Below, piece after piece: positions 1 through 64,000 of a stretch of DNA of 64,000 nt. Source of the stretch: Beverwykella pulmonaria (taxonomy: Eukaryota; Ascomycota; Dothideomycetes; Pleosporales; Melanommataceae); the NCBI GenBank assembly GCA_001599595.1, contig BCHH01000020.1:1-64000 (forward strand), written 5' to 3'. The position numbers and the translations under genes are program-made. The number at the start of each line of letters is the position of its first letter. Within the stretch, counting starts at the first letter, position 1. The notes under the pieces were generated by a model. The model saw nothing but the letters and a program-made list of their open reading frames with translations. It had not been told where the DNA came from and made no database searches.

Positions 1-142
1 ATGTGTATTGTATGTGATGTATGTACAGCTGATATATATATGTGACGGACTGATTAGTCAGTGGCATATCCACGTGACATTATGGTGTCCTCGGCTTACA
101 CATATATATATCAGCTGTACATACATCACATACAAGACACAT
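1..142. mobile_element. MITE-like palindromic element (left-edge copy)
   Basis: Bases 1-44 and 99-142 are inverted repeats of each other, identical at 43 of 44 positions (they differ at base 7), around a 54-bp centre that includes CACGTG. The arms contain TATATATATG and CAGCTG blocks. No coding capacity is visible. A diverged copy of the centre and one arm lies at about 32205-32300, which shows the sequence is dispersed. The element may extend left of the window, so target-site duplications cannot be checked. A single hairpin of regulatory origin is possible, but the second copy favours a short non-autonomous transposon. Confidence 0.6.
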
Positions 143-205
143 CTTGACACCTCTTTTCTTCGCCCTCCAGCTTACACTTATTGTTCGGGAGGATTGAGTA
201 TCCTT

Positions 206-3200
206 CTACGCATCTTGTACAAGGTCGGCCTCGAGTGTGTTCTCCGTTGTGCTCTTTATACTCTCATTCATCTTTTCTAACAGGAGAGACTGGACCTCTT
301 CATGACAATGTTTCCGAGCAAACCAAACGCAATCTCTTCCGGAGAAATCCTTAGATAGAGGAGAAGCGTTATGCTCCAGAAGGAGTTTGACAAGGCCAGT
401 GTTTTGGCGAGCTGTATCTGTGGCATATGACAGTGGCGTCCGCCCATCTTTGTCAGGCAAGTTCAGGTGTTCCCGGCTTTGCTGCAAAAGTAGTCTTACC
501 ACGGAGTCGTAACCCTGGCTACAGGCGTGAGAGAGCGGAGTTCTACCGGCGTCGTCTATCGAGACAGGTGATGCTCCTTCATCGAGTAGGGCGCGAACAA
601 CTGCCTCCTTCCCTTGTCCTGCTGCGTAAGATAATGCTGTTCGGCCTTCTTTATCACTAGCGTCTCTATCGGCATCTTTGCGGGCTAGTAGCTGCTTGAT
701 AATTCCGAGATGACCCTGTGCGGCAGCCCAAGTGAGAGCATCCTTGCCCCACCAATCTCTTAAGTTGATTGTGAGGTCAGGTCGAGCCATCAGCTGAGTA
801 ACCACCTCGTTATGTCCCTTGCCAGCTGCCCACAACATAGCAGATCCGCTTTCAACTCCTCCAGAATCTGCGGAGACATCATCTCGTGCAAGAAGGAGCT
901 TCGTCACAGCAGCGTGTCCAGCCTTTGCTGCCCGCCAAACAGGCGTTCTACCCTCCTCATCTTCCCTGTCGGCAACTACATCGGGGCAATCAAGTAAGAC
1001 TTCAACTACTTTGTCGTGTCCTTCTCCGGCTGCCCACGATAAAGCTGCTCTTCCATCCGCATCCTGAATGTCGACAAGAATGCCTGGCTGAGCAATCAAC
1101 GTTTTGACAATTTCAACGTGGCCTCCCTTTGCTGCCCATATGATCGCTGTCTGGCGAGAACTGTCCGCATAGTTGATAGAGACATTCGGATTCTCTAACA
1201 GTAGAGCTACGACACCATTGTGACCGTGTGTTGCAGCCAGGATTAAAGGCGTACGCTTGTTGCTGTCAGTCGAATTTGCATCCATACCTCTATGTATAAG
1301 ATCAGAAACGAAGACATCGAGCCCAAAGTATGCTGCCAGGTGAATCCCCTGTATATCACGAGGTCCATCGTGACTGTAACCGGGGTATTTGTATTTTGGA
1401 ATGAAAAGAGACTGAGCGGAGCTCTCGACTTTTCGTCGTTGAATAAGGAATGATATTGCTTGAGATTTAACCTCATGCTGCGTTTTAAGACTGGCATGGA
1501 TGCCCCAGAACTCTGACGCATAGTTAAACAGAGAGAACTTCTGCAGCCGACCTTCGAAAACTTCATCGGTATCACAGAACGAGGAGAAGCAGTTAAATGA
1601 TAGGTAGGTAAGACAGATGTCCGCAAGGTTGCGAGGTCCGTTCTGGAATTTAGTGGGTTTCAGGCGTTCGAAAAACTCTCTTGTAGTGTCATGGACAAAG
1701 CGCACCACATCGCTTTCTTGGTCGATGATAACCAGCCCGGCGCAAGTGGAGACGAGGTCTTCCGCATCTGCAAAGTTGTCTTCGTCCAACTCCGGCTTTC
1801 CGAGCTCGACTGCAAATGCATGGCGAAATTCACCAACTGTGAGCGGTCGCTGAACACATACAACCAATGTGAGCACCTGATTTGCAAGATCCCGCAACCC
1901 AGGCTCTTGTAAATCGATTCTCTTAAACGCTTCATCATATGCACTTTTCAGAGCATCGGAGCCTTGCGGTAGTCGTCGTAATGCGGTCTTTATCGCCTTT
2001 GGGCTTGCTCGACCGATGAGAGACACAAGGTGGAGTCTTGCAAGAAGGAACCTGTTCCTCATTCTATCAGTTCTCTGATTTGGTAGTAAGATCATCTAGA
2101 CAGTGCATACATTCCATTGACGACATCACAGATTTCCTGGACAATAGTGTCCTGTAGAGAGGTATCTCGCTGCACACAGCTTGCGAGACGGAACATATTT
2201 CCCTCGAGGTATTTCCGCACATCGCTTCGCTCGGCACTAATCTCGATGTTGGACACTGCGGAAAACTTCTGTTGTAGTAATGGCACAAACCGGGACGTAA
2301 GCAGGATCTGAAGAGGAACTGCTTCCTGCAATGACTGCAATGCATTCATGAAGAGGTATCGAATACCGTTGTCCTCTGAACATTCGTCAATTGCATCCAC
2401 TATCAGGTACGTCCTGTCGTTATCCTCTAGTTGCTGTTGCAATAGATCAAGAATATCCTCTGCTGTCGGGTTCATTCTGAGGTGAGAATGGCGGACGTAA
2501 GCGTTGACTATGTGATTTGGAAGTCTCTGCTTTCTGTGAACTAGTTGTCTTAGAAAACTTCCCAAAAGATTCAGCAGCGTCTGCTCTGTCTTATTTCGGA
2601 AGTTAAAGTAAATATAAGCAAGCCCAATTCTAAGATCTTGCGAATTGCGTTCGCATCGCTCGTTCCAGATGTGATCGACTACAATTGATGCGATGGTGGT
2701 CTTTCCGGCACCCGGGATACCAGGGCAGAAGAGGATACGAGATGATCCATTGAGCCACTGAAGGAAGGATTCTGACTGCAGAAACCATTGGCCAGTGCCG
2801 AACTGACGCTGAGAGACAATATCACTATGCTGATAGGAGAAGTCAAGCGGTGAGAGCCAATTTAGGATAGCCTGTCTTCCAGGTACTGCGCACGATGTGA
2901 GACAGCCACATTCGTTGGCGAACATGCAACTTACTGTTAGATGAAACTTCAATATCTTTCAGTTTGTCTTCTATTGCCTTTACTGATGTCTCGACTGTTG
3001 AAAGTTGGGTACCCAGCGCTTTTGAAAGACCACTGGTCAAGTTAGAAAATCCTGAGCAAATATATTTGGTAGGGCATAATTTAGCCTCGTCTTACATGCT
3101 ATCTTTTTGAAGGGCTAACGTGATTAGTGATGTTTGCCAGTTGATGCCAGAAAGAAGCTCCTCCAGTTCGCTCTTCGTGAATGGCCAAATAAGACCTTTT

Positions 3201-3508
3201 CCAAGCTTCTTGAAGCCCGTCGCAGGCTTTAACTTGGCCTCAAATCTTTGCAAGGTAGCTTCCATAAGGTCAAGAGGCCCATTTTTAGCAACTAGCTGCT
3301 TGAACACAATGCTCCACTCCTGACCCAACTGGAAATCTTCTGCGATGTCGTGTAGTTGGTGCAGTATTCCTCTAGCTGCGCTGATTTCTAGGAGTGCTTT
3401 CTGGCTTTGCTTGGATGAAGATCCGCCAACTTCAATGATATATTTGGAGACAGATTTGGCGAGATCAAGAACCGTGATGATGCTTGCCGTAATACCAAGT
3501 ACTTCCAT
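206..3508 (-). CDS. NACHT-ankyrin NLR (STAND) protein
   Basis: Signal-transducing NTPase of the fungal NLR class; such proteins act in non-self recognition and programmed cell death, but the ligand here is unknown. Model: exons 3508-3096, 3032-2935, 2885-2111 and 2051-206, all GT..AG with phases that close to 1043 aa. Residues 1-140 are a helical fungal STAND N-terminal domain (starts MEVLGITASIITVLDLAKSV). The NACHT core has Walker A GIPGAGKTT at about 226 and Walker B YLIVDAIDE at about 330. About eleven ankyrin repeats fill roughly residues 660-1025. The start at 3508 was chosen over an in-frame ATG 63 bp upstream because it begins the conserved domain. A pogo transposon ends about 250 bp upstream, so the promoter may be altered. 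No truncation seen. Confidence 0.88.
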
Positions 3509-3754
3509 AGCTAGGTCACTACTGCACCAGCGTTGTATGCGTGATTTTCGATGCCGTCTTTGAAGATACAATCCAAGGCTCGTTGATATACAAGGACAAG
3601 GGAATTGAGGGACGGGATCTAAAAAGGTTCTGGGTCACATCTCGCATTTGCCTGCTCATCGGGTTAGTTCAGGTGCCATCATGGCAAGTTTAGTAGGCAA
3701 TAGACGCACGCCATCAGGCTAACAAGACGCCATCGACATATCGCAAGATCGTTA

Positions 3755-3795
3755 AGCTAGCCTATATAGTTTCCGCCACCATATGGTTTCCGCCA
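3755..3795. repeat. Left terminal inverted repeat of the pogo/Fot1 element
   Basis: It begins AGCTAGCCTATATAG and contains the TTTCCGCCACC subrepeat twice. It is an exact reverse complement of 5960-6000. Confidence 0.92.
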
Positions 3796-3847
3796 CCCTC
3801 ATCAAAACGTGAATTCTCGCGATTATTACCCACACCACCTTCTAACA

Positions 3848-5892
3848 ATGGATCCTAGAGAGCTTGCTATACAATTAGCTATCCACGATTACAATGCGCG
3901 TATTTATACGAGTCAAAGCGCCGCCGCTAAGGCGTACGGCATCCCTCGTTCCACACTACGCGATCGATTGAATGGCGCGACAAATAGCACCACCAGCCAT
4001 CAACACCAGCAGCGGCTGAGCCCTAAACAAGAGGAATTCCTAGTTGAATGGATACTTGAAGAAGACGCTCGAGCCTGCCCTCCCTCACACGCCAGGGCTT
4101 GAGAAATGGCCAATCAAATCTCACGCATGAACGGCGACAAAAATCCTATTGGCTAGCTCTGGCTCTCACACTTCATCCAACAGAATCCGCGTGTTGCATC
4201 TGTGATTGGCAGGAAGATAGAGGCTCAGAGAGCTGAGGTAGCTACACCTAAGCAGGTGCACGCGTTCCTAGAGCTCTTTGAGCGTACTTGACAGAGGCTT
4301 AATATACTAATGGAAGATGTATACAACATGGATGAGACAGGATGCGCCCTAGGAGTATGTACGAACTCTAGAGTCCTTGCTAGTGCATTGAAAAAGAAGG
4401 CTTATATCAAGTCTCTAGAGGATCGCGAGTGGGTGTTAGTAATTGAGTGTATATCGGCGACTGGCAAAAGGCTACGCTGCCTTATTATCTTCAAAGGCCA
4501 ATCTCTACAGACCACGTGGTTCTCGCCTGAATCAGTGCCTGATCTATACTATACAACCTCTAAGAAGGGCTGGACATCAAATGCTATTGGTACTAAGTGG
4601 CTGCGGCATATATTGCGCCGTAGCAAAGTGCTACTTTGCGCGAATATACCACTGGCATGGGTGGAAGGCTTGGATGCATGGTGCAGGGAACAGGTCTTGG
4701 TTTCTCTGTCAGCTGCTTGCTTCGTCATCACTCAACGCGGTATATATATGGGGACCCGAACACGACACCCACACATCTATCGTAACCATCGGACACATCA
4801 ATCGGCAACGACCACATCGCACGATCAATCAACGATACACAAACTGACTCCAAACGAGACCAGGAATGCTTCATCTGTTTTTCATCATTCCTTCATCTTT
4901 TATTTGGTTTGGTAGCTAGATACAACGAAATTGCAAACAGTCTACTGCCAAACCTCCATCTTGATTCTTCTCTCCCGCCGTTTAGTGCATTGCTGCTTCG
5001 GACATCGCATGGCTGCGAGTCGCCCTCCTACCCCCGTGTGATCATTTTGTTATCACACACCCTTTACTCCACCACAATATTCCTTCTAGAAACTGCTCGG
5101 CCAAGGGCTCAGCATATCCTCCTTATCCTGGACGGCCACGGCAGCTATGTTAACATAGAGTTCCAATAGCTCTGCAAACAGAATCAAATTAAGCTTCTCT
5201 ACTTGCCTTTCCACTCATCGCACATCTTACAGCCTCTAGATCTGGCTCCTTTCTTAGTTATTAAGTTAGCCTATCAAAACTAGATTTGAGATCTAGCATC
5301 ACTTGATGATGCTGCACTAGTTAAGAAGCAACAATTTGTTGAATGCTATAGCAAAGCTAGAGATCAAGGCCTTACAGAAAGAGTAATTTGTGCAGGCTGG
5401 CGAGCTACAGGCATCAGCCTATTAAACATAGAGCTAGTAGTAGGCTCCTTACAGGTTTAGCAGAGGCCATCTACTCCTAAGTCTCATAGACAGCCTCTAC
5501 TACTAGTTGATCCGCTTTATAACACGCCTTAGAAACCCCAGGATTTCTACCTTATTTAGCAGAGGCTGCAGCAGTCTGAAAACCTCACGCGCAATACCCG
5601 GCTAGTGCTGCAAAAAGCAGGCAAGGCTCTCTCAGCTGCAAACATGAGGGCAGCTGCCCTGGAGGAGAAGAATCAAAGGTTGGAACATCAACTAGAAGCT
5701 ATTGGCTCTACTAGGTCTCAGAAGCGTATTCAAATTCACCCAAACGAGCGATTTGCCAATGTAGAGAATATCATGGGCGCTATTCAGCAGGCAGCTGCTG
5801 AACAAGCAAAACGTAGCAAAACTACTGATGCAGAGGCTGCAGAAAAGGCTGCAATGGCTGCTGCTGCAACTCTTGAATCTATGTGTAATTAA
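3848..5892 (+). pseudogene. Broken pogo/Fot1 transposase
   Basis: Starts with MDPRELAIQLAIHDYNARIY and a Psq/CENP-B-type helix-turn-helix (AAAKAYGIPRSTLRDRL). A stretch with VYNMDETG (first catalytic Asp) follows at about 4310, then LILDGHGSYV (second Asp) at about 5125 and HSSHILQPLDLAPF at about 5212-5255. The last ORF (5605-5892) matches the coiled C-terminal tail of fungal pogo transposases. Reading between these is stopped at least eight times, mostly by TAG (for example near 4153, 5167, 5281, 5458 and 5532) and by TGA near 4288. The DDE domain is also split by about 480 bp of unrelated sequence between about 4608 and 5088. It cannot encode active transposase. Confidence 0.85.
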
Positions 5893-5959
5893 TGGCAATT
5901 ACCTATGTAAATTACAAGGTTGTGGAGAATAATTGTTGGATGGCTGATTTTGGTGGGGC

Positions 5960-6000
5960 TGGCGGAAACCATATGGTGGCGGAAACTATATAGGCTAGCT
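5960..6000. repeat. Right terminal inverted repeat of the pogo/Fot1 element
   Basis: Exact reverse complement of 3755-3795, followed directly by the TA duplication at 6001-6002. Confidence 0.92.
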
Positions 6001-6002
6001 TA

Positions 6003-6401
6003 GTTGATACGGTTTCACTTCGTGTCTGCACATCGTGTCTATAAGCGCCTAGCCGGCATGATGCATATAACGATAAGCTAAAACCCCCGGATTTTAGAGG
6101 AGCTGAAGCATCGTGTGGGTAGTTCCGGCAAAAGGAAAAAGAAGTAAATAGTGCTACATACTAATTTTAGAAGCCCCTCTCCAATACGATGGTTCGGTGG
6201 ATTTTTTTGCGATTACAGAGTCGATCTAATTCGCGGCCTTGCGGTAAGTCGCATGCTTTCTTTTTCTCCTAGCTTGTATATCTTACCCAGCCACTATGTT
6301 TAATAATGGACAATCCTTCCAGCAATTGATCAGTCTTTTCGGTTCAGCCTAATGCTAGCCAACACTGTGACGAATTCGCAATTCCTTGAGATTTTACCTA
6401 C
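6003..6401. other. Intergenic, promoter side of the deaminase gene
   Basis: About 400 bp between the transposon and the next gene. I see no repeat, RNA gene or ORF that I can support; presumably it contains the upstream region of the gene at 6402. Confidence 0.5.
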
Positions 6402-7046
6402 ATGGCTCCACATTCCAGATCAACTCACACACCCGCCGCCCTACTTTCCGCAATCCTTAAGGCAACCAAAGACAAGTTGATTCCTAAGACCCGAGACTCG
6501 GTCGCTGATGGCGGGGCTCCATTTGGAGCCGCTATCCTCTCGCATTCAGACCTACAGCCAGTGACGGTATCCGTCAATGCTTCTGCAGAATCGCCCCTTC
6601 TCCATGGGGAGACCAATTGCATTCGAGAATTCTTCCAGATTTCACCAGAGACACGCCCTGAAACAAGCAGCTGCATCTTCTTCGCCACACACGAGCCTTG
6701 CTCTCTTTGTCTGAGCGGATTAGCATGGACTGGGTTTCCTCTCATCTATTACATGTACACGTATGAGGACACGCGTGACCTCCTGGGTATTGGCGGGGAC
6801 ATAGAGATTCTGGAAAATGTGTTCCGTGTGCGGGCACCAGGAGATACCGACGAAACACTTGATGCTCGACCTCTTTATAACAAGAAGAATAAGTTCTTCA
6901 TTGTGAACTCCCTTGCCGACCTTCTGGATGAAGTCGAAGATATGAAAGAAAAGGAAGGATTCAAGAAGAAGATTCATGAAATAAAAGAGGTGTATAAGGA
7001 ATTCTCTTCCATCTGGAGGAGCGTAAATGCCGAACTATCAACTTGA
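6402..7046 (+). CDS. Zinc-dependent nucleoside/nucleobase deaminase family protein
   Basis: Single-exon 214-aa protein with the CMP/dCMP deaminase zinc motif: HGETN (His ligand plus catalytic Glu) at about residues 69-73 and HEPCSLC (two Cys ligands) at about 96-102. Family members hydrolytically deaminate cytosine, guanine, adenine or tRNA-adenosine bases; the substrate cannot be read from this sequence. The C-terminal third is lysine/glutamate rich and predicted helical, and is not part of the catalytic core. No signal peptide is evident, so it is probably cytosolic. The ATG at 6402 is the first in frame and just precedes the family-like N-terminus. It lies 400 bp from the transposon. Confidence 0.75.
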   Translation: MAPHSRSTHTPAALLSAILKATKDKLIPKTRDSVADGGAPFGAAILSHSDLQPVTVSVNASAESPLLHGETNCIREFFQISPETRPETSSCIFFATHEPCSLCLSGLAWTGFPLIYYMYTYEDTRDLLGIGGDIEILENVFRVRAPGDTDETLDARPLYNKKNKFFIVNSLADLLDEVEDMKEKEGFKKKIHEIKEVYKEFSSIWRSVNAELST

Positions 7047-10000
7047 ACCTCCGACACTGTCTTTTGAATTTGGGAACGATAAGTGGATATGCGTCTGTGG
7101 GTTTAGAACCGACGTTTAGTACGTAGAGTGGACCTGGAAGCCTGAACTCTAGATTTTTAGATAAAAGTCTAGTAGATTTGTCAGACTATATACACATACA
7201 TATATATGTCACGTGAATGTGACCACAGTTTCTTCGCCACCAGGATACATCCACGACACGTATGTATCGATAGACATAGTAGACACAATGACATATATTA
7301 TCTTCTATCTAACATAGCCTAGGTTTTCATTCCGACGGAAAATATCTAAAACGAATATAAGGTGCTGCTCAGTCGATGCAAGGGTAATACCGCTTCAGCT
7401 CTTCTTCTTGTCTTCCGTAAGCTGTCCATTCCCCGTTCTCTTCTATTTCCAGGGCCTGTTTTACTACCGGTCTCGTTCTTGGACTGCCTCCAGTCTCTTC
7501 AATTTGAGCCTCTTGCCTAGCAATGCAATTGGAAGCCATCCAAAATGCAACAAGGGAAGGCCAATGGCGTTGAATAAGGCGAGTACGCGAAAACCATGAG
7601 CTCTCAGAACGCTTCGGAAGTACGATTAACGATGCTCTCTGGGCGGACACTGGATGCGCGCTTTGGTGGATAGGTAGGTTCCAAGGCCAGGCAGAAAAGA
7701 AAGCAGGGTTGGACTAAATCCTTAAACGACTGGAGGAGTTTTATTATTGTGAGTGTGATCCCTAATTCTCAGTAACTCATCACGTTGCGCCTCACTTAGT
7801 TAGTCTTTCCTTGGCCGTAATTTGCTTGGGCTGTGATCCAATAACATTTTCACAAAAAGCGAGAAGGCAGTGAGAAGGCAACCTTGCAAATGAGGCTGAC
7901 TGGACTTGGCGGTGTAGGTAATGTCATTCGGTCATTTGTGGACGGGGTGGACTTCCTTTTCAGCCTTCTGCACACGCAATCGCATGATATCTCACGACGA
8001 TCGTACGTCCTTGCGGGAATTTCAAGCCGGGGTATCAAAGTGGACGTACGTGTAGAAATGCCACACTCTCGGCAGCTGACGCTGCACTCCAACGCCGAGG
8101 TTCTAGGGAAATACTCTTGCTTAGGTAATGTTGGTATCACATGATTTCTCAGCGTTGATATCACGTGATTTCCCCGCTCTGGCGGCAGTCACATGATCAG
8201 CTTTCTGAGTCAAGGATCCTCAAGGATCCTCGTATCTTAGAACCTTAAGAATATCATCACCACACAAGCAGGACACTAATACTACGGTATTGGAGCCCAC
8301 TGCTACGTGGTAATACATTCAACCAGCCGATTACCTCTACTGTGACCGTGAATAACCTCGGGGTTACCGACAGGTAATCTTAGAGTGATAATTCTATCTA
8401 GCGGCCCATGGCGCTCGATAAAGCTTTCCATGCTCAACTACTACATTTGAAGGTAGTTGGATTCTTTCCACCATACGAATATGTTAGCAGACGAAATATT
8501 ATTCTCTCTCCCCACCCAATTCCTGGTTGTAGGGAAGGACTCCCTTTCAAAGCTAGCCCCACCGTCTTTATCGATATCGATTCGCGTGCAGCTTTCGGAC
8601 TACTTCCCAATGAACCTGGACCTCCTTCAACACTAGAGCTTCGTTGATGAATCCTGGATAGAATCTGTTTCTCAAGAGCTAATGTTACATCAGGGCTACG
8701 AAAACTTGGGCGTGGTGGCGGACGCTTACCGTAGACGCTGTATGTAATTTCATATTTGGAAAAGGTGGGCAGCGTATCTCGGCCGCAGAATTCGTTGTCA
8801 CACTACCACATGGGCTACCAGGCGTCAGAGGTTGGGGTTAAGATTACACATACGTCTACGAGTAAAATGCCCCCACAATTTATGATAAGACGACTTCGAT
8901 TGCTGGGGCATCTAGGCTGCGAGGAGGACCAAAGGCAAGAAAAGCAAACGCTGTACATGGACATTTGGTTGAAAGGATATTCTGGAGCCAGCCCAGCGAA
9001 TTATCAAGTCATTATCGCGGATCTGTCCACGGCAAGTGACACACAATAATCTTTCCTGACGCCTTAGAGCAGAAGGCTGACCCTTCAATGTGCATAACCT
9101 AGACAACCAAAAAAACGACCTTCGTGACAATAGAGGCATGCCTCACAGCTCTCTCGGAAATAGTGCAAGAGGCTTGGGGCGATGCAGAAGAAATCACGCT
9201 GTCCTTAGAGAAGTCAAATGTTCTAGCCCAGGTCGGAAGTGCAGGCGTACGAATCGTACGAAGGAGCGATTGCAGCAAACGAGCCGAATGCTAGGCAGAA
9301 GCAGGTTAGAAGATAATCTCCCAACTTTACGGGGTGACACTGATTTGCCCAAGCGTTGCACTTAACCGAGGATCGTTGCACGCGTCCCCAGGGTTGAAAA
9401 TATACCATATATATAGGCATGTTATTAACAAGGAGCACCAAGCTCTGTAATGTCATGTGATGCACGTGTTTAACTACATGTCCTATTCTAGGTAGCTCAC
9501 CTTCACGGGTACGTGCGACTAGTTAGCTCGTCACGGCTTTCACAATCCTTATATACACATTTGCCCATCAGACGGTTGACTGCTCCCACTTATCGTAATT
9601 GTGTAACAGTTACGTCACCACATAACGAGAAGCTTTTCCGTGTTCTCGCCTCGATTCTGATGCCCGCTCACTGGCCAGGCAATGCGAATGTTGTGAATTT
9701 AATTTAGCAGCTCTTGCTCCCATTCGTCATTGCGGTCATCACACGTCCTCCTGTTTCTCAGTGTATTCCCGCCTGCTTCGTGTAGCTCTAATACACTGTG
9801 AAGAACTCGTCACCCCGTGCTCAATCAGCATTTTCCTGCTTTTAGGTCTTGTTATTTTGAAGAAGATGGAAGGCCTATCGCCCAAAACGATCCATGGATG
9901 CGTGGCCATTTGGTGGTCTTCGTTCTGAGCTGGCCCACGGTTGGTGCCTCTTGGTATAACTACGAACTAGCATACCCGCACACACAGTGAATTTTAGATA

Positions 10001-10341
10001 GGTAGATAAAGGGCGTTAGAAGAAATAGTAAAAGATCAATATGCTATATAGCATGACGTTCTTCCTCAATACTACCTCGCGGGTCAAAATGTCGAGTCTA
10101 GATAAGAATAGTTGGTTTAAGCTATCTAGGTTTAGCCGTATCCAAGAGGCAAAGCACCTGGCAAAGAAGGCTCCACTATTCTTACCCACGTGCCTAGACA
10201 GCACTACGTAACCTCGTCTGACACTCTCTGCAGTTTGCCTACGCTTGCAGAAAGATGGCCGACCTGCTCCGGACATACCCTTGTGAGCTCCAACTAGGTT
10301 TCAAATACTTATTTGTTCAGCGGCAAATCAAATGTCTGGAT
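7047..10341. other. 3.3-kb stretch without a supported gene
   Basis: Many short ORFs on both strands, none with a recognisable domain or a convincing splice pattern. E-box-like CACGTG/CACATG sites recur, including two TATCAC(A/G)TGATTTC copies about 24 bp apart near 8130-8175. TCAAGGATCC is tandemly duplicated at about 8211-8230. A minus-strand ORF at 10016-10276 has an even, helical composition and could be a decayed fungal gene, but I could not name it. Confidence 0.5.
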
Positions 10342-11571
10342 TTAATACCTATAGCATAGGAAGTACGACTGCGTGTTGAGAACATCGGAAACCTGAACGT
10401 CCGGCGCTAAATTGCCCATATCAAGTATATCGGCGACAGAAGCCGAGTTCCTAGAACCATGCATAGCCAGCCCGGCATATTTCATTCTTCGTGTTATATT
10501 ACGACTCTGCCATTTCCACCATAGTCGGTCAAGCTGGGTGTGATGTAGGAAGAAAACTGGATCTGCGTCGATCAATCACGTCAGTTCTACTCTTCTATGT
10601 TTTTATGAAAACAAAAGAGAAGACTTACCCGACGGTGCGGTGAGCAGAGAAAAGTCACCTCGGATGCTGCGCGGTATTGCGAGGTGAGGCCCGTTCTCCA
10701 GCCCAAGGTTGAATGTGTTGTAGTCTTCGACGTTCAATAGACTATCTACGGCCTCCGGATCCAGTTCTCTTGACTGGTTTTCCAGCTCTTCGCCGGTCAA
10801 AAATCCGCGAGACAAGCAATGAGGGTAATATTCCTCATCAAGGTAAGGGACCTCAAATCTCCCGAACGCACCGTCAGTGACACAGTGGCCTTTCACTATT
10901 TCCTCTGCTGGATCATCGGGGTCTCCATTGGACCCGAACCCATGCTCAGCGTCCCAGATGGGTGCTTTGGTGACATCCTTCCAATCGAGCTCCCAATCCC
11001 AGTACCTGCGCCAATCAGCATAGATACATATAGGCCGCGCTTGAAATGGACTCACACAAGATGACCGCCATAATTGCAGTCATTTCGTAGTGCAAGCTCA
11101 TACACATGGATGAAATATCGATGCCATGCGATGAATGGAGCAGCTCCATGGACTACAACATTACGTTAGTGAGCCGCTCTCTTGAGAGGCATTTCAAGTG
11201 ACCTCACCTTTTTCCCCAATGCGACTGTGGACCCACGGAAAGTCATCGTATAACGACTGGTTCAAACCAAGTCGGGAATCTTTCGTCCTTAGGCACTTGA
11301 CTGCGTCGAGGTACTCATGTTTCTGCAACTTGGACAGAGTTCGCCATTCACGTCTCGTGACAACACTGGTGCAAGTGCTGCCCTCACCTCTCGGGACAGC
11401 AGTCCATTTCAGGTAGCCGCATATCGAGACTGCTGCGAGAGCGAGAGCAACGACAGCAACGACGACTCGTCGGAACGCAGAACAGCGGGACTTCTCGGCT
11501 AGTATATCACCACTCTCCTCCCCATCGAGGAGAGTATACCTCGATTTTGAAGCTCGGAGGAGGTGCATCAT
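10342..11571 (-). CDS. Membrane-anchored tyrosinase, UstQ/PhomQ-like
   Basis: Type 3 copper oxidase that oxidises tyrosine-type phenols; tyrosinases accompany UstYa proteins in dikaritin RiPP clusters. Model: exons 11571-11208, 11152-11056, 11005-10629 and 10562-10342, giving 352 aa with all phases consistent. A single transmembrane segment (about 36-53) makes it a type II membrane protein with the catalytic domain in the secretory lumen. CuA ligands appear as H115, H123 and H132 in HGAAPFIAWHRYF; CuB as H261 and H286/H287 in DPVFFLHHTQLDRLW. It lacks the long C-terminal shield of melanin tyrosinases. It is transcribed divergently from the peptide precursor, sharing 847 bp, which suggests co-regulation. 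Confidence 0.88.
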
Positions 11572-12418
11572 TTTTGCGGGCAGAACAAGAAAGTCGTGTA
11601 TCGTTAAGTTTGGCAGGCAACGCCAGCGTCTTGTGTTGCGAGCACTTGTTTTCCTGATGGACGCTCACCCGAGGCTTCCCAGTGTCAGAAAAGAAGGAAT
11701 TTGGTACCACATGAAGAGTTCAGCTGCAGATATGAGACAGACCGTTCGAGCGGGTGTTCATTGGCGCAATTTACGTCCTAGTACCTGCCCTTACTTCGGG
11801 AGAGGCGTTTGATGCGGTGTAGCATATTACATGTCCATGTCAAGACCAATAGACGTTCAGACCGCACATATTTCTGAGCGTTTCCCGCTGTACAAACGAC
11901 TGCGTCTCATCATCTGGTATGAAGGGTACCAATCGGGATATATGCATGCCAATGCAGTTTCACACTTCAGAAGGCAGATTCGGCGCCGGTCTCCGAAGGA
12001 ACCAGTTCTTGTTTCAAGTCGCATCCCGATCAATATTTAGCGAACATTAATTGCATGGAGTCAATATTCTGAAGGAATATGCAAGGTTGAAATTATCACC
12101 TGTCTCAGTTCCAGCGACAATGGTATATCATAGGAAAGTCCGTGCTTTCGGCGACATATTTGTACCTCTCTAGTATGGTCAGATGTTGGATTGAAGATAA
12201 AATATATGATATTGTCTATGGAGTACCTCGCGATACGTAGGTGCCCCAGATAGAGAACAAGCTATGACCATATTCACGCAATATATGTATATAGTCCGAC
12301 ATCAGAAGCACTCGACATCTCCACCGCGCGGTTTAACTTTTCCACCAGCCATCTGTACAGCCGTGATATTCCCTCGACAACTGCTCACAGGCAATACTCC
12401 ACCTACCATCGACTCAAT
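11572..12418. promoter_or_regulatory. Divergent promoter region, tyrosinase / peptide precursor
   Basis: 847 bp between two divergent starts. TATA-rich sequence (ATATATGTATATAG) lies at about 12281-12294, some 125-140 bp before the precursor ATG. No gene is visible inside. Shared control of both genes is inferred from the layout only. Confidence 0.45.
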
Positions 12419-12810
12419 ATGAAAATCTCGACAATCTTGTTCCTCGGGCTCGTTGGACACACTGTTGCCTCACCCCTCAGTAAGTTGACCCGAAAACGCC
12501 AAAACATATCCCTTACACCACTACAGATCCTTCGCCTCATATCCCTTATACCATCCAGCAATTCGATGGCATGAAGCGCGAAGCCATGGCCAAGGACGCC
12601 AAAGCAGACTACCGACGCGAAGCCTTTCCAAAAGAAGTCAAAGCCGACTACAGACGTGAGGCTCTACCGAAAGACGTGAAAGCCGACTATCGTAGGGACG
12701 CTCTTGCGAAGGACACTAAAGCGGATTATCGACGTGAGGCTATGGCCAAGGATGTAAAGGCAGACTACCGCCGCGATGCAGCTCCTAAAGATGTTACAGC
12801 TGACTACTGA
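12419..12810 (+). CDS. Secreted Kex2-processed repeat precursor, candidate dikaritin-type RiPP precursor
   Basis: Two exons (12419-12479 and 12527-12810, 47-bp intron with CTTAC branch site) encode 114 aa. A signal peptide (MKISTILFLGLVGHTVAS) leads to a short leader and then KR. Six tandem 13-residue repeats follow (39 bp each, from 12580): core peptides such as EAMAKDAKADY, EAFPKEVKADY and DALAKDTKADY, separated by RR; the sixth ends at the stop without RR. KR/RR are Kex2 cleavage sites. Every unit begins EA or DA, the X-Ala pattern trimmed by Ste13-type dipeptidyl aminopeptidases. Each core keeps one Tyr at its C-end (ADY). Such precursors feed UstYa oxidases and tyrosinase in ustiloxin/phomopsin-type pathways, and both enzymes flank it here. 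A pheromone or other repeat peptide is the alternative. Product unknown. Confidence 0.85.
12580..12807 (+). repeat. Six 39-bp tandem repeats encoding the core peptides
   Basis: Units start at 12580, 12619, 12658, 12697, 12736 and 12775; the last is 33 bp. Synonymous positions differ widely between units while the KxxKADYRR pattern is kept (last unit KDVTADY). This points to selection on the peptide rather than recent DNA duplication. Confidence 0.9.
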
Positions 12811-13759
12811 GTCGGCTGCAAATAATCGTGTTTGTGCAAAGGAGCACATTTCCCTGTGCTTACCTTCCAGCGGTAACGAACGTGGGTCTAGGGGCGACTG
12901 AGATTGACCATTTCTGTTTATTAGCACTAGGATAACCTTGCGCAAATTAAAGTTCAATTCCTTGCTTGTGCGCCGCGCAATGAGGTGGTGTAACGTCCGG
13001 GTAATATGTATCCGAATGCTGATCAGTGCTTCGGTAGCTGCCGTAGAGCCATACATTCGGGATATACGGTAGCCTCCGTACGTACAAATAGAAGCCTGTT
13101 TATGGATCCGTAGGCATGTCACCTATACTAGCTACCGTATGAACTGATAGTGTAACTTACCTGCATAGCTTCGAGAAATCCTACGGATGCACGATGTGCG
13201 TACGGATTTTCACGCTGGTATGTGATCCTGGCCTTTACAGTGGGATCAAGGATGGATACGTTAGTGAAAGTTTACGTATATGGGTGCGACACAGTGGAAC
13301 CTTACATGGAGTTGTGCCCTATATCAGTCGGTCTTTTCCATACTGTGGGCTCCGGGTCATATGCGCTCGGGATAGGGAAGGGGGACAAGTGAAGCAGACG
13401 CATGAATACGGCCCATTCCGTTTGGAATTACATGCACACGCATTCCTTCTAAGCAAGGCGAACCGTCGATGCAGCAAAATAAAATTGCATTTTAGCCGTA
13501 CCGCTTATGGGAGGCATATAAGATGGGGGGAGGGGTGGAAAGGCCCGTACCCATGACGCCGCAGTTTCTGACCCAAACGCCTTGACAAGGATGTTCTAAT
13601 GTGACTCTCGAGGAAACATTGCTGGGTTGAATTCAGCTCTTGATGTTTCCAAGTACAGCCTTCACGCCTCCCCAGATTCGAAAATTGCGCCACTGCTAAC
13701 TTTCTCCCTTACGTTTGTCGCATCCAGTATTGAAGTTCAACATCTTCACCATCGTCGAC
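12811..13759. other. Intergenic, precursor to UstYa-like gene
   Basis: About 950 bp. It holds several short CGGTAGC/GCTACCG words in both orientations between about 13036 and 13140. A 120-codon plus ORF at 13194-13556 has no recognisable features. The last part presumably contains the promoter of the UstYa-like gene. Confidence 0.45.
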
Positions 13760-14711
13760 ATGGACCAGGACAAAGCTGCTGAGGACCATCTGTTGTCATC
13801 AATAGAGGATGAAAAACCCGAAGTCAGTCCTGAGCTCAGGGTTGCACGAAGGCCAGGCAGTCGTTCACCTTCATTGCACTCATCACTATTCTTTCTCGGC
13901 TTCGTTTCTGTGGTACTCAACATATACCTGCTCACCACCATGCACATTTCACGAAATGAAGCATTGTTTAGTAGGTTTCCTTGGTCAACACTCATGGGAC
14001 CTTCCGCGTATAGTAGGTGCAAGAAACTCTACTGCGACTACGCAAGCTGAAAAAGGACATAGCTGGATTAAGCCTCGATACACCAATGGTTTACCACCAC
14101 CAATCCGACTACTGGAGTGAGAATCAGACGCTAGCTGATAAGCTCTGGGAAGACATTGATACAGACCCAATGGTAGTCGCCCTCACCGACGACTTTGCTG
14201 ACACCCACGACCTACCTCGTTCTGATCGGTTCCCGTGGGACGAGGGAAAGGGTCGTTATTTTGTCAAAGTCTTCCATCAGCTGCATTGCCTTGTGAGTAA
14301 CTATGAATGTCACCCCTGCCATTTCGTCTGATTGTTCCATAGAAGTTCATACGAAAAGCATTTGTAGATTTCGAGCGTGGAAGAGTTCCTGTTCTAAACC
14401 CTCGTCACGTCCACCACTGCCTGGCTAGCCTGCGGCAAGACATCATATGTATCGCAGATGACACTCCGATGCCGACGGGGGAAGAAGCTCGTTCAATCGG
14501 TGATGGGCAGCTGCGCATGTGTCGAAACTACTCTAAACTGATCCAATGGATATATGCACCGGAAAGGCATGCTTGTCATCGCGCGTTGGATGACTACCGG
14601 TCCATCACGCATTCGATCGAGAGGTATGCGTTTTGTCCAAATGAATCACCATACTACCCAGTCATGAAGAAGTGGTTCGAGAAGAATGGGCATGTTGATC
14701 CTTGGGCTTAG
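13760..14711 (+). CDS. UstYa family (DUF3328) oxidase
   Basis: UstYa/UstYb-type proteins catalyse oxidative cyclisation of RiPP core peptides, typically with two HxxHC motifs. Preferred model: exons 13760-14007, 14073-14292 and 14343-14711, 278 aa. A single transmembrane segment lies at about 41-60. HQLHC is at 151-155 and HVHHC at 178-182, so both motifs are intact, and FPWDEGKGRYFVKV precedes the first as in the family. The second intron (14293-14342, GTGAGT..CATAG) is clear. The first is less certain: an intron at 13971-14023 also keeps frame and would alter about 20 residues before LDTPMVY. It lies 950 bp downstream of the precursor on the same strand, so the pair probably works as enzyme and substrate in the secretory pathway. 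Confidence 0.87.
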
Positions 14712-15087
14712 ATGTTGGTTGGGATATCAAGTGGCTATGGCTATAGCTCATTCTTTCATCAATGCAATATGCATTATTATCAACATTACCACTATGACGA
14801 TAATCAAACATTGGAACGATGACATTAGCCAGACAAACAGATTATACAAGCTGCGTGGACAACTTTCTGTCTACCTAATCTTAAACACATTTATTGTGTA
14901 AATTTGTCACCCAAAAACAACGCAGAAAGAGGCGACACGCGAGAAGACACGAGTTTCGTTATACAAAGCCCCCGACCACCGTTTCGAAAATCCCACAATT
15001 GCCACTCCAGAGGCTGCAAATAAGCCTTCCGTACATTTGCGCTAGTGCAGGGTCCAGAGTCTTCAAGTTTCAGAGTGTTCAGGACCA
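14712..15087. other. Convergent 3' intergenic region
   Basis: 376 bp between the 3' ends of the UstYa-like gene and the 7TM gene. It starts AT-rich and I see nothing in it beyond probable polyadenylation sequence. Confidence 0.5.
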
Positions 15088-16512
15088 TTAAATAAAGCTT
15101 GAAGTTTGATGCATCGATGTACTTTTCACAATGATAGTTGGCTGCCTTGGATGAATATCATGCAAAGGCGTGGCATCCGAATGTACCGAATTTGCGACTT
15201 CCGTTTCCGCGATCTCAATTTGGGACTTGCTGTTCGAAAGTAAGGCTGAGTGTCCTCCTGAGGGCGCGCTGGGCTGCAGGCGTGTTCTCGCGTTTCTATG
15301 CCCAAAGATCCGAGGTAGAAGGGGGAGGCAGCATACTACCAATCCAGCAGAAACCTCGGCAGCACTAGACATTCCAGAAGTTAGCCGTCCCCTCCGCAAT
15401 TTCGGGTTTCTAATCAAGCTTGGCTAAGCCCAACATTGCCGGAATGCAGCGCCGATCTTTGTGTGCATAAAGGTAGAATAGAAGCAAGAATAAATATACT
15501 TACGCCCAAAGCGAAACCGGAAGAAGGCTGTGCGAGATATCCGGATTGTTCAAACTCTGAATACTCGTAGTCAATCTCATGACACTCGTCAAGCACGCAC
15601 TAGCACTCAGTTAGCAATCTTTTACTAAACTCCAAGTACAACGACATACAAAAACCCTGTAGCAAATATCATTGAAACACCAATCTTCTGCTTTGTCCTC
15701 AACTGCAACTTCCACGTCCATACTAGCGGAATAATCAGAATGATGAAGTCATCAACTACATTGATAACGCCGGTAGCAACGAAAGTTCTGTTGATATCGA
15801 TACAATGTCCTTCCATTGTTGGATTCCATATTTTCTTGCGAGGCGTGCATTGAAAGACCTCGAGGAACATAAGAACAGTGAAAAAGACGACGTTGAGGAC
15901 AATCAGAGCCTGGAGGCTGTACCACCGGAAATTTAGATTAAGGCGCGGGGGCACGAAAATGTCGAGGAGCTGGAGTAGGACGGCTACTTTTGTGAAGAGA
16001 ATTGCGGGCATGTAGATCGCTTGTTGGATGTTGAGTAGCTTTTTTGGAGGGTTAGCTTGGTATCAAGAATTTTTGAGAATGAAGGCTAACCTCGGCAAGC
16101 CTGGAATATGAATGAGGAGAAAGATCCCATGCGTGCTTTCCCATGCCAACGTTTAGGAAGACGAACCCAAGCGACATGAGGGCCAAGAAACATAGCTAAT
16201 TCGCGGTTAACTAGAAGGAAAATTAACAGCCTTTGCTATATGAACGTACATATCCTAACAAAAATGCCACTGCGGTTCCATATTAGACTAGCTTCGAGGG
16301 TTTGAGCGTAGATGGAACTACATCTTACCGTCTGTTATTTTGAATGTCTTCATGATGAAGAGTTTCGTGTAGAGCCGTAGTGGCGCTACAACGGTTGGGA
16401 ACATCAGTATAAAAATAAGAGACACCAAGTATGTCACCCGGAGCGGATTTGAAGAGAGATCGAGATTGAGAGTGACTCCAGGTGGAGGAGGGAGTGCACC
16501 TTGTGGTTCCAT
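15088..16512 (-). CDS. Seven-TM fungal rhodopsin/SAT4-family membrane protein
   Basis: Multi-pass protein of the fungal rhodopsin-like domain family, which includes PTH11-type receptor candidates; function unknown. Model: six exons 16512-16329, 16269-16250 (20 nt), 16195-16091, 16038-15650, 15599-15504 and 15364-15088; phases close to 356 aa. Family landmarks: LRLYTKLFIMKTF after TM1, GKHAWDLSPHSYSRLAE, YMPAILFTKVAVLLQLL, CTPRKKIWNP, the ATGFFACLTSVMRL helix, and AEVSAGLVVCCLPLLPRIFG in the last TM, then a hydrophilic tail of about 70 residues. It lies tail to tail with the UstYa-like gene and head to head with the GMC oxidoreductase. Whether it belongs to the peptide cluster is undecided; sensing of a secreted peptide is only a speculation from position. 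Confidence 0.85.
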
Positions 16513-17755
16513 TGTTCTCGCTTCGCAATTTTTTTGTACAGCTAGTTGATAGAACAAGTAGGAGAGTGACGAGGATTTTAGCTGGTTGATCGAAGGGACC
16601 GATATAACTACCTAGGACCAAAGGAACTAATAGACATGAATATCAAGATTAGACGAGACGATGTTTGCTGCTTCAAGCTGGTAACACAGTTAGATAAACT
16701 GGGACCGTAGTTAACAGAAAAACAGGGAGTTTCAGCCCGATCCCGTTCTTTGGAAGGGTAAAATTTGAGCAGATGAATTCAGCATGCATAAATTGCTGCA
16801 CCGATATGGGTTGGCGATTGATCTCGGGTGAGAGTGTTTCTCATTGAGTATTCTGTTTTTGGAAGGCGGTTTGAGGTACAGCTGTTGAAGGTCCCACCAC
16901 GGCGTGCGTCTGGAATTGCAAGCTCGGCTCTCCAGGATTGGAGAAGGATCGCAGTCGGCGTTACATTGTGACCGGTGAGTTTGGAGAAACGAGTCCATGC
17001 CAATCCTCATACAAGCTGACATCTGGACATAGCTCTTGCATGCTGTTCATCCCGAGAACTAATATCGGTGCTTGACCGTGGGATTGGTATGGGTGTTGTC
17101 CCTTTTCATGCACTTTTAATGCTTCCGTTGGCTTACGGAGCTTCTGGGAATTTCCCTGTTTTTGCATTTTGCCTGTTGCTTTCTGCATCCGACTGGTGAG
17201 ATTCCAAGCTGTTGTGGAACTGTTACAATCTGTACTCCCCGAGGATATATGATCACGCTTTGGCTCTTTGGTTTCAAATATGCGGCGGTGCCAGATATTG
17301 CGTTCTGCGGGTGGCGCCTGCAAGGATCTGCGTGTTGCGCCATTCGCGGACATTTAAATATATTACGCGGCCTTGCCATAAACAAGCGACTGGCGCCATC
17401 CGTGCGTCTTCTACACCAATCTTGAGTCTTCCATACAAATTTTACCTGTGCGGTGGCTCGCGCTAGTCACTTGTTCATGGGCCCCCCACAATAGCGTCGA
17501 TGCCAGACTTGACATGGTTGCGGGTAACCTGACCACCAATTTTGTTGGTTGACCAACTAACAGGGGTCTGTATTAGCGCCGCTGGTAAAAAGTGACCTGT
17601 ATGCACATACTTGACGCCTGTGCTGTTGTTGAAGCAGAATTTGTTTCCTATTGAGCTTCTCCTCCATTGATAACCTCTTCGTTCTTCGCCTTCCTTGAGC
17701 ATTAAAACTCTTAACTTCGCCTTTCTCCACCGCATATACAAGACTCGCAGATATA
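16513..17755. promoter_or_regulatory. Divergent intergenic region, 7TM gene / GMC oxidoreductase
   Basis: 1243 bp between two divergent starts with no supported ORF. It probably contains both promoters. No recognisable binding site stands out. Confidence 0.4.
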
Positions 17756-19815
17756 ATGAGCGACACAGGCCCCACTGCGAAAGTTTATGACTATATTGTT
17801 TGCGGGTAAGTATTCTCCTTCCATTTGTTAGCATAAGCTAACCGCGAGTACGCCAGCGGAGGCACAGCAGGATGCGTTCTTGCCAGCCGACTGGCTGAGA
17901 ATCCAGGCGTTTCGGTCCTGATCATTGAAGCCGGGCGCCCAAACGATGCCATCCCCGCATCCGCCATTCCAGCCGCGTGAGTGAGAGAGACATAGTAAGA
18001 GGAATGTAGAGATGCTCATGTCATCTTCAGCGTATCACAAATACTTGGCACAGAAGCGGACTGGAACATCCAGAGCGAGCCATGTCCCGAGCTGAATGGC
18101 CGGAAGTTGCATCTCGGGCGAGGAAAGTGTGTTGGTAATGTCTGGGCATAGGAAACATGGTAGCTGACCCAAAGCGTAGATTTCTCGGCGGTAGCAGCGG
18201 TTGTAATGGAACTCTCTGCATTCGCGGTGTTCCACAAGACTACGACGACTGGGGCTTGGAGGGCTGGACTGGCGCTGACATGTGGAAGTACATGAATAGG
18301 GTAAGTTCAAGAGGTCATGGTGATGGAGGGTTGATACATTTGATAACACGACTTCAGGTCGAAATGTTCCGTAACAAAGAATGGTTCAAGGCCGATGCGG
18401 AAACACATGGCACTGCGGGACCTCTCATCACCACCCCGCATGATCCAGCTCCAATCTCCAGCCTCGTCCTCAAGTCAATGCAGTCCAAAGGGCTGCCGCT
18501 AGAACAGGACATGTTTACCACGGGAATGACAGCACAAGGCTGTGGGCATGCCGTCCGAAGTGTCTACCAAGGCGTTCGAACGACATCGGTTGACTATCTA
18601 GGGAATGTGAAGGGCTATTCAAACATCAAGATAATGACGGACCAATACGTAAACACTGTGATCCTAGAAACGGGAAGTGATGGGTCCATCCGAGCGGATG
18701 GCGTAAGTGTTCAAGACAAAAGTGGCAACGCCACCACCATCAAGGCCGAGAAAGAAGTAATTGTCACCGCGGGCGCGTACGGTAGTCCTGCCATACTTCT
18801 TCGATCCGGCATTGGCCCTAAGGAAGAGCTGAACAAGCTGGGCATTGAGTCGAAAGTGAATCTTCCAGGTGTTGGAAAGAATCTCATGGACCACATGGTA
18901 AGCTTCTCTCGATTGCAAACTTTTGACGCTCAAACGCGGCTAATCAGTCCATCATGCAGGTAATGCTCAGCTTTTACGAGGTCTCCAAGCCAAATGTCAC
19001 GAATGATCACCTGATCTGGCATACCGGAGCGAAGGAAAAGGCGATGGAACAATACAAGGCCTCCCGCACTGGTTTTTTCTCACAATTTCCTTTCGGTGTC
19101 TTCGCCTTCTCTCGTCTTGACGACCGGCTTAAAGATAGCGAGGAATGGCAGAAGGCCTTACGTGTCAATGGTCGTGATCCCATGGGCACGCTCGACAATC
19201 AGCCACACGTAGAATTCTGGAATACCGAGTGCTACAGCCCCAAGTACATGTTCAAGGACTTTCCTCCTGACGGTCGGTATGCCTTCGCCATGGCGACAAC
19301 GTTCTTCTCCCCAAGATCGCGTGGAGAGGTATCACTAGCATCTCGCGACCCAACAGCGAATCCGATAGTCCAGCACAACTTCTTGAGTGATCCGCTCGAT
19401 AAGCTTGTCTTCAGCGAGGGATGCAGGTTCGCAAACGAGATCGCTATACAGGGATCTGGAACTAAAGACATTATTGTTGATTCGTGGCCAGCGGCCCATG
19501 GTCACGCGAAATTCACGACTAGAGAAGAGTGGCAAGAGGCGATTCGCCAACGTGCTGATACCTGTAAGCCGGATTTCCCATTTCCGTTATTGAAAATTTA
19601 TCTGACATTCTTCAGGTTACCACCCGGGCGGGTCGTGTAAGATGGGAAATGACGACGAAAGCAGTACCGTGGTGGATGCGAAGCTACGTGTTAGAGGCGT
19701 GGCTGGTTTACGGGTTGCCGATGCGAGTATTATGCCAACGTTGCCTAGTGGGCATCCGCAGATGGCGGTCTTTGCGATTGGAGAAAAGGCGGCAGACTTA
19801 ATACTAAACAAGTAA
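17756..19815 (+). CDS. GMC-family FAD oxidoreductase (choline dehydrogenase-like)
   Basis: FAD-dependent alcohol oxidase or dehydrogenase; substrate unknown. Exons 17756-17805, 17857-17976, 18031-18126, 18180-18300, 18358-18897, 18960-19563 and 19616-19815 give 576 aa. The dinucleotide-binding motif [13 protein letters not shown] is at about 17-30 with IIEAG as the end of the second strand. [13 protein letters not shown] (GMC signature) is at about 88-100; it forms only if the third intron uses the GTGTGT donor at 18127. The catalytic pair is H513 ([10 protein letters not shown]) and H557 ([20 protein letters not shown]). No signal peptide. It sits 3 kb from the UstYa-like gene and may be a tailoring enzyme of that cluster or an unrelated gene. 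Confidence 0.9.
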
Positions 19816-19879
19816 TGTTCTTAAGCAGAGTCTTTACTTTACGAGCAGGGAGTGCAACCATTTTACTAGGTTTGGTTGC

Positions 19880-20100
19880 CTTTGTGCTGCCGCCAAATTG
19901 TATTTAGATAGGCTCCCTGTCACTTCTTGTCCTTTGGCGGCGTCTCTCTATGCCATGTCGGCGTATGGCTTACCCGGTGTGGATCGCGCTATGCAGCTCC
20001 TCAAAGACGAGATGGAGATGAACATGCGACTGATCAGTGCCTCTAGTATTGTAGATTTGAATCCTACTCTGGTCGACACGAGAGATCATTCGTTTGTACT
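19880..20100 (+). pseudogene. Relic of an FMN alpha-hydroxy-acid (L-lactate) dehydrogenase, C-terminal fragment
   Basis: The reading frame here contains SLYAMSAYGLPGVDRAMQLL and then KDEMEMNMRLISASSIVDLN and PTLVDTR. This closely resembles the C-terminal end of FMN-dependent lactate dehydrogenase/glycolate oxidase proteins, where a conserved Arg-Pro-Phe stretch precedes the YA.SAYG motif; that stretch is missing or scrambled. No upstream catalytic domain is present, so this is a fragment. Confidence 0.65.
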
Positions 20101-20209
20101 TAGCGTTGGACTTTGTGCCTATCAAATACATTCGTGTTTCCTACCTAACCATTTAGGTGTGCATCAAGACATAGGAGACGTATTTTCGTAGATATCACGG
20201 TTACGCAAG

Positions 20210-20600
20210 TCATAATACCAATCTAGAATTCTGTTTAGCCGGATCTAGCTCCTGAATCGAGTAAAGGAATTCTTTCTCCAAAAGACCTTGACGAGCAGTA
20301 TCAACCATCTGGTCTCGTAAATTGCAAGCCAGACTCTCGTAGTCTGTCAGAATACGCATAAAGTCGCCTTGATTTTGAATTTGTTTGACGGAACTGTTGT
20401 TACTCCCAAGTGCCTCTTTGACAATTCGTAGGCCTTCTACCCAAGCAGGAACTAATTGATTAAGTTGCACGTACGACTGGCAGAATTGACTTTAGCTTGA
20501 GTTGATATATTTCCATTGCCGTTTGATCTTAACATGTTCTTCTATCCGATAAATGTCTTCGGATTTGCATGCTTCATCTGTAAAATAGATTCCAAAAAAA
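20210..20600 (-). pseudogene. Possible gene remnant of unknown family
   Basis: The minus frame from about 20470 to 20210 (LNQLVPAWVEGLRIVKEAL and on to LLEKEFLYSIQELDPAKQN) has the composition of real, helical protein. A second coding-like piece upstream (DEACKSEDIYRIEEHVKIKR, about 20578-20519) is separated by a stop. I do not recognise the family. It could be a decayed gene or two exons of a small one. Confidence 0.3.
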
Positions 20601-23592
20601 ATAGTCATGCTTATTTGTAACCTGCAGTTTCGGTGCAATCCGCTTAGGTTCCTTACTCATATCAAGTTAGCCACAGTGTTATATAACTACGGGAGTCAAT
20701 AACTTGTACATAGCAATCTACAGATGTTGCAACCACACTAAAAGCAGTTACTGCTCCTACACTGTCTCGATTGTGCCTAATCTAGATTCCCTAGATCCTG
20801 TTATAGTTCCACGTGTAAGACTTTTCGCGTGTTTTTGCGGCTGTAAATGATTTCAGCGTGATTGGTAGGCCATATTGCTGAACGACCAAATGATGGGTCG
20901 TCACGATATTTAGCCTTCATGTTCATATCCATGCTCATATTGCGTCCCCAGGCATCATTTGCACCTGTTGCTGCCTAAAATGAAAAACTGCTGCTGCTCA
21001 CAAAGAAAATCTCGCGAGTGTACTGTCTTGCCTTCTTTCTTGTCCAAATTTCAATTCTTTCAGACTTAAATCTCAGTCTCAATCATGGACCTTTCATTCA
21101 ATATTCCGAGAGCAGGGTCGCTCTCATAAACTAGCGCACACATTGTCAGTTTTCGATACAGTTGTTTGGTTAGCCACCTGGAGCCATTGGATGGTGGAAG
21201 GCATGAATACGGTTTCTGACAACTAGATGAACCCCTCGCTGCTTGTAAAATGTCGTTAGTTTCGACTAGCTTGCTTAGCTAAGCCCAATGCCGCGAGATT
21301 TGTAACTACGGGACTATTGTAGGGCAAGACGCGTAACGCGGTGCACTCTGTCAGCTTAAAACTAGACCAGAGTCAAACGCTGTCGGATAATCCCCGGATC
21401 GATTTGTCTTCGGGCGTTGGCAACAGGACTGGTCTGCTTCTACACTGAGAAACTAACAAGTACTATCTAAGTAAACGTCATTCTCATGGTTTACTTCAGC
21501 CGGAACAAGACGACAGCCATTTTGAATTCGATGGGCCAATTTTTGTGAGCTTTAACGATTGAGTAAAAGTTGTGGCAACGGAGGAAGACTACAACAACCT
21601 TCGACAACGTCTCCTCCAAAATCATCTCGACTTACGCGAAGAGCTTCTGATCGGATGGCGGAGTCGTCTACGGCAGCTCAGCGGGGCTCGAAGGCAGCAG
21701 GATGTGCTGATGTGATGTTTGGTAGGTTTTTGACGAAGTCATAATACGACAATTGCACTGCATTGCGAGCATGCACAATGGATATTGTTCGAAAATGGCC
21801 ATGGAGTAGTAGTGGAGGTACCAATAGGCTTCAAGCACGGCCACAAACCAGCTGGATACACTAGTTCAGAAGTAGAGTGGGGACGCGTTGAGGATGAAGA
21901 GGATGAATATAGATATTCCAGGGTCAGGGCACGGCAGGATCGCTCCTACTCGTGCGGGGAAGCTACAAAGCACTACGTCATGTTTACCGCGCTAGTGCTC
22001 TGAGCACCAGGAGCCCCCTATTCAGCGGGCACGGCGGGCAGAAGGTGTGGAGCATCCTGCTATTCGGAAGATGCAAGTCGCCTTACAAAATTCAATCACA
22101 CAAGGCGAGCTAGAAAGACCGGGGTATGACTGGAAGAAGGGCACTCCTCACCGGTGAACACTTCCAGCTGAGTTTGGCTTCTACACACTGGTCCTTCAGG
22201 CCCCTCCAGAAAAGCTGGCCCCTGAAGGGCACCACAAGCCCCCAAAGGAAAATACGGAAGAGAGAGATAATCACCGAAATGTCCCCAAGAGCTAGTACGG
22301 TCGATGTTATCACCACGTCACCCGAGCTGAAACAGGTTGAAATCCGAATCGGGGACCCGTTTCAGGGCTGTATTGAAAGAACATCTCCCTAAAACTCTTT
22401 AGGTCTGTCAATACTGATCTGTACATTCTCACGACTCAAGGGGCCACGAATACGATCTTATTCGAGGACGGTAAATGCCACCTCGACAGCTTCCTTTCCG
22501 TCTACGCTAGTCGCATGCGTTCGTCTGCATTCCTTAATCTTACTGTAAGTACTCAGCTAGCTCATTCCCTTGACAACCCATCCTGTCTCATCTGAGTCCT
22601 ATCTACGACGTGGAAGCCTGCAGTGGGCATGGAGATATGGTGCCCCTCGAGAGTGAGCTCGACATGGTTAATATCACCGCACTTTAGGACGACATGGGTC
22701 AAAGTCTCACCGTTCCCGCAAACATCCATCGTCGCCTGCTTTTATGTAAGGCCACCATTTCACACGTTCCAAAAACGCCCAACCCTGACTAGCCGGCAAA
22801 TTCCCCAGTTTTGATAGATGTGGTATAAGGATTAGTAGAATAGTAACCAAGTTATGTAATGGCGGATTGGAAACGTTCTATATTAGCTTTTGTTGACAAC
22901 CGTGGAAAGGGCTGGGCTGCGGAACTATATGTGTAAGTGATATTGAAAGGTCATGAATGTAACTTGTACGGGAGGTCGCCACTACATGCAAGGAAGGCGG
23001 CCGATCTGCTCCTGCCACACCCTTATCGAGAACGCCTTAGTTTTTGCAGTACGTGTGGATGCAGGATTTTGCGACGTGCGTGGTTGCCAACAGTAGCATT
23101 TAATATGGCCAGTACGGTGGGTGCTGGGAGACTTTGAGCAAAGCCTTTACTTACTCTTTAATTTGGGGCCTTGCATGGGCGTAAAACTGGGCACTTGGAG
23201 AGAGGTTACTGCGGGAATTAAACGGGACTTGTTACTAGCTAGCTAGGAATAGGCCTGCCCCGTACTCGAAATTCATTATAGCACTCTTCCATAATCATAC
23301 ATCCGTCCATCGCTAAGAGACATATCAAACATGACCAGGTCGAGAGACGCATTAGAAATATTCATTTTTCAGAAAAGGGCTCATATGCCAATATTCCAGC
23401 CCATTATTTTCAGACAAGCATGCAATGGTATAACATGCGCCGTCAAGAAGCTGTAGCCTTTGTGTACCATTAACGGAGATGCTGCAACCGATTGCGCATG
23501 AGGAAGTGATTCTGAGCTTTTCTTTTCTTTTTCTTCTTTATTCGTTTGTGCACCTAATTCGAAGTCGCGCTGAAGGTGCTTTTAGGTAGCCA
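20601..23592. other. 3-kb region of scattered ORFs, probable relic DNA
   Basis: No intact gene found. Two plus-strand pieces look protein-coding in composition: about 22400-22540 (reads VNTDLYILTTQGATNTILFE) and about 22600-22740 (IYDVEACSGHGDMVPLESEL, interrupted by a stop). They may be parts of one dead gene of unknown family. Near 22990-23035 the sequence shares a short stretch with 10240-10280, a possible shared repeat. The rest shows nothing I can support. Confidence 0.35.
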
Positions 23593-24471
23593 CTAGGTTT
23601 TTGTAGGGTTGTCGGTCGGCGGTGGAATGGTCTTTGATGGATCTATCGATGTAGTCTCTAGCACTGGGACATATCCATATGTCGTTGCATCGGCCGGCCC
23701 GGGGCAGCCCGGGTCCTCAAATTCTTCTGCACAAGCGATGTGGACGTACATTGCTCCCAAGCTCAAATTCTGCGCCTTTCCCGGCCAGTACCTCTCTGAG
23801 TAACCCCACCACCCATTGTTATTATCATTGAAACAGATAGCCATTGAGCAGTGAAGCTTGTCAGAGGATGGTCCTGGCTCCCAATGATAGCTTCGTACGA
23901 GGAAGGAGGTCCTATATCCTCCCTGTGTGTAGAAGAGTTGAGAGCGCCCCTGATAGCTTGGATTTTCCCATGTTTGCATTTTGAAGCTCATTATTGGCTT
24001 TGATGACGCTGTTGATGAAGCGGTTGACGACGCGCTAGACCTATCTCAGCTTTTGTACGTTGTATCCATTGAACTTACTAACACCAAAGTGGAAGTCGCA
24101 TTATTGCGAGAATGCCTGGTACCGCCTACGGCGCCTCCTACTATTGCAACGATAGCAATAAGCGCGACAAAAGTAATCAGGAAAAAAGTCCTTCTCTTCA
24201 ATACAAAAGTTCGTGGGTGTTTCGGCCGCTCGGTCTGTGGCGCCTTCTGTTCCGAGGGACCGATCTCGACAGCTCTTGGGTCTTCTGAGCTGACGGGATA
24301 TACTCCTGTAGGTTCTGGTAAACGCCCATGATTGACATATACCTCTGGACTGTCAGAAACAACAATTGGAGCGTCGCTGCCGTCGCGTGCAACTAAGAGG
24401 CCTTCTTCGAGCCCATTCGTAAGGCCGGTTTTTTTCAGTGTCGGTTCACTGCTGCTTAGATCTTCTGGCAT
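23593..24471 (-). CDS. Type II single-pass membrane protein, unknown extracellular domain
   Basis: Two exons. Exon 1 starts at 24471: about 96 hydrophilic residues, then TFFLITFVALIAIVAIVGGA as the transmembrane segment, followed by a predicted N-glycosylation site (NAT). The second exon ends at the stop at 23593. It holds a Ser/Thr linker and a globular domain with four Cys and many aromatics (for example YHWEPGPSSDKLHCSMAICF and GWWGYSERYWPG). The intron lies within about 24079-24008; two splice choices keep frame (donor GTTAGT with acceptor TCTAG, or donor GTAAGT with a downstream AAG), so about 20 linker residues are uncertain. No known family recognised. The architecture is common among fungal lineage-specific cell-surface proteins. 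Confidence 0.7.
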
Positions 24472-25730
24472 AATTGATTGTGACTTGGTTATTCGAAGTC
24501 ATTCGAGCAAAATATAATAAAGACGAAAGGTAGTTTAGGGAATGGTATACGGGACGGGGTAGTAAGATTTTGGATCAAATGTATTTAGAAATTTAAGAAA
24601 ACGAGGGGCGTTCTTGTGTAACTTGATTTAGTCCCTCGGAGATGGTGCAGCTGAAGGCTTGAAGATTGATAACTTAATAAATGGTGCGGCTGAAACGAAC
24701 TGCCATTAGGAGAAAATAATCAACACCTTTGCCAATTAACATCAGCTTCTTGGAGCCACAACATACGCTGGCGAATTAGGATTATATTCGAATATATTAC
24801 AAAGGTACGCCTCATGTTGCCTGATCAGCGTTACACCAACGTGTGCGAATTTTCCTTGTGTACCAGGCAACAATGTCAAAAGAGCTGCTAGATAGGGAAA
24901 ATGCCGGTTCGTCTTGGCCTTATATACTACTTATTGTCAATACACTACCCGATATACTTAACCAATAATATGTTGGCATAACTGATCTCAACACGCAGTG
25001 TAACTCTCGCCCTCATCATTTTTGCCCCCGACCTACAGGTGCTAAATCAAGCCGAGGAGGTTGGGTAATTTTACTCTCGCACTAGGCTTTTTGACGATTT
25101 CCAATATATCTGAAGATAATTTTCCATCCGGAGACTCACCTACTGAAGGGCTTGATTTTTCCATAAGCTTTCTGGGAATGTAATATGCATGCCAGGTGCG
25201 GTATGTCCTCTCTATTCTACGAATTGTGGCTCCGATTAGTATAGGTAGATACTTGGTACCCGTAAAATGAAAGAATCTATCTCATGGTTTGTTTGATACC
25301 GAATATCTGATGTGGCAGCCATCTTTATACACTATATTACTATGCGCACTTCTTCCTGCTCTGTTTTAGCCTTAAGCTCCTGTAAAATTACTTCTTGCAG
25401 CCCGATGGCAAAACTTCTACGAAGCAAAGAAAGTATGTGGAGAATAAACTAGTTGTTCACTGAATTGTAATTGTATCAAAGCTCGTCTACAACTTATGTT
25501 CTAAGTGATACGAGAACACGATTCCAAGTACTCTCCAAGATTGACCTTGGTAATATATTTAGCAGGAGACGTATATGGTGGGGAGATAATCGTGGGGTGC
25601 AATTGTGGGCCGTAGCCAGTAGGGCATAATTAGTAACGTTGTCACTGAGTTTCCATGTGCCAAAAGAAGCGGGCCCTCAGGGTGTAAGATTGTAGATAAA
25701 ATATGATGATATTGTATATGCCATCTAGCT
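24472..25730. other. AT-rich intergenic region
   Basis: 1.26 kb, AT-rich, with no supported ORF, RNA gene or inverted repeat. It separates two genes on the minus strand and includes the promoter of the gene ending at 24471. Confidence 0.5.
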
Positions 25731-26339
25731 CTATTTCCTTCCCGCCTCTTCCTCTATTCCTTTGCCCTTCTCGATTTCCCAGTCCTGCCGTATAATGCTA
25801 TACATTAGCACGTCCATACTCCGCCCATGTTTCCACACCGCACGCCTTAACCGACCCTCATATGCAAACCCTGTCTTCTTTATGACCCGCTCACTTGCCT
25901 CATTCTCCGCAAATAGCCCAACAAAAATTCTTTCACACACCAAGTTATGAAACCCCCAGCCCACTAACGCCTTAACCGCCTCTGTCATAATGCCACGACC
26001 CCAAAACTCCTCTCCCAGCCAATACCCCAATTCCCAGTTTCGGGAATACACATCTTCTTGTTGCGTTAAACCGATGCCGCCGATTACGGCGTCGGTGGTC
26101 GGCTCCGTAAGAGCGAATTGTGTCAGAGGGTTGAGGGTGGAACAGTGTAGGATCCAGGATTCGGCGTCGGAGAGAGAATATGGGGAGGGGAAGATATTGC
26201 GTAGGAATCGAGGAATGGAAGGGTTATTAGCAACTTGTGCCAGTGTTGGTGCGTCAGATAAGTTGTAGGGACGAACGTTAGATTTCCTGAGCGACAGGAT
26301 AGGATTGGGTTTGGCGATAGAATTGGTTGACGTGGACAT
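25731..26339 (-). CDS. GNAT N-acetyltransferase, RimJ/RimL-like
   Basis: Single-exon 202-aa acetyl-CoA-dependent acetyltransferase of the GNAT_3 (RimJ/RimL) type, which acetylates protein N-termini or small amines; the substrate is unknown. Landmarks: VRPYNLSDAPTLAQVANNP at the N-terminus, IGGIGLTQQEDVYSRNWELG, YWLGEEFWGRGIMTEAVKAL covering the acetyl-CoA-binding Q/RxxGxG-like loop (WGRGIMTEA), and the C-terminal ANEASERVIKKTGFAYEGRL typical of the family. Length is normal and the start codon is clear. Confidence 0.88.
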   Translation of the reverse strand: MSTSTNSIAKPNPILSLRKSNVRPYNLSDAPTLAQVANNPSIPRFLRNIFPSPYSLSDAESWILHCSTLNPLTQFALTEPTTDAVIGGIGLTQQEDVYSRNWELGYWLGEEFWGRGIMTEAVKALVGWGFHNLVCERIFVGLFAENEASERVIKKTGFAYEGRLRRAVWKHGRSMDVLMYSIIRQDWEIEKGKGIEEEAGRK

Positions 26340-26879
26340 AATTAGTGGATTTTATTCATGTGTAGGTTCTGAAGTGAGGAGGGTGAAATGTTGGCTGGAT
26401 GAATGGATACTGAGAGAAATCATCCAAGCTACTGAGTCATCGAATGGCACGTGATGTAACGTATCGTCTTCTCGTACCTTATTAGCCTACTTGCTGAGGC
26501 TGTGCTGCTGATGAGCTACCTAAGCGGTTGAGGCCCACGCTAACATGTGAATCCAACGCCTCTGACCTATCCCTTGCTTCAAATTTAACTGTGCACTTTT
26601 AATTCTACTCTGGCCCAAAATTTTGCGACCCCAAGCGAGTCGCTATCACCAAAACTCACCAAAAAACATAGATTTTAATTTTAAATATCTTTAAAAATAC
26701 TGGAGAATAAATGATAAATCTTCAGTGTCGTGCGAAAGGGACAGGTACAGCCTGGGGTATATGTATTGTATAATTGATAAGGTTCCTCTGCGAGGTTCCT
26801 TCTATGTGTATCTACACTAGTCCCAGGGTTTCTAACTTAATGGCAATGTAACTGGTTTGAGACCTCGATAACTGCGTCC
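26340..26879. other. Intergenic region between GNAT and dienelactone hydrolase genes
   Basis: 540 bp with a CACGTGATG site near 26449 and a short A/T-rich tract at 26650-26710. No gene seen. It should include the GNAT promoter and the 3' end of the hydrolase gene. Confidence 0.45.
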
Positions 26880-27845
26880 CTACAGCCACGCATCAAACCA
26901 TCTGACTGCCTGAACAAACGAAGATTCCTTTGCATACTTCTGTCTTGGGATGTTAAGATCCACTCGGACCGCAAAACCATGCGGAGCACCAGAGTACAAA
27001 GTGGACTGATACGTCACATTTTTGGCTGTTAGAATATCCTCGGCGCTACGTCTAAGGGTGGAATTGAAGGCGCCATCAAGTTCTATATACATAGTCAATA
27101 AGTGAAGACCAAAAGCGTTGGTTCATCGGCTTACCTCCAGCTGCGATGCTAATAGGTCCCGCAATGCCTTGAATCTCTGTGGCTTCCAAGCTACTTGGGT
27201 GCGCAATGAAACCAACATCAATGCCTTTGCCTTGCACCAGAAATCGAGGAACGTATTTTCCACCAAAGCAGTAGCCCACACCTCCAATCTTTCGTACACC
27301 GAGCTCGCTGCGCATGTAAGTGATTGTTGATGCAATGATTGAGTCAATTTCAGCAGTTGGATGCCTTGTGCGCCACTCAGTCAGGTTAAGAGTCCTTTCT
27401 GGAGAGCTCACTGGCACGGCATCGCCCTTGAATAGATCGGGGAAGATAACCAAGTAGCCTGCACGAGCCAGGGAATCCGCAAGGCTTGTCGAATTTTAGT
27501 TGTGTGGTCTTTTAATATTTCCAGCATGATTTGCTTACAGCTTGTTCTGCAGAAGAGGCACTCCGTAGATATCCGAGACGAAGAGGATCGCATTACTGGC
27601 ATTGGCGCTTTTGTCTTCAGGATATGAGTGGTATGTATTTACTATCGCGCGTCAGTGTGCTGTGAACAAAATCTTGGTCGATCGGATCAATTGGGAATGT
27701 ATATACTTCCGCTGATATTTTTGAACTCTCCAACCGGCGTCCCGTCATTGCTCACTGCCGGGCAAGAAGCCACGGGTTTCTTCGCTAGAGCAGTCGTAAT
27801 TCCTACCAGCGCAACCGTAATCAACCTTGTCAAATAAATAGCCAT
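26880..27845 (-). CDS. Secreted dienelactone hydrolase family protein
   Basis: Alpha/beta hydrolase of the dienelactone hydrolase family; natural substrate uncertain. Exons 27845-27707, 27641-27539, 27484-27135 and 27082-26880 give 264 aa with consistent phases. A signal peptide (MAIYLTRLITVALVGITTALA) implies export, unlike most cytosolic family members. The nucleophile Cys is in GVGYCFGGKY, the catalytic His in SGAPHGFAVR, and the acidic residue probably in the ELDGAF segment. AILFVSDIYGVPLLQNK and ADSLARAGYLVIFPDLFKGD are family hallmarks. Confidence 0.88.
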
Positions 27846-28679
27846 CTTACGAAAGATATGACCAAATCTTGCTGTTCAATGTTAGTCGGTGGGGGAACAA
27901 TGACAGGCAATCAGCCTTCGGGGCAACGTGGACGATTTATCAATCAAAAATTGCGCACGCCCTGTACGCCTAGTACGCTACTACTTGATATTGACTACAT
28001 CGGGTATAGCATGTACGAGGAATGTAGAGTGGTTAATTACGACATGCTTGGCAAGTACGAATCTTCAATTCCGTTTCATGTTAAATGCGGGGTTAAAGTC
28101 GGAGATCTGCCGGGCTAGTACAAACATGATCGCTCTTACGTACAGTTCTCGTAGCAAATTTCTGTCTCAAAGATACCTTCTCCTGTTCGTGGCAGACTGT
28201 ACTCCTTGCAGTGGTTAATTGATAGTCATGAACATCTTCTGACATCTTAGCACCTTCCCAAGTTTCTAAACTCGGCTCTTTCTTGTCAACATGTAAACAC
28301 CTCTTGCTACTACTTTGTGAAGGAAGCAAACAACAAACGACGACCGCTGGACATTTTGGGGTATATCTCGTACGCCAAGAAAAGGTGGGAACGGTAGATG
28401 GAAACCTAGGTACATAAACTCTGTTGTAACTTTTCAATCTGGAAGCGTAAAAGTAGTCTACGAGCAAAAGCCGACATGGATGGTACAGTACTCGGTGTGC
28501 GTGCTAGCAAAATGCAGTATACCGTGATCGAGCCCTAACCTGATCAGGCGCCAAGCGTCCAAAATTGCTGCCGCCATAGTCGAAGCATCAAAAGGGCTTA
28601 GTGAGAGAGCGAGGCTGTTATCATGATCCCGCCAGAAATCTACAGCTTCAATTATAAGCACATGAGACTCTTGATACAA
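27846..28679. other. Intergenic region without supported gene
   Basis: About 830 bp upstream of the hydrolase gene. Minus-strand ORFs (28093-28467, 28458-28679) show no recognisable domain. The hydrolase promoter should be at the left end. Confidence 0.4.
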
Positions 28680-29130
28680 ATTCTAACTATCGCGCGATTT
28701 GCGTTGAAGCACGGTTACGTTTGGTCACGTTGGTAAGGGTCTTACCATCAAGTCCCATATCCACGACTTGGATCTTGCGCGTCTGTGCATTTTTTGCTCC
28801 ACCATATGGAGAAGTTACCTCCATCCGAGTTCCTGCAGAACCTTTACATTTTCTATGAGAACGGTAAGGAGTTCTCTTGGCAAAAGGTTGCTAAAGGGGT
28901 TGGGAAATCGCTGCACGCAAAAGGCTTTCTCATAGATGCGACCGCAAAGGTGTTCACAGAAGCCAATTACGATGAACTGTTCGGTGAATCCGCTCCAGCG
29001 GTCATGGTCTTAATAGTTGGAGTCGTGCTGTAAGACTACATGAGTTGGGATGGGAGCCTAGAAAGAAGGGAATTTGAGAGAGCTTCAACAAGGATGAACT
29101 TCCACAGATACTAGCTGTAGAGAAGTAAGT
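28680..29130 (+). pseudogene. Relic of an NAD-dependent epimerase/dehydratase (atypical SDR)
   Basis: Pieces of the C-terminal half of an atypical SDR appear in order but in different frames: IARFALKHGYVWSR near 28690, KSHIHDLDLARLCIF near 28753, then an open stretch (28785-29033) with YIFYENGKEFSWQKVAKGVG and KSLHAKGFLIDATAKVFTEA, and finally LGWEPRKKGI near 29045. Frame changes and a stop after that segment, plus the absence of the Rossmann N-terminal domain, mark it as a dead fragment. Confidence 0.65.
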
Positions 29131-29880
29131 GATTGTATTAATTGTAAATCTCAAGTATTAACAATGCACAGTATCGGGAAGACGGTCGATGTGGAGGAAC
29201 GGTCTGGTAGCTTCTCCGGCACAAGAGCGCGACAAAGAATTTAGTCGAACTGTATGCAGACAACCCCCATCAAAGAGCAATGCAACAGTTATCAAGAGCC
29301 TCTTTTGCAAAAATGGCATGCGCTGCTGGCGTCGCAATATCCGTTTCGGAGCTCCGCTGATGTTTTACACGATCCCCCATCTGCTGTCCGTGCGGAGATT
29401 TCCATTGAGCCGCGTTCATGGAAGCCATCCCTAACCCCATCTAATCAATTTATAAATACACCCGGTCATACCATCCAATCACCTATCGCTACAGCCATCG
29501 TATTCGATGACTAACCTCCGACAATCAGCCCATCAGGAGCTAGGCTGAAACTTATACGGACCTCTCACAACTAAGCGATCGAGGAGAGCTCATTACAACG
29601 ACTTGGCTAAGCCATTATTCTGCTTGGTGACTAACGTTGATGCGTGTAAGGAGATGAAAGTGGCTGTTTTAGTGTTTTCTTTTACGTCAAATTCTACTTC
29701 TGGATGCGAATAACGAGCACCTGAGCGTCAGCTGGGAAGCTACGGATCCATATAAGTGAGTGTGATGGAAGGAATAGAAACCAGATCACACTACACTCTT
29801 CAACAGTCTAAGATTTACACACAGTCTTCTCTCTTCTTACATTCTTTCTACAACGACTTATTTCAAACAACATCTCCAAT
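29131..29880. promoter_or_regulatory. Upstream region of the chitosanase gene
   Basis: 750 bp with no supported ORF. CT-rich, CAA-rich sequence at 29785-29880 directly precedes the ATG, as expected for a fungal 5' leader. Confidence 0.45.
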
Positions 29881-30698
29881 ATGCGCGCCTCGACTTCCTT
29901 CGCCGTTCTGTTAGCCAGCCTCGCGACAGCGCGCGAAATCCCGGAAAATGTCAAAGCCTTCTACGATTCACACATTGTATGCATCTATTATATCTTCTCT
30001 CCACACTCACTAATGATACCCAGAACGGTGAATGTCCGAACCCCATCTCCATCCGCTATGACTCCGGGCAAGGCACGTCAGACACGGTGTACTGCAAAGA
30101 TGATGCCAGCGGCGCCGTCTACCTCAAAGACACCGGAAACGGCTATGCAGATGCCGACATCGACTGCGACGGCCTGAACGCCAGCGAGGGTGACTGCTTC
30201 AACGATCCCACCGGCCAGAGCCAGACAGCGTTCAAAGATCAAGTCCGGGCATTTGGTATTGATGATCTGGACGCCCATATTCACAATTATGTTGTGCTCG
30301 GTAACGATAACTCGGCTCAGGAGGGCGACGGCGGCCAGGCATTTGATCCGAAGTCTGTTGGCATTCAGCCACTCTCCGTTGTTGCTATTGTCTGCGGCGG
30401 CAACCTCTTCTATGGCGTCTGGGGTGATGTTAATGGCGGAAAGGCCACTGGCGAATCTAGCTTGAGTCTCGGAAAGATGTGCTTCCCTAACGAGGTGATT
30501 ACTGGCAATTCTGGACATGGAGGCCACGATGTTTTGTACATTGCTTTTGCAGGCGATGAGGCTGTGCCGGGGGCTAATGCGGCCTGGACTGGGACCAGCG
30601 AGGAATTCGAAGCGAGCTTGGCTGGTGTGGGCGATGCGCTTGTGGCGAAGCTGGGAGCTGGAGGCGCCAAGAGCCGAATCATGAGGGGCAAGCTGTGA
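29881..30698 (+). CDS. Secreted chitosanase, glycoside hydrolase family 75
   Basis: Endo-chitosanase that cleaves beta-1,4-linked glucosamine chains; acts outside the cell. Two exons (29881-29976 and 30024-30698, 47-bp intron) give 256 aa. Signal peptide MRASTSFAVLLASLATA. The GH75 core is clear: DDLDAHIHNYVVLGND, FDPKSVGIQPLSVVAIVCGG, LFYGVWGDVNGG (carrying the conserved acidic residue) and SLGKMCFPNEVITGNSGHGG followed by HDVLYIAFAG. Length is typical. Confidence 0.92.
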
Positions 30699-31062
30699 GT
30701 TAAGACTTGGTACGAAAATGTGGACCGGGAGTAACCTGTATGAATAGCAATAGCTGCAAGGCAGGAAACTGAGAACCGGCAACAGAGAAAACTGTAACCA
30801 AGGAGACGCCTGAATTATATATTTCTAGAATAGACATATATATACTACTACTTATAAAAACTATAAGAAAATTGTTGCATCGTGAGTCGCATATAGTCTT
30901 GAGTCTGGGTGCATTATTGCGTTAAAATTTGTGGAAACTCATATCTTTCCGGTACAGCCTACGCATCTCCCTTCGCCAGCGCCAACACATAATTTATCTC
31001 CTCTTGTGTCGGCATATTGACGATCATCATATAGAGCACGTCCTGAGTGAGCAGCCGTCCAA
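30699..31062. other. Convergent 3' region
   Basis: 364 bp between the chitosanase stop and the 3' end of the next minus-strand gene. AT-rich at 30815-30880; nothing else seen. Confidence 0.5.
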
Positions 31063-31709
31063 TCAACGTCCGTTTACGCTTCCTCTTCTCCTCTTCAGCG
31101 GAGGAAGTCCCCTCATCTGCTTCCGCTTATCCCTGATTCTCCGCTGCCTCTCCCTTTTACGCTTGCTTCGATCGACGGTTCCTCCAGTCAACAGTGCGCT
31201 AATCGAACCGCTGTTTGTGGGGTGATTCGGGTTGCTGTAACGGAAGGCGAACTTCTTCTCTTCTGGAATATTGAGCTTCGAGGCCAGGCTTTGGTATGCC
31301 TGTAACTTGATAAGCATCCATGATTGAAACGAAGCTTGCAACGATCCCCACTCACATATTTCGCCGCACTCCTCCTATCCAAGTAACCGGCTACAAGCTG
31401 AGAACTGCTCTTGAACGTCTTCGTCTTTTCCATCGCGGCTTCAAGCGCTGGACATATCAGTGGCGTCGCTTCGGGCAACTCCATCTCACCCTTCGAATTC
31501 CCGCTCGTCAGCTTGGACATTTTCATCTGTTCCTTGAACTTGGAGTCAGACGGTGTGATGGTCTTCAAGATTATGCCAGTTATCATGACCGGCTCACCGA
31601 AGGATTGTGCATCGGGCTTGTACGTTATAGGCATGCGGAATAGCCCGTGAGGACAGAATAGCTTGTTGTTAATCTGATCGAGGTAGTTGATTGTGATGTG
31701 GCTCCTACC
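31063..31709 (-). CDS. Conserved fungal protein of unknown function, 5' end missing or uncertain
   Basis: Two exons: about 31709-31356 and 31305-31063 (intron 31355-31306, GTGAGT..CAAG). The frame reads SHITINYLDQINNKLFCPHG before the ATG at 31634 and MPITYKPDAQSFGEPVMITG after it, so coding sequence appears to extend upstream of that ATG to a possible acceptor near 31709. No first exon was found, because a P450 relic begins 30 bp further upstream. The C-terminus is strongly basic (RSKRKRERQRRIRDKRKQMR), suggesting nucleic-acid or nuclear association. From the ATG it would encode 173 aa. It resembles a fungal protein family without known function; possibly a truncated gene. Confidence 0.55.
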
Positions 31710-31738
31710 AGTGCGCAGTATTGAAACTTTATCGATAT

Positions 31739-32210
31739 TTAGAACACCCCTCGACGTGCTACCTCAAATTTGTCGTTTCTTAAAGAGACCTTCGCTTCCG
31801 GATTCGGAATAACGCGAATATCCATAGCGATATCCTGTGGTCGTTCACTCCCCCCTCCAGAAAACTTCATATTGTACTCTATAAGGATCTTTGCAAACAC
31901 CATCTTGATCTCATAACTCGCGAAGAAGCGGCCGAGACAGGCGTGCGTACCAACTCCGCAGTGTAGTTGATCGGGGCCGGTAGAGACAAATTGTACGCCA
32001 TCGGTTGTGCACGATACCCGAACAAAGTATAGATGGACGCATAGCCAGTATTTACTCTCAGTTCCCGGAAGATATCGCAATTTAGAAAAGTGGAAGCCGT
32101 CGAAATCCAGTCGGTTTCATAAAATTCAGGGTCAAATGAGGAAGTAAGTGAAGTGACCGGGCGAGATGGTCGTACGGCCCCGAGGGCTGGGAAGACAGGT
32201 GCTTTAATTA
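31739..32210 (-). pseudogene. Cytochrome P450 relic, C-terminal part
   Basis: The last quarter of a P450 is recognisable: SFDPEFYETD then, in another frame, DFDGFHFSKLRYLPGTES, FVSTGPDQLHCGVGTHACLG with the haem-binding Cys, and GRFFASYEIKMVFAKILIEY. The frame change near 32125, the loss of all N-terminal regions and the adjacent repeat copy mark it as a pseudogene. Fungal P450s with this HACLGRFFA ending often belong to secondary-metabolism clusters. Confidence 0.7.
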
Positions 32211-32300
32211 GTGTAAGTCTAAGAAACCATACAGTCACGTGTATATGACATTGACTAATCAGTCCGTCATATATATATTAGCATACATATCCCCCACACC
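32205..32300. mobile_element. Diverged copy of the left-edge MITE-like repeat
   Basis: In the orientation opposite to bases 1-142, this segment shares GTGTAAG, a TCACGTG, an uninterrupted TGACTAATCAGTCCGTCA block and the TATATATAT arm start. Roughly three quarters of 58 aligned centre bases match. The second arm is degraded. It sits at the truncated 5' end of the P450 relic and may mark the break. Confidence 0.5.
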
Positions 32301-32661
32301 CTGCTTACAATTAATTTATCTTCATCGAACGCGGTGTTCGCGACACCCTGCGAATCCTGCGGAATGTGGACTAATGGTACCTTCAAAAATACGCTACGCA
32401 GTCGGCAACCTCGAATCCTATAAATCTCCTCCTAAACCTCTCTTACATTAGTAATAGTAGGTACTATGAAAGCTAGAGGTGGTATGGTTTTGGCTATGCA
32501 TTGAGTAGAATCATGCATTGGCTGCACCAAGATGGCACAGTTCTCTAGGCGCAGAGTCTAACTGGCCTAAATATAAAAACAAGGTATAATAACGACTTCA
32601 AGGCCAATATTTCAAAAATTTCCACCAACAGCAGTACGCACTGCATTGTATCCTAGCAACA

Positions 32662-33578
32662 ACCCTTTTTCTAAACTGTTATAGCATTCCATGAGTCACC
32701 ACCCGATTACCTTATCGCCCTGTGCGAGAATGGCGACCGCAAGCAACTATCCGCGACTCTCCAGCAACCTACCCTAGCTCAGGTAGCGCTCAGTACCGAA
32801 AGCGTCCTTGTCGACGCACGAACTGGTGTTCGGGTGCAGCAACTGAATCTTAGACGATGCTCGAAGCCGCCGCCAGATCTGGACATGCAGACAGCGTGGA
32901 AGTTCTCCTTGGCTTTGGCCAGGAGCACAACGTCGCCGTGAGCGAGATGGTGACACCCGACACCATGGACGCCGCCCTGAAAGAAAAGCCTATTGAAATT
33001 CTGCTCAAGTTCCACGCTGTAGACTCGGACGTCTTTTGTCGACGAATGCATCTTGGCGCAGACCTGCTGAGCACATCGAGCCACGGCGGACCGAACAATG
33101 AGGACATTCCACGGAAGAAGTATCTCGGCCTTGTCCAGTATCTTATGGACGCAGGCTTCGACCCAAATAGACCCTACTCGAAATCTCGTCGTAGAGAGCC
33201 AGGTCGCATTTTATACACAGCATGCTGGCAAGCGAGCTGTGAGATTGTAGAATGTTTTCTTGCGCTTGGTGCTGTAGTCAAAGAATCCAGAGCTATGCGT
33301 TCGGCGAGTCGCAATGGCAGGATTAATGTGCTAGAGCTGTTGCTGAGGTATGGGGGAGACGTGAATGAGGCGGCTGAAGATGAGGATATCGATGGGCTAC
33401 CTGGCACGCCACTCCATGTCGCTGCGGCCGAGGGTAAGAAGGATGTCGTGAGATGGCTGTTAGCTCATGGAGCTGACGTTACGATAAAAATTGCGAGGAG
33501 AGAACGGCGAAGGATGTTTTAGGAGAGGATGGCTATAACGTCATTCTAGGACTTCTAGAAGAGGTCGAGGTGTTATAG
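32662..33578 (+). pseudogene. Ankyrin-repeat protein gene with frameshift
   Basis: A coding stretch starts after a likely acceptor (CTAAACTGTTATAG, about 32676-32689): FHESPPDYLIALCENGDRKQ, then an intron (32785-32850), then about 220 residues from 32851 with at least four ankyrin-type repeats (SGHADSVEVLLGFGQ, NGRINVLELLLRYGGDVNEA, TPLHVAAAEGKKDVVRWLLA). At about 33485 an A5 run shifts the frame; one extra A would continue into CEERTAKDVLGEDGYNVILG and stop at 33578. No first-exon ATG is found. Either a decayed gene or a sequencing indel; ankyrin gene identity is solid, function unknown. Confidence 0.6.
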
Positions 33579-35531
33579 TGTACTTACACAATACCCACTA
33601 TTTAGCGGAAATTTGTTTTGCATCCGATTTAGGGTCACGTGTAGGAAACGACATGTTATTGGAACCTGTAGTTTTCTCCCGTCTACTCTTCAACTTTCAC
33701 TGCTATCGATCTTTAGGCGTCAACGTCAGAACGGAATTCGGATGTGTACGCTCAGACTTTGGGTTTATGAACTCATGTCTATCATTCACTAAAGCCTGGT
33801 CATGCATCAACTATTGAAAGGAATTGTAGTGGTGCAAACATACTCGAGTAGTTGGGTGGTCTGGACCAAGTATATCCCAGTGGCCTGCATAGGTCCATTT
33901 GTAAAGGGATAAAGCATCTTTGCATTTTTACTGATCTCGAAATAGGTAGGCAAGTTAGTGGATACTCATCAGCATGTCCATATGCTACTTTCCAGACATC
34001 TTCTCCATTAATACCAGTATCTCTCAATGCATCTTCATTGCCCTGCGTACTTTCAATGATCACTTAATAACAATGCTAGATCATGAATTATTCTTAGCGT
34101 GTGCAGTTTCTCCTTTCCTTTCTTTGTCTAAAGGTCTCTTGATGAGCATCCTCTGCATTTTTATATCGTTCCAATATCTACTTACAGCGTCCGATCTATT
34201 GTAACAATGACATCCTAGCTTCTGCATCTTAGATACCTGAACACGTTGACGACAATGACTAAACTCGTATTTACGCTCAAGTTATAAATCCACATTAAGA
34301 AGGCTTTACTGTTGCTAAGAGTGTGGGTCCAAACATAGAAACGAGTTTATTGGCCACTATCATCCAGACACGAACCTTCGCTCGAACCATTAAATAAGTA
34401 GCGCCTGAAGAATATAGAAATAGGGTCCTGATGCTACATTAAGTAGAGGGTACAAGACTAACGCAAATGCTGAGCAAGTGTGTCAGCATGCTTAAGGGTG
34501 ATGGTGCGCGTGTAAGCTGGCACGTGTCTGGCAACAGATATTGCCACCAGCTACAGGGATCTTCAATTCTATTTAAGTAAGATAAATCTTGCATCTGTAT
34601 ATGCAAACTCAAATTTCTAGTTTTTTAGTTCTACTCAACTTCTATAAAATCTCATCGGCCCGAGCAAGGTGTGGTAGTTGGTTTTGGAAAAACAAGGCTG
34701 TATTTGGGGAGGTGGGCTCGAAGTGGATTCACGTGACTGCTATTTTGATGAGGTTCTTAAACTACCGTGAGCGTCAATCCTCATCAAGGGAGATTCAGCT
34801 TGATGAGGCTCTTAAGCTACCGTGAGCGTCGATACCTAATCCTAAATCTCACTCAACGCGTCAATTGTGAGTCAGGTGTTCGGCCGAGCGCAAAGCGCGA
34901 TAACTATCTACAAGCAAGCAAAAACAGAGAACTATGGGATGGTGGGCGGGATCGCAGAATTGTAAAATCTGGAACCGAATTGATTGCTTGATGAGGTTGC
35001 TGATAGTTGATGGTTGAGGCTCCGAGGCATCCTGATCGACTCAGGAACTCTGCCTGAGAAGCTTGGCGGTCTAACTAAGTATAGATCAAAACATTAAATT
35101 CATTGTTCGTTATCTCTCATAAGCTAAGCATCTCTTATTTAACGTTTGTATATGCTCTATAAGTCTATATAGAGCTAAAAAGAAATATAAACTAACTCTC
35201 TCACTGTTGGGAGTATACAGAACGTGATAATCACGTGAGATTCTAGCCATACTTGGCGACAGAGGGGCGGATTGATCTCAGCCGCGCCTCTCATAGAGAT
35301 ATACATGAATCAGCAAGTCGTTTAGAACCCCATTGCAATTTCAATAGCCTTGTGATGCTAACACTCACCCTTTTGCTAAATTCATGTAGTGGCTAATACC
35401 GGTAGAATAATGTCATTGCATTGCCTCGCCTTACCTGTATTGGGCACGCTAGTGCGACTGATGCCTAGCACCTCACAATATATCAACTTCAGACCCCGCA
35501 AACAATTATTTGGCGTCGCCTAAAAGTTGCA
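33579..35531. other. 2-kb AT-rich region without genes
   Basis: No supported ORF. Features seen: an imperfect direct repeat at about 34745-34835 and AT-rich sequence around 35090-35215. Confidence 0.5.
34745..34835. repeat. Imperfect direct repeat pair
   Basis: TTGATGAGGTTCTTAAACTACCGTGAGCGTC (from about 34746) recurs about 54 bp later as TTGATGAGGCTCTTAAGCTACCGTGAGCGTC, with two substitutions. A related TTGATGAGGTTGCTGATAG follows near 34985. Origin unknown. Confidence 0.6.
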
Positions 35532-36689
35532 ATGGATCCAGCAATGGCCTTGACTTCCCCCAGAAGAACGCCCCAAACACCCAGACCTCAAATTGACTCT
35601 ATAATTCCACAACCATCCCCATCATTTACGCACTCCAGGAGTATCCCTCACTCACAAACAACGCCTAAATCTCAGAAAACAATGGATTCCATCTTCAATA
35701 CGACACCATCACCAACGTTCACACGCCCGACGACATCCTCACTCTCCAAGAGCCTCCGCACCCCCAAGACCCAACCTTCTAAAATGGTCCCTCCCAAAAT
35801 CCCTGTCTCCCTCACCGGACGCCCTCGCCAGCTGTCCCTCCTCCTCGGCCGGCATTCCTTCCTCCCCATAAAACCACACGACCCTTCTCTCCCTAATTCC
35901 TTAGCCACCCTCCCCTCCGAACTCCGCTGTCTTATATACATGTACGTACTTCCCCCAGGCCCGCTCCTCATCAACCCCTACCACCCATCACAAAATCGTA
36001 TCCTGTGGCCGCCCCTCCTCCGTGTATGCCGCGCAATCCGGCAAGAGGCTGGCTACACATTCTACACACAGACTTCCTTCTTCGGGTACCTCGACTCTAC
36101 CGACCTTGGTTTCCGCGTGACAAGGGCATGGATTAGTAAATTGAGTATTCCCTACCGTCTTTTCCTCTCCGGCAACCAATACATCGAAGTCCGCCTCCGC
36201 ATCTTCGAAGCCGGACAATTGCAAGCCTGGGAACCAGAAACTGTAAAAGCCCTGCGACGCGAATGTCTTCCCTTTGGCGACATGTACGCTATCCGGGGAG
36301 ATCAGCACCGGCGGCACTTCGTGGCCTTTTGTCGGTTCGCAGAGTGGTGGCTCTGGTGCGGACGCATGGTGATTGAGGATATCAGGTGGGATTATAAGGT
36401 CGTTTCTCCAGGGATCTGGCTAAGGAATAGGCCGGTGCAGATGTTGGAGTTCTTGACGCAGGCGTTTGGTGCGTTTGCGCTGCCCTGCGTACGAGATGTC
36501 AAGATTAGTACGGCACAGAAGGGGACCATGAAGAAGCCTGCGCTGTATATGCTGGGTAGGCTGGAGGAGAAGTACAAGGAAATGGAGGAGACTCTAAGTG
36601 CCGAGTATATGGAGGAGATGGGGAAGAAGAATAGGAAGAAATGGGACGCAAAGGTAACAGCGCTAAGGCTCATCTTGGAAACGTGGTGA
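35532..36689 (+). CDS. 2EXR/F-box-like fungal protein, unknown function
   Basis: Single-exon 385-aa protein. The first 110 residues are Ser/Pro/Thr-rich and probably disordered. Around 125-145 it has LATLPSELRCLIYMYVLPPG, the short motif typical of fungal 2EXR/F-box-like domains (LP.ELR..IY), followed by LLRVCRAIRQEAGYTFYTQT. The rest is a mixed alpha/beta region with a Lys/Glu-rich C-terminal helix (EEKYKEMEETLSAEYMEEMG). Such proteins are numerous and poorly characterised in Pezizomycotina. The first ATG is used; a second at residue 51 is possible. Confidence 0.75.
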   Translation: MDPAMALTSPRRTPQTPRPQIDSIIPQPSPSFTHSRSIPHSQTTPKSQKTMDSIFNTTPSPTFTRPTTSSLSKSLRTPKTQPSKMVPPKIPVSLTGRPRQLSLLLGRHSFLPIKPHDPSLPNSLATLPSELRCLIYMYVLPPGPLLINPYHPSQNRILWPPLLRVCRAIRQEAGYTFYTQTSFFGYLDSTDLGFRVTRAWISKLSIPYRLFLSGNQYIEVRLRIFEAGQLQAWEPETVKALRRECLPFGDMYAIRGDQHRRHFVAFCRFAEWWLWCGRMVIEDIRWDYKVVSPGIWLRNRPVQMLEFLTQAFGAFALPCVRDVKISTAQKGTMKKPALYMLGRLEEKYKEMEETLSAEYMEEMGKKNRKKWDAKVTALRLILETW

Positions 36690-36955
36690 GCGGTTTTGAT
36701 GAGAAACCTGCTTGAAAGGGATTGGTATAGAGAGCTTCCAAGAGGAAATCGATATTCGAGAAATACAGGACCTGCCCCTCATCTCGGCTGGTATGGAAGC
36801 ACCTTCGGACTAGAAACATGACCATCAAAATCAATACACCAGGAACACCATTAAGAAATATGTTAACCGCTCGTCCCACTTGTTGAGGAATGTATCGTAA
36901 TCACCGTAACGCCGACGCCATCACCATCGCCATCGCCGCCAACGAGGCTCTGTGT

Positions 36956-37725
36956 CTACCGGACACCCCTGAAGGAAGGATCGAATCCATAGAGCGGTCG
37001 CCCCATCTATCATGTAATGTCAGCCTCGCAAAAAGCAATGAGATCATTTCACGTACCCTATTGAGTGCGAAGATCACATCCTGCACGCAGACTGTTTTCC
37101 TCCCAGAGTGTTCTGTTAGAGTTAGCCATCACCTCCAATGTCTTCAAACAGAGACTCATGTCTTACCAACGAGAGCAACGCAGTCCTTGAGTATCTAATA
37201 AATTTAGCGCAAACATCTAGCAATCTTATTTCCACGATGAAAACTCACCAATTCAAGCCGTTGCTTCAGCGCCATCCGCACGTCATCGTAGATAGTAGCC
37301 GAAATGCGCTTTACGCCACCCCGTCGTGCAATACGTCTAGACACAGTCGTCAGTCAAAGCTGCCACAAAGCTGCCGCAAAAGAGCAAGCAGAAAAGGCGT
37401 CCCGCTGGAACACCAAACGCAGTTGTAGACATACCTAATATCGCCCTTCGTCACGCCGTGAACCGTATCTCGCAGTACCTTCCTTGCAAAGCCTTAGCAG
37501 CATCGCTTAAGCCTCCAAAACGCATACATACCGATGTCGCTTCATAGCCTTGCCTTTTCCGTGCCCAAGGCCTTTTCCGCCCATGCCATCGCTCTGACGT
37601 TGCTGCTGTGGTGGTGGGGGCGTACTTGGTGATGCTGTTGCGGAAGCGGAACTCACTGCTGGCCGGTTCACGCTACGAAACCCTGGTATGCTGCCGAAGA
37701 AGGTCCGTGGTCTTTCATTGACCAT
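36956..37725 (-). CDS. Divergent histone H4 variant, six exons
   Basis: Nucleosome histone H4 paralogue. Exons 37725-37532, 37482-37435, 37336-37249, 37194-37167, 37112-37057 and 37006-36956 give 154 aa; all five introns are GT..AG and phases agree. Residues 48-66 resemble the H4 tail (GGKGLGHGKGKAMKRHRK); K62 and K66 align with K16 and K20. Then IRRIARRGGVKRISATIYDD (L1 region), LKDCVALVEHSGRKTVCVQD and VIFALNRMGRPLYGF at the C-terminus. Canonical H4 is about 103 aa and nearly invariant. This one has a 47-residue Ser/Pro/Gln N-terminal extension, a short C-terminal extension and many changes in the fold. It resembles the H4 variant class known in some ascomycetes (such as hH4v of Neurospora). 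Coding-like sequence continues just upstream of the chosen ATG, so the N-terminus could be longer. Confidence 0.82.
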
Positions 37726-39051
37726 GCCGGCGTTGTTCTCGTGGTCGAATCGGATGTGGTCACGGGCCAGGCGGTTGTGGGTGTTGATTTTCGAAAGATG
37801 TGAGTTGCTGGGAAGTGGAGCAGCCTAACGCACAGACCACATAGTATGCAACGAGCGACGCGTTATCACGTTTCTTGTGCTCACGCGTTGTGAGAAGGTA
37901 GAGATGGTTCGGCGCTCTGCTGTGGTTTCTTGGCGTCAAGTAGCTAAAGTCTGAGGGAAGAAGTACTTCCAAAAGTGTGAGACGAAGCACTTTCAGCAGG
38001 ATGGGAAAAAAAGATAAAGACGCTCTTATTACAAACCGACTGATCAAGATGTAGAAGACATGTATCTGACTTTACTTTGGCTTAAAGGCAATTTAAAGAA
38101 GCAAAGGGAGAGCAAGAATAAAAGTAAAATCTTGGAGTAGAAGGCAAAAAGGTAAATGTTGTCTAAAATCCACTATAGGATGTTATCACGTGCATATCAC
38201 GTGTACTGAACGCTAAGTCACACGTCCTGATTACTCATTGCTGTATATATGCTCGTTGATCTCCATAGCTTCTCAGTCCCTCATTATTATTCTGTCCATG
38301 TAACGTGACCATTCACCCCAACAGATGTTGATATAAAAAGCAAACCCAAAGACCAATTATAAGGGAATAGGGTAAGAGATAACTAACGTGTACGCATTGT
38401 ATTCCTAAACTAACAGAAGAAAGCATAAAAGGAGAAGGAAGGTTGCTGGCACATAGATCAATGCCTGCTGAGGCATCGTACGCTAGTTACGTAATCAGAG
38501 CTGCAGGAACTTTATCAATAGGGCGCAGCCCATCATACCAATCTAAAGGATAAGTGGAAATTCTAAAAGCAGACCCGAGTAGAGGTTATGTAGAAATTAC
38601 CCCGAGAAGCAGAAGGCTGCGGTGAAAGTAAAGGCAGCCCAAAGAGAAGTGAAAGGTAGCTAAGAGACTGGAAGGCTTGAAAGAAGATAACCTGGAAATA
38701 GGCAATCCGTGCAAATGCAGTTTCTTGAAGAGAAGGTGTGTAAAAGACACAAAGGACGAAAGGCCATTAGGGCCTTTAAATGCTTAGTTGAAGACAGGGA
38801 AAAACGCATCATCTATATAATCTACCCCGCAAGAGGGCTATCTGAAAACATCTAACACGGTGAACTCTGGCACTACGCTCAGGACACGTATCTCACAAAA
38901 CAGTTCACAAGTCATCAAAAGAAGAGTGTTTGATTAGGGCTGATTGACTTAAGAAGCGTTTAGTCATTAGGATATCTCAAGCACCAGTCCTGAGAATTTA
39001 GTCATTAGGGCTAGGTATCAATGGTAAGGGTGTCATGGGTCTATTAAGTCC
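37726..39051. other. Intergenic region, histone variant to Svf1 gene
   Basis: 1.3 kb. A minus-strand ORF at 37760-38047 is in a different frame from the H4 variant and lacks features. Two CACGTG sites lie at about 38188-38202. The remainder (38210-39050) is A-rich with no supported gene. Confidence 0.45.
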
Positions 39052-40366
39052 TCACGAAATAAAGGTAGCCTCGGCGAATATAGTGCCCTCCTCCTTCTTG
39101 ATCTCATCTCCGACCTTGACCTCAATCGTCATCTTCGGACGAACAAACTGATAGATGTACGGTTTCGTGCCGGCTGCGCTGGCAACGATTGCTTTTACGA
39201 AGCCTGGAACCTCGGCCATGACATCTACACGATCCGGCTCTCCAAGAGGACCTGCGAGCTTCGCAGAGAATTCCTTTCCGTCCGCAGTTTTGCCCTCCCA
39301 GTGGTAGCTTGCAGATGTGGGCACTGGCCACTCATTGTCTGCATCTTGCTTGGTCTCTGTATGCTTAACGTCGAGGCCCGAGGTTGAGGCGAAGACTATC
39401 TTATCATCTGTGGAGATTCCGCCAACACGAACAACGGTTGAGGCGTACGATGCAGGGGTAGTGAACTCCATCATCACTGCGGAGAAGGTCGGAGATTGGA
39501 AATTTAGGAAATTCCACCGAGCAGCTACAACAGTTTAGCTTATGTGGACCACAGAGGTGTAAAGTGCTTACCAGCGTGGTGCGGCTTCATTCCTTGCAAA
39601 GCGTGAGAGTAGAACCCTCGGCCTTTGGCATCAATCTCCCCATCCTTTGTGATGATAGCACCCTCAACGGTGCATCTCGGCCAGAATGCGTGGCGCATAG
39701 ATCCCCAGGGCGCCTTTGGATCTGTTCCATATGTAGTTACTCCGTTCTTTCCACCCACGAAGCTAGGAGCCGCCTTTGTAAACTTCAGGTTGACCAGGCT
39801 GTTCTCGTTGGACGCGGATTTGATGGTGTAGAAGGTCCCATCTTCGGAGAGCTCGAGGGAGACGCCGTCGGCAAAGAACGAGAACTGTTCCTCGTCGAAA
39901 CCGTAGTTCTCGAGGGGGTCAGAAGACCAGAGGGCGGGCTTCTCGTTGTTTGGGTAAAAGACCTTGCAATTGAATTGCACTGTTACTTTCATGCCTCTGC
40001 GCGTAATGAGTACTTAGCAAATTGTCAATGCGGGGCAATCGGCATCCCTCTTACGCTACGTTGCTGTATATGACCTGCACAAATCCGCTGTGCCCGCTGT
40101 CGGTGTTCAGATAGAAGGTCTGCGTCTCGACAGAAGTGGACTCCATTACGGTCCATTTGAAGTCGTTCTTGGTCGCCTCGGTGTAGGCAGGGTCGCCTTC
40201 GTGCTTTCCAACTGGCTGGATAGAGTCGGGGCCATACTCAGGCTCCTGGGTGCCAGCAACGCTGGCCAGCCTAGGGGGATGTAAGTATACAGACATTTGC
40301 AGGGCTGCACGTGGTGGCGACTGAGGGCGAGGGTATAACTGACGCCGACTGTGCCCATTTGAACAT
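39052..40366 (-). CDS. svf1: Svf1 family protein
   Basis: Svf1 is a lipocalin-like fungal protein needed for survival under oxidative and cold stress, and in yeast linked to ceramide transfer between ER and Golgi. Exons 40366-40344 (23 nt), 40270-40055, 39996-39572 and 39524-39052 give 378 aa. The tiny first exon encodes the amphipathic N-terminus [22 protein letters not shown], the Svf1 start. Other landmarks: [57 protein letters not shown] and [19 protein letters not shown]. Length and architecture are normal. It is divergent from the kinase gene at 41341. Confidence 0.93.
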
Positions 40367-41340
40367 TGCGTATGGGGGTTCTGCGCACTTTCCAAAAACT
40401 CGCAGTAAGCAGGTGCAAAAATAACTCTGGTCGGAGAGGGCGAAGAACTCTTCAAAATGTGAGAAATTCTTGCTGGTGGTGACGGCGAGTAAATGAAGAC
40501 GGTCGGTCGATCGCCCAGAAAGGCACGGCGCACGGCAACGAGCGGCCTAATGCGGAGCTCTCTTAGCTAAGCAGCTCTTGTGGTGGCGGTAGTCGGCGAC
40601 GATGGGTATCACAGGCGGCAGGACAACTGGTTGTATGTCGGAGTAGTGGAGAGCGTTGAGTACAGGTAGCTGTGAAGTAACGGTGGACTGCCGCGGTTGA
40701 GGTTGTGACGTGCGGTGGCGTGGTGGTGCTTGGTGCCCGTTCACTGAGGTACAGGTTGTGGTTGGTGATGCATCGCGCGCACGTGACAGAGGAGAAGCCA
40801 CTTCTGGCAATCCCGGCGCCGCCGCCGCTAGATGGAAGGAACGGTATCGCAAAGCCCCTCCCTCGCTCTTCTCTCCCCTTTGCCCTCACACTCTCAAAAG
40901 CCTCAATTTGAAGGCCAGCTGCATTCTCGCTCCCACCGCATTCAACCCTTTGCTTGGGGCTTCCGGTGCATCCGCGCACGTCGGTTGCTGCTTCGACCAT
41001 TAACGCCCAGCAGCCATCGCGGGGTTCTCATTCGCTGTCTCCAATTTCATGACGCCTTCGCATTCGCGCGTTGCATAGCTAGCCCTGCCACATTCTTCTC
41101 CAGGCCTGCCTTTTCAACTCTCGCTGCACGCCAACAAGAGAACATTCTCTTCGACATACCCACGGCTGCTACTACACGGCGTTGCTATCCAGTATAGCTT
41201 GCAATAAGTGGCCATAGCCCGCTGACCAAACACCACCCTCGGCCACATGTGAGATAGTAATCTAAGCACCTCGGTGCCTTTGGTCGTTGTCGATTGGAGC
41301 TAACTATGCCATTGCAGACCTTCCGAGCCAGTAACTAAAC
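40367..41340. promoter_or_regulatory. Divergent promoter region, svf1 / kinase
   Basis: 974 bp between the two starts, with CT-rich stretches around 40855-40910 of the sort found in fungal 5' leaders. ORFs on both strands here overlap one another and show no domains. Confidence 0.45.
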
Positions 41341-43875
41341 ATGGCATCTTCGAACGGACAGCCCTCGCAAGCAGTGCGCTTCAGCAGCGTCAACCAGGAA
41401 ATCGAGCCCGAACAAGCATTGCAACATGTACCCACCCCCGCAGACGACTGCAAACAAGAGAAGGAGCAGCTCAGTCCCGAAGCTGAAGAGGATATTCGAA
41501 ACATTTCAGTGACTCTACAGCAGTCGCGATGTCAAGCGAAAAGGATGGAGAACTTCTCGTTTGAGCCAGTCTCTCTCCCCGCATCAAGAGTGAGCACTCC
41601 AAGCCATCTGTTCCAATTTATCTCAACTGACTTGTCTCTAGGCTCCATCTCCCTCTCCAGCCTCGCGCACTCCCTCGGGGCACTCTGCCTACCACGCTAG
41701 ACTTGGTCCACGTCCATCTCCTCCCACATCTGCGATGCATTCACCACCACTGACACCCGCAGGCACGTCTTCACATGATGGAAAGCCTGCGGCGATTGGC
41801 GAGCAGAGGAGAGGACCAACTGATCCGGCCATGATGACCCCTCAAGTCTCGCCTCCACATGAGCCGCCGCCTACTTCGATGGATTCTGTACACAATGAGA
41901 GAAGACCTCAGTCTCTCACAGTTTCTCGCTCACCTAGATCATCTCCACAGCGTTCCCCGCGGCCGGCATCATATTCAGACGTGGCCGGCGTGGTCGAAGC
42001 ACACCCAAAGCATCCTCCGACATTTACGGTCGGCCCTACAGGTGACTCATTACCCCCTTCTAGAGATGTAAGCCCCTCCGGATCAGCCGGAGTCAACACC
42101 CCGGGACAACATACGCCAGGAACATCTACGCCAACCTACAACAGACCCTTTACTCCATCAGGTGACAAAGACGATCCTTATTCTCGCTCAAAGCGTCCTC
42201 CACAGCCGAGGAATCTCGATTCTCTCGATGCTAGATTTATTTTTGGTGGAAGAGAAAATCGAAAAAGTTACAATCACTCAACTGCATCGTCCACCGTTCA
42301 GTTGCCTCGCTCGAGAGGAACCGCGTCAGAGATGTCGAAAGAGGAGAAGAGGTCAAGCTTTTTCGGTGGAAGCTCGAAACACCAAGGTTCTGCCGACGAC
42401 AGTGATGCACGTTCTATGGTTGGTAAACCACATCATCAAGGCTCCATGTCGGATCTGAAGCGTTTCTTCAAAATCGGAGGCCATAAGCACAAGGACAAGG
42501 ACAAAAAGGCCACGTCGGCACCGTCGACGAAGAACGAAAAACCAAGCAAACCAAAGAAGTCGGCAACAGGAACTATGACTCCGCCGCTATCGCATGGCTC
42601 AGTCAGTGTTCCGTTCGCAGACGACCACGGCCTGCAAAGCAAATACGGCAAGTTCGGAAAAGTCCTTGGATCAGGCGCTGGAGGCTCTGTACGCCTGATG
42701 AAACGAAGTAGCGACGGAGTAACTTTTGCCGTGAAGCAGTTCAGAGCGCGGCATTCATATGAGTCGGAAAGAGAATACAACAAAAAAGTCACCGCCGAAT
42801 TTTGCATAGGATCCACTTTGCACCATGGCAATATCATTGAGACCATGGACTTGGTAAACGAGAAAGGCAGCTACTATGTTGTAATGGAATATGCGCCATT
42901 CGATCTTTTTGCGATTGTCATGACTGGAAAGATGAGCCGGGAAGAGATCAGCTGTTGTACACTCCAGATTTTGAACGGAGTGTCGTATCTGCATGGAATG
43001 GGCCTGGCTCATAGAGATCTCAAACTGGACAACGTAGTCGTCAACGAGCACGGGATCATGAAGATCATTGATTTCGGCAGTGCTGCAGTTTTCCGCTATC
43101 CGTTTGAGAACGAAATCGTTCTTGCGAGTGGTGAGTACTAATTGTATCAGATTGTGTTTACTGTCGCTAATTCTCTTCAGGCATTGTTGGCTCAGATCCC
43201 TATTTGGCTCCGGAAGTCTATGATCTCGCCAAATATGATCCTCAACCCACCGACATCTGGTCGCTCGCCATCATATTCTGCTGCATGACATTACGTCGGT
43301 TCCCTTGGAAAGCCCCTCGTGTTTCCGACAACTCGTACAAGCTCTTCATTTCTCCACCCAATGATGGCCCAAAATCCATCATGAACGCCCCAAAATCATC
43401 CCCAGAACTACATCCTGAGTCAGCGGGTGACGATCATCGTCAAAGCGGTCCGCAATCCGCGCCTGCGTCACGTCAACCCTCTGATCAATCTACAAGCACA
43501 CATCATCACCACCATCACCACCGTAACAAAGATGGAGCTTCATCTGATCCTGCAGCCAGCGACGCTTCCCTATCCGCCCCGCCTTCTGCCAACGGGCAGA
43601 ACAAGGAACAGCAACAGCCTCAGGTGATTAAGGGTCCTTGGCGGCTCTTGCGGTTATTGCCCCGCGAGAGTAGGTACATCATAGGCAAGATGCTGGAGGT
43701 TGATCCGAAGAAACGTGCTACCTTGGAAGAGATTCTTGATGACAAGTGGGTGAAGAACAGCCAAGTCTGCTCACAGGAAGAAGGTGGCCGAGTTATTCGT
43801 GTCGAGAATCATGATCACACGCTTGTCCCTGGTTCGGGTTCAGCTTCGGCTCCACCAACTCAGCAGAAGAAGTGA
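41341..43875 (+). CDS. Ser/Thr protein kinase, Hal4/Sat4 (NPR/HAL) family
   Basis: Kinase of the fungal HAL/NPR group, whose yeast members regulate potassium and nutrient transporters at the plasma membrane. Exons 41341-41589, 41642-43130 and 43181-43875 give 810 aa. The first about 415 residues are Ser/Pro-rich and low complexity, ending in a basic HKHKDKDKK stretch. Kinase landmarks: [16 protein letters not shown] at about 420-435, FAVKQF (catalytic Lys), [11 protein letters not shown] at about 539, [25 protein letters not shown] and IWSLAIIF. An insertion of about 90 residues with poly-His (HHHHHHH) separates subdomains IX and X. It ends with a Gly/Ser tail. Confidence 0.92.
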
Positions 43876-46395
43876 GCCATAGACGTGGCACAACTCTTCC
43901 CGGCCCCTTTTCTATTTTTTCCCTTTTTTTTGCGATTAACATATTCTCAGAGTGGGAGTACAATGGTGCAACAATCACGACCCCACTCCCTACTCACCTC
44001 TCTCGCCTAGGCCGTTGAAGTCAAAGTCTTTTGCTAAAGACTCCAACGGTCCCTGTCCCGGCCTCGACCAAAAGCTCGTTAGTGAAGCTGAAACGTCGAT
44101 GATAATACTGTTTCTGAGCTTGTCGATATTGATCTGAGAGCGGGCGTTCAAGATTGAGGAAATGTATGACTTTGGGCATCACAAGACGTTGTTTAATGGC
44201 AGTGGGTTTTAGATCGGCGGTGGACTTCTTTTTTTTGGGCGGCAGTCAGTGGCTTTTGGGACCTTGCAAACTCAATCTCATGTACTGTACTTTGAATGAT
44301 AGTGTGTATGAGGGGGGTGGGAGCACGTCTGCCGATGAATGACGAGCGCATGGCGGGTGGCACATATTTGGATTGTCAGATGTAGATAGCATGCTTGATA
44401 GATGTTCGAAAGGTGGCTAAAAGAATAATAGATATGCATTCGCTTGCAGATGATCCTGGGTTTATATACAGTGTACTATATACCTTATGATTCACTCCGA
44501 GTGGAAGGCTTGTAGCATATAGCGCAAAACCCTTATAGATGAGACCTGTAGACTTGGTATGATGCGATTAATGCAGCGTTTACTTGGTGGTGACAGCACT
44601 GTATTCAAAGAGACGGGGCTTCTTGATTGTCATCAATGACAGGATATTGCCGACTTCATACTGCGGGGCATGAAAAAGTCATACCGAATCAACTTCGAAG
44701 GCTTCGGTCAGCACTCAACATGAAGTCCCGCTACCTATCTCATTGGCCGCTCCGATGCGAGGCAGTATGAGTGCGTTTCCATGTGAGAAGGCCACGCGAG
44801 CCTCTATCGGGCGTCTCCAGACATCTGCCTCGTCTGTCGTCGCCCAATTGGGCGGGACATCAAACACAGCGAAACATGGAAGGATGCTTGGGAATGCCGT
44901 GGCGAGGCTTGTTTGCGTTTTTACCGGTGCAAAGTGTGGGTCCGCTTAGGGGGCTGAAAAATTATACACTTTGCGCGTTCTTACGTATGCGAACCCACAG
45001 CATAAGGGAAGTGGAGCCTGGGAACAACGAGTGGGAGTGCACAGAGGGAGTGCGGTGAAGCAGCCGGGCTCATGTGATGATGAGGGTTGATAGCTGGCAG
45101 CACGTATGCAGCGGGCGAGCAGGCATATCGCAGCAAGCATTGCATCTTGACCGCAATCTCTTTGGCTTTGCTGTGAACACTGCAAAGTTTGCACCGCTTT
45201 GACAGACGCTGGAAGCATAGGCTTGGCCTGGGGAAGCTGCTCCAAGCATTATTTTTGTGTGAGATGCTGTGAGGTGGGGTGGGTGCGTAATGGCGCAAGC
45301 TCTGCACGGGCTGAGACAGCTCGGGGGAACCATTTGTTTCACGTTCTGCGAGTCGGTTGTCTGAGATTGAGCCATGGCTCGGTTGTAGATGCCCTGGTGG
45401 GTATTTCTGTGGAGCTGACAGTGCGTGACAGGCTGTCCAGGCCATCACTTCAAGCCATATTTTCATGTTCTTCGAGACGATGATGTGGGTGGAGGTAGAT
45501 TAAACCAACAGAAGTTGCTCATGTGCTCTCTGGCAGATACGCCGCACCGCAGCAGGGCCTTCTCAGTATCCGAGTGGCTTTCCGCCAGTTCCAACACTGC
45601 TTATCACGACGCCGTTTCCCGGCCAATCAGGGATCTCGCGAACGCATCCTGTAGCGGCCTCGAACATGGCTCCACGAAGATCGTTCTTGTATTTGTTGAT
45701 GGGCCCGAACATGGGGCAGTGCTTGGCCTCTGGGCCAATACATTACAGCACGTTGCCCCAGGTTGCGCTGCCATTTCTCCCTCATGAACAATGAGTGCTT
45801 GAGGTACTTTTTTTGTCATTCTTACTATTGGCCCTTTAACCATATACGGCTTGTTTCCTTTTATCTTCTTCGAGAATAAGACGCTGGCTGTTTACCTAAT
45901 TTAAGATTTTTTGGTGATTGAGACGAAGATGCCTGGGCTACTGAGAATGTCCGGCAGGACCTTTCCTCCTCACATTAAAGTCACTGCACATCAACCACCC
46001 CAACGCTTCTTCGAAGAAACAGTCGTGGTGAATCATTATACAAACACCGATAAACTGATTCCTGCGATTCCAGGCTTCAAGACCAGTGCTGGTAAGAGTC
46101 CGATGCTTTTTCTTTTGGTCGTGTGCCCGAACCAAAACGACCAGGCTAGCACGCTCTCGACCATGTTTTCCATCCGTATTTCGCGAGAAAATTTCTTCAA
46201 ACAGCCTCTAATGCAATATTGACAGCCTTCCTCACTTCCCTCAGCGCAAACCTCCGCATAGACCCCGACCTCCCCTCTCCACTCGGCACGCCCAATTTCC
46301 GAAGTTCGTACTCGCACCCTCTCCCACCGCCATCTCCTCTCTCCTTCTCGACACTCTCCGCCCACCACACGTACCCATCCTCAGAGCCGACCACC
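43876..46395. other. 2.5-kb intergenic region
   Basis: I see no supported gene. Overlapping ORFs at 44740-45790 on both strands lack domains and consistent splice signals. A pyrimidine-rich leader precedes the next gene (46230-46395). A T-rich run at 43908-43935 follows the kinase stop and may serve as a 3' end signal. Confidence 0.45.
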
Positions 46396-47198
46396 ATGTC
46401 GCTGCAATCATCGCCCGCGGCACCCTCCGCACCTGTTGACGCGCTCCCCGCCCTCGCGACCTACACGGCTTCCAATGAAGACGACCGCGTTGATGGCCTG
46501 CGTCTGGTCGCCGACTCGGTTGCCCAGCAGCGCCAGGTCACGAGTAAAATGCTCATCTTCCACCCTGCGAATCTAGCTGTCTACTTTGTAGCGCTGGCCG
46601 TGCTGGTGCAGTACATGCAGCGCGCAGGCCACGACTGGATCATGATTGGGACTCTAATCGGCGGGCTGACTATGTCGTGTTTCGCAGCCGTGCGCTGGGC
46701 GGCTGGCGGGTATATTGGTCTGGCCGAAGAGATTGATTGGGAGTGGCTTGGGGAGGACAGATTGATTGTTGTGAAGTGGGGCGAGGAGATTATCGGTGCG
46801 TTAGTTTTGGGCTGGGCGGACAGCGAGGCGGCGAAGAAGAAGGGGGGCAGACGAAAGAGGGGGAAGGCTGTGGTGAGGGCGTGGACAGTGAAATTGAAGT
46901 ACAGAGGGAAGGGGATTGGGGAAGGGCTGTTGGAGGAGGCGGTCAAGGTGGCGGGAGAGAAGGGGGCTGATGGGATTGTTTTTGATGCTGAGCATGCCAG
47001 TAAGTTCTTCATTTCACGAGAGATTGATTTAGGACAGTTGTTGATTATGATACAGATTCCAAGAGATTTCTTCCCGCGTTTTATAATGGGTTCTTGGACA
47101 AGCGGGAGAAGAGGGCAGAGAAGGCGCTCGAGAAGGTTGCGGACGAGAAGGGGAACTTTAGACAGCGCAGGTCGTCGCCGACTTGGGGCAGCCGATAG
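46396..47198 (+). CDS. Membrane-associated GNAT acetyltransferase-like protein
   Basis: Two exons (46396-46999 and 47056-47198) give 248 aa. The first 60 residues are polar. Two hydrophobic segments follow (FHPANLAVYFVALAVLVQYM and DWIMIGTLIGGLTMSCFAAV), forming a membrane hairpin. Then comes a GNAT-like core: IIGALVLGWADSEAAKKKGG, AVVRAWTVKLKYRGKGIGEG (the acetyl-CoA-binding R/Q-x-x-G-x-G/A pattern is RGKGIG) and LLEEAVKVAGEKGADGIVFD. This resembles the NAT8-like arrangement of membrane-anchored acetyltransferases. The ATG at 46396 follows a CT-rich leader; an in-frame ATG at 46219 would add 59 low-complexity residues and is less likely. Confidence 0.8.
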
Positions 47199-47792
47199 AC
47201 AACTGGTCATTTTCCTTGTTGCACTTGATTTACAGACGCTCGTTTGCACGTCTCATTCAAAGATACCATTCACCATTTAGTCTGCTTATACTTCTTCTAA
47301 TTCAACTCTCTCAAAATACCTCTGTCGTTAACTTGTAAATTGCGTCCGTCCCGCCGACCTGGACATCTCGTTGCTCATCACTGGAGATATCCGGGACTGG
47401 GAATCACACCAGCCAATCCTTCCACAACCAAACTCATCGCACCTTATCGCGTCATCGGAAAGGAAGGATGGGATACTGATAACACCTGCATGCGTGCCAA
47501 CTTCCCCTAACTCACCGCGTCGCTGGCCTCTCATATCGAGATTCCGGTACCCCGCATGCTGAGACCCCAAACCCAAACCCATCTATCCGATAAGATGGCA
47601 TTGCACCAAGGCGACCAACCACACCTCCCTATCCGTGCAGCTAGAGGGTGAGATAGATATATACCCGTATCCAAGGGCTCCGCACACATCAGGCGACCAG
47701 AGTCTTGGGTCCATTTTCGTATCTCAGATAGGGTTCTGTACATAGCGGTAGGTTGCACGGCGCAGCACTCGTACAGTGTGTGTAAAGGGAGC
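47199..47792. other. Convergent 3' intergenic region
   Basis: 594 bp between the 3' ends of the GNAT-like and Mzt1 genes. No supported feature. Confidence 0.45.
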
Positions 47793-48182
47793 TCAGCGCG
47801 CTTCCGCTTCGTCCGGCGAGCCCGAGCCGGACTCCGGGGCGTATTCTTCGCGCAGCTGGAGAATGACTTTCTGTACATTGATTACAATTAGAACCCTTTA
47901 CATCCTTATTCACGACGACCGATATAGGAAGCGCGCGCAAGGTGTTTCACATACCGCTAAGGCCTCTGGATTCGCGCCGTTCTCGATCAGCGATACGCAG
48001 TAGGAGAGTTGTTGGCGGTCCAGGCGCGTGTTCTGCTATTGTTAGAAGAGTACTTTGAAGGAGTGTGTGGGAGGGGCAGGTGTACACACCAGGAGTGTCG
48101 CAATTTCAAACAGGATGTCGATGACTTCGCGCGCAGCTTTGCGCTTTACATCCTGAGATGGGGCGGTGGGTGTGGTGGGCAT
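47793..48182 (-). CDS. mzt1: Mitotic-spindle organizing protein 1 (MOZART1)
   Basis: Small partner of the gamma-tubulin complex that recruits and activates it at the spindle pole body. Exons 48182-48090, 48032-47955 and 47870-47793 give 82 aa, the normal size. The whole family signature is present: KRKAAREVIDILFEIATLLN, TRLDRQQLSYCVSLIENGAN and PEALAKVILQLREEY. Introns are 57 and 84 bp. The ATG at 48182 was preferred to an upstream in-frame ATG because it gives the family length. It is divergent from the small gene at 48492, with about 310 bp between starts. Confidence 0.92.
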
Positions 48183-48491
48183 TTTCGCTGTAGTTGACGC
48201 GTTAGAGGTGTGTTCGGCGCGTGCAAGATTTGAAGATGCAGTGTTTGTGTATACTATACCCCGCGATTCACGTGGGAAAGCGGTCTGTGCGAAGGGATTG
48301 GATATCCATGACACAAAAGTTATGTATATTTGAGCAATGAACGGGACGGGCATCATGGAAGAGAAGAGAATCTATTGCGAAGTGGAAATTGTCGATATAC
48401 TCTCCAACTGTGCTCTCAATTCCCTTCTTCCTCGTTAACAGTCTCCATCCACCATTCTGCTCAGTGAACCAAAAGATACAAGTCGAAAACA
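48183..48491. promoter_or_regulatory. Divergent promoter region, mzt1 / small gene
   Basis: 309 bp between the two starts. Nothing distinctive was recognised. Confidence 0.35.
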
Positions 48492-48767
48492 ATGGCAAAC
48501 CACCACCAAGGCAATCCCACGCCCAGACCAAATCGATTCTTTCTCGGACTACTCTCACAGCAACCCCGCGCACGCAACAGACAACGCGTTCGACATCCCC
48601 CGCAGCACAAATGATCGCAGCGTGACTGGGGAGGTGTTCACCGGCATGGGGGATCAGTTACCATCGAGTGTGGAGAAGAAGAATTGGGTAAGTTGGAACT
48701 GGGAGGTAGGAGAGCGTACTTCGTTAGATATTGTGCTGACGGAAGTAACAGATGATGCGGGTTTAGC
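48492..48767 (+). CDS. Small protein gene with apparent frameshift
   Basis: The ATG at 48492 opens MANHHQGNPTPRPNRFF, but that frame soon stops. The +1 frame continues without a break through DYSHSNPAHATDNAFDIPRS, TNDRSVTGEVFTGMGDQLPS and SVEKKNW. A clear intron follows (GTAAGT at about 48688, GTAACAG before about 48752), and a short last exon reads MMRV and stops. The two frames would join if the T3 run near 48534 had one base fewer. I interpret this as one gene of about 70 residues with a 1-nt insertion or a sequence error. Function unknown. Confidence 0.4.
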
Positions 48768-48905
48768 TCCAAAGGCAAAGGGCTCATATCGGTATGTGAA
48801 GCATACTTTTGGGCGTATGGCGCAGGGAGGTCATAGAGTGGAAAAGGTGCCCGGGGAGGAAAGTGCTGGGCAGGAGGAGTTGCTAGATAGGAGGGGGCAG
48901 AAGTA

Positions 48906-49298
48906 GAGAGATAGCGGGTGTGGGGAGAATGGAAATGTATGGTTTGTATAGAGGAAGATATAACGAGAATATGTACCGGCTTAAGTGTGCTTAGAAGAAT
49001 GTTTTGAATGGAAAGTGATGGAGTTAACTATTACCATGACTTTATGGAATATCTCATGCTAAGGATATCTCAGTCTTCTCTCAATCCCAATAAACAACAG
49101 CTAAAAAAAATCTTTTGCTGGATAGGATGAAGTGGTTGAGGTTCATAGCTTCATTGAAAAGACATTGTATTGACGCCACACCGTGGCACGCGTACCCCGC
49201 TAAGCCCAACCCAACGTACTCAAAACCCACTACAACACTACATCGACAGCCTCTCTAAAATCCACACCCTCGAAACTCACGCTGCGCCCGCGATCAAA
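48906..49298. other. Intergenic region upstream of the CCDC25-like gene
   Basis: 393 bp. An A-rich tract (about 49090-49110) and a C-rich leader before the ATG; no other feature seen. Confidence 0.4.
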
Positions 49299-50306
49299 AT
49301 GGTGTACTACTTCACCTCCAACACTGTGACGCCCTCGGCCTTCATCTACGTTGGCAAAGACAAAGTTGAAAGTAGGTAGTCTTTCCCACACATCACCGCC
49401 AATGAGAGCCTACGTGTAATTGCTGACCGAGAGATTTGCAGATGAGGAGCTCATCAAGTACGGCTGGGAAGAAGACATCTGGTTCCATGTGGACAATCTG
49501 TCGTCGGCGCATATCTATGTGCGGTTGCCCGAGGGCGAGAACTGGGAGAATATGTCCGAGGGGCTGCTAAAGGATTGTGCGCAGTTGACTAAGGCGAATA
49601 GTATTGAAGGTATGGTAGATTCTCCGTATTTTGGGGGGGTTGAGTGGTGAGGATTTACGGATCAGTGGATATGCATGTATCTCGTACTTGAGCACTGTTG
49701 TTTTATGACTTCGGAGTTCGGAAACTTTGAGTGCGAGCTAATACGCGCAGGCAACAAGAAAGACAATATTACGGTCGTGTACACACCCTGGTCGAACCTA
49801 AAGAAGGATGGTAGTATGGCCACGGGACAAGTAGGCTTCAAGGATCAGCGGAAGGTAGGTCATGTATTAAGCTATTACTCGCACGCTGTCTAAACTCCAC
49901 GCAGGTCAAGCGCATACATGTAACGCAGCGGGAGAACCCAATCGTCAACCGCCTCAACAAGACCAAGGTTGAGAAGTACCCGGATCTGCGACAAGAGCGG
50001 GAAGACAGGCAGAAGGAGCTTCGACTACGCGATAGGGCTGCTACACAAGCAAGGGTAAGCATCACACCCTCCTGACGGTACCTTTCTGCCACGTCGACTT
50101 CCATTCCCTTATAATTACATCATGGTCGTCTCAGACAATGGCTAACGTTTCTCCTTCAGCAAAAAGAAGAAGCCCGCATAGCGAAGGAACGCAAGGAGAA
50201 GGCATGGCAGAGGGACCATGCCTACGACGATCTGCTGTCTGAGGAGAATATTGCCCAGTCAAGCAACCAGGACCGGAGCGAAGATTTCCTCGATGACTTC
50301 TTCTAG
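49299..50306 (+). CDS. CCDC25-like protein (NFACT-R/DUF814 domain)
   Basis: Five exons (49299-49371, 49442-49609, 49751-49854, 49905-50054 and 50160-50306) give 213 aa with consistent phases. The N-terminus [20 protein letters not shown] opens the NFACT-R/DUF814 fold, with [20 protein letters not shown] (conserved W.H....S.HVY.R) and [20 protein letters not shown], then [20 protein letters not shown]. The C-terminal third is a charged coiled coil and ends in acidic [11 protein letters not shown]. Eukaryotic CCDC25 homologues are widely conserved; related NFACT-R proteins bind RNA or ribosomes. Function in fungi is poorly known. Confidence 0.92.
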
Positions 50307-50648
50307 TGCGGTCTAGCACTTTTCCGATAGACGCTCCCAATTATAGCCGTTTATATCCCCTTCTTCAAGTTTGTCCTAGCTTCCTAGTGTAAGGTATTAT
50401 CGCGGCTGCATTGCAGCTTTGCGCCAGCTCCGAGCCAAACTTGCAAGGGTGGTGGTGGTGGTGATGATGCGAGGCTTTCGTTAATTTGGGTCCCGAACAG
50501 TCATAGATGGTAGACACATGCCCATGCTCTCGTTGAGCATACGGATATTATGGTTGAGCGTATCAAAGGCCGTAACCTTGATTTCGAGCTCGTCCCGAGA
50601 GCTGTTCGCCATAAGTTGCTGCTAGAGGGCGCATTCGGTTTCTTCCGC
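50307..50648. other. Convergent 3' intergenic region
   Basis: 342 bp between converging genes. A GGTGGTGGTGGTGATGATG microsatellite lies at about 50448-50470; nothing else seen. Confidence 0.45.
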
Positions 50649-50939
50649 TCACAATTTCTGACTTTTGAGTCTCTTGTAGCCTCCTCTTTCCTGATTACGC
50701 CAAATGAACAATAGATTTTTCAAGATCTTGTGCTCCATCCCATTCTCTACGGTCGCATATTGCAGGAACTCGAGCGTGTTGTTGATCTTTGGTATGCTCA
50801 GGTCGGCGGAGGTGCCTTTGCGGAAGGCTAGGCGGAGACGGTCGCGCAAGGTGTAGCGGGCGGGTTTCGAGAACTGCACCGCGCGGAGACCATGGCGGTA
50901 GAGAGCCCTGTATGCATGCAGGACTTCTTCTCTTGACAT
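50649..50939 (-). CDS. LYR-motif/DUF1763 mitochondrial-type small protein
   Basis: Single-exon 96-aa protein. MSREEVLHAYRALYRHGLRA carries a Leu-Tyr-Arg motif followed by helical, basic sequence (VQFSKPARYTLRDRLRLAFR), as in fungal DUF1763/LYR-like proteins. LYR proteins are usually mitochondrial matrix factors for iron-sulfur transfer or complex assembly. The basic N-terminus fits mitochondrial import. Divergent from the DUF2293 gene. Confidence 0.82.
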   Translation of the reverse strand: MSREEVLHAYRALYRHGLRAVQFSKPARYTLRDRLRLAFRKGTSADLSIPKINNTLEFLQYATVENGMEHKILKNLLFIWRNQERGGYKRLKSQKL

Positions 50940-51315
50940 GGTGAGCTAAAAAGTGACGAGTGCCCGACCCAAGAGGAGTGCGCGTGATGGTCATCGGAAG
51001 AAAGAAGGCCCGGCCATTCCCGGTTAGCGCCGATCGGCTCTGGCACTTGTCGCCCTCGGCTCTCTTTTCTTCTCTTCTCTTCTCTCCTCATCCTCTCCAC
51101 CTCACGCTGAACAACGGCCACTCACGCCTAGCTACTAAACCACAGCAGTGAGAGGCAGTGGAGATAGCCAGTAGCTCACAGCGAACACACTCAGACGCCA
51201 CTTATCATTTGCGCGCGCATACTGCCCATGTGGCACTGACCGCTAACACATCAGGTATTCAGGTATTGTAGGTAGTTGCCACGTTCGATCCACGAGCGTG
51301 TCAAGTTTGTCCAGC
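50940..51315. promoter_or_regulatory. Divergent promoter region, LYR protein / DUF2293 gene
   Basis: 376 bp with a CT-rich run (TCTCTTTTCTTCTCTTCTCTT, about 51060-51085). No gene inside. Confidence 0.45.
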
Positions 51316-53738
51316 ATGACCAGAGTTTACTCGCACCACTCCAAATATGGTGCTCATCGCGCATCCGCGCTTGATCGCACTCGCGCGCCCCGCAAGAAGA
51401 AGCCGTACAAGATCCTCCTTGAGGCCGTCACTCAAGAGAAGAAGAAGCTCCATTCCATCGTGCGTCGGCACTCCAGCCATTGGTATTCGCTTTTCCCACC
51501 ATCTAACATACCCCACAGTTGACATACACTGCAAACGCCCCCCCTGGATACTCGTTCGTCCCTGCAGGCCACCCGGATCTCACCGAGTATTGCAAAGAGC
51601 AATGCCGGAAGCGAAATCTCGACGTACACATTGTTTCGGTAAGCATACTTGACTACGATGCGCCATCCGCGGCACCGTTCTAAGCAGGTTTCCAGGCCAA
51701 ACCACGAAGCAAAGCCCACGAGAACCCAGAGAAGATTTCCCACCACGTTCACCGCATTGGATATCACTTCCCAAACTCGGTTATTGGCGAAGCCTGTGAC
51801 GTGTTGGGATATCACTTTCGCAACGGCGTATACCACAAGAGCACCCGTAATTATGGTCATGACGACACTCGACTTGCTCGCAGTCTGGCAACCCATGGAC
51901 AGCGTATGCTCCTCCATGGTCGCCCAGCGACCGAGAAGGAGAGCAAAACCCAGGTCCGCGATGCTGTTAGAGACATGTTTCCTAAGATACCTGAAGCCGA
52001 TCTGACAGCAATCGTTGATCACGCATTCGAAGAGGTAGTTAGATACCAGTCTGGACGGTGAGTTGAATGCTTACTTTTTACAGGGTTCGAAAAGGGTTGG
52101 TAATGCAACAGAGCTTACCCTAGCCCGCAGAGTGCAACTTGCCGTAGTAGCCCACATCCGCCACATGTACACAGAGTACGACAGTCTCCTGAAAACTGGT
52201 TCGTGGTCGGAAGCCAGGTCAAAAGTTGAGCATGTCTCACTTGCCAAATTGAGAGAGTGGCGGGACGAAGCAGACAACGATGAGCTAGAGGAGACCTTTC
52301 GAGAGGTCATTGTCATTGATGACGATGACGAAGACAGCAGCGATGACGAAGATTCCTTCTCAGAGACCGACCAGCGTGAGCAAAGCTTGGAAATTGTTTC
52401 CAGTCGAGCTACTGCACGCGAACTCCAGCACAACGAGCTGGACGACTTTGCGCGAGTGGATGCTCATAGCCTAGGTCGGGTACCGAGAAGGACAATCCTG
52501 GTTCCTTTGCAATATGATTCTCGTTCCTCTGCTGTTGCTGTTGCTGGCACCTCGAACGCTTACTCTAATGAACAGGTGCCTCGGGCACATGCTCGACAGC
52601 TGTCATCGGTTGCTCCGGTGAGGCCGACTCAACAATATCGTCAACCCCTCCATCTCGCCCACAGCAGACCTGTTGATCCGTAAGTACATCTCTGTTGTGC
52701 ACTGTATTGGAAGCCGCTTACCATTTTACATTTTAGTCGATCGAGAAGCTCCGCTTTCGAACCTGTCCCAAGGCCTCAGCATCCCCTCCAGATGCGAGGC
52801 CAGGATGGACAATTATACAACGTGAGTCTCTCCAGATTGCGCTGCTAACGGCCACTCTAGAATCTTACTCCTTGTTCCTTTTTAACGCAAACTAACAACC
52901 CTAGCTTCAACCTATCGAAGAATCAAACAGCAACACGAGATTGAACAGTGGGAACGGTCTACCAAGGGTACAGTATGTTTCTTCGCCCAGCAGAGGATAC
53001 GTACAACCCCAACAGCGAGTCAACTCACTTGAAAGCAACCACTCAAGCAAATTCGCGTCAGCAGCTCCCTCAAGTCGTCCTTCTGAGCAAGATGTCGTCC
53101 TTCCGTCTATTGAGGGTGAGCCCGAGCGTATTCCATCACCAAGACATATTGCAGACTCGCCGCGTCGTTTACAGCAGGATCACAGCTCAGTTCCTGTCCA
53201 CTTTCCCGGCGCAACACGCATTGAGGCGCAACCTCCCATGAGGAAGGAGTTTCATCCGGCTATGTACGACAGAGTACATGGTTATCATGAACAGGCTACC
53301 AAACAACTTAGACCTGCGTATAGAGATGGGGAGAGGCTTGTACCATTTGGACCTGCCCCACCTGCTGTTCGCAATTACGAGGATGTTCAGAGCCGATCCC
53401 GGGTGCAAGAACCTCATTACGAGGTTGTCGATCTAACCTCGTCTAGCCCAATCCAGCCACCCCGCGGCCGAAATATAGATGGCCATGTTGTACCTGCACG
53501 CTCGTACATAACAGTAAGGCCAGACAACTACTCACATATTCCAGTGCAGTCTCACGCTTCATTCTACGAAAAGCCCACGATGGAGTCGTCTCATTTTAAA
53601 GTACCTGTATATCCCAGAATAAGCGAGAACCACCCTCGTGAATACGTTTCTCTAAGAAAAGAGCACCAGCGCCCAATTGCAATTGGGGCAAGGGCCACAA
53701 GGAGTGGCCAAGTGTACGGCGATTACGACTTGCATTGA
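51316..53738 (+). CDS. DUF2293 domain protein
   Basis: Six exons (51316-51459, 51519-51638, 51696-52057, 52131-52679, 52737-52821 and 52905-53738) give 697 aa. The N-terminal part holds the DUF2293 region: PPGYSFVPAGHPDLTEYCKE, a FPKIPEADLTAIVDHAFE helix and VQLAVVAHIRHMYTEYDSLL. The fourth intron must end at 52130 (CCCGCAG) to keep this frame; a nearer AG at 52083 leads to a stop. An acidic stretch (VIDDDDEDSSDDEDSFSETD) follows, then about 450 residues of Ser/Pro/Gln-rich, probably disordered sequence containing a SUMO-interaction-like EVVDLTSSSP. The function is unknown; the composition suggests a nuclear protein. Confidence 0.9.
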
Positions 53739-56191
53739 TGCGCAGAACGATAGGAGGTGACTAGGCGTTTTCACGGATGATACCCATCTCATTATCTCAT
53801 TTCCCCATTACCTTATGGATTTTGGTCTTTTTTTTTCTGTCAAAGTTTCGCATACTTGGCCTGCATCAAGGGAGTCTCCATTTTGCATGGGTGGTATGGT
53901 GGTCGGCCACGTTGCATTTTAGAGGCTTTACACTGGACTCTGCCTGCATGGACGTGAAGGACTGGGTCTGATGAACGGACATGATAATGGTTGGCATCCT
54001 GTTATAGTTTAGGGACGTGATACGGGACTGCGCTCACATGGTTATATGAAGTGTCGCCACGATGAGCGGACATGAATCCCTGTCTACCTATGGTATACCC
54101 TTAGTATCTCTTAGGTTTAAGGCAGGGAATTCTTTCAACATGTATATATATATCTACAATCTGCACAAAAGCAGCACACAATGATCAAGATCGATAAGCT
54201 TATATGACGTGATCAGGGTAGAGTAAAACGATTAGACCATGTGGGGAATTGATGCATTCGTTCTCAATACTGTTTGCAATATCGATTTGAGTTTCACACA
54301 CTCTATCATCCTACAAGGGCACTTTTCGGCAATGTGCCGAGGCTCTGGTTCTTGCATTTGACAGTATGCATCAATTCTGCATCCATCATGTCTGGTCTCG
54401 GTCTCCGGCACTCTTTCTTTTGTTTTTGTCCCGCCGCACAAACTACCGATCTCGGCCTAGGCATGGTTTCTCCCCACGCAAGCAAAACAGACCCTGGCCC
54501 AGTCGTGATCACATCGCGTTCACATCACATCATGTTTGAACATTCCACGGCTTTGGAACAGACAGGGTCACACAAAGTCGGCCAGAGGGGGGAAATTAGA
54601 GGTTGATCTATCTAGATCGGAGGATGTGGGGTGTGGGGTGAAATGAGTCGAGGGAGATCTTATGACGCACGTTAAGCAGCTATATGTAGAACGATAAACG
54701 CAGATGGAGTTTGGGAGGGAGAGAGGGGAGAGGAGGGAGAGGAAGGAGAGCAGGAGAGGGAGAAGAGGAGACGCGGAGGAGGAAGCGGAAGGAGGCGGAG
54801 GGAGGTGGAGGCGGAACGGAACATTAGGTTAGACGTCTTTCTGTTTTGACAAGTGCTGACTTATCAGCGTACACGGCTTGCCGTCTCCGTAACAGGATGT
54901 AGATATTGCGTTCTTCTCGCGCGGCCTCCCGCACCGCAGCCACCGCGCCCGCTGGTTCCCCCCACACTATTAACCCTTTCTTCTTTAATAAACACGTCAA
55001 TGCACGGCCAACGATCTTTCACGTGCCAAAAAATTCGATTCTTTTCCGCCACAAGCAAACGTGGGATATAGATTCATGGATTTTCTTGTATTTGCAATTG
55101 CGCGCGGAAGCGGAAACTCGACGTGAGGCGCTCGCGCTAGAGTCGTGCTGATATGCGCATGGGTCTAGATGGGGGATGGCGCGTTGGTTAGTGGGAGAAA
55201 ATGAATTATGGGCATGCAGGTGGAAGAATTGGCGATTTTTCCGTGGCGAGAGGAGGATTTTGGGTTTGGCTCGGGCAGGGCAGGGCAGGGCAGGGAAGGA
55301 TTGGGTTGGGATGGCGAAATAGGACGGGAAGTGGTTTCATGGTACGGCATATTTGGGGGTATATGGGATGTGACGGTTATAGTTGAAACACATGCACGAG
55401 ACGAATGGTTGTTCGCATGTAGCATTGCCAAGGGTATGAAGATGGAGGATTCGTGAATGAAACGTGCTTTTAGATCACTTCGCATATATTGTACGTGACG
55501 ATTTCCCTCGAGGTGCATGTTTAGGAAGAAAGAATGGGAACGGCAGACTGACTTCTGAGCGCGGTAGTTATTCAAGATTCAAGATGGACTTTTAACCTGC
55601 CGTGATAACTACAAATATACCATGCTATGAATATGATATAGACAAAGGATCAAGAAAATAGTGTGGTATCGTAATCGACACAAACAAATATCCCAGAGAT
55701 GTCACCGACCCAAATCGCAGAATTGTTCTTTCCCAATGACGCGAGACCAACAACACCATTTAGAGTCTAAAGTCGTAACTCAAAGACAAATGAAAATGTT
55801 AGGAGATGTCCCAGCTAATCGTGCCACCCTTACAGCCTGGCCGCGTATGTACTCCAAAAGTTCGTGCCATGACATATGCAAGTCCCAAAAAGTAACTCTC
55901 TCCAGTAGCGGCGTGCCGGTGACCCTCAACTTTTGTAGCACCACTGTTTCCTTCCAATTCAACTGCAGCTTACCGGATTAGAATAATGTGCTGTTTCGGA
56001 AAACAAAGACTACTCGCAGGTTCGATGCAAGGCGGCATTTGCGAGTCAGACATTGAAGCTGACAATGTCGTGTCCAGCAAGGGCTAGGAGAGGTCGAATG
56101 CATGGAAAATCTTCGTTGAATAGAACAATATTCGAAGCGAGCATCTCCAGCAAAAGAAAGCAAAGGCGGGCCTAGCCACAGCCAATCGCTC
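53739..56191. other. 2.45-kb intergenic region with a polypurine tract
   Basis: No supported gene. ORFs at 54232-54606 and 55165-55575 are on overlapping strands without domains. It contains a purine-only-like tract (separate entry) and a GGGCA repeat near 55271-55292. Confidence 0.45.
54704..54820. repeat. Polypurine (GA-rich) tract
   Basis: About 115 bp composed almost wholly of G and A (GGGAGGGAGAGAGGGGAGAG and similar) with very few pyrimidines. Such mirror-like homopurine sequence can form triplex DNA; whether it is regulatory is unknown. Confidence 0.75.
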
Positions 56192-59100
56192 TTACATGAT
56201 ATTCTTCAGACCACGAAAGCCCCCCGATTTTGACGACCCAGGCTTTTTTGGCTCCTTTTCCTTCTCCTTTTTCTTTGAGATGTTTTGAGCGCCACCTATG
56301 ATTATGTTAGTTTATGGCGTCTGACTTGTGTAATGTTGGTACCTACCTCTACCATACATGCGAACTTCCGGCTTCTTCGCCACCTTGTCCTTCGGCTCTC
56401 CTTTGCTGCTGTTGGATTCAACAGAGTAGCCGCTCTTTCCGCTTGAATGGATCACTTCGGTCGGATTCGCGCTGTGGAAGTGAGCGTTGAGAGATGCATC
56501 GTATGCCGCGGAGAAGTCTTGCCCAAGTCCGACCGTCATTGGCTCCCGTACTGGTTTGTGCGTGGAGAGAGACTCGAAGCGGGCAGGTCGGGCGGGGGAC
56601 GCGGACATTGATGGGCTGTTTGTGGAAATGGGAGAATGGTACTCTTGATAATAGTCGTAATCCTCGGCGGGCTGCTCAGAGGAGAGCGGAGGGAGGTATT
56701 TTGATCCGTGAAGATTGCCCTGGCGCGCGGTAAAGGTCCGGCTGCGAGGGTCCCTCTCAGAGTCGTGATAGCTAGCTTTCTCCTGCAGGCGGAGGCGACC
56801 TAGCTCGGCTTGTTGCTCGCCTTCGAGATCGTGATATTTCATCTGCAGCTCATTGTGCTGTTCCAGCAGGCGGTAATGGGCCTTCTTCAACTGCTGCAGT
56901 TTGGCATTGTTTGCAGCCAGTGCAGAATCAAGCATTTGCTGGACAGATGAAGGCAGTTGGCCGGGTTTGCCGTGGTTCTTCTCCGCCGCCTGCAATCGAG
57001 ACTCGAGTTCCATTATCCGTCGCTCGTATACTTTGATCGACCGCTCACGTTCCGCCTCTCGGCTATTCAACCTCATGTTGACAATCTCCAAGTCGTTTCG
57101 TAATTCGTTTCGTTCTTGAATGAGAGAATTCAATTCCTTGCTCTGGTCTTCAAGCGTCAGGACCTTCTCTTGTACAGCTTCGAGCTCGCGTCGAACATTG
57201 CCATAATCCTCGAGCTCGAATTCTAGCGCTCTTGTTCTCTGCTGTGCCTTCAGCTGCTCTGCTTCTGCCTTCTCGACTACCTTCTTGAGGTTCTCATAAT
57301 CTGACTGCGTCCTCTTCAAATCAAATCGCAGGCTGTCCTCTTCACTATGCCAGACTTTCTGATCTTCTCGATAAGACCGAACTTTTGAGCTAAGCTCGCC
57401 CTCCCACTTCTTAGACTGGCTCCGGCTCATGAGGGTTTCCTTCTTCAACTGGGCGTACTGTTCGTTTGCTTTGGCAAGTTTGGCTTTCAGAGTTTTGTTT
57501 GTATTAAGTAGATTCTGGGTTTCCGCTTCAGCTGTGGCCTCTTTGATATACTTCCTCTGCAGCTGACCGATGTGGGTCAGATGCTGGAGTTTCAGATAGC
57601 GCTCAAAGTTCAAATCATTTCGAAGAAGCATGATTTCCCTTTGCAATGAAGCCATGCTCTGATTCTGGAACTCTGAATGCGTTGGTGAATTCGATCCGGT
57701 TGTCAAAGTCTGCGCGAAGTTTTCAAATCGCGGTGAGTGTATCACCAAACGCTGCGGGGCGGCCAAAGATGTGCCAAGGAAAATTTTCTTCTTCTCTGCT
57801 TTGACTGGGGGCAGGGTTGGTGAATCCATGAGGTCCCGACACTTCAATAACGGCGAGGTTGACTTTGAAGACTTCACAGATTTGGACCTCGGCGGAATCT
57901 CAAAAGTATCTGGCATTTCTGGTTGACCGTTGGTGGAGGCAGCAAACATGGTTGACTGGGTATTTCTCCAACTAACACCTGAATCGTTCGCCGTTGTACT
58001 GTCTTCGTCGAGGTAGGCTGGAGGAATATCTGCCGTGTTTGGAACAGGAAGGTCAGGTAATTTGGACGTTGGGGCTGGACCAGGATCCTCTAGAGTGGTC
58101 GATATGGCAACACAGAGCTCCATACATTCCGTTACTACGTCCGCAGGATCGCTCTTGATCCATCGATTCTCGTTCATTTCGTCCTCGATAGTAGAGGTGA
58201 ACATGTTGGGGTGCAGAAGATGGACCCGCCGGTAAGGCTCTGTCCTACTTTGCATCAGATCCTGGTCGAGGTAGATGTCTTCAGCACCTGGGAAACCGAT
58301 TGACTTGAGAAACTTCCTTGGTTTCCGGATAAAGCTCATAAAATTAAGTGGGAACAGTCCATAGAGGAAGGTGAAGTAGTGGAGCACAGTTGGAGGAGCG
58401 CTGTCTGGATATTCTAGAGAGTGCTCTACCTTCTCCCACGGTTGGCTGGATCCGTTTCCTTGCTCTGAGCTCTCGTCAGAGTATTCCTCGTACTTCTCTT
58501 CCGCATCGCCAGGCTTCTTGGGGGGCGCGACTTTATCCCAACACAAAATCCGATTGTAGATCATGAACAACTTGGCGAGGTGATGTTCGGAGATCAACGA
58601 CCCGGTGATGTGGGGCAGGAACATGATGAGGATCATCAAAGCAAGCTCGATCACAGTAGAGGACGTATCAATCAGCAGACATTTTTCCAGGTGCTGAATC
58701 AGAGATGTTTCTAGAACTAGATGGAGATGAGGCGGTTGTAGCCGGACGAATGCGCTTAGGAGGTTCAACGCTTGGATGCGATGTTCTTTCTGGAGAAACA
58801 GATCATCCAAAGCCAGCAGGAGTTCCTGGTAGGGTGAGCTACAGAGTCGCTAATTCAAAGTGTGGGTCCGTACCTTAGGTTTCCTCCGACCAAATGCTAC
58901 CAGAATCGTCTCCAGTTCATGAGAGACGTACTCGTCCTCCAGAGACAATACATCCTGCGCCGACAAAGGGATCTTAGTCTTATCGAGGTATGCGTCCAAG
59001 ATCTTTTCCGAGAAGTACTTGGACAGTCGGGCGTGTTCTCCATCCTTGTCCTCATCCGCGTCAAAAACCAGTATACTCTGTAGGAAGGCCCTCGCATCCT

Positions 59101-59531
59101 CAACCTCGCGTCTCTTGTGTCCCATTCCTTCCAGCAGCGTAGGTTTCAACACCAGCCCCCACCATTCGTCCAACCGTGCCTCGCCGGTGAGCGCGGGACG
59201 GACGAGCAGTAGCGCGCTGAGGAACGCGCCATGCTTTTCCAAATTGCCGGCAACGCTTCTCATGTACAAGGAGAGGAGGTCTTCGTGGAACCGCTGCGAA
59301 TCATGGTCCTCGATGTGGTGGTAGCGCTCGAGAAACGCCTCGATGGTCTGCTGCAGCTCGTCGGGGAGGGGGTATGGCGTAGTCGGCGCAGAAAAGGTGG
59401 TATTCAGAGCCTTGATGGTCTCTCGCATAGACCTGGAGGGACATTTAGGTTAGTATCTCATGCAGCAGAGCTATGCGGGAAGCCTCGCTGGTGACGTAGA
59501 AAAGAGGACCGGCTTACCCGCCTGCAGCCAT
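56192..59531 (-). CDS. tsc1: Hamartin/Tsc1 homologue
   Basis: Scaffold subunit of the Tsc1-Tsc2 complex, which restrains Rheb and TORC1. Exons 59531-59518 (14 nt), 59432-58874, 58825-56347 and 56295-56192 give 1051 aa. Residues 1 to about 430 are the helical-repeat hamartin domain (LLVRPALTGEARLDEWWGLV, ELLLALDDLFLQKEHRIQAL, HYFTFLYGLFPLNFMSFIRK). A long coiled coil spans roughly 600-876. The last exon gives a Lys-rich tail ending GFRGLKNIM. The 14-nt first exon (MAAGG) is inferred from a good donor and the GGTCTATG junction. The intron at 58873-58826 must use the CCTACCAG acceptor to keep frame. Confidence 0.9.
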
Positions 59532-61868
59532 CTCGTGTTGCGGCCTTGTGTCAACTGAAGATGCTCCTTCCAGTCATTGGCGACGGGGCTAGTCAGCGGC
59601 AGAGGTGTGTCTGGTGAAGCGGAGGTCGTGTGCGCAGCGAGGACGGAAGATGCTCGAGTAAGACAACTCGGCAGGGACGTGAGGGGCCGTGAACAGCAGG
59701 TCGATTGTAGTGCTTAGGCAGGAAGTGGCATGTAAAGCATTTGACAGCGGGACGGCGTGGGGTGCGGTGTGGTGAGAGACGGTCGGCGGCGGTCAGTGGT
59801 GGGTAGTTATTTCACTGCTAAGCAGCACCCTCGTCGAGCGCGGACGGCGGCGTGAGGGCTCTCCCAGACGGCAAAAGCAATGGAGGTGGTAGCGACGACG
59901 ACGGGTGCGCTGCAAGAGACATGGGCAGCAGCATGGCGCCGTTTCGCGGAGCACAAAGGTCCCCAGGCACATGCTCCGAGTGGGGAGAATAGGCACGGGC
60001 GCCGCAAGCCACCCTCCAACGGTCTTTTGCTTTTGCAGGGGCCCCTAGTCGCGCCGACGCATCCCACTTTGGCCTTCCGCCGGCGCCCTATCTCTCCTAT
60101 TAATTTTTGGTAAAAGGGCATTTGCGTGATAGTCTCGGGCGCCTGGGCAGGGTGGGACCGGTGGGCCCAACCGACGCTGCCCTGCGAACATCACGACAAT
60201 CTGTTCATCCCTTCGACCAGCGCGTCCCCATCCCTGGAACGGCATCGCTGATGCTCCCCATGCTATTCTTACTGACAGTTACCCTGTCGCCGTTGCATTC
60301 GACAGTGTGTGCTGGGGCGCGTCTGCTGTCAGCGTGCAGCTGCAATACTTAAACATGCAGCAACGTCTCTCCTGGTCCTTGCAAGGCAATACTCAACAGC
60401 GACGAATCGCGGCTGTGGTAAACGAGACGCGTTCATAGGCGTGCCGAGGGAATATTCGCTCAATTCTCCCGGTCGCTCGCTTGGCTGGCCATCCCCACGA
60501 CTTCCCGATCGCTGGGGCCGACACCTCCCCAATCTATTCATGCCTGCCGTAGGGTTCCAGGAACCGTTCGCGTCCGCTTGGAGGCTTGCAGCAGCCCGGA
60601 CGACTGCCAAATGCTGATAGAGTTGTCGAGTCGCCGTGAATTACGTATGCAAGCCACCTCTCTTATCTCTCTTCGTCTCCTTGGTTTGCATCAGTGTCCT
60701 CGAACTCCTCCGTTTCTCTAGCCTCAACCGCTGTTAGTATCGTCTCTTCCTGTTACGCCTGATCCATGCTTGCTCGAGCATTTTCCTCTCCCGGCGAGCC
60801 CCGAGTATCTCTAGCATTAGATCTGAAAGCATGCTATATGAGTCGTAAGCATGGTATCGAGTTTCCAGCTCCTTGCGGTCTATCCTGCCTGGGTTTGGGC
60901 AACCGTGTTTCAAACATCCACGAAAGAAAAGGTGTGAGTACGAAGACGCTGGTAGCTTCGGACGTGACACGCATGAGATACGGATGCCTCGGAAGAACTG
61001 CCTTTCAGCCGTCGACAATTACCGACAGCATGGAAGTCGCGGAAGGCTGGCCTTGTACCTGCATGCACTTTGCAGGGTTCGTTCTCGAAGAAGATGGTAA
61101 CACAAGGCTGTCTCGCTTTCACCGCAGAACCCTCCCCAATTCAAAGGCACCGCAAGCCCTTCTCGATGATCCGGACATGCAAACTCATGCACCATATTTT
61201 ACGGGACTGGAAACTCGTGTATCTCGGTTTCCATGATTAGAACACACCAGTACGACTTCCGATTGCAGGCTTCATGCAACAGGACGATGTGTCTTACTCC
61301 GCGCATGTAGAATGTGCCAATGCATAGCAACGCTGTTACTCCACCATCTGACTCGGATCTCGGGGCTCGAGATAGAGACAACGGCTCACTTTTCGTAACT
61401 GATAACGTAGAAATGAGGAACGCTTCCGAGTGCGACAACAGCAATGACCACAGCACCTCTACCTGATACGATTAGAATTGTAAGGCGAAGTTGAACAATC
61501 GATCGTTTTGCCCTTTCCCCATGTTGCTGAACTATTCTGCCTCGTGAATTATTGTATGCTCTCCATGCCTTTCTCGAATACAGAGTTAAATTTATTTGTC
61601 TTTTCTTCTTCATTTGCCCAATTAGATGCACCCTAATTTTCAGTATACGGAATCAATATAGAAGACTTAACAGTTCCTCATGGAAGTGAACAGCTATGAT
61701 TACGTGGTACATTAGCGTGTCTAAAAGAGGCTAGCTAAGGCTCCAACAACCTCTGGTTTGCAACTTCCTCTTCACATCTTCGAAATACACAAATGGTCTT
61801 AATAAACAGACACACAGCTTCCCATATTGCACTCCACTACGTTTAATCATCTCGCAGAAACTCAAGTA
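59532..61868. other. 2.3-kb divergent intergenic region
   Basis: Between tsc1 and the esterase gene. 59540-60650 is GC-rich with overlapping ORFs on both strands and no domain. A 156-codon plus ORF at 60766-61236 shows no recognisable feature. Both promoters should lie here. Confidence 0.45.
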
Positions 61869-62939
61869 ATGTTCCAAAGCTCCGTCTCCACTGATCGAAC
61901 ATTCACATCCGTATTCAGACGGCTCTTCGGCACTTCAAAAGTCGAGATGAAAAAGAAACTCCCCCAAATCGTCCTCTTCGGAGACTCACTCACAGAATGG
62001 GGCTTCGACGAGATGACCGCGGGGTTCGGCTGGATGTTGGAGGAGAAGTACGCTAACAAGGCTGAAATCGTCAATGAAGGTATATAACCCGTACTTCGAC
62101 CTAGAAGCACATATGCATGCTTATACTTGCCGCAGGAGAGGCCGGGTAAGTCCATGGCACGTCGGACTTCGTAGATGTAAGGCTACTGACATTTCAGCTA
62201 CACGTCTACGATGCTCGAGAGGAATTTCAACCGGATCATTGAGCGCGCGACGAAGCCTGGAGCCCCGCCGACACTTCTTATAACCATCTTCCTAGGCGCA
62301 AATGATGCGTGCATAATGCCGCACGGGGAATATGTCCCGTTGCGTAGATTCGAGGCAAATATCCGCAATTTTGTCGAGACGATCTTAACTCAAGACAGCA
62401 TGCCCAACACAAAGATCGTACTCATAACTCCGCCTCCAATCAATATCCCGGATCCAGTCGAGGACGAGGACGACGACATGGATCTCGGTCCTGCAGCAGC
62501 CGCTGCTATGGCAGCCGCGCGATCCGATCCGAAGGAAGAGCGGGGCTACAAAACGTACATGAGCAAGAAGCGGTATGCGGACAAGATCATGGAGATTGCA
62601 AAGAGTTATGAGGAGACGGGGAGGGTGACTGGATTCGACTACTGGAAGGCACTGGTTGACGCGGGGCTTGAAGATCAAAATAGGCTCGGCGATGAAGATG
62701 CGTACGATGAAGAGAGGCTTCCGGGGTGTGGGCTGAAGTGGGCCAAGGAGTTCAAGAAAGGGTATTTTACGGATGGGCTGCATTTGGGTCCTTTGGTGAG
62801 TCGAGTCGTCCAGTGACAAAGTCCGGAGGTACAAGAGTTGCACTGACACCGCATCCAGGGCTATGACGTTCTCTCGCATGGGTTATTGGAGGTGTTGCAG
62901 AAGTGGCCTGAGCTGGAACCTGAAAGGATCGAAACGTAA
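61869..62939 (+). CDS. SGNH/GDSL esterase, isoamyl acetate-hydrolysing (Iah1) type
   Basis: Serine esterase of the IAH1 family, which hydrolyses short-chain esters such as isoamyl acetate in yeast. Exons 61869-62079, 62136-62145 (a 10-nt microexon), 62198-62795 and 62859-62939 give 299 aa. Block I is IVLFGDSLTEWGF (nucleophile Ser), block III is FLGANDACI, and block V is DGLHL with catalytic Asp and His. The microexon is needed to read NEGEAGYTSTMLERNF. An insertion of about 40 residues rich in Asp and Ala (VEDEDDDMDLGPAAAAAMAA) lies after the ITPPPIN segment. An ATG at 61947 is a possible alternative start. Confidence 0.9.
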
Positions 62940-63073
62940 GTTTCGGAGATCTTGGCGCCTTCTGTAGGTCAAAGAGTCAGATAGAAACGCAAGGCCAGCA
63001 TTGCAGTTTACATGGGGAGTTGACTGGGGAATAACTGGGAATTGTTGGGTATATTATAGGACACCAATTATGT

Positions 63074-64000
63074 CTACCCTCTGTTTATAGTATTCCCAGA
63101 TCCTTTCGGGTTCTCCTCCACATACTCATCCCACGCACGTGCCTTCATGGTTTCTTCATCTGCCTTGACTAGATCGTCTTCATCAGGCTCCGGCCGGATT
63201 CCGGACTGCTCGCCACCCCCATCAATCATGCCGCCTCTTTTCTTCTCTTCCTCCAAGTACTCGTCGATAGACATGGTCGGGAGACTATGATCTGGCCTGA
63301 AAACACCCTTCTTGAGTATTTGTCGATTATCCGTGAGTGTGAACGGACGGAGCGGCCTTCCATCGGCGCTGAGGATTGGTCCAGAGTATTTCAGGCCCGG
63401 TAGCTGCCCGTCCAAACGGTCTGAGTAGTTGTCTTTGCTCCCTCTCCCATCATCGCGAGCGTCTGGCCCGGAGGCATGCTGGTCTTGCGGTGGCGCCGGC
63501 GGAGCTAGCGATATGATATGCAGCTCTAGCGCAAGAGACTCCAGCGCTTGGAATGTCTGGTGAACCATAAACGTAAGATTCGTCAAATGCAGCTCCCGGA
63601 CCACCTGTTCGTCGTCCTCCGCAAGCTTTGGGTTTTGCCTCAGATACTGCAACACAGCTTAGCACGCCCATCTCGTAGCCAAATAAAACGCGGATTTACC
63701 TCAAGCTTCCTCTTCAGCTCCTTCTCCTCCCTAAACCTCGCGATCTTCGCATCTCTCCGCGCAGCCGCATCCTTTGTGCTTGCTGTAGAAAATTGATCTC
63801 GGTCTTCGAGATACAGCTCGAAGAGCTTCGTATCGGACTTGCCAAGCAAATCGTACGAATCTAGCAATTTTAAAAACCGCTCATAGTACCCCCGCGCTTT
63901 CAGCAAATTCGTTTTCCGCGCTCCCACATCCCCCGTAATCCGCTGCACGAGCTCCGCAAGCTGATAGCTGATCGCCATGTACCTGGTCACCATGGTGTGA
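63074..64000 (-). CDS. tap42: Tap42/alpha4-like PP2A regulatory protein, 5' partial
   Basis: Regulatory partner of PP2A-type phosphatases downstream of TOR. Two exons are visible: from the window edge (64000) to 63700, and 63646-63074. The frame is open at the edge, so the N-terminal part is outside. Landmarks: ISYQLAELVQRITGDVGARK, YYERFLKLLDSYDLL, KIARFREEKELKRKLE, QVVRELHLTNLTFMVHQTFQ, KPFTLTD-type segment LRPFTLTDNRQILKKGVFRP and PTMSIDEYLEEEKKRG near the C-terminus. About 290 residues are present, ending NTINRG. Confidence 0.9.

Follow-up and report, generated by a model that had tools for sequence, protein, structure and literature searches.

Related pathways in fungi

KEPs are secreted proteins with at least three similar repeats separated by KR, RR, or KK. 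In one survey, 1758 of 7878 KEPs (22%) were encoded near UstYa-type (DUF3328) genes (PMC7329392). Because such loci are common in fungi, the class of RiPP that we discuss here is already known. The dikaritins ustiloxin and phomopsin are made from precursors with a signal-like N-terminus and Kex2 repeats, together with UstYa-family oxidases (two or five of these proteins, according to PMC7329392) and a tyrosinase-fold protein. In the strict sense, dikaritin precursors resemble PhomA or UstA and have YxIx cores. For ustiloxin, ustQ, ustYa, and ustYb are needed for the first ring intermediate, and expressing these genes yielded it (PMC6514808). The asperipin-2a cluster is smaller: its four genes encode a repeat precursor, a UstYa homologue, a transporter, and a reductase, with no tyrosinase, and aprY is essential for asperipin (PMC6514808). 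CctR, another member of the DUF3328 family, is a copper enzyme (PMC12435403).

Other relevant peptides are victorin, in which the C-terminal Phe of the core is joined to a residue inside it to close the ring (PMC9233826), and the epichloecyclins, which have a multicore Kex2 precursor, a Tyr-based ring, and lysine in the core. (Methylated lysine is reported for the epichloecyclins in a review, PMC6514808.) In Parmeliaceae, a survey of lichens describes a RiPP clan (R1) with a tyrosinase beside UstY-type genes and reports no conserved repeat precursor for this pair (PMC12048977).

A compact locus in Beverwykella pulmonaria

We analyzed a window of 64,000 nucleotides, which is positions 1 to 64,000 of contig BCHH01000020.1 from B. 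pulmonaria. A first-pass annotation had proposed that a precursor, a UstYa-type protein, and a tyrosinase at 10342..14711 form a dikaritin pathway, and our gene models confirm the three genes. (All models in the cluster were built from splice-site logic.) The two enzyme genes flank the precursor, the UstYa gene downstream on the same strand and the tyrosinase gene upstream on the minus strand.

The locus has the gene combination of a strict dikaritin cluster: a UstYa-family gene and a tyrosinase with the precursor. Its core does not have the YxIx pattern: it is KADY, which ends in Tyr. So the proposed pathway stands as a UstYa/tyrosinase/Kex2-repeat RiPP cluster, which is supported by the protein families, the homologues, and the pairing of the genes, but not as a dikaritin in the strict sense. 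The locus also differs from those for ustiloxin and phomopsin in having one UstYa protein and Ste13-type dipeptides, and no peptidase, methyltransferase, or FMO was recognized among the ORFs that we scanned. Like the asperipin-2a cluster, it is small, with one UstYa homologue, a repeat precursor, and presumed Tyr chemistry, but it includes a tyrosinase. We compared it to victorin and the epichloecyclins by description, not by sequence. It shares a multicore precursor with both, and a ring from a C-terminal aromatic residue, as in victorin, would involve Tyr instead of Phe. The likeness to the epichloecyclins extends to lysine in the core and, if our prediction is correct, to a Tyr-based ring. 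In contrast to what is reported for lichen clan R1, the locus has a repeat precursor.

Considering which genes are present, how they are conserved, and what is known about UstYa chemistry, a RiPP pathway is by far the best explanation. We think it likely that this is a compact, dikaritin-like cluster, whose products would be Tyr-modified and presumably cyclized peptides that end in KADY.

The precursor and its predicted cores

The precursor gene (12419..12810, plus strand) has exons at 12419-12479 and 12527-12810, an intron at 12480-12526, and a stop codon at 12808-12810. It encodes 114 amino acids. By inspection, residues 1-18 (12419..12472, plus strand) resemble a signal peptide. Six 39-bp repeats (12574..12807, plus strand) each encode a 13-residue unit of the form [KR/RR]-[E/D]A-X[A/P]-K[DE]x[K/T]ADY. 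The first two units are KR-EA-MA-KDAKADY and RR-EA-FP-KEVKADY; the dibasic site is KR in the first unit and RR in the other five, and the stop codon directly follows the last core. This agrees with the earlier description of a secreted-type precursor with six cores between KR/RR sites, and with the definition of a KEP, if secretion is judged by inspection of the N-terminus. Predicted core 1 (KDAKADY) is at 12592..12612, and predicted cores 2-6 are at 12631-12651, 12670-12690, 12709-12729, 12748-12768, and 12787-12807, all on the plus strand. The N-terminal edge of the core is predicted from the XA/XP dipeptides that precede it.

KADY occurs five times in the precursor. When we shuffled the residues 20,000 times, no shuffle had a 4-mer that occurred five times, and four had one that occurred four times. 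Across the six units, the ADY codons have 26 synonymous and 0 nonsynonymous pairwise differences. The units have diverged in DNA, and tandem-repeat software merges just 2.3 copies. We did not find a second copy of the precursor in the B. pulmonaria genome.

A search of a protein database with the precursor gave three matches at E ≤ 10: P0001 (E = 1.1e-6), P0002 (E = 3.3e-6), and P0003, whose E value of 5.3 is not significant alone, yet it contains the motif four times. These homologues, from Phaeosphaeriaceae sp. PMI808 and from metagenome data, retain the KADY-RR end. From the four precursors, we chose 18 core units in which A[DN]Y either ends the protein or is followed by RR, RQ, or W, so the A and the Y are fixed by choice. 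In the free columns, 17 of the 18 units have D and 16 have K, and the residue six from the end is acidic in 17. The residue five from the end is V, M, I, or F in 16/18 units. The core ends with ADY in 17 units and with ANY in the other one. ADY precedes RR at all five RR sites of P0002 and at four of five in P0003.

The spacers between the cores vary in length and sequence across the homologues, and what they share is mostly the six-residue stretch ahead of the cleavage site. Because the spacers are not conserved, the long core that had been proposed shrinks to about [DE]xKADY. This pattern also bears on whether the repeat protein is a structural protein of the wall or surface, with no small product involved. 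Fungal surface proteins also contain short tandem repeats. But a structural role seems highly improbable to us, as conservation is mainly confined to the residues before the cleavage site, and the repeat protein has no match in Pfam above the cut-off. (We rejected DUF2527, which scored 18.3 bits against a cut-off of 25.)

The first-pass annotation also described the core as ADY-ended, lysine-rich, and unlike those of characterized pathways. The core does lack YxIx, but lysine has a precedent in the epichloecyclins (PMC6514808). The KADY-type core looks new: among the titles listed from the open-licence literature, we found no report of it as a fungal peptide, although KEP tables in the supplements of surveys may already list this precursor.

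Pheromone-type processing signals

Two X-Ala or X-Pro dipeptides follow each of the six dibasic sites in the precursor. The first is [E/D]A, and the second is MA, FP, LP, LA, MA, or AP, so that its identity switches while A or P is always retained. Among the other dibasic sites in the six reading frames of the window, just 22 of 1375 are followed by such a double dipeptide. A caveat is that the 6/6 sites are not independent events because the repeat units are copies. From the double dipeptides, we predict that the cores are heptapeptides, K[DE]x[K/T]ADY. The dipeptides are missing from the metagenomic homologues P0002 and P0003, and P0001 has them before one of its two cores, so this edge may be local. 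In the B. pulmonaria genome, the core is probably a heptapeptide.

A survey of 250 fungal secretomes reports that in Ascomycota, the Ste13 signature is as a rule reserved for alpha pheromones, and that it is absent from the precursors of cyclic tetrapeptides and of epichloecyclins (PMC6339444). Alpha-pheromone precursors from ascomycetes also have KR or RR followed by EA/DA and X-P dipeptides, but the precursor in the window has no YPGQ or PYG core and is adjoined by a DUF3328 gene. We rejected the idea that it is the alpha pheromone. It lacks both forms of the pheromone core, PYG[LM]P[IV]G and C..PGQ.C, and the genome has a separate alpha-pheromone gene on another contig (C4:2506957-2507271), which is of the Cys type, with five copies of HC[RK]YPGQPCSK and dipeptides of a similar kind. 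(Across the genome, C..PGQ.C had 14 matches, as compared to 6 for the control, and five of the matches are in tandem in this gene. PYG[LM]P[IV]G had no matches, and a looser pheromone pattern had 309, which is below its backwards control of 465.)

The precursor could still encode a linear, secreted, pheromone-like signal that is processed by Kex2 and Ste13, with UstYa and the tyrosinase acting elsewhere or merely hydroxylating the tyrosine. The EA/DA and XA/XP dipeptides at all six sites would fit with this, as would the reported specificity of the Ste13 signature (PMC6339444). Nevertheless, we consider it unlikely: the classical alpha-pheromone gene is elsewhere in the genome, the two enzyme genes flank the precursor, and in PMI808 the three genes are on contigs of equal length (see below). 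If the RiPP reading is correct, then signals that are generally tied to linear pheromones would lie beside a cyclizing enzyme pair. This combination looks new, and we found no earlier report of it in the open-licence literature.

The two enzymes

The UstYa gene (13760..14711, plus strand) has exons at 13760-13970, 14024-14292, and 14343-14711 and encodes 282 amino acids. The acceptor of intron 1 is a weak AAG, so residues ~70-80 of the protein are uncertain. As suggested in the first-pass annotation, we searched with profiles for DUF3328 and for tyrosinase, and both families match. UstYa matches PF11807 with E = 1.3e-20 (74.6 bits, cut-off 25), and both HxxHC motifs are intact, as had been claimed: HQLHC is at 14275..14289 and HVHHC is at 14406..14420 (both plus strand). 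The protein thus has the HxxHC(x)nHxxHC pattern, and it has one membrane helix by inspection. A weak predicted model of a relative, P0124, has a membrane helix at residues 40-75 (pLDDT 55.5, pTM 0.32). No relative of UstYa turned up when we searched PDB sequences with a profile. In viral contigs, 119 stretches fit a pattern, and none of these encoded a relative.

The tyrosinase-fold gene (10342..11571, minus strand) has exons at 11571-11208, 11152-11056, 11005-10629, and 10562-10342 and encodes 352 amino acids. It matches PF00264 (E = 1.6e-32), and by inspection it has one N-terminal hydrophobic segment. (The long central exon alone had one match in PDB, which was irrelevant.) The claim of a single-pass tyrosinase agrees with these results, but the copper ligands are incomplete: five of six are present, namely HA1-HA3 (H115, H123, H132), HB1 (H261), and HB3 (H287). 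HB2 is replaced by Pro265, which aligns to His288 of the catechol oxidase from Aspergillus oryzae (ligands as listed in PMC5929527). So the protein does not have the canonical type-3 copper site of six histidines, three per copper.

This loss is shared across the relatives listed. Among the 120 relatives listed of 454 found, none has His at HB2: the residue is P in 104, S in 11, N in 2, R in 2, and Q in 1. In the same 120 proteins, the other ligands are present in 116 (HA1), 116 (HA2), 120 (HA3), 119 (HB1), and 114 (HB3). In contrast, seven ordinary tyrosinases from the B. pulmonaria genome retain HisB2. The tyrosinase-fold protein also has a conserved extra histidine, His216, within HCLSR. 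Because the HB2 ligand is missing, it is doubtful that the protein has ordinary tyrosinase chemistry. Judging from these sequences, a family of tyrosinases without HisB2 looks new, and among the titles and openings of abstracts listed from the open-licence literature, we found no earlier report of HisB2 loss in UstYa-linked tyrosinases. The missing HisB2 is a concrete handle on the true role of the tyrosinase partner in UstYa pathways.

Conservation of the gene set

We found 35 relatives of UstYa. Among the best 11 of these, six match one of the best 17 relatives of the tyrosinase in the length of the longest contig. (The other 24 relatives of UstYa are not included in this count.) From these equal lengths, we infer that the two genes are co-located in six named species: Phaeosphaeriaceae sp. 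PMI808, Delitschia, Westerdykella, Byssothecium, Bathelium, and Bogoriella. These are six of the seven matches that name a species. The other five of the best 11 are unpaired, and four of them are on contigs of under 5 kb. In PMI808, all three genes are apparently together, as the longest contigs have the same length (273,389 bp). The genes thus seem to travel as a unit, the trio in PMI808 and the pair in all six species, which goes against one of the refuting outcomes named in the first-pass annotation (no conservation in relatives). The divergences of the tyrosinase and of UstYa are correlated (r = 0.87, with as high a value in 13 of 5040 permutations), but this is inflated in part because Bogoriella and Bathelium are a close pair. 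Letharia and Usnea are also among the relatives of the tyrosinase (P0010 and P0013), which does not imply identity with the clan R1 genes.

We detected a homologue of the precursor in one of the six pair-bearing species (PMI808), and B. pulmonaria has a second tyrosinase/UstYa pair (L039) with no repeat protein within 6 kb. Both observations would be explained if the pair serves another product and the repeat gene lies beside it by chance. We view this as very unlikely, given that the precursor is located between the two enzyme genes, that the trio in PMI808 is on contigs of equal length, and that 22% of KEPs are near UstYa-type genes (PMC7329392). Also, precursors are short, and our search may miss them if they diverge quickly. 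Instead, we favor the RiPP reading, which offers a candidate precursor for the enzyme pair in these species.

A proposed pathway

In the proposed pathway, the precursor would enter the secretory pathway, as its N-terminus suggests. Kex2 would cut after the KR and RR sites and Kex1-type trimming would strip the basic pair. A Ste13-type peptidase would then take off two X-Ala/X-Pro dipeptides to give the predicted heptapeptides. The membrane-anchored UstYa (a copper oxidase, by family) and the tyrosinase-fold protein would oxidize the C-terminal tyrosine. The side chain of this tyrosine would most likely be linked to the residue two or three upstream (Ala or Lys), which would form a small ring, and the peptide would be secreted. 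It may have a role in signaling or defense, other than as the alpha mating pheromone. With three genes, the cluster is small enough for rebuilding in a laboratory host.

A more speculative and rather unlikely idea is that the product is a cyclized hormone. That is, an alpha-factor-type precursor would have been captured by the UstYa/tyrosinase pair to give a signal in the form of a ring-closed KADY heptapeptide with Tyr at its end. With HisB2 lost, His216 (in HCLSR) may substitute for it, and the copper site would have been re-plumbed for linking peptides instead of oxidizing phenols.

Surroundings of the cluster

The tyrosinase and precursor genes are divergent and, according to the gene models, share an upstream region of about 850 bp (11572..12418), so common control of these two genes is possible. 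Of the 87 ORFs listed, we scanned 33 that lie outside the cluster. Among these, we recognized no peptidase, methyltransferase, transporter, or regulator by the cluster, and there was no match to an S41 peptidase, a zinc-finger regulator, or a methyltransferase. A fungal-rhodopsin-type membrane protein and reading frames for a GMC oxidoreductase and an FMN-dependent dehydrogenase are near the cluster, with no sign that they belong to it.

Finally, we scanned 22 UstYa loci in the B. pulmonaria genome: 20 fetched regions, L039, and the window. (By our own grouping, nine further UstYa loci are outside this count.) A Kex2-repeat protein is present at three of the 22, namely the window, L027, and L023.

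Related loci in the genome

Two other Kex2-repeat proteins of this genome have adjoining UstYa genes. The one near 345 kb of contig G000:C3 (L027:1943-2512, minus strand) has a signal-like N-terminus and 14 units, each with an AYPESY-KR end. The third Kex2-repeat protein (L023:6417-6791, plus strand, near 318 kb of contig G000:C17) has five units, with EDIVYPDTGLYAE. The second UstYa-linked tyrosinase of the genome (region L039, G000:C3:4547200-4553200) again has the H-x3-P motif of the window tyrosinase, together with HCLSRGF, and we recognised no repeat precursor in this 6-kb region. The classical Cys-type alpha-pheromone precursor (region L042, G000:C4:2506957-2507271) contains HC[RK]YPGQPCSK five times, plus EA/EP dipeptides.

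Neighbours of the cluster

In the window, a NACHT/nephrocystin-type NTPase frame is followed by a long ankyrin-repeat frame (209-2958, minus strand), an arrangement that resembles fungal NLR-like proteins. A match to DDE_1 endonuclease (4292-4912, plus strand), about 5.4 kb from the cluster, is probably a transposon remnant. On the other side, GMC oxidoreductase frames and then a match to FMN-dehydrogenase (18139-20188, plus strand) start 3.4 kb and end 5.5 kb past the UstYa gene.
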